Virus record (IMG/VR): IMGVR_UViG_3300037549_000107
Coordinates: 1 to 20,030 of that record
DNA from: a virus
Strand: one strand, 5' to 3'
Length of the DNA: 20,030 nucleotides
Below the pieces are notes generated by a model. It saw only the letters and a program-made list of their open reading frames with translations, had not been told where the DNA came from and made no database searches. Made by a program: the position numbers and the translations under genes. Each line of letters opens with the position of its first letter. The stretch's first letter is position 1. Below, in pieces: positions 1 through 20,030 of the stretch.

Positions 1-109
1 TCTGCCGGTCGCCGTGCCGAAGCTCGCTCAAGGTCAGAGTTGCAGCCGTGATGTTCACACGGCTCCTTTTCTGAATTTGGTCGAGCCTTGTTTTTTGTGG
101 ACGTGACAT
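1..109 (-). CDS. Partial phage gene, N-terminus only (unknown function)
   Basis: The first 36 codons of a minus-strand gene run off the left edge, beginning MSRPQKTRLDQIQKR. A strong Shine-Dalgarno (AAAGGAGGG, minus strand, about 117-126) sits 7 nt before the ATG at 109-107, which fixes the start. It follows the major capsid gene by 36 bp, so it is probably co-transcribed with it and may encode a virion or head-completion protein. The visible part is basic and then Thr/Leu-rich, and matches nothing I recognise. Confidence 0.6.
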   Translation of the reverse strand, partial: MSRPQKTRLDQIQKRSRVNITAATLTLSELRHGDRQ

Positions 110-145
110 GTTTTAACCCTCCTTTGTGGGGTTTAACGGTTGCGG

Positions 146-1084
146 TTAGATGGTGGTTGTCACGATGATGACGCGAACACCTTCTGTGCGCATGGCGTTA
201 ATCCACAAGTCGATGGTGATGTCCATGCTGTTGACCTTGGAAGTGGACTTTTCCACGCCCATGTCACCGATTTCCATTGCCATCGCAACGGACTGCGGAG
301 CTAGGACAACGCACGAGCGGGTCGTGGCGCCTTCTGGCAACACTGGCTGGGCAATCGTGCCACCACCCGTGCTGGAGCCAGCAAACACCTGCACCATGTA
401 CGTCTTACCAAGACCCTGGGCGACACCCGCAACATCGTTGGGAGTGGCAACCATGTAATCTTGGTTGATGAACTGGTCTTCGCCCATGAGGTCGGTGTTT
501 TCCTGACCTGTCACGCAAACCGTCGAGCCAGCGAAGTCGCTATATTGCAAATCGCTGTTGATGAAGGTCTGAGTGATGGCTTGCACGATTTCGTAAACGA
601 AACCGCCCGTGCCGTCGATGGTCACAACGCCGTCTGTGGCAGCGCTGATGGTCGTGGGCGCGGTGTCTGGGCCACCAACAAGGACGTTACCGACAGCAGC
701 GGCAACAGCCACGCGGTCAATGACACGTTCTTTGGCGTTGTTGAGCTGAGCCAGGATGTCGCTTGTGGGGTCAGCCAACAGCTCGTTGACATCGTACTTC
801 ATGTCAATCTGAATGGTCTTGGTGAAGCGACGCTTCGTGAACAAGCGGTTATCCAGCGCATAGTCGCCAAATTGCTTGTCAGGGTTGCGCGTGTTCACTT
901 CGTCCAATTCGATACGACCGATACGAGCGAAGTTGTTGGTCTTACCCTTGCTCGGCAGGAAGGTGATTGCCTTCGTGGCAACGAGCTTGGATTTGGTCTG
1001 TTGCGCCAACGCAAAGAAGCTGTCTTGAAAATTCAAGCGAGCGGCCTGCGAGATTGACGGGGAGGTGGTGTATGAAAGACCCAT
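146..1084 (-). CDS. Major capsid protein
   Basis: This 312-aa protein is the likely shell subunit of the phage head. I base the call on overall character: an N-terminal segment like those of podovirus-type capsid proteins (MGLSYTTSPSISQAARLNFQ), the RRFTKTIQIDMKYDVNEL region that resembles an E-loop/P-domain strand, a helix-rich middle, and a C-terminal beta strand after DMGVEKSTSK. Position supports it: scaffold and a small structural gene lie directly upstream. The Shine-Dalgarno AAGGAGAA lies 8 nt before the ATG. A terminator and a possible promoter lie in the 281-bp gap upstream, so it may have its own transcript at high level. Ends in TAA. Confidence 0.85.
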   Translation of the reverse strand: MGLSYTTSPSISQAARLNFQDSFFALAQQTKSKLVATKAITFLPSKGKTNNFARIGRIELDEVNTRNPDKQFGDYALDNRLFTKRRFTKTIQIDMKYDVNELLADPTSDILAQLNNAKERVIDRVAVAAAVGNVLVGGPDTAPTTISAATDGVVTIDGTGGFVYEIVQAITQTFINSDLQYSDFAGSTVCVTGQENTDLMGEDQFINQDYMVATPNDVAGVAQGLGKTYMVQVFAGSSTGGGTIAQPVLPEGATTRSCVVLAPQSVAMAMEIGDMGVEKSTSKVNSMDITIDLWINAMRTEGVRVIIVTTTI

Positions 1085-1143
1085 TGGGGTTCTCCTTCAA
1101 AGAGTTGAAAACGAGGGGTTTTGAACGATTTGAAGGTGTCCAG

Positions 1144-1155
1144 TAAGCCTGGGCT
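1144..1155. repeat. Short inverted repeat upstream of capsid gene
   Basis: AAGCC-TG-GGCTT is a perfect 5-bp palindrome with a 2-nt centre, in the leader of the capsid gene. It is short enough to arise by chance. Confidence 0.25.
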
Positions 1156-1217
1156 TCTAGCCTTGTTGGGCGGCTTATTTCCGCTGAGGGGCCATTGCTG
1201 GGTATCCCTAGGTGGTA

Positions 1218-1245
1218 AACATACCAAATGCGGTAATTTTTGCAA
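1218..1245 (-). promoter_or_regulatory. Possible promoter for capsid gene
   Basis: On the minus strand, TTGCAA (1245-1240) and TATGTT (1223-1218) are separated by 16 bp, and TGG precedes the -10, giving an extended -10 of TGnTATGTT. It lies after the terminator and about 130 bp before the capsid ATG. Both hexamers match consensus at only 4 of 6 positions. Confidence 0.35.
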
Positions 1246-1267
1246 TGAAAATAAATTTCGCGTAAGT

Positions 1268-1281
1268 GAAGACTGTAATCC
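1268..1281. promoter_or_regulatory. Dispersed palindromic operator, copy 1
   Basis: GAAGACTGTAATCC is one of eight copies of the imperfect palindrome. It sits just after the terminator and before the possible capsid promoter, about 185 bp upstream of the capsid start. Confidence 0.55.
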
Positions 1282-1284
1282 GCA

Positions 1285-1323
1285 CAAAAAGAGAGCCCCA
1301 CAACCCAGGAAGTGGAGCTCTCC
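1285..1323 (-). terminator. Rho-independent terminator
   Basis: On the minus strand GGAGAGCTCCAC (1323-1312) pairs with GTGGGGCTCTCT (1301-1290) over 12 bp with two G-U pairs and a 10-nt loop, followed directly by a short run of T. It lies 42 bp past the stop of the 245-aa gene, so it would end, or attenuate, the leftward transcript before the capsid gene. Confidence 0.8.
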
Positions 1324-1365
1324 TTGCGCGACAGACAGCGTGTTTGCGCTGCCTCGGTGCCTCTG

Positions 1366-2103
1366 TTACGCCACCTTCTTGGTGCCGTAAATCTTATCAT
1401 AAAGCTGCTTATAACCGATGGTGGGATGGTATTTCACCTTTTTGTCATCGGCAATGGCCTTGAGCTGGTCAAGGCTGAGCTTGCTGTCGTTTGCCTGTGG
1501 GTCATTGGCCGTGAATTTACCTTTGCCTTGCAGCTCCAGGTTTGCGCGGTCAATCGTTTCCTCGATGTCAGCCACATGCCCGCCAGCGCGGCGCACGATG
1601 GCGTCAGCGGTGATTGGCTCATGCTGTGCAGGCTTGAAAGCCTGGTTTGTCCACATGTATTCAGGGCCAACCATACCATGAATTTTGCGGGCAGCTTCTG
1701 ACCAAGCAACGCGGCGAGCGTGCTGGAGGGAACATGTTTTGTACAGCGGCACGCCTGAGAGGTCATTTGCGGCTGCGAAGTCTTGCAGCTCCTCAAAATT
1801 CATCTCCATGATGTCCTTGCCGACATACGACAACACTGCATTTGGTGCGTCATCGTTTTCTTCGATGCTGTCGATGAAAACCTGGCGCACCTTCATGACG
1901 CGCTTGTATTTGGGCTCCTCAGCACCGTTGACGGTCTTCTTGGCGCGGCCAATCCAAATGATGGCATAGCGTCGAACGACCATTTGCAGGGCTTTGTCCT
2001 CGTCAAGCGCGGGGATGATGCCCACGATGTTGTCAAAGCTCTCAATGTCGCCATCGGATGCTTTGAAGCTGCCGGAACAGGTAACTTTCAGTGTCTTGCT
2101 CAT
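1366..2103 (-). CDS. Structural-module protein of unknown function
   Basis: This 245-aa protein lies between scaffold and capsid genes. I chose the ATG at 2103 (MSKTLKVTC) because GAAGGA lies 8 nt upstream; a GTG start 27 nt earlier has none. The N-terminal 100 residues look like a beta-rich domain with conserved-looking RVMKVRQVFIDSI. The C-terminal SLDQLKAIADDKKVKYHP resembles HeH/LEM or SAP-like helical motifs (LkaIAdekgikyhp), known from phage and Rho N-terminal domains, so it might bind nucleic acid or a partner; this is by eye only. It shares the hexapeptide YMWTNQ (residues 149-154) with the portal protein. A palindromic operator lies just upstream. Confidence 0.75.
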   Translation of the reverse strand: MSKTLKVTCSGSFKASDGDIESFDNIVGIIPALDEDKALQMVVRRYAIIWIGRAKKTVNGAEEPKYKRVMKVRQVFIDSIEENDDAPNAVLSYVGKDIMEMNFEELQDFAAANDLSGVPLYKTCSLQHARRVAWSEAARKIHGMVGPEYMWTNQAFKPAQHEPITADAIVRRAGGHVADIEETIDRANLELQGKGKFTANDPQANDSKLSLDQLKAIADDKKVKYHPTIGYKQLYDKIYGTKKVA

Positions 2104-2140
2104 AGTGTTTTCCTTCTCTGGATAAAGCACATTTAAGTGC

Positions 2141-2154
2141 GGGTTGTAGTCTTC
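2141..2154. promoter_or_regulatory. Dispersed palindromic operator, copy 2
   Basis: Minus strand GAAGACTACAACCC, in the 69-bp gap between the scaffold stop and the next start. It is embedded in GGTTG-N7-CAACC and also adjoins a second inverted repeat, GTCTTC-N5-GAAGAC (2150-2166). No clear promoter is seen, so if functional it would act on passing transcription or mark a weak start. Confidence 0.5.
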
Positions 2155-2172
2155 AACCGGAAGACCAGCGGA

Positions 2173-3198
2173 TTACCCTTGCGAGATGCGAGGGTCATTC
2201 TCGTATGTCTTGGCCAGCTTGGTGCGTAGCTCTTGGATTTGGTCAGCCGTATGAGGGCCAGCCGTTAGCCTGCCCATTTGGGCGCGGAGGTCAGCGCGTA
2301 CCGCGTTCACGTCACCGCCAGACATATTGGCCTTGTCTGCGAAGTGCGCGAGGTTGGTTTCTTTGACGCCATAGCGCTGCATCATCGCCTGCGTGGCTTT
2401 ATCGACATTGCCCAGCGTGCGGTAAATCAGTGCTGTGTAAGCGTTGGGCAAGTGCTCCATGAGCTTCTGGTCTTGGTCGGTCATCAACCCCTTGAGGTTG
2501 TTGTAAGCCACGCCTGTGGTCTTCTCCCAATCGTCACCAAAGGCACCCTTCATGGTTTCTTTGAAGCCCTCAGGGTCGAACATAGCGGCCTGCTGAGCTT
2601 CACCGACAGCCTGGTATTGCTTGATGATTTCGTTCCCCTGCACTTCGCTGATACCGTTCTCCATGAATATCTTGCCCACAGCGGTCTTGACATCGGGGCT
2701 GGCCATATCGCCCTCGAATTTGTACGCGCTTGGGTCAGCGGGGCGCAGTTGCTTGTAAAACTCCTCACGAGCCTCTGGCGTGGCTGTCTTGAGGTCAGGA
2801 ATGACGGCTTTCTTGCCCACAAGCGTGTCGAGGTTGTCGATTTGCTTGAACAGGTCGGCCTCGCTCTTAATCTTCGCTGCCCACGGCTTATCCTTGTATT
2901 CGTCAGGGATTTTGAATGCAGGCGCGGATGTGTCGGGCTGTGTGGTGGATTGCTCGCCTGGTTTCGCTTCGGCTGAGGTCGTTGTGGTCGTTTGACCAGT
3001 CTGGCCATCGGTTGTGGTTCCAGACGTTGAGCCCGCGCCAGCCGGTTGCGTGGTCGTCTGTTGGCCGTTTCCCGCGCCACCAGCAGGCTGTGTGGTCGTG
3101 GTTGATGTCTGAGTGCCAACACCTGCACCAGACGCGCCTGGCGAGGCTGTGGTGGTCGTTGGCGATGCGGTTGTGGTCGTTGTGGCGGCTTCGGTCAT
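2173..3198 (-). CDS. Capsid scaffolding protein
   Basis: This 341-aa protein is the probable internal scaffold that guides capsid assembly. About 90 N-terminal residues are low-complexity Thr/Gly/Gln/Ala (runs of TTTTT and repeated TTTTASP and TTTQPAG). The rest is charged and helical, with IPDEYKDKPWAAKIKSEADL followed by a LVGKKAVIPDLKTATPEA region, the W-to-GKK spacing seen in many siphovirus/podovirus scaffolds. Its position two genes before the major capsid protein fits. The start overlaps the stop of the 70-aa gene (TAATG), which suggests translational coupling. It could alternatively be a minor head protein with a mucin-like N-terminus. Confidence 0.75.
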   Translation of the reverse strand: MTEAATTTTTASPTTTTASPGASGAGVGTQTSTTTTQPAGGAGNGQQTTTQPAGAGSTSGTTTDGQTGQTTTTTSAEAKPGEQSTTQPDTSAPAFKIPDEYKDKPWAAKIKSEADLFKQIDNLDTLVGKKAVIPDLKTATPEAREEFYKQLRPADPSAYKFEGDMASPDVKTAVGKIFMENGISEVQGNEIIKQYQAVGEAQQAAMFDPEGFKETMKGAFGDDWEKTTGVAYNNLKGLMTDQDQKLMEHLPNAYTALIYRTLGNVDKATQAMMQRYGVKETNLAHFADKANMSGGDVNAVRADLRAQMGRLTAGPHTADQIQELRTKLAKTYENDPRISQG

Positions 3199-3410
3199 TA
3201 TGCAGCTCCTGGTGTGTGTGGTGGGATGGTAAGGACGGTCTGGGTAACAGCTTTGCTGGCGGGGAAAGCCTGGGCGAATTCGCTGTTGGGGTAAACTTGA
3301 ACGGTGCCAGGGGTGACAAGCTCTTGTGATGGCGTCAGCGTCACCTGCGTTGCGCCTTGCACAATCACAGTTGGGTTGACGTTATCGTTGAGCTTGTCAC
3401 CACAGGACAT
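3198..3410 (-). CDS. Small hypothetical structural-module protein
   Basis: A 70-aa protein, MSCGDKLNDNVNPT..., rich in V, T and P with predicted beta strands and no charged helices. Only 3 nt separate its ATG from the upstream TAA, and its own stop overlaps the scaffold start, so it is tightly coupled in the head operon. No motif recognised. Size and composition would suit a small decoration or connector protein, but nothing proves this. Confidence 0.6.
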   Translation of the reverse strand: MSCGDKLNDNVNPTVIVQGATQVTLTPSQELVTPGTVQVYPNSEFAQAFPASKAVTQTVLTIPPHTPGAA

Positions 3411-3413
3411 GGC

Positions 3414-3914
3414 TTACACCACGAATTTGTCGGCAAACATTGCGGCTGGCATGTACCAAGAATAAGCTCCATCGGTACACCAGTAATCACCAACCCCACA
3501 GATATTGCCCGCAAGCAATGCGCGTGTGCTGCCGTCTTCCAGCGTCACAAGGCTGTCAGTTGTTGCCGCACCCTCGACAGGTGGCTCGACAGCAATGATT
3601 TTACCGGCTTGGATTGTTGTGGGCTTTGACGAATAGGTGGGGAGTGGGGAAGGATTTAAGCCATCTCCAGAGCTGTCTGCCCCAACCATTGTTTTTTTTT
3701 GCACTTCTTGGTCGATGTTATCAATCGAGGTGTCAGCGGTCAGCGTCATGCTGCCGTCTTCGGCCTCAACGAGCTCATTGCCGACAGCAGGAAACGCTGG
3801 CTGTGCTGCAAGCCACTCCTTGGTGACCTTGAAGGGCTGCGGCAAGACGGTGAACAGCTCAACGCTGCCATCTTCTTGAACAGGGCCTAATCCGGTGATT
3901 TGGTGAGTTTTCAT
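3414..3914 (-). CDS. Structural-module protein, paralog of the neighbour at 3924-4190
   Basis: This 166-aa protein has an N-terminal domain (residues 1-64, MKTHQITGLGPVQEDG) clearly related to the 88-aa protein encoded immediately upstream: both share THxITGxGPVQ, LFTV, a P-xxxG motif and DGxxTL. It adds about 100 residues containing VTLEDGSTRALLAGNICGVG and GAYSWYMPAAMF, which look beta-rich. A run of nine A lies at the domain junction (codons for QKKT). The Shine-Dalgarno GGAGC precedes the ATG. Function unknown; a decoration or baseplate-type small virion protein is possible. Confidence 0.65.
   Translation of the reverse strand: MKTHQITGLGPVQEDGSVELFTVLPQPFKVTKEWLAAQPAFPAVGNELVEAEDGSMTLTADTSIDNIDQEVQKKTMVGADSSGDGLNPSPLPTYSSKPTTIQAGKIIAVEPPVEGAATTDSLVTLEDGSTRALLAGNICGVGDYWCTDGAYSWYMPAAMFADKFVV
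3692..3700 (-). repeat. A9 homopolymer inside coding sequence
   Basis: Nine consecutive A on the coding (minus) strand at the boundary between the two domains of the 166-aa protein. It is the longest homopolymer I saw in a coding region here and is a possible slippage site. Confidence 0.5.
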
Positions 3915-3923
3915 GTTTGCTCC

Positions 3924-4190
3924 TTACAGTGTTTCAGGATTGGCCACATCGCCACCGTCATCAACGGGGTCGATTTGTGGCTGCTCTGGCACAGGAGCAC
4001 CTGGGTTTGAGATGAGGGTGACTGTGCCATCACCGTTGTCAGTCAGTTGGTCGCCTGGTACGGGCGTGCGCGTGAAGGCTGTAATCTGCGCGGCAGTGGC
4101 AAAGTACGGTGCAGGGCGCACGGTAAAGAGGATTGTGGTGCCGTTCGGTTGCACAGGGCCAACGCCTGTGATGTCGTGTGTCGTGCTCAT
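3924..4190 (-). CDS. Small structural-module protein, paralog of the neighbour at 3414-3914
   Basis: An 88-aa protein, MSTTHDITGVGPVQPNG, that corresponds to the N-terminal domain of the next gene. Its C-terminus (PGAPVPEQPQIDPVDDGGD) is Pro/Asp-rich and probably disordered. The ATG overlaps the preceding stop (ATGA) and AAGGA lies about 9 nt upstream. The pair looks like a tandem duplication followed by gain or loss of the second domain. No known family recognised. Confidence 0.65.
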   Translation of the reverse strand: MSTTHDITGVGPVQPNGTTILFTVRPAPYFATAAQITAFTRTPVPGDQLTDNGDGTVTLISNPGAPVPEQPQIDPVDDGGDVANPETL

Positions 4191-4549
4191 TCAATGTCCT
4201 TTCGCATGTCGGGCGTGAGGAATGGACGCACCCAATCCAGATAAAACGCTGATTTGAGCCTCACGTCCACCATTTTCAATGTGTCCTTGTAGTGTGGCGA
4301 GCTGAACATTCCAGAGTGTTGCACGAGCGACTTAATGAACAGTTGCCCGTCAGGTGATTGCGCGAGCGCTTGCACGGTGGCTTTCCATGTCTCCAGCTCT
4401 GCAATCTGGAATTCTTTGGCTTCTTTGCGCTTTTGCGCAGCCTCAGCGAATGCGTCCGTTTGGAGCATTTGGTTGAGCAGAGGGTGGCCAGTGCTGACCT
4501 TTCCCTCTGTCTCAGGTGCTTGGGATGCCTGCGGCTTGTGTTTGACCAT
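4187..4549 (-). CDS. Bbp19-like small virion-module protein
   Basis: A 120-aa protein placed directly after the portal gene. Residues about 65-110 (SPDGQLFIKSLVQHSGMF ... KSAFYLDWVRPFL) follow the pattern of the Bbp19-like phage domain: a short helix with G, a long helix, a spacer, then a basic residue and a final hydrophobic helix. Proteins of that family lie next to T7-like portal genes in many podoviruses and have no proven role. The assignment is by pattern only. The start overlaps the end of the portal gene by 38 nt; AGGAGC lies 8 nt before the ATG. Confidence 0.6.
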   Translation of the reverse strand: MVKHKPQASQAPETEGKVSTGHPLLNQMLQTDAFAEAAQKRKEAKEFQIAELETWKATVQALAQSPDGQLFIKSLVQHSGMFSSPHYKDTLKMVDVRLKSAFYLDWVRPFLTPDMRKDIE

Positions 4550-6461
4550 TTCTAATTGCTCCTGCTGATGCCATCAATTGTGACGCAGTGGCACCATCTT
4601 TGGCGGCTGATGCCAATTGTGCGTTGCCCGCAGCCTGGGCTTGTTGTTGCCGCGCTTGCGCTGCCTGCGCAATTATTGCCTTGAAGTCATCGGCACTAAT
4701 CATGATTTTCGCGTCGATGTCGAGGTTGTCGTTGATATCCTTGAGGAGCTGATACCAGTCGATGGCATGAACGATGTCAGGGTACAGCGCGGCCACAGCC
4801 GTGATGCTCTGTATCATTTGCACGAGGTTCTGGATTTTCTGCGTGCGCAGCAGGTTTTCCAGCTCGTTGTTGAATTCCAGCTCATACCAAGGTTTGCCTG
4901 CGGCGAAGCATTGCAGCACGGCGTCAGGGATGATTTGCGTCAGCTTTTGCTTTGCCGACATCTTGGCAGCGGCCTGAGGGTGCTTTTCTTGGTTGACGCC
5001 CAGCTCACCACATTCCCAGCAAATACTGATGGCGCGGCGCACGTCAGGGATAAGGCGCTCATTCTTCTGCCGGATGAGGATGCCCGCCAGGCTCTTGCCG
5101 CGGATATTGTAGCGCTGCAAACTCTCTGTGGCCGTCATGGTGTTGTCGCTGTTGAAATCGAGCAGCGCGTCCACCTTGAAGGCGGTCGTGATTTTGCCGT
5201 TAAGGTACGGGATTAAAAACTTGATGATGTCGCTGGGGTCACCCACGTCATGAATCGGGAACACCGGCGCCTGAGAGCCAGCGGCGAATTGCTGGTTGAA
5301 GATTGTCAGGCCGTTGGCGCTCGTATCGAGCACGCTGTCACCGAAAATGGCATTGCCATACGCTCCAAGCGCTGGGTTGGCCATCTTTTCCATAATCTCC
5401 TGGGTGATGGCAAACATGTAATTGTTGCTGCTGATGGTGCTGAGCAGCATGGTGCCAGAGCTGCGGCCATAGTCTTCACCGCGCACCTTGATTTGGCGGC
5501 ACATGTTGACGGGGCGCTCTCTGAAACTTTCCTCACAGAAAATCTTGTTGATTGCGCTGCCGCTATCCATAAACCAGACACCGCGCCATTTGAAACCCTT
5601 CTTGCCCAGCAGTTTGGGGTCGAAGTCTTCGCGGGGCATCCACAAAAACACGAGGTCAAATTCCTGCGTGAGGTTGCGTTGGTTCCATGCGTTTTGGATT
5701 TGCTGGGGAAGCTGTGAAAGCGCCTCTGTGGTCACTGTGCCGTCAGGCATGCAGAATTCTTCCACAATGCGTGCGCAGCTCCAATGGTTCATGGCATAGC
5801 CAAAATCAGGCGCACCGCTCTTGCCTTCCTTGATGCGCGTGTTGTCGATGCCATAATTGCGGGCAACCATGCAATTCTCGTCAATGCCGCGCAGGAAGCC
5901 CTGATTTTTGAATAGGCCAATGCCTGAGGTGCCAAAGCTGAATTGGTCATAGCTGTATGGCTGGAGAGCGGCCACATAACCGGCGTCTGGGTGGTTCATG
6001 TGGTAAAGCGTTTGCTCTGTGACGTAGCGATACCAGTTTTTTACGGTGTTTTCGTCAACGAGGGCTTTTACCCAACGGCTGGGGCGCACCTTGAAGACGT
6101 TCTCGCCGGTTTCCCACATGATGCCGACGAGGTAATCACCCGCCTGGTTGACGCTGATGGCGCTGGTGGGGTCATCCACAAACTCGTCAAGCTGGCGGCT
6201 TTTGACGTTTTGATTTGTCCACATGTAATCCGGCTGCACACTGATGCCGGTGACCTGTGAAATTCTATCCCAAATGGGCTTGTACCGCTCGCCGTTGGCT
6301 TTCAGCTCGGTATAAATGCGGTAAATCTTCTGAAAGTCATCCTGGTCATCGGGCTGACCCTGTGGTGGCATAACGGGAGGCGGTGGCGTTCCTGGCAACG
6401 CTGACGTGACCATGACGGGCGTGGGCTCTTTAGGCCCTTGGGCGTTCCCGCGGCGTGCCAT
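4512..6461 (-). CDS. Portal protein (podovirus head-to-tail connector)
   Basis: This 649-aa protein forms the dodecameric ring at the capsid vertex through which DNA enters and leaves. The length and character match the T7 gp8-type head-to-tail connector family: a helical start (DDFQKIYRIYTELKANGERY), the segment DDPTSAISVNQAGDYLVGIM, the stretch DQFSFGTSGIGLFKNQGF, and a Gln/Ala-rich C-terminal helix (residues about 600-625) that likely forms the barrel. The first 40 residues are Pro-rich and probably flexible. It sits between TerL and the scaffold/capsid genes, as in most podoviruses. The Shine-Dalgarno is weak and the stop of the preceding gene overlaps, so translation may be coupled. Confidence 0.92.
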   Translation of the reverse strand: MARRGNAQGPKEPTPVMVTSALPGTPPPPVMPPQGQPDDQDDFQKIYRIYTELKANGERYKPIWDRISQVTGISVQPDYMWTNQNVKSRQLDEFVDDPTSAISVNQAGDYLVGIMWETGENVFKVRPSRWVKALVDENTVKNWYRYVTEQTLYHMNHPDAGYVAALQPYSYDQFSFGTSGIGLFKNQGFLRGIDENCMVARNYGIDNTRIKEGKSGAPDFGYAMNHWSCARIVEEFCMPDGTVTTEALSQLPQQIQNAWNQRNLTQEFDLVFLWMPREDFDPKLLGKKGFKWRGVWFMDSGSAINKIFCEESFRERPVNMCRQIKVRGEDYGRSSGTMLLSTISSNNYMFAITQEIMEKMANPALGAYGNAIFGDSVLDTSANGLTIFNQQFAAGSQAPVFPIHDVGDPSDIIKFLIPYLNGKITTAFKVDALLDFNSDNTMTATESLQRYNIRGKSLAGILIRQKNERLIPDVRRAISICWECGELGVNQEKHPQAAAKMSAKQKLTQIIPDAVLQCFAAGKPWYELEFNNELENLLRTQKIQNLVQMIQSITAVAALYPDIVHAIDWYQLLKDINDNLDIDAKIMISADDFKAIIAQAAQARQQQAQAAGNAQLASAAKDGATASQLMASAGAIRNGQTQAAGIPST

Positions 6462-6463
6462 GC

Positions 6464-6736
6464 TCAGTTACCGAAAATGTTGCTGATGCCGCCGCCGACT
6501 GAGCCAGGGGATAGGGGAGAGCCTGCCGACTGGCCTGCTGTAGCGAGGAGAGAGCTGCGTTGTGTCGCTGCGGCTTGGGATTTTCCCGTGAGCTGCTGCA
6601 ATAGGCCGCTGGCTGCATCGGTCGAGCCGGTCGCGCCGCCTGACATGGCGTTTGAAATTGCAAGACCTGCGGAAGCTGCGGAAGCTGCGGCGCCGACTGC
6701 TGTGGCAACGCCTGCAAGGGTAACTCCACCTGACAT
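6464..6736 (-). CDS. Small Ala/Gly-rich protein
   Basis: A 90-aa protein with an N-terminal small-residue hydrophobic stretch (TLAGVATAVGAAASAASAGL) and a Gly/Ser-rich tail. GAGG lies 7 nt before the ATG. The hydrophobic part could be a membrane-active or virion-internal helix, similar in style to the N-termini of podovirus internal or ejection proteins, but it is too short and compositionally biased to assign. It lies immediately upstream of the portal gene. Confidence 0.6.
   Translation of the reverse strand: MSGGVTLAGVATAVGAAASAASAGLAISNAMSGGATGSTDAASGLLQQLTGKSQAAATQRSSLLATAGQSAGSPLSPGSVGGGISNIFGN
6667..6690. repeat. Short 9-bp tandem repeat in coding sequence
   Basis: ctgcggaag repeats 2.7 times, encoding the AASAAS segment of the Ala/Gly-rich protein. 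Probably a simple replication-slippage repeat. Confidence 0.5.
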
Positions 6737-6737
6737 G

Positions 6738-7172
6738 TTAAACCTCTTTTGTTCGAGTTGTCAGACGGCTCCACTCGTCTGTGAATTCTTCTTCTGCTTT
6801 TTTAACATCATTTGCGTCCGTTGCAAACAACATAGTGATGGTTGTCTGCTCGGCAGCCACAAAGACTTGTTTCCGGTCAGCGCTGGCGGCCAGTGCATGA
6901 TAGCCAATTAAATTTACAAAGTCATCCCCTCTGTACACGAGGCAGTTGCCGCTGATGATGACTATGGTGGGGATTTTGATGTGGGCGCCGGTCAGGATGC
7001 TGTCGGCTGGCATCGTGAGCGTGCGGCAATACATGCCAGCGTGCAGGAAGTGCTCAACCTTAAACGGTATTTGCTCCCAATTCTCAGCGCTAAAATCCTC
7101 TAGGCGCCTGGCGTTGTCGCGGGCTTTCTGCAACATGGCCGGAATGCCAGTGATGAGTGCCGGTACGGTCAT
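6738..7172 (-). CDS. Cupin-like phage protein
   Basis: A 144-aa protein in which residues about 38-115 have cupin-type order: KVEHFLHAGMYCRTLTMPAD, then a LTGAHIKIPTIVIISG strand pair, a GDD turn, and FVAAEQTTITMLFAT near the end. Small cupin-like proteins of this kind are often encoded between terminase and portal genes in podoviruses; their role is unknown. The C-terminal helix DVKKAEEEFTDEWSRL also recurs in that family as I know it. The ATG overlaps the previous TGA (ATGA). A palindromic operator lies 22 bp upstream, within the end of the preceding gene. Confidence 0.6.
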   Translation of the reverse strand: MTVPALITGIPAMLQKARDNARRLEDFSAENWEQIPFKVEHFLHAGMYCRTLTMPADSILTGAHIKIPTIVIISGNCLVYRGDDFVNLIGYHALAASADRKQVFVAAEQTTITMLFATDANDVKKAEEEFTDEWSRLTTRTKEV

Positions 7173-7621
7173 AGGTCGATGTAATACAATTTTGAGATTA
7201 CAGTCTTCTTGTCGCGTGTGAGCTTTCGGTCAATCACACCACCTGGCTCTGCGCTGATTATCATACCTGTGACAGCGCGGGCGCGGCAGAAGGCTTTGGC
7301 AGCCCCTAGGAGAGCGTTGCCTGCGCCGGTCGTTCTGTATCGGTCTATGACGTAAAGGCTCTCCACCATAGCCAATTGGCCGCCTGGTACGTCTAAAACG
7401 CTGATTATCCCAATGAGCCTGTCTTCGTGCATTGCGCGGAACAGCATGAGCATTCCAGCTTGCTCCAAAGCGTGATAATTCCGGCGCGAATTGAGGCTCA
7501 ACAAATAACCGGCCTTCATGCCTGGGTTACCTTGACCCTTGTGAAGATTATAGTCTTCAAGCAATTCATCGTAATGAGGGTCTGAGTTCATCTCTGCAAC
7601 GCATGTGGGTTCAACCTGCAT
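7169..7621 (-). CDS. GNAT-like acetyltransferase
   Basis: A 150-aa protein with an N-terminal segment (DPHYDELLEDYNLHKGQGNP) typical of phage GNAT-like proteins encoded near TerL, a central strand (MHEDRLIGIISVLDVPGG), and an acetyl-CoA-binding signature, SLYVIDRYRTTGAGNALLGA, in which R-x-x-G-x-G lies before the helix. GNAT enzymes move an acetyl group from acetyl-CoA to an amine; the target of these phage proteins is unknown. The ATG overlaps the TerL stop (TAATG). One palindromic operator with a perfect TATAAT lies inside codons for DYNLH. Confidence 0.7.
   Translation of the reverse strand: MQVEPTCVAEMNSDPHYDELLEDYNLHKGQGNPGMKAGYLLSLNSRRNYHALEQAGMLMLFRAMHEDRLIGIISVLDVPGGQLAMVESLYVIDRYRTTGAGNALLGAAKAFCRARAVTGMIISAEPGGVIDRKLTRDKKTVISKLYYIDL
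7195..7208. promoter_or_regulatory. Dispersed palindromic operator, copy 3
   Basis: Minus strand GAAGACTGTAATCT, within the last codons of the GNAT-like gene and 22 bp upstream of the cupin-like start. No good promoter hexamers flank it; GCGACA lies 1 nt before it on the minus strand. Confidence 0.5.
7543..7558. promoter_or_regulatory. Dispersed palindromic operator, copy 4 (inside a gene)
   Basis: GAAGATTATAGTCTTC is the most symmetrical copy, 16 bp. It lies inside the coding region of the GNAT-like gene near its 5' end. On the minus strand it contains TATAAT. Because it encodes an apparently conserved segment it could be coincidental, but the match is the best of the set. Confidence 0.45.
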
Positions 7622-9012
7622 TAGAAACGCCTCTTGCTGCCGCCCTTGCGGGTGATTTGGTTGCCTTGGTCTTTGTTGCTGTTGGTTTCTTTGCCCAGGT
7701 GACGGCAGCCATAAACGGCCATCATGAGGCTGTCGGCTTCGTCAGGGCTGTGGCCGTGGTCTGCTTTGTATTCCGCTTTCTCGCGCACCTGGCGCAAGCC
7801 GTCTGGCCTGAATTTCTGTTTAAGGCGTTCGAGCTGCTTGAGCACGTCATCCTTGAAGCCTTCACCAATGCACAGCCATTTATTTTCAAACCAGTCGCGC
7901 AGGTTCCAGTAGCCATCCGCACGCTGGTTGAGGCTGCGCGGGCCGATGCCCTTGCGGCTGCCACCGTCAAACGGCACGATGATGACGTTGCCCAGCTTCG
8001 TGTTAATGAGCTTGCAATAGACGTTATAGCCCCCACCGCCGATGTCGATGACCACCACATTTGGCTTGAAGTCGCCAATCATGCCGATGATTTTGCCAAC
8101 GCTGATTTCTGTGTCGGGTTCATCCCACTTGATTTGCTGGGTGAGCGTCCAGTGCTCAGCGCTGCCGCGGTCGAGGATGGTGGCCACACACAAGTCGTTA
8201 CCTTGAGCAGCCCAATCAATGCCGATGACGCGAGCCTTAAAGAACAAATCGCCATAGGGTTTCTGACGCATGGAGTGATACAGGGCGTCTGTATCGAAAA
8301 TCATTTCATCTCCAGCTTTGACCGGCTGACCCAGCCAAATGTGGTTGTAATCGCGCTCGCTGCGCTGGCGGCAAATCTCAGCTTCATCCAGCAGCGTGAC
8401 AGGGCAAAATGGGTTTTCAAAATAGTCGATGTGGATGACCAGGCAATCTGAGCGGTCAGCCAGCTCCATTACCGCATCTTCGCGCAGCAGTCGGTTGAGC
8501 GTGAAAATGAATTTAACGGGGCTGTCGGTCTTACGCAGAGTTGGCAGCAACACGTCGATGGTTGGTTTGGTGAGTGCTTGGGCTTCATCAACCCATACAA
8601 TATCGGCACCCTCGATGCCCTTGACGTTGACGGCACCGCGCTCGCGGAAGCCCTTAAACGATGACACACTGCCGCTGACAAGGTGCCTAATTTTGTTTTT
8701 CAGGACGCGGTAAGCCAGCGTGTATTTGCTGATTAAATCGCAGAACAGCGCATAAACGCTTTCCTCAATGGTTGCTTGGATTTCACGGCCACAGACCAGG
8801 CGCACGGTGCGCGTCTGCATGATGTAGAGCAGGAGGCGGGCGACAGAGTGCGACTTTGCGCTGCCGCGTCCTCCCTCGATGATGATAATTTTATACCGAT
8901 TGAAAAGATGGAAAAGCGCCTGCACCTTTGGGGGGATGCTCAGCAGCTCTGGGCCGTCTATTTCTTCTGGCCGCTCCTCATACGAATAGGCATCCTTGGC
9001 GGGTTGCTCCAT
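7621..9012 (-). CDS. Terminase large subunit (TerL)
   Basis: This 463-aa protein is the ATP-driven DNA packaging motor and genome-cutting nuclease. Walker A is GGRGSAKS (residues 47-54), Walker B with the catalytic acid is IVWVDEAQ (138-145), and the coupling motif is FTLN (170-173). The RNase H-fold nuclease follows, with acids in GIDWA (D266), VVIDIGG (D323) and HSPDEADSLMMA (424-427). Size and motifs fit the Terminase_3/PBSX-type family. TerS is encoded nearby, but a 99-aa gene lies between the two subunits. The ATG at 9012 has only a weak Shine-Dalgarno. Confidence 0.95.
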   Translation of the reverse strand: MEQPAKDAYSYEERPEEIDGPELLSIPPKVQALFHLFNRYKIIIIEGGRGSAKSHSVARLLLYIMQTRTVRLVCGREIQATIEESVYALFCDLISKYTLAYRVLKNKIRHLVSGSVSSFKGFRERGAVNVKGIEGADIVWVDEAQALTKPTIDVLLPTLRKTDSPVKFIFTLNRLLREDAVMELADRSDCLVIHIDYFENPFCPVTLLDEAEICRQRSERDYNHIWLGQPVKAGDEMIFDTDALYHSMRQKPYGDLFFKARVIGIDWAAQGNDLCVATILDRGSAEHWTLTQQIKWDEPDTEISVGKIIGMIGDFKPNVVVIDIGGGGYNVYCKLINTKLGNVIIVPFDGGSRKGIGPRSLNQRADGYWNLRDWFENKWLCIGEGFKDDVLKQLERLKQKFRPDGLRQVREKAEYKADHGHSPDEADSLMMAVYGCRHLGKETNSNKDQGNQITRKGGSKRRF

Positions 9013-9026
9013 TATTCATGCCTGTC

Positions 9027-9326
9027 TTACCAACCTTCTACGACACACACAGCCGTGCCTGAGGTGTAGGCGGTCATCTTGAGGAAATAGTCGCCTCTCA
9101 GGTTGATTGGCGTATCAGCAAAGTTTGTTGGAGCCGTGAAGGTCACTGCCGTTCCAGCTTGATTGGTAACTGCGTAAGAGTTGCCAGCGTTGTCTCTGCG
9201 GAAAAGCGTGAGCGTACCGACAAAGGTGCCAGAGATGTTGATGTTGAGGCCAAACTTGGCAGTGCAAAACTTGCTTACCGCGTTTAACGAGCCAAGGCTG
9301 TCAGTGCGTACTCGATTGTTTGCCAT
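9027..9326 (-). CDS. Small beta-rich protein between the terminase genes
   Basis: A 99-aa protein starting MANNRVRTDSLGS; the ATG at 9326 has GGAGGG 7 nt upstream, better than the longer start. Alternating strands (GTFVGTLTLFRRDNAGN, GTAVTFTAPTNFADTPIN, YFLKMTAYTSGTAVCVVEGW) suggest a single beta-sandwich domain, like small virion or fibre-associated modules. No family name is certain. Its place between TerS and TerL is unusual and might indicate an inserted structural gene. Confidence 0.65.
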   Translation of the reverse strand: MANNRVRTDSLGSLNAVSKFCTAKFGLNINISGTFVGTLTLFRRDNAGNSYAVTNQAGTAVTFTAPTNFADTPINLRGDYFLKMTAYTSGTAVCVVEGW

Positions 9327-9387
9327 GTGATACCCTCCGAATTGAAGCCCCTGCCGCAATATCCACTAAATGTGGTAAAACGTCAAA

Positions 9388-9921
9388 TTATTTAGAGCCT
9401 CTGGCGGTAGGCGCTGGCTTCCCAACCTCGAAAACAACCTCTGTGCCATTAATGCGCAGCACAGGCATGATGTTAAATTGCGCGGTTCCGGCTTCCAGGT
9501 CGGTGTACAGCTTGAAGTGCTTGGCCAATTTGTCTAGCGCACTGTCCTTGCTGTGCAGCTTGATATATTTGCCAGGCTCAATTTCGCTGATGCAGCGCTG
9601 TTGGGAGGTGTGCAATTCGTCAAGGTCTTTCAGCACCCACTTTTTGCCCTGCCGCTTGTAAAACGATGCGATGTTTGACATGGCAATGTAGGTCAATTCC
9701 TCAAGCACGCGCTCTGCTGTGGCTTGGGTTTTCTCGTGCATCTTTTCCAGCAAAGGTGCCAGGTAGAGCTTGACGTGTGGCAAAGCAAAGACGCGGTGCG
9801 CATGCTGGCGGGCATTCTTGGCCGAATAACCGGCGCGAATACACGCCTGCACCTGGTTGCCATCTATCAGGAATTCATGGCACGCACGTTTTTGCTGCTC
9901 GCTGATGATGGCGCGTGTCAT
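9388..9921 (-). CDS. Terminase small subunit (TerS)
   Basis: A 177-aa protein of the Terminase_2 type, which recognises phage DNA and hands it to TerL. The N-terminal DNA-binding helices show the family pattern: LSEQQ-like IISEQQKRACHEFLIDGNQVQACIRAGY split as QQKRACHEFLIDGN and AYSA-like AGYSAKNARQHAHRVFALP, then the oligomerisation helices with RVLEELTYIAMSNIASFY and the later LDKLAKHFKLY. The ATG overlaps the stop of the previous gene. The C-terminus (KPAPTARGSK) is basic and may contact TerL. Confidence 0.9.
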   Translation of the reverse strand: MTRAIISEQQKRACHEFLIDGNQVQACIRAGYSAKNARQHAHRVFALPHVKLYLAPLLEKMHEKTQATAERVLEELTYIAMSNIASFYKRQGKKWVLKDLDELHTSQQRCISEIEPGKYIKLHSKDSALDKLAKHFKLYTDLEAGTAQFNIMPVLRINGTEVVFEVGKPAPTARGSK

Positions 9922-10277
9922 ATTTCTAACGGCGCTCCAAAGAATTCAACGTGCATGGCCTCAATCTCTGCATTGGTCTTTTTTACCAGCTCGTCTGTCA
10001 GGACGTTGTACGCTTTGATGTGGTCGCTGATGCGGTTGTGGTGCTCGATGTATGCGGCGTTTTCCTCGTCGGTGCCGTTGAGAGCCTCGGCCTCAAGGTT
10101 CCATGCCCGCGGCTTGCCAACGCTGTCAAGGCTCGCTTCGTCGCGCACGCTGTAATTGATGCGCTTGCTGACACCAATGAGCTTGGCAACAACGACACCC
10201 TCGCCATAAACCGGCTCGCCTTCTGGGGTCATTCTGACGAATTTGACTTTATCGGTGAGCTCGAAGGTTCTGGACAT
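9918..10277 (-). CDS. Hypothetical protein
   Basis: A 119-aa protein, MSRTFELTDKVKFVRMTPEG. The first 55 residues look like a small beta barrel (KVKFVRM, YGEGVVVAKLIGV, RINYSVRD); the rest is helical and charged (EENAAYIEHHNRISDHIKAY). Not recognised. AAGGAA lies 9 nt before the ATG. It is the first gene after a well-formed promoter at 10320-10348 with an adjoining operator, so it may begin the packaging/morphogenesis transcript. Confidence 0.65.
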   Translation of the reverse strand: MSRTFELTDKVKFVRMTPEGEPVYGEGVVVAKLIGVSKRINYSVRDEASLDSVGKPRAWNLEAEALNGTDEENAAYIEHHNRISDHIKAYNVLTDELVKKTNAEIEAMHVEFFGAPLEI

Positions 10278-10654
10278 TTGGCGGGTTCCTTTGGTTTGCG
10301 ATTGAGGATTGCAGTCTGCATTATGGCGGTTTCGTTTAAGAGTTTCAAGTGTCCATACGCACCCTCTAGGATGCCGACTTTCTGGTGCAGGTATTCGACA
10401 GTGCCTAGCATTTCCTCAAGGTTGTTGTTGCGCTCGATGATGTAAGCCATATCCAAGCGCAGGCTGGCCATCTCTGCCGATACCTGGGCGCGTTGGTAGA
10501 GCGGGCTGGTGTCTGGCACCTTCTCAGCGGCTTTGCGCTTATCCTCAGCCTCCTTGTGCAGTTTGGCGCGGTCTTTGTATTTGTTCTTGAGAAATTCATA
10601 AAAGCTGGTGTCTTGAAAAGTCCAAAACAGCGTGTTGTCACTCATGTCGCTCAT
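10229..10654 (-). CDS. Coiled-coil hypothetical protein
   Basis: A 141-aa, highly charged helical protein; residues about 20-95 (KYKDRAKLHKEAEDKRKAAE onward) read as a coiled coil. The Pro/Ser-rich tail overlaps the start of the next gene. The ATG overlaps the primase stop (TAATG), preceded by GAGGTGGA; a second ATG at 10645 is also possible. Position after the primase/helicase gene suggests a replication accessory or an adaptor, without direct evidence. Confidence 0.6.
   Translation of the reverse strand: MSDMSDNTLFWTFQDTSFYEFLKNKYKDRAKLHKEAEDKRKAAEKVPDTSPLYQRAQVSAEMASLRLDMAYIIERNNNLEEMLGTVEYLHQKVGILEGAYGHLKLLNETAIMQTAILNRKPKEPAKCPEPSSSPIKSNSSE
10304..10319. promoter_or_regulatory. Dispersed palindromic operator, copy 5
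   Basis: Minus strand GCAGACTGCAATCCTC, directly downstream of the -10 of the promoter at 10320-10348, so the expected transcription start falls inside it. A bound protein would block initiation there. Confidence 0.6.
10320..10348 (-). promoter_or_regulatory. Sigma70-type promoter for packaging genes
   Basis: TTGAAA (10348-10343) and CATAAT (10325-10320) are separated by exactly 17 bp on the minus strand; each matches consensus at 5 of 6 positions. It lies in the 3' end of the coiled-coil gene and would transcribe the 119-aa gene, TerS and TerL. Confidence 0.6.
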
Positions 10655-12465
10655 TATTCCACCTCGTATGTGCGTATTGCGTCATCGTCGCCGTTGGATG
10701 CAGATTTGAGCCGGTCGGCTGCGGCAATCTGCTGGGCGCTTAATTCCTCCTCAATCGGGCTGTATCTCCCGCTGCTGGTGTCGTAACGCAGCTTGGTGCT
10801 GCCGCGGCGCCCAACGTGCTTAAAGCGCACTTTGTTGATGAGGATTTCGCTTGTGTCATCGAGCGCGTCAGAGCGATGCACCACAATGCCGTTGTCGCAC
10901 ATGTTCACAAAATGCGCTGAGCCTGCCATGTCGTAGAGGCTTGGTGCGTCGATTTTGCCGGTTTTCTGGTTTTTCTGCTGTTGCTTTGGATGCACAACGA
11001 GCCAGACATGCACCCCATAATTTGCTGCAAATCGCCTGATTTTTGGCAGGCTCTCAGCGACATAATCGGTTTCACTCTTACCGGCCAGCACCTTCTCAAT
11101 CAAATTCCAAGGGTCGATGATGAGGCCCTTGGCACCGAAGCGCATGACGGCATCCTTGGCACGCTCTAAAATCCAGTCGAGCGTTGGCATGGCGTCTTTG
11201 CTCTCGATAAACGTGTAATGGTTATTGACCCAAGCAGCTCCTGATTTGAACGTGTCGATTGACATGCGCCGGTACGCTTTCGGGTCGGCAGGCATCTCAA
11301 CGCGCTTTTCGATGAGCTTGGTGGTCTGGGCTTCCTTGCCATTTTCAGGAGAGAACACGGCAAAGCGCCAGTTTTCGTTGAGCGCGAGGTTGACGCTGAG
11401 CGCGTCGAGCCATTCCGATTTTCCGCTGTTGGGGATGCCGGTGACAACGGTAAACTGGCCAGGCATAACGGTATAGAGCTTATCAACATTCTTCCAGCCG
11501 GTTGAAACACCTGAGGCCATACCGTAGTTAAAATATGCCTCCAGCTCGTTCTCAAAATCATCGACTGAGAACAAACCCAGAATTGGCAAATCCTTTGCCT
11601 CTCTGATGTCGGTGCATACCCAATCACCACCATGCTCTGCCATCGTCTGGCAGACGCTTCCGCTGGTCAGCTTGGCTGCCGCGCACCTTCCTGGCCCCAA
11701 TCGTCTGGCGAGCTCTTGGCGCAGGGCTAGGCCATCTTTGGTGTCGTCGCAGGCAAAGACGATTTTGTGCCATCCCTTGGCCTTTGCTGAGGCGTGCGAC
11801 ATGAAGGCAAAGCGGTCAGGTGCCTGGTTGAAGTCATCGCCGGTGGGTTTAATGTCTGCACCGTTTGGCACACCGATGACGTTCATGATGCCACGCTCCA
11901 TGAGCACAATGGCGTCGAGCTCGCGGTGCGCGATGACCACAGGCTCGCTGTTGACGCCCAGCTTATCTAAGCCAAAGAATGTGGCCTTGTTGGGGTTTTC
12001 CAGCTTGCTCTTGCCTGTGGCTATCTGCACCAGAGCATAATTTACAATTTGGGTGCCTTCAAAGTACGGTATCTTTATCGCCTTTTTCGTACCATCCCAT
12101 GAGAGCTTGTGCTTTATGGCATCTTCCTCCGTCAAACCTTTTGCAGCTAGGAAGGCCAGCGCGTCAGGTGGCAAGCTCTTAGGAGCGTGAGGGGCCGCGA
12201 TGGGGGTATCATCTTCATGCGCGGCCTCAGCCGTATCAGGCTTCTCCCCAGCGTGACCTGACCACAAGCAAAAGCTGCACCGCCATTCCGTGTATTGATG
12301 TGGCTGGTCAATTGTGACGTTAAGCGGGGTTTTATTCGAGGGTGGGCGGGATTTCTGGCAGTAACTCTGGGGGCAGTCTGTCTGAATTTCTTGGGTTGCT
12401 TTTGTGAGGTCTGGTTTTACTTTTATGCCGTTTTCTGTGAGAACGGCCAGGAAGTTTGAGATCAT
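10654..12465 (-). CDS. Primase/helicase (T7 gp4-like, Toprim plus DnaB-type helicase)
   Basis: A 603-aa replicative protein. An N-terminal zinc-binding region has C31, C36, C63 and C66. A Toprim-like domain follows (about 170-265), but its motifs are degenerate: IAHRELDA (178-185) replaces the usual TEGEIDA, and ACDDTKDG (238-245) replaces the DxD-containing motif, so the primase active site may be impaired. The helicase domain looks intact: Walker A GIPNSGKS (343-350), Walker B GLIIDPWN (447-454), and the sensor-type His in LVVHPKQ (492), with KVRFKHVGRRG as probable arginine finger region. It would unwind DNA 5'-3' at the phage fork. AAGGGGT precedes the ATG. Confidence 0.9.
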   Translation of the reverse strand: MISNFLAVLTENGIKVKPDLTKATQEIQTDCPQSYCQKSRPPSNKTPLNVTIDQPHQYTEWRCSFCLWSGHAGEKPDTAEAAHEDDTPIAAPHAPKSLPPDALAFLAAKGLTEEDAIKHKLSWDGTKKAIKIPYFEGTQIVNYALVQIATGKSKLENPNKATFFGLDKLGVNSEPVVIAHRELDAIVLMERGIMNVIGVPNGADIKPTGDDFNQAPDRFAFMSHASAKAKGWHKIVFACDDTKDGLALRQELARRLGPGRCAAAKLTSGSVCQTMAEHGGDWVCTDIREAKDLPILGLFSVDDFENELEAYFNYGMASGVSTGWKNVDKLYTVMPGQFTVVTGIPNSGKSEWLDALSVNLALNENWRFAVFSPENGKEAQTTKLIEKRVEMPADPKAYRRMSIDTFKSGAAWVNNHYTFIESKDAMPTLDWILERAKDAVMRFGAKGLIIDPWNLIEKVLAGKSETDYVAESLPKIRRFAANYGVHVWLVVHPKQQQKNQKTGKIDAPSLYDMAGSAHFVNMCDNGIVVHRSDALDDTSEILINKVRFKHVGRRGSTKLRYDTSSGRYSPIEEELSAQQIAAADRLKSASNGDDDAIRTYEVE

Positions 12466-12893
12466 AAATTTATACCCCTTCTGTGTACGACTGTTTCATG
12501 GTTTTCAGCCATGCACTCTTTGAACTTTTTAGATAGATACCCCTTTGTCAGGTAGGTCTGAAAGGCCATTTTGAAGTTGGCGTATTGCTTACCCTTCGCC
12601 TGCATCTCTGCGCGGAATTCCTCAATCATCAACCGCACCTGAAACTCAATAAGGCCGGTTTTGAATATCCAGTCTTTGAAGTCCGTGTAATGCAGCTCTT
12701 TGCCACGGGCGGTTTCCCATTGCTCCATCGTGACAAGACCTTTGGCATTCGTGATTTTGCGCGGCTTTGGCCCCTCTTGCAGCTTGCACCACGTTTCTGC
12801 GCGTTGGATTGCTTCTGTGACGAAACGCTTTTGATTAGGGCCAAGCGTACCGTCCTGACTGATGGCAGCCAGAACCTGTTTGATTGTTGCCAT
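12462..12893 (-). CDS. Probable replication-associated small protein
   Basis: A 143-aa protein starting MATIKQVLAAISQDG; the ATG at 12893 has GGAAGG upstream and is better than the upstream alternative. The C-terminal half (MIEEFRAEMQAKGKQYANFK, AFQTYL) recalls the DNA-binding tail of phage replication initiators and helicase loaders (EEF-x-YW...W...F..W), but the conserved Trp residues are absent, so this is weak. It is the first gene after a strong operator-controlled promoter and overlaps the primase/helicase gene by 4 nt, consistent with a helper of that enzyme. Confidence 0.6.
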   Translation of the reverse strand: MATIKQVLAAISQDGTLGPNQKRFVTEAIQRAETWCKLQEGPKPRKITNAKGLVTMEQWETARGKELHYTDFKDWIFKTGLIEFQVRLMIEEFRAEMQAKGKQYANFKMAFQTYLTKGYLSKKFKECMAENHETVVHRRGINL

Positions 12894-12939
12894 AGTGACC
12901 TTCCAAGTTAATGCTGGTTTCCAAATCAGCACAGGTTGC

Positions 12940-12969
12940 ATAATTGCAGATTGCAGTCTTCACTGTCAA
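12940..12969 (-). promoter_or_regulatory. Operator-controlled promoter for replication genes
   Basis: On the minus strand a perfect TTGACA (12969-12964) is followed after 18 bp by AATTAT (12945-12940). The spacer is filled by the palindromic operator. The sequence continues ATGCAACC, as in the rightward promoter at 14964-14992, so the two look like copies of one module. Confidence 0.7.
12946..12961. promoter_or_regulatory. Dispersed palindromic operator, copy 6
   Basis: GCAGATTGCAGTCTTC sits between the -35 and -10 of the replication promoter, an ideal place for a repressor. Confidence 0.65.
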
Positions 12970-12978
12970 GCAAGAGTT

Positions 12979-13014
12979 GCGAGAGGGTCAATTTTTTGGA
13001 AACAACCCTCTCGC
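12979..13014. other. Perfect 10-bp hairpin upstream of the replication promoter
   Basis: GCGAGAGGGT pairs with ACCCTCTCGC around a 16-nt loop containing T6. No T-tract follows the stem on either strand, so it is not a classic terminator. It ends 10 bp before the -35 hexamer of the leftward promoter. Confidence 0.6.
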
Positions 13015-13260
13015 TGTGCCTTGGAGGTCGTACCTTGGCTTTTGGCACAATACCCCCTTAAACACCAAGCTGCAAGCTCCTCTCTACGCTTGCGCATGCG
13101 GTTATGCGTCATCTTAGCAAGGGCATTCGTGGTGATGTTCTCGTTTTTACCACTGTTTTTGCTGACTATTTGTGCAATTGCTGAAAGGTATGAAAGGAAC
13201 TACCCCCTACCCCCTAAAGTTTCAAAAAAGATTTTGCACGGGGGTCAATGCCATTGCGGC

Positions 13261-13285
13261 GCTGAGAAGTCCTTACGGGCTCAGC
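13261..13285. other. Small hairpin in gene-free region
   Basis: GCTGAG pairs with CTCAGC around a 13-nt loop. Confidence 0.35.
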
Positions 13286-13348
13286 TTGGTCTAAGCCAGC
13301 CGTAATTGACGAGCCTAGGTCATCTCCTGTGTTTGCTGGAGCGTGTGC

Positions 13349-13368
13349 TGTCAGTCTTTATCCTGACA
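13349..13368. other. Small hairpin in gene-free region
   Basis: TGTCAG pairs with CTGACA around an 8-nt loop (TCTTTATC). Confidence 0.4.
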
Positions 13369-13471
13369 TCCTTTAGGGCGAAAAACACACAAAACTTATG
13401 GGCCAGCTATATCGGCTAGACCCAATCCATATTTGACTTTTATGCGCTATGTGCGTAAAAATTCACCTACG

Positions 13472-13501
13472 GATAACACGGGGGTCTAAGGCCGTATTAT
13501 C
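13472..13501 (-). other. 10-bp hairpin, best formed on the minus strand
   Basis: On the minus strand GATAATACGG pairs with CCGTGTTATC through ten pairs including one G-U; on the plus strand the same position would be an A-C mismatch. This favours a structure in leftward RNA. The loop is 10 nt. Confidence 0.5.
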
Positions 13502-13502
13502 A

Positions 13503-13531
13503 GGGGCGGCATCTTTGCGGATGGCCGCCCC
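13503..13531 (-). other. 8-bp GC-rich hairpin after the resolvase gene
   Basis: GGGGCGGC pairs perfectly with GCCGCCCC around a 13-nt loop, one base from the next hairpin. It lies about 50 bp past the resolvase stop. There is no T-run, but paired GC-rich stems could still pause or end leftward transcription. Confidence 0.5.
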
Positions 13532-13581
13532 AACCATTTCAGGTTACGCCTGTAATTTGACTTTTGTCAATACGCTCGATT

Positions 13582-14106
13582 TTACACGCCCTGTTGAGCT
13601 TTATCGGCGTTTGTTGGCTCTGCATAGAAAGACGGCTGCACACCCCTGCGGGTGCTGACAACCCAAAACAGAGCAATTGCATCGGCCTCGTTGTTGTTGA
13701 CGAGCGTGCCTTCCTTGCCGTTCTTCCAGCCAAGATTTATGGCCACTTCGCAGAGCACTTCCTTTTTCGCGGCGCCAGAGCCGGTGAAGTCTTTTTTGAT
13801 TTGCCCAGGCGTCAGGCTCGCCATGCGGATGCGCTGCGCCAGACAGAAAATTTGCAGGATGCCAAGCAATGCGCCGTACACCCGCATTTGCAGCGGGCTC
13901 GTCACAAACATCACATCCTCGAAAAGCACTTCATCAACGTCTTTGTATTTGAACAGCCAGTTTTGAAAACGCAGCCACCGATGGCCAGGGTGGGTGTCTT
14001 TGGCAGAAAGGGTGACTTCGCCACTGTCGATGATGACGCCGTTACGGGCGAGGCAATACCCAAGGGTGCTGCCCAAATCAAGCGACAAGGTGGTAAAGTC
14101 ACCCAT
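13582..14106 (-). CDS. RuvC-like Holliday junction resolvase
   Basis: A 174-aa RNase H-fold nuclease that would resolve branched DNA before packaging. Metal-binding acids are visible: D10 in LSLDLGSTLGYC, E63 in VLFEDVMF, and the final acid pair in NNNEADAIAL (E140, D142). The segment LTPGQIKKDFTGSGAAKKE is the usual DNA-binding loop with the basic residues. The ATG at 14106 is preferred because AAGGA lies about 8 nt upstream and it avoids a 44-nt overlap with the previous gene; an ATG at 14154 is the alternative. Confidence 0.88.
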   Translation of the reverse strand: MGDFTTLSLDLGSTLGYCLARNGVIIDSGEVTLSAKDTHPGHRWLRFQNWLFKYKDVDEVLFEDVMFVTSPLQMRVYGALLGILQIFCLAQRIRMASLTPGQIKKDFTGSGAAKKEVLCEVAINLGWKNGKEGTLVNNNEADAIALFWVVSTRRGVQPSFYAEPTNADKAQQGV

Positions 14107-14110
14107 TGCC

Positions 14111-14635
14111 TTATCCTTCGCGTGTGATGACGCCAGACACTTGCGGCAGGCCATGCTGGTTGCCGTTCTCGCCTTCGTCTTCGTTCACTTCAAAGCCTTC
14201 GTCATCGCCTTTGTCAGCGAGCTCAGCTTCTGACGGCTGTGCCTTGGCACTTGCGGCTGTTGGCTGTGTTTGACCGGCCACAAAATCAAGCTGCGGCTGG
14301 TAACCCAGCATTTTCTTAAAGTCTTCATGGTTGCTTTCGACCTGCACGCGCACATCGGGGTCGAGCTTACGAAGCGCGACTTCACGGGCGACAGATGTGG
14401 AAAGTATGCCAAACTCAGATTTCAGGCGGTTGCGCACATCGCGCTCAGCCTTGGCGATGCTCTTTTTCTGAGCCTGAAACTGCATCAATTCCTCGATGCA
14501 CTTAATCGCCTCTGGGTTCTTTTCACCACTGTTGTGGCCAATGCCTGGTTTCAGGTCAGCAACAACGAGCTTGGGGCCTGCCTTCTTGGCGGTGCCATCC
14601 TTTTTGGATGACTTAGGGGCGGCTTTACTTGTCAT
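14111..14635 (-). CDS. GIGHNSG-motif protein, possibly GapR/DUF2312-like
   Basis: A 174-aa protein with a Lys/Ala-rich start, the motif PGIGHNSG (residues 30-37) that recurs in alphaproteobacterial and phage proteins, then a helical region (about 44-110: CIEELMQFQAQKKSIAKAER, then ALRKLDPDVR). The order resembles GapR-type proteins, dimeric coiled coils that bind overtwisted AT-rich DNA, but similarity is weak and unverified. The C-terminal 55 residues are acidic and probably disordered. The ATG overlaps the stop of the HTH regulator gene (ATGA), so the two are co-expressed. Confidence 0.6.
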   Translation of the reverse strand: MTSKAAPKSSKKDGTAKKAGPKLVVADLKPGIGHNSGEKNPEAIKCIEELMQFQAQKKSIAKAERDVRNRLKSEFGILSTSVAREVALRKLDPDVRVQVESNHEDFKKMLGYQPQLDFVAGQTQPTAASAKAQPSEAELADKGDDEGFEVNEDEGENGNQHGLPQVSGVITREG

Positions 14636-14946
14636 GGTAGTGTTCTCCTTTGGATTGTTATGGGTTTGAGGCTCAGCGGTTTCTTGTTTCCTTTACGGTC
14701 GCCGCTGCGAACAAACGTAACAGGCTTTTGCATGAAAGCCAAAACGTCTTCCATAATTCTCACGGAGATGTCTTTGCCGTCACGCAGGCGGGTAACGAGG
14801 TTTCTGTCCTGCATAATGTACCAGCCGAACAAGCAGCCATCGTTAGGCATATCGTTGATGGTTAAGAATTCCTCAATGTGCTCCAGCAGCCAAGGCGTGA
14901 TGGGCTCAATTGGGTCTGGTTCTTTGATGATAAATGTTTTTTGCAT
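14632..14946 (-). CDS. Small HTH transcriptional regulator, candidate phage repressor
   Basis: A 104-aa protein. Residues about 18-74 (LLEHIEEFLTINDM ... CLFGWYIMQDRNLVTRLRDG ... RIMEDVLAFM) match the pattern of short alphaproteobacterial HTH proteins: LL-x-IE-x-FL, then FG-xxx-xD-x-xLV-xxLR-xG, then a helix ending in x-FM. The tail is basic (SGDRKGNKKPLSLKP). The ATG at 14946 lacks a Shine-Dalgarno; a perfect TATAAT lies 7 bp upstream, so the mRNA would be leaderless, as for lambda cI from PRM. Two palindromic operators lie directly upstream, fitting autoregulation. I infer that this protein binds them; the XRE protein at 17264 is the rival candidate. Confidence 0.75.
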   Translation of the reverse strand: MQKTFIIKEPDPIEPITPWLLEHIEEFLTINDMPNDGCLFGWYIMQDRNLVTRLRDGKDISVRIMEDVLAFMQKPVTFVRSGDRKGNKKPLSLKPITIQRRTLP

Positions 14947-14948
14947 TT

Positions 14949-14964
14949 GAAGATTATAATCTGT
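14949..14964. promoter_or_regulatory. Dispersed palindromic operator, copy 7 (leftward promoter)
   Basis: GAAGATTATAATCTGT contains the palindrome GATTATAATC and overlaps the -10 of the leftward promoter. It lies 22 bp from copy 8, centre to centre, about two helical turns, so two dimers could bind on the same face. Confidence 0.7.
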
Positions 14965-14981
14965 TGACTTGAAGATTGCAA
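14953..14981 (-). promoter_or_regulatory. Leftward promoter of the HTH regulator
   Basis: Minus strand TTGCAA (14981-14976), 17-bp spacer, perfect TATAAT (14958-14953). The expected start is at or next to the A of the ATG at 14946. Its -35 overlaps operator copy 8 and its -10 overlaps copy 7. Confidence 0.65.
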
Positions 14982-14992
14982 TCTGAAATAAT
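14964..14992 (+). promoter_or_regulatory. Rightward early promoter
   Basis: TTGACT (14964-14969), 17-bp spacer, AATAAT (14987-14992), each 5 of 6 to consensus. Operator copy 8 fills the spacer. The predicted start, near 15000, leaves a leader of about 38 nt before the first plus-strand gene. Confidence 0.75.
14971..14986. promoter_or_regulatory. Dispersed palindromic operator, copy 8 (rightward promoter)
   Basis: GAAGATTGCAATCTGA contains the perfect palindrome GATTGCAATC and occupies the spacer of the rightward promoter. Confidence 0.7.
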
Positions 14993-15036
14993 GCAACCCA
15001 TAGCTGATTTTGGAAACTCAGCAACGGAGGTCAAAT

Positions 15037-15225
15037 ATGAGCAGAACGGCACACTTGGAAGCCCTTTACCTGAAAATGGTCTATACCATCATCGAGGAGC
15101 AAAAACGGTCAGATTGCTCTGAGGCTGTGATAACCGCATGCGAAGTGGCAAAGCGCGTTATTCACCGCGAGCACGCCGCAATCATGCAATCTCGTCAGCA
15201 GTCCAGCACACAGGTGCTGCAATGA
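15037..15225 (+). CDS. Small early protein, first gene of right arm
   Basis: A 62-aa, mostly helical protein starting MSRTAHLEALYLKMVY. The ATG at 15037 has GGAGG 7 nt upstream. Not recognised. As the first gene after the operator-controlled rightward promoter it would be made at once when repression is lifted, so it could act on host functions, but this is only positional. The next gene overlaps its stop (ATGA). Confidence 0.65.
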   Translation: MSRTAHLEALYLKMVYTIIEEQKRSDCSEAVITACEVAKRVIHREHAAIMQSRQQSSTQVLQ

Positions 15226-15344
15226 TTAAGGCCATTTTAATCCTATCCCTGCTGGCCCTGGCTGCGTGCGATGATGCCGCGGCAATGGCGCGGTGCGAGA
15301 AAACCCACAGCCATGAGGAGTGCTTTTATGCCCTCAACCGTTAA
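15222..15344 (+). CDS. Mini-lipoprotein
   Basis: A 40-aa protein, MIKAILILSLLALAACDD..., with a lipoprotein signal peptide: K3, hydrophobic core, lipobox LAAC with lipidated C16. Asp follows the Cys at +2 and again at +3, which in enterobacteria signals retention in the inner membrane (Lol avoidance). The mature part is about 25 residues with two more Cys (C25, C34) that could form a disulfide in the periplasm. Small phage lipoproteins can block superinfection or serve as spanins; without lysis genes nearby the first is more plausible, but unproven. The ATG overlaps the previous TGA, and the gene end overlaps the next gene. Confidence 0.7.
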   Translation: MIKAILILSLLALAACDDAAAMARCEKTHSHEECFYALNR

Positions 15345-15447
15345 GCTGGTAAGACACTGGTGGTGCCAATACGTCACGCCAGCCAACCTTGCCGCCGTCA
15401 TCGTCTTTTTTCTCACCATCATTCTAGGATTTTGCACAAAATGGTAG
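15328..15447 (+). CDS. Mini single-pass membrane protein
   Basis: A 39-aa ORF, MPSTVKLVRHWWCQYVTP, then a transmembrane segment (about residues 19-37, ANLAAVIVFFLTIILGF). GAGGAG lies 7 nt before the ATG at 15328. The basic, Trp-rich N-terminus should stay in the cytoplasm. It overlaps the lipoprotein gene by 17 nt and the exonuclease start by 7 nt (ATGGTAG). It ends in TAG, the only complete gene here to do so. Function unknown; it may partner the adjacent lipoprotein at the inner membrane. Confidence 0.6.
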   Translation: MPSTVKLVRHWWCQYVTPANLAAVIVFFLTIILGFCTKW

Positions 15448-16340
15448 CTCAGCCTAAAGGAATTGAAGAAGGCATTTACAGCTCTAAAACCCTGTCAAAT
15501 GAAGCCTATCACGAAGACCCAGCGCTGTCGCACAGCGGCATGACAAAGGTGCTGGTGAGTTGGCCAGATTACTGGATGACCAGCGTGCTCAACCCACAGC
15601 GCAAGCGTTACACGGCGACTGATGCCATGATATTTGGCCAGCGGGCAGGCATGCTGTTGCTTGAGCCTGACGTTTTTTACAAGTCGTTTAACACGGCAGG
15701 GAGAGCCCCAAACGCCAAGGCCATGTTTCTGTCATCGGTCGAGTATGAGCGCTTGGTTGAAGGCCAGAAAGCCGTCATGGAGGTGCCAATCGGCAAAGAC
15801 CACCTGACGCAGGGTTACCCTGAGGTGAGCATATTTTTCAACATCGACGGCGTGCGCGTGCGCGTGCGTATCGACTACCTGCGCACCTTTGGCTGTATCG
15901 ACTACAAGCGCATTGCTGAGCTCAACAATTGGGGCATTGGGAAGGCTGTCAAAAACCAAGGGCTCGACATCCAGCATTTTCTCTATCTGGAAGCCGTCAA
16001 ATGGGCGCGGTTGTGGATTAAGCGCATGAAGCCAGAGGAGCTGACAGCTTGGTGCCAGCGCGAGGGATTTGATGAGGGGTGGATGTGCGATTTCCGCGAT
16101 GACCAAGACCTGCTGTTTAGGTTTTTGTTTCAGCGTTCGACGCCGCCATATATCTGGGGTTTCCGTGACCTTGAGCCAGAGGTCGTGGTGGAGGGTGCGC
16201 ACGCCGTCTTTACAGCGGTTAAGCGTTATCGCAAGGGGCTGGAATTGTACGGCACAGGAAGGCCACCCCTTGGAGAGAACAACGTCAAAACTGTGTCTCA
16301 ATACCACGTTCCCAGGAGGGATTATGACTACGAAGAATAA
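15441..16340 (+). CDS. RecE-like PDDEXK exonuclease
   Basis: A 299-aa protein related to the PDDEXK-like phage exonucleases (DUF3799/RecE C-terminal type) that resect double-stranded DNA 5'-3' to feed a single-strand annealing protein. Family pattern: LSHSGMTKVLVSWPDYW (29-45), FGQRAGMLLLEPDVF (65-79), E129 in YPEVSIFF, D145 in VRIDYL, D154 and K156 in CIDYKRIAE, and Q178 in IQHFLYLEA. The His usually seen in the G-xxx-H helix seems to be Gly at about 70. The ATG at 15441 has AGGA upstream; longer starts overlap two small genes. The annealing partner follows directly. Confidence 0.85.
   Translation: MVAQPKGIEEGIYSSKTLSNEAYHEDPALSHSGMTKVLVSWPDYWMTSVLNPQRKRYTATDAMIFGQRAGMLLLEPDVFYKSFNTAGRAPNAKAMFLSSVEYERLVEGQKAVMEVPIGKDHLTQGYPEVSIFFNIDGVRVRVRIDYLRTFGCIDYKRIAELNNWGIGKAVKNQGLDIQHFLYLEAVKWARLWIKRMKPEELTAWCQREGFDEGWMCDFRDDQDLLFRFLFQRSTPPYIWGFRDLEPEVVVEGAHAVFTAVKRYRKGLELYGTGRPPLGENNVKTVSQYHVPRRDYDYEE
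15851..15868. repeat. Hexanucleotide repeat (cgtgcg)x3
   Basis: Three perfect units within the exonuclease gene, encoding the VRVRV strand that precedes the D145 active-site segment. Confidence 0.6.
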
Positions 16341-17274
16341 GCCAAAACCCGCTGCAAAGAAGCCTGAAACGATTGACCAGCCAACACGGTCGCAGACGTT
16401 GACGAGCTTGCCCGCCAAAATCGTGGAGGAAAACCGCAAGACCACCCACCACATCGTTGACACGCTGGCAAAGACCGCTCTGGCAATCAGCAATTCTGAA
16501 AACGCTGGTGACAAGCTCAACGTCATCCAGTCGCTTTGGAATATGCAGAAAGAGGCCGAAGACCGCCAGGCTGAGCGTGAATTTAACGTGGCAAAAGTAT
16601 CGGTCGCTATGGAGTTGCCACCTATCCCAAAGACAAAATGCCGCTCCTTTGTCGATAAGCAGAACAACACCCAGACCAGCTATTATGCCGATTTGGATGA
16701 CATCGAAGGCGTGCTTGACCCAATTTGCCGCAAATATGGCATCGTCAAGGAATACAGCACAAAGTCTGACGGCAAAGGATTGGCTGCGCAGGTCTGCACT
16801 GTGCGCCATGTGTCTGGTCATAAGGAAACTTATGAGGGGCCTTTCATGCCAATCGACAACACCGGCAGCAAGAATGCCAACCAGGCTGCTGGCTCGACGG
16901 CAAAGTATGGGCGCCGGTACGCGCTCATTGGGGCGTTTAACATTTACCACGTCGATGATGACAATGACGGCGCGGGCGATGACGTTGGCGCTCCAAAATC
17001 TGACAAATTTGCTGAGCGTGCCAAACAGCAGGCTGCTGCTGCAAAGCCACCAGCACAGCCTCAGGGTGAAAAGCCCAAGCTGTCATTGGAGGAGGCGGCA
17101 ACGGTCTTGGAGCAAAAGCTGCAAAACACGCCACAGGAAAAGCGCGGCGCTGTATTGATGGAGCACATCAAAATCATCGGTGCGATGGAAGCCAACGACA
17201 AACTGGCTGCCAAAGCGTCTGAGCTGCGCCAGCTTTGCGTAACTCCAGCAACGGGGTTGGGCGATGCTGCATGA
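16324..17274 (+). CDS. ERF-family single-strand annealing protein
   Basis: A 316-aa recombinase of the ERF superfamily (prototype P22 Erf), which coats resected single strands and anneals homologous ends. The core lies at about residues 60-215: SLWNMQKEAEDRQAEREF, YADLDDIEGVLDPICRKYGI, and the hallmark AGSTAKYGRRYALIGAF followed by DDDNDGAGDD. The N-terminus is Lys/Pro-rich; a Gln/Pro/Ala linker leads to a helical tail. GGAGGG lies just before the ATG at 16324. It overlaps the exonuclease gene by 17 nt, which supports a Red-like two-gene system for replication or repair. Confidence 0.9.
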   Translation: MTTKNKPKPAAKKPETIDQPTRSQTLTSLPAKIVEENRKTTHHIVDTLAKTALAISNSENAGDKLNVIQSLWNMQKEAEDRQAEREFNVAKVSVAMELPPIPKTKCRSFVDKQNNTQTSYYADLDDIEGVLDPICRKYGIVKEYSTKSDGKGLAAQVCTVRHVSGHKETYEGPFMPIDNTGSKNANQAAGSTAKYGRRYALIGAFNIYHVDDDNDGAGDDVGAPKSDKFAERAKQQAAAAKPPAQPQGEKPKLSLEEAATVLEQKLQNTPQEKRGAVLMEHIKIIGAMEANDKLAAKASELRQLCVTPATGLGDAA

Positions 17275-17494
17275 CATCGACATCACTATGGGGCAAAACC
17301 TGCGCGGCCTGAGGGCCGTGCGGGGGCTCTCACAGGCTGAGCTGGGAGCAAAGTGCGAGGATGGCCTAAGCGCACAGCAAATCAGCAAATACGAGCTGGG
17401 CGATAACCAGATAAGCTGCTCGCGCTTGGTCGAATTCGCCCGTATCATGGGGTGCAACATTCTCGACTTTTTCAAAGGGGTAAAAGCACCATGA
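17264..17494 (+). CDS. XRE-family HTH regulator
   Basis: A 76-aa protein made of a single HTH_3 domain: GQNLRGLRAVRGLSQAELG (helices 1-2), LSAQQISKYELGDNQ (recognition helix) and SRLVEFARIMGCNILDFF (helices 4-5). The size is Cro-like, with no dimerisation or cleavage domain. The ATG at 17264 overlaps the end of the ERF gene; an internal ATG at 17288 would give the bare domain. Being in the right-arm operon it is probably controlled by the rightward promoter and could be a Cro-like antagonist acting at the dispersed operators. Confidence 0.85.
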   Translation: MLHDIDITMGQNLRGLRAVRGLSQAELGAKCEDGLSAQQISKYELGDNQISCSRLVEFARIMGCNILDFFKGVKAP

Positions 17495-17715
17495 GCGATT
17501 TAGAAGCCTTCACAAAAGCGATTGACACACCACCACAAGAGCTGACCGATGCAGAGCTCTCAGCTCTCATGAAAGCTCTGGTGGCAGGATTAAACCGGCT
17601 CAGTGAGCATGCGTTTAAGCGCGAGCTGGTGGTTTTGTATCAGGTCAAGCCTGCAAACCCTCCACAGGGCATTTGCGCGAAGCTGGGCGTGTCTGTGATG
17701 TCGGAGGTCGCATGA
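17491..17715 (+). CDS. Small hypothetical protein
   Basis: A 74-aa protein (MSDLEAFTKAIDTPPQELTD), helical for its first 50 residues, with an Ala/Leu-rich helix ELSALMKALVAGLNRL. Start overlaps the previous stop (ATGA), indicating coupled translation. No family recognised. Confidence 0.6.
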   Translation: MSDLEAFTKAIDTPPQELTDAELSALMKALVAGLNRLSEHAFKRELVVLYQVKPANPPQGICAKLGVSVMSEVA

Positions 17716-17927
17716 GCAAAGAGCGGCAACGTCTGCGGAAGAAAAACCGCAACAAGGTCACTCACTTCATCGAGATACCGAAGGGTGTGGTCTTGAAAAA
17801 GTTTCGGGTAACGGTCGATGGCAAGCCAATTCATGTTAAAGCCATCTCCAACAACAAAATCATCTTGGCTGAGGCCCCACCGTTGGGTGCCAAGGTATTG
17901 GTCGAAAGGATACAAGATGAAGCGTGA
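17712..17927 (+). CDS. Small basic beta-rich hypothetical protein
   Basis: A 71-aa protein beginning with a strongly basic stretch (MSKERQRLRKKNRNK), then strands FIEIPKGVVLKKFRVTVDGK and KIILAEAPPLGAKVLVERI. GGAGG precedes the ATG, which overlaps the previous stop. The basic tail suggests nucleic acid binding, by inference. Not recognised. Confidence 0.6.
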   Translation: MSKERQRLRKKNRNKVTHFIEIPKGVVLKKFRVTVDGKPIHVKAISNNKIILAEAPPLGAKVLVERIQDEA

Positions 17928-18090
17928 AAGCCAAAATTATCAGGCGGTTTCTGTCATCGCCGTGCTGCTGCTTTTTGTCGGTATGTTGGTCATAACCATT
18001 GCTGGCTTGTCGCATGCGTTTGCTATCTCTGGAGCTGGCGGTGGCTCACCAGACCTTGGGTACGTCATGGACGCAGGCGAGCCGCAATGA
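17917..18090 (+). CDS. Small single-pass membrane protein
   Basis: A 57-aa protein with a charged N-terminus (MKRESQNYQ) and one transmembrane segment at about 11-35 (VSVIAVLLLFVGMLVITIAG), then a short Gly-rich outer tail. AAAGGA lies 7 nt upstream; it overlaps the previous gene by 11 nt. Function unknown. Confidence 0.6.
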   Translation: MKRESQNYQAVSVIAVLLLFVGMLVITIAGLSHAFAISGAGGGSPDLGYVMDAGEPQ

Positions 18091-18293
18091 AGGTCTGTTT
18101 TATCCTCAGCGCCAAAGGCATTGAGCCAGGGCCTAAGTTTGACCATATCATGGAGCGCATACGCTGCCATGTGCTGCTGGGTCACCATGTCACGGTGATG
18201 AGGGCAGACGAAAAACCTCAAGGAGCACCGCTTGACCGTAATCAGTTTTGGGTTGATGAGGCTCAACATATCCCTGTGGATGCGTTCAAATGA
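18087..18293 (+). CDS. Small hypothetical protein
   Basis: A 68-aa protein (MKVCFILSAKGIEPGPKFDH) with a first strand, a helix (FDHIMERIRCHVLLG), a second strand (HHVTVMRAD), suggesting a small alpha/beta fold. Start overlaps the previous stop (ATGA), its own stop overlaps the next start. Not recognised. Confidence 0.6.
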   Translation: MKVCFILSAKGIEPGPKFDHIMERIRCHVLLGHHVTVMRADEKPQGAPLDRNQFWVDEAQHIPVDAFK

Positions 18294-18646
18294 AAGCCAG
18301 ACCAGCTAACGCTGAGGAGCGCCGCCACTGGAGCGCCATAATCGAGCTGGGGTGCATCGTAGGGCCTTCCCTGCACTGTCAGGGTCGTCTGACTATCCAC
18401 CACTGTGGCACCGGCGCTGGAGGCCGTAAAAACCACATGCACGTCATTTGCCTCTGCTGGGGCCATCATCAAGGGCGCGATGGTATCGACGGCCAGGTGA
18501 TGAGCAAGCGCCAATGGATGCAAAAATATGGCACTGAAATTGGTCTTATCGTCAAAACCCAGGAGATGCTTGATGCCACACAAAAAACGCTGTCCGACTT
18601 GCAACGGGTCGGGCAATCATCCTCAACCCCCTCACCTCAAGCCTAA
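18290..18646 (+). CDS. Ref-like HNH nuclease (RecA-dependent type)
   Basis: A 118-aa protein resembling the phage P1 Ref family, HNH-like nucleases that cut at RecA-made displacement loops. Family landmarks: AEERRHWSAIIELGCIV (8-24), IHHCGTGAGGRKNHMH (36-51), LCWGHHQGRDGIDG (55-68), and W76 plus YGTE (80-83). His37/38 and His59/60 are likely metal or catalytic residues. Related proteins often have CIVC where this has GCIVGPSLHC, so the first zinc-binding Cys is displaced; whether C30 compensates is unclear. It fits the recombination genes upstream. Confidence 0.75.
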   Translation: MKARPANAEERRHWSAIIELGCIVGPSLHCQGRLTIHHCGTGAGGRKNHMHVICLCWGHHQGRDGIDGQVMSKRQWMQKYGTEIGLIVKTQEMLDATQKTLSDLQRVGQSSSTPSPQA

Positions 18647-18728
18647 CCCCTCAATTTGCCAGACCTGCAACGGCACAGGCTGGTATCGTCGCAAGCCGCT
18701 AACCTTCAAGGAGAAAAACGATGTTTGA
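18573..18728 (+). CDS. Small zinc-finger protein (two DnaJ-type CxxCxGxG motifs)
   Basis: A 51-aa protein with CPTCNGSG (residues 7-14) and CQTCNGTG (29-36), the paired motif of the DnaJ central zinc finger, enough to bind one Zn. AGGAG lies 7 nt before the ATG at 18573. It overlaps the end of the Ref-like gene by 74 nt in another frame, and the next gene overlaps its end. Small proteins of this type are common in phage early regions; role unknown. Confidence 0.7.
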   Translation: MPHKKRCPTCNGSGNHPQPPHLKPNPSICQTCNGTGWYRRKPLTFKEKNDV

Positions 18729-19326
18729 TTTGGCAATTTATTACAGGATGGTCGGGGGCTTTATCGGCACCGGCTCAACCACACTTGGGCGCCTGCGCTG
18801 GGCGGTCACGATGGGCTGTTACATGGCCTTTGTGTCTGTCGTTCACCACCAGCAGGCACTCGTCACGGGCTTTGTATTCGTCGCCTGCTTGCTTGGGGCG
18901 TTCCTTGGGCGCCTGATACCCCACGCACGCTTTCAGGCTACAGCGAGCCTGTTAAACAGCCTTGGCATGGCTGCCGTCAACGTGGCGAGGTTGGTGCTTA
19001 TTGTGGGGCCGTATGCCGTCACCTTCCATGACGGAACAGTGTGGATGTCGATTGACCGCATGAGCTTGGCGCTCTTGGGCGTTTTGGCAGGTGTGGCTTA
19101 CTATGTCGGCAACAAATGGCTGGGTGGTAAGGACAGCGGCATTTACTTCCGCAACACCCATGCGCAGTGGCGCATAAACCCCACAACTAGCGTGCCAACG
19201 GCTGTGCCTGTTGACCCTGCTTGCATCCTTGACCAGGCTGCTGTTGGTGGCTCTGAGTGGGGCGAATTGTGTACAGGGTGGATGGTCTATGAGTTGATGT
19301 TTCTGGCCGCGCTGGTGGTGCCATGA
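18721..19326 (+). CDS. Multi-pass membrane protein
   Basis: A 201-aa protein with about four to five hydrophobic segments: residues 27-43, 47-66, 82-102, 114-130, and a final hydrophobic end 187-201. The N-terminal YYRMVGGFIGTGSTTLGR is a pattern I associate with phage inner membrane proteins encoded in early regions; no function is established for them. AAGGAG lies about 7 nt before the ATG, with an 8-nt overlap with the previous gene. Its stop overlaps the next start (ATGA). Confidence 0.7.
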   Translation: MFDLAIYYRMVGGFIGTGSTTLGRLRWAVTMGCYMAFVSVVHHQQALVTGFVFVACLLGAFLGRLIPHARFQATASLLNSLGMAAVNVARLVLIVGPYAVTFHDGTVWMSIDRMSLALLGVLAGVAYYVGNKWLGGKDSGIYFRNTHAQWRINPTTSVPTAVPVDPACILDQAAVGGSEWGELCTGWMVYELMFLAALVVP

Positions 19327-19817
19327 ACATTGGGCTTTTCGACGGCGCAGCACGCGAGCAATTCTTCAAAGACCTACGCGGTGGCGCAAAACAGGATTGC
19401 CCATGCTGTGGCCGTTGGGCTCAGGTTTACAAGCGCAGCCTTCATTTCACTGTGGCTTAGCAGCTCATAAAACTGCTGCGGCTGGGTGGTGATGTTGAAT
19501 ATGTCAACGCGGCCAGACTTATCCCGCCAGGTCAGCAGGGCGTTGGTGATTTAACCAAGGCAAAATACTGGAAAATGATTGAGCGCCGCGAAACCAACGA
19601 GGATGAGAAAAATATAAAATCGAGCGGCCACTGGAAGCTGACAGAAAACGGCAAGCTGTTTGTGCAGCACCGTATCGGTGTCCAGCAGTTTGCTCTGGTT
19701 TTCGATGACAAGGTGATTGGTTTTGAGGGTAATAAATTTACCATAAAGGACGCCCTGAAAAGCCAGTTTGACTACGAAACCCTAATGAAAGGAATTGATG
19801 AAAATGGTGGCTCTTAA
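19323..19817 (+). CDS. CPCCGR-motif phage protein, interrupted by an in-frame TAG
   Basis: Read through, this is one continuous frame of 164 codons: MNIGLFDGAAREQFFKDL, a CPCCGR zinc-type motif (about 26-31), then QLIKLLRLGG, VNAARLIPPGQQGVGD, KYWKMIE, SSGHWKLTENGKLFVQ and ALVFDDKVIGFEG. The order matches a conserved small phage protein with a winged-helix-like second half that I know only as hypothetical. Codon 46 (19458-19460) is TAG, followed by CAG. No frameshift or other stop is present. Either the gene is truncated to 45 aa, the downstream part restarts (ATG at 19575), TAG is read through, or it is an assembly error or point mutation. ATG overlaps the previous stop. Confidence 0.7.
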
Positions 19818-20030
19818 CTTTATGCCGCAATTTGCGGCTGACGTAGCGAACGGCAAAAAGCGCCAGACGATACGCGAGAAGACAAAGGCAATTTCTGGCT
19901 GTGCCTTGCAGCTCTACACGGGCCAGCGCACAAAGTCCTGCCGCAAGCTGGGAGAAGCGGTCTGTGTTAGCGTCCAGAAGGTGGTCATCATGGCCACCGG
20001 CGTGCAGCAGCAGGGTAGCACCTTCTGCGC
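19798..20030 (+). CDS. ASCH-like phage protein, cut by the window edge
   Basis: The first 77 codons: MKMVALNFMPQFAADVANGK, then KRQTIREKTKAISG, LQLYTGQRTKSCRKLGEAVC. This order (VALNFxPQFA..., KRQTIR, LQLYTGxRTKxCRKL) is typical of phage proteins with an ASCH-like PUA fold that may bind RNA or modified nucleic acid; no function is proven. AAAGGA lies 5 nt before the ATG at 19798; ATG at 19804 is an alternative. It overlaps the end of the preceding gene. The C-terminus lies beyond the window. Confidence 0.75.
   Translation, partial: MKMVALNFMPQFAADVANGKKRQTIREKTKAISGCALQLYTGQRTKSCRKLGEAVCVSVQKVVIMATGVQQQGSTFC

Follow-up and report, generated by a model that had tools for sequence, protein, structure and literature searches.

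The locus raises the question of how the early genes of a phage are controlled from the gap in which its leftward genes (from 14946, running into structural genes) and its rightward genes (from 15037) diverge. In the initial annotation this gap was taken for a genetic switch compressed into about 45 bp, with two operators in overlapping divergent promoters. The stretch that we analysed, hereafter the window, is 20,030 nt long (virus record IMGVR_UViG_3300037549_000107) and is a fragment of the genome of an uncultured phage. Our analysis suggests a wider arrangement. Control of the early genes seems to be twofold, on DNA by an operator-binding protein and on RNA by a small antisense RNA, and we regard this two-layer reading as the probable one, judged from sequence. 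Coordinates are given in Table 1.

For comparison we used six contigs with a common gene order (L003, L004, L005, L006, L022 and L023), which together with the window make seven genomes; the helicase of L003 is 79% identical to that of the window. A DNA search of the named phage collection revealed no similar phage, and species genomes contributed no relative. Relatives were also sought via portal, exonuclease, RuvC, HTH and genome contigs, and no extra genome with the early region was found beyond the seven. A primase/helicase 36% identical across 94% of its length is encoded on an Azospirillum brasilense replicon (NZ_CP032346.1, 622047-623777), which is a possible hint of alphaproteobacterial hosts. 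On the contig G001 the two ends (809-5567 and 38845-43628) carry tail-region gene sets that are alike, not identical, so that this contig is either chimeric in its assembly or contains a duplication.

Table 1. Genes, predicted promoters, candidate operators and RNA elements of the window, ordered by position.
Feature	Positions	Strand	Sequence and remarks
Operator-like site, dispersed	1267-1282	+	upstream of capsid gene
Operator-like site, dispersed	7544-7559	-	TGAAGACTATAATCTT; within gene 7169-7621
P_M ribosome-site region	12894-12907	-	CTTGGAAGGTCACT; before ATG 12893
P_M leader hairpin (second copy of target b)	12912-12931	-	TGCTG-ATTTGGAAAC-CAGCA
P_M, second leftward predicted promoter	12940-12969	-	TTGACA-18-AATTAT; before 143-aa gene and primase/helicase
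Candidate operator O3	12947-12962	-	TGAAGACTGCAATCTG; in P_M spacer; 15/16 identical to O2
Predicted antisense RNA	12979-13046	-	about 70 nt, two hairpins
Segment b' (hairpin B loop)	13003-12994	-	GTTTCCAAAA; complementary to leader-hairpin loops
Segment a' (hairpin A loop)	13029-13023	-	GACCTCC; complementary to ribosome sites
Predicted promoter of antisense RNA	13047-13075	-	TTGCAG-17-TATTGT
First leftward gene, 104 aa	14632-14946	-	kept in 7/7 genomes
Candidate operator O1	14948-14963	+	TGAAGATTATAATCTG; 12-bp perfect palindrome core 14951-14962; over P_L -10
P_L, leftward predicted promoter	14953-14981	-	TTGCAA-17-TATAAT
P_R, rightward predicted promoter	14964-14992	+	TTGACT-17-AATAAT
Candidate operator O2	14970-14985	+	TGAAGATTGCAATCTG; palindrome core 14973-14984; fills P_R spacer, covers P_L -35
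P_R leader hairpin (target b)	15003-15022	+	GCTGA-TTTTGGAAAC-TCAGC
P_R ribosome site (target a)	15026-15032	+	GGAGGTC; 4 nt before ATG 15037
First rightward gene, 62 aa	15037-15225	+	
HTH_3 (Cro/CI-type) regulator, 76 aa	17264-17494	+	directly after erf, rightward operon

What had been described in the gap holds to the base. The two palindromes, AGATTATAATCT in O1 and AGATTGCAATCT in O2, are each their own reverse complement and start 22 bp apart, and a promoter scan finds both promoters as sigma-70-like elements with a 10/12 match per promoter. The described placement, with one palindrome in the P_R spacer and the other over the -10 of P_L, whose -35 is covered by the first, fits as well, provided that the first is the site in the P_R spacer. 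A repeat search paired O1 with O2 in a direct repeat of 17 nt at 88% identity, and their palindromes are the sole copies of AGATTNNAATCT without mismatch in the window. A TTGAC-type promoter equivalent to P_R was found in all six relatives, and L003 has the same divergent architecture with another palindrome, CAGGYTATARCCTG, of which one copy lies in each promoter spacer. The leftward ATG (14946-14944) follows the TATAAT of P_L by just 6 nt, so that the mRNA would be leaderless; this geometry is also present in L003 and L023, and the lambda cI mRNA from P_RM is likewise leaderless. The initial annotation had further proposed that dimers could cooperate across the two helical turns between the sites. 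As a general rule this fails, since the spacing of the operator pair is 22 bp in the window, 25 bp in L003 and 40 bp in L023, with about 20 bp also found among the genomes.

The palindromes O1 and O2 are very probably real operators, which argument rests on their recurrence at P_M (O3) and elsewhere. In the window TGAAGAYTRYAATCTG has 13 matches at up to three mismatches compared to 0.81 expected (0/100 shuffles), O3 being the closest copy; the P_M site had in part been used to tune this consensus, and some of the 13 matches are both strands of one palindrome. A motif built from O1 and O2 alone finds two further sites elsewhere at no more than one mismatch (0.12 expected). Operator-like sites in the window number about nine at most, the dispersed ones being weak copies; they are palindromic and occur on both strands. 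The slot upstream of the capsid gene is also filled in L003 (21561) and G003 (21090). Confinement of the switch to about 45 bp is not supported, since the operator motif is also present at P_M and elsewhere and an RNA layer seems to act on both operons. As a side observation, the capsid-gene site is preceded by a GC-rich, hairpin-like stretch in all three genomes, and the scan scored no terminator upstream of the capsid gene in the window.

None of the four relatives searched contains the operator motif of the window. That the relatives miss operators altogether was considered and rejected, since each genome has a motif of its own and merely the window's motif is absent. The palindrome of L003 is repeated at the P_M homologue and again close to the capsid gene, and L004, L022, L023 and L006 have motifs of their own in both the divergent region and P_M (AGAATNNATTCT in L004). 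The best 16-mer identities between the two regions are 15, 15, 14, 10, 16, 14 and 14 in the seven genomes, a cognate sum that is reached by only 10 of 5040 permutations; the best 16-mer of L004 is an A-rich stretch rather than a palindrome, which makes that cell weaker than it looks. L005 is the exception in which the match between the divergent region and P_M fails. In six genomes, motifs for which the divergent region was the main source have copies in other places above shuffles. De novo enumeration of palindromes gave noisy lists and was helpful only for G003. Operators that drift between genomes, yet match within each, are as predicted for sites bound by a co-evolving protein.

Two proteins are candidates for binding the operators, namely the 76-aa HTH_3 protein and the protein of 104 aa that the first leftward gene encodes. 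The former matches HTH_3 (PF01381) with 31.5 bits (gathering score 23), and its gene is found at the same place in L003, L005, L022 and L023. Its structural model (pLDDT 93.6) resembles BldD, C-protein and P22 c2 and has a 434/P22-repressor-like fold. The model of the 104-aa protein (pLDDT 80) contains four helices in the right order and a beta-hairpin, and its best PDB matches are Rep, HipB and C.Esp1396I at a Foldseek E>1. No sequence-profile match was obtained for this protein, which judging from the model is possibly a lambda-repressor-like HTH protein. A profile comparison of the two candidates detected no relation. No HTH_3 match was found in L006/G004, though operators are present there, and the HTH_3 protein is therefore not established as the sole operator binder. 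A loss of the operators from G004/L006 had been considered and was rejected, an identical 16-bp site being found at both promoters.

The second layer concerns the mRNA leaders. Downstream of P_R a hairpin with the loop KKGGAAAC precedes the ribosome site in 7/7 genomes, and the same hairpin is found after P_M. The loop sequence GGAAAC is nearly invariant and the stems vary: among eight hairpin copies aligning gap-free, 13 cells were changed on both sides of the stem compared to 3.7 in shuffled alignments (0/500). With a covariance model of the hairpin, the P_R and P_M copies were the only ones above noise in the window. As whole stretches the window leaders fold no better than shuffles. Since the P_M leader sits between 12941 and 12893, ATG 12893 is the most likely start of the 143-aa gene (12462-12893, minus strand), rather than 12941, where the longest open reading frame begins. 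The conserved leader hairpin appears to be targeted by a small antisense RNA from the same phage.

The locus of this predicted RNA lies in the last 100 nt of the non-coding gap between ruvC and P_M. A TTG-type promoter with a 17-bp spacer ends 6-10 nt before hairpin A in 7/7 genomes, the single promoter scores being weak in that random positions equal them in 0.2-20%. Hairpin B is very stable and in 6/7 genomes folds better on the leftward strand than on the rightward one. Compared to shuffles, folding of the RNA gave z values of -4.1 in the window, -5.5 in L006, -3.1 in L023 and -2.4 in L005. From these features we infer that the small RNA is transcribed leftward. No intrinsic terminator is seen after it, so that the model has to assume processing or read-through. 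Rfam searches returned no match at gathering for this RNA, and only two chance snoRNA matches in the region at E<=5. When read rightward, the locus has the look of a third leader, i.e. a hairpin with GGAAAC followed by GGAGGTC, suggesting that it may have arisen as an inverted leader copy.

The order of segments a' and b' suits antiparallel pairing with a leader. The cognate energies for pairing a' and b' to the two leaders were compared with all reassignments between genomes. Counting the true assignment itself, 2 of 5040 permutations were equal or better; the corresponding numbers are 7 for a' alone, 4 for b' with P_M and 221 for b' with P_R. All come from seven related genomes, so that the permutation counts do not represent independent trials, and from segments chosen by eye. 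Where the leader loop reads TTGGGAAAC (L004, L005 and P_M of L022) or CTGGAAAC (L023), the antisense loop is altered in step, and b' matches the loop variants of L004, L005, L006, L022 and L023. The flanks of the ribosome site co-vary as well, CACTCCTT with AAGGAGTG in L022, CTCCTTTCA with TGAAAGGAG in L004 and GTCTCCT with AGGAGAC in L023. Within the window the P_R and P_M targets of b' rank 5th and 26th of 3968 60-nt stretches, overlapping ones counted. Those of a' rank just 133 and 672 of 3968, because the CCUCC within a' pairs with many ribosome sites. Pairing between small RNA and P_R leader is poor in L022 (rank 568 of 2210), and by full-length unconstrained duplex energies the targets are not ranked highly.

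Taken as a mechanism, a dimer of a phage HTH protein would bind O1 and O2 and shut both P_R and P_L, of which P_R would read the operon of exonuclease, Erf and the HTH_3 protein. Binding of the same protein to O3 would turn off P_M and with it the replication operon. The mRNAs from P_R and P_M would start with the same hairpin immediately 5' of the ribosome site, and the small RNA, made just upstream of P_M, would expose a' to the ribosome sites and b' to the leader loops. Pairing of both segments would block translation of both operons, similar to c4 RNA in P1; repression is the effect that we infer for either layer. Only tentatively do we propose the more far-reaching view that immunity-type antisense RNAs of a new phage family are at work here, which silence two operons via a shared leader hairpin and whose specificity evolves alongside the operators of the repressor, giving two-layer, heteroimmune control in phages without integrase. 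If the two-layer reading is true, it would be a second case of P1-like dispersed operators together with an antisense RNA around the ribosome site, here in an uncultured phage group, and a portable hairpin would allow one RNA to serve two operons. The prediction is a precise one, since the short RNA and its loops are defined and natural loop variants would already act as compensatory changes, so that RNA-level specificity between related phages is directly testable.

The C4 antisense RNA (RF01695) is a processed RNA of about 77 nt that is made in vivo and has an antirepressor operon as target. The two hairpins that define it, with loops directed at the ribosome site and at a second segment, are also found here by folding and pairing computation. 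The present RNA remains below the covariance threshold of the family, and we describe it as one that might work like c4 and do not call it a C4 RNA. Phage P1 combines a C1 repressor that has 22 dispersed operators with a trans-acting c4 RNA (PMC8546580), which carries complementary segments in loops and by which the ribosome site is blocked (PMC12197685). Our predictions share with P1/P7 c4 the small phage RNA, the looped complementary segments around the ribosome site and the dispersed operators, here as computed features only. They differ in that two operons are apparent targets via a shared leader hairpin, and in that these encode exonuclease, Erf and HTH proteins and primase/helicase instead of an antirepressor. 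The switches of lambda, 434 and P22 are similar in their divergent promoters sharing palindromic operators of about 14-16 bp, in a Cro/CI-type protein of the rightward operon and in the geometry of a leaderless leftward mRNA. In contrast to these, there are two sites per region and not three, their spacing is not conserved, the HTH_3 gene is distal in its operon, and no integrase or cleavable repressor was found. The stoperators of Cluster A mycobacteriophages are dispersed sites whose sequence drifts among related genomes (PMC6550527), and the dispersed operator-like sites described here drift likewise. They are, however, few, palindromic and on both strands and not many, asymmetric and in one orientation, and we saw no evidence of transcription stopping. 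In its fold the HTH_3 protein, and possibly the leftward protein too, resembles the restriction-modification controllers C.BclI, C.AhdI and C.Esp1396I, which have tandem palindromic operators within the regulated promoter as well, but no restriction-modification genes were seen here.

Could the operators act on their own? A lambda/434-like bistable switch of two operators and two HTH proteins, in which the RNA complementarity is incidental, would account for divergent promoters that share operators, for an HTH_3 protein with a 434/P22-repressor-like fold in the rightward operon, for a first leftward protein that is possibly HTH and for the leaderless P_L resembling lambda cI from P_RM. It would leave the conserved hairpins and the co-varying complementarity unexplained, though, and it is unlikely also in view of the variable operator spacing and of a leftward HTH assignment that comes with Foldseek E>1 and no profile match. 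Furthermore, a search of five contigs (two of 38 and 44 kb, the rest fragments) found neither a PF00589 integrase nor a PF00717 (LexA/S24-type) repressor. The genetic switch of the initial annotation thus stands in part: divergent early promoters with two operators appear to be regulated, as indicated by the same layout in L003 and by the co-variation with P_M, whereas lambda-like lysogeny genes were not found in these five contigs.

The leader hairpin might instead be the site of a phage RNA-binding protein for antitermination or translational repression, with hairpin B as a third copy on the opposite strand. A nearly invariant GGAAAC loop on variable stems would agree with this, as would the resemblance of the small-RNA locus, read rightward, to a hairpin with GGAGGTC. 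We give this explanation a small chance, since the conserved promoter points leftward with no rightward one before hairpin B, hairpin B itself folds better leftward in all genomes but one, b' follows the loop variants of five relatives and a' co-varies too, which is not required of a protein site. It is very improbable that the small RNA serves mainly as a ColE1/R1-like copy-number control of an extrachromosomal prophage, acting on P_M and primase/helicase. P_M does read replication genes and an integrase was not found, but the P_R leader is matched by the small RNA as well, no partition gene or plasmid relative was found, and the plasmid matches are distant helicases only. Control of both operons by operators and antisense RNA remains the reading that we prefer.

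Two minor observations concern the surroundings of the small-RNA locus. The non-coding stretch from ruvC to the small RNA (13571-13080, minus strand) contains a promoter-like TTGACA-17-TAACCT and a stable fold at 13540-13270 (z -3.2); L003, L005 and L022 also have this promoter and the first hairpin, and the rest is poorly conserved. In L005 only, a tRNA-Met (CAU) gene (9334-9408) is located between the small RNA and P_M.
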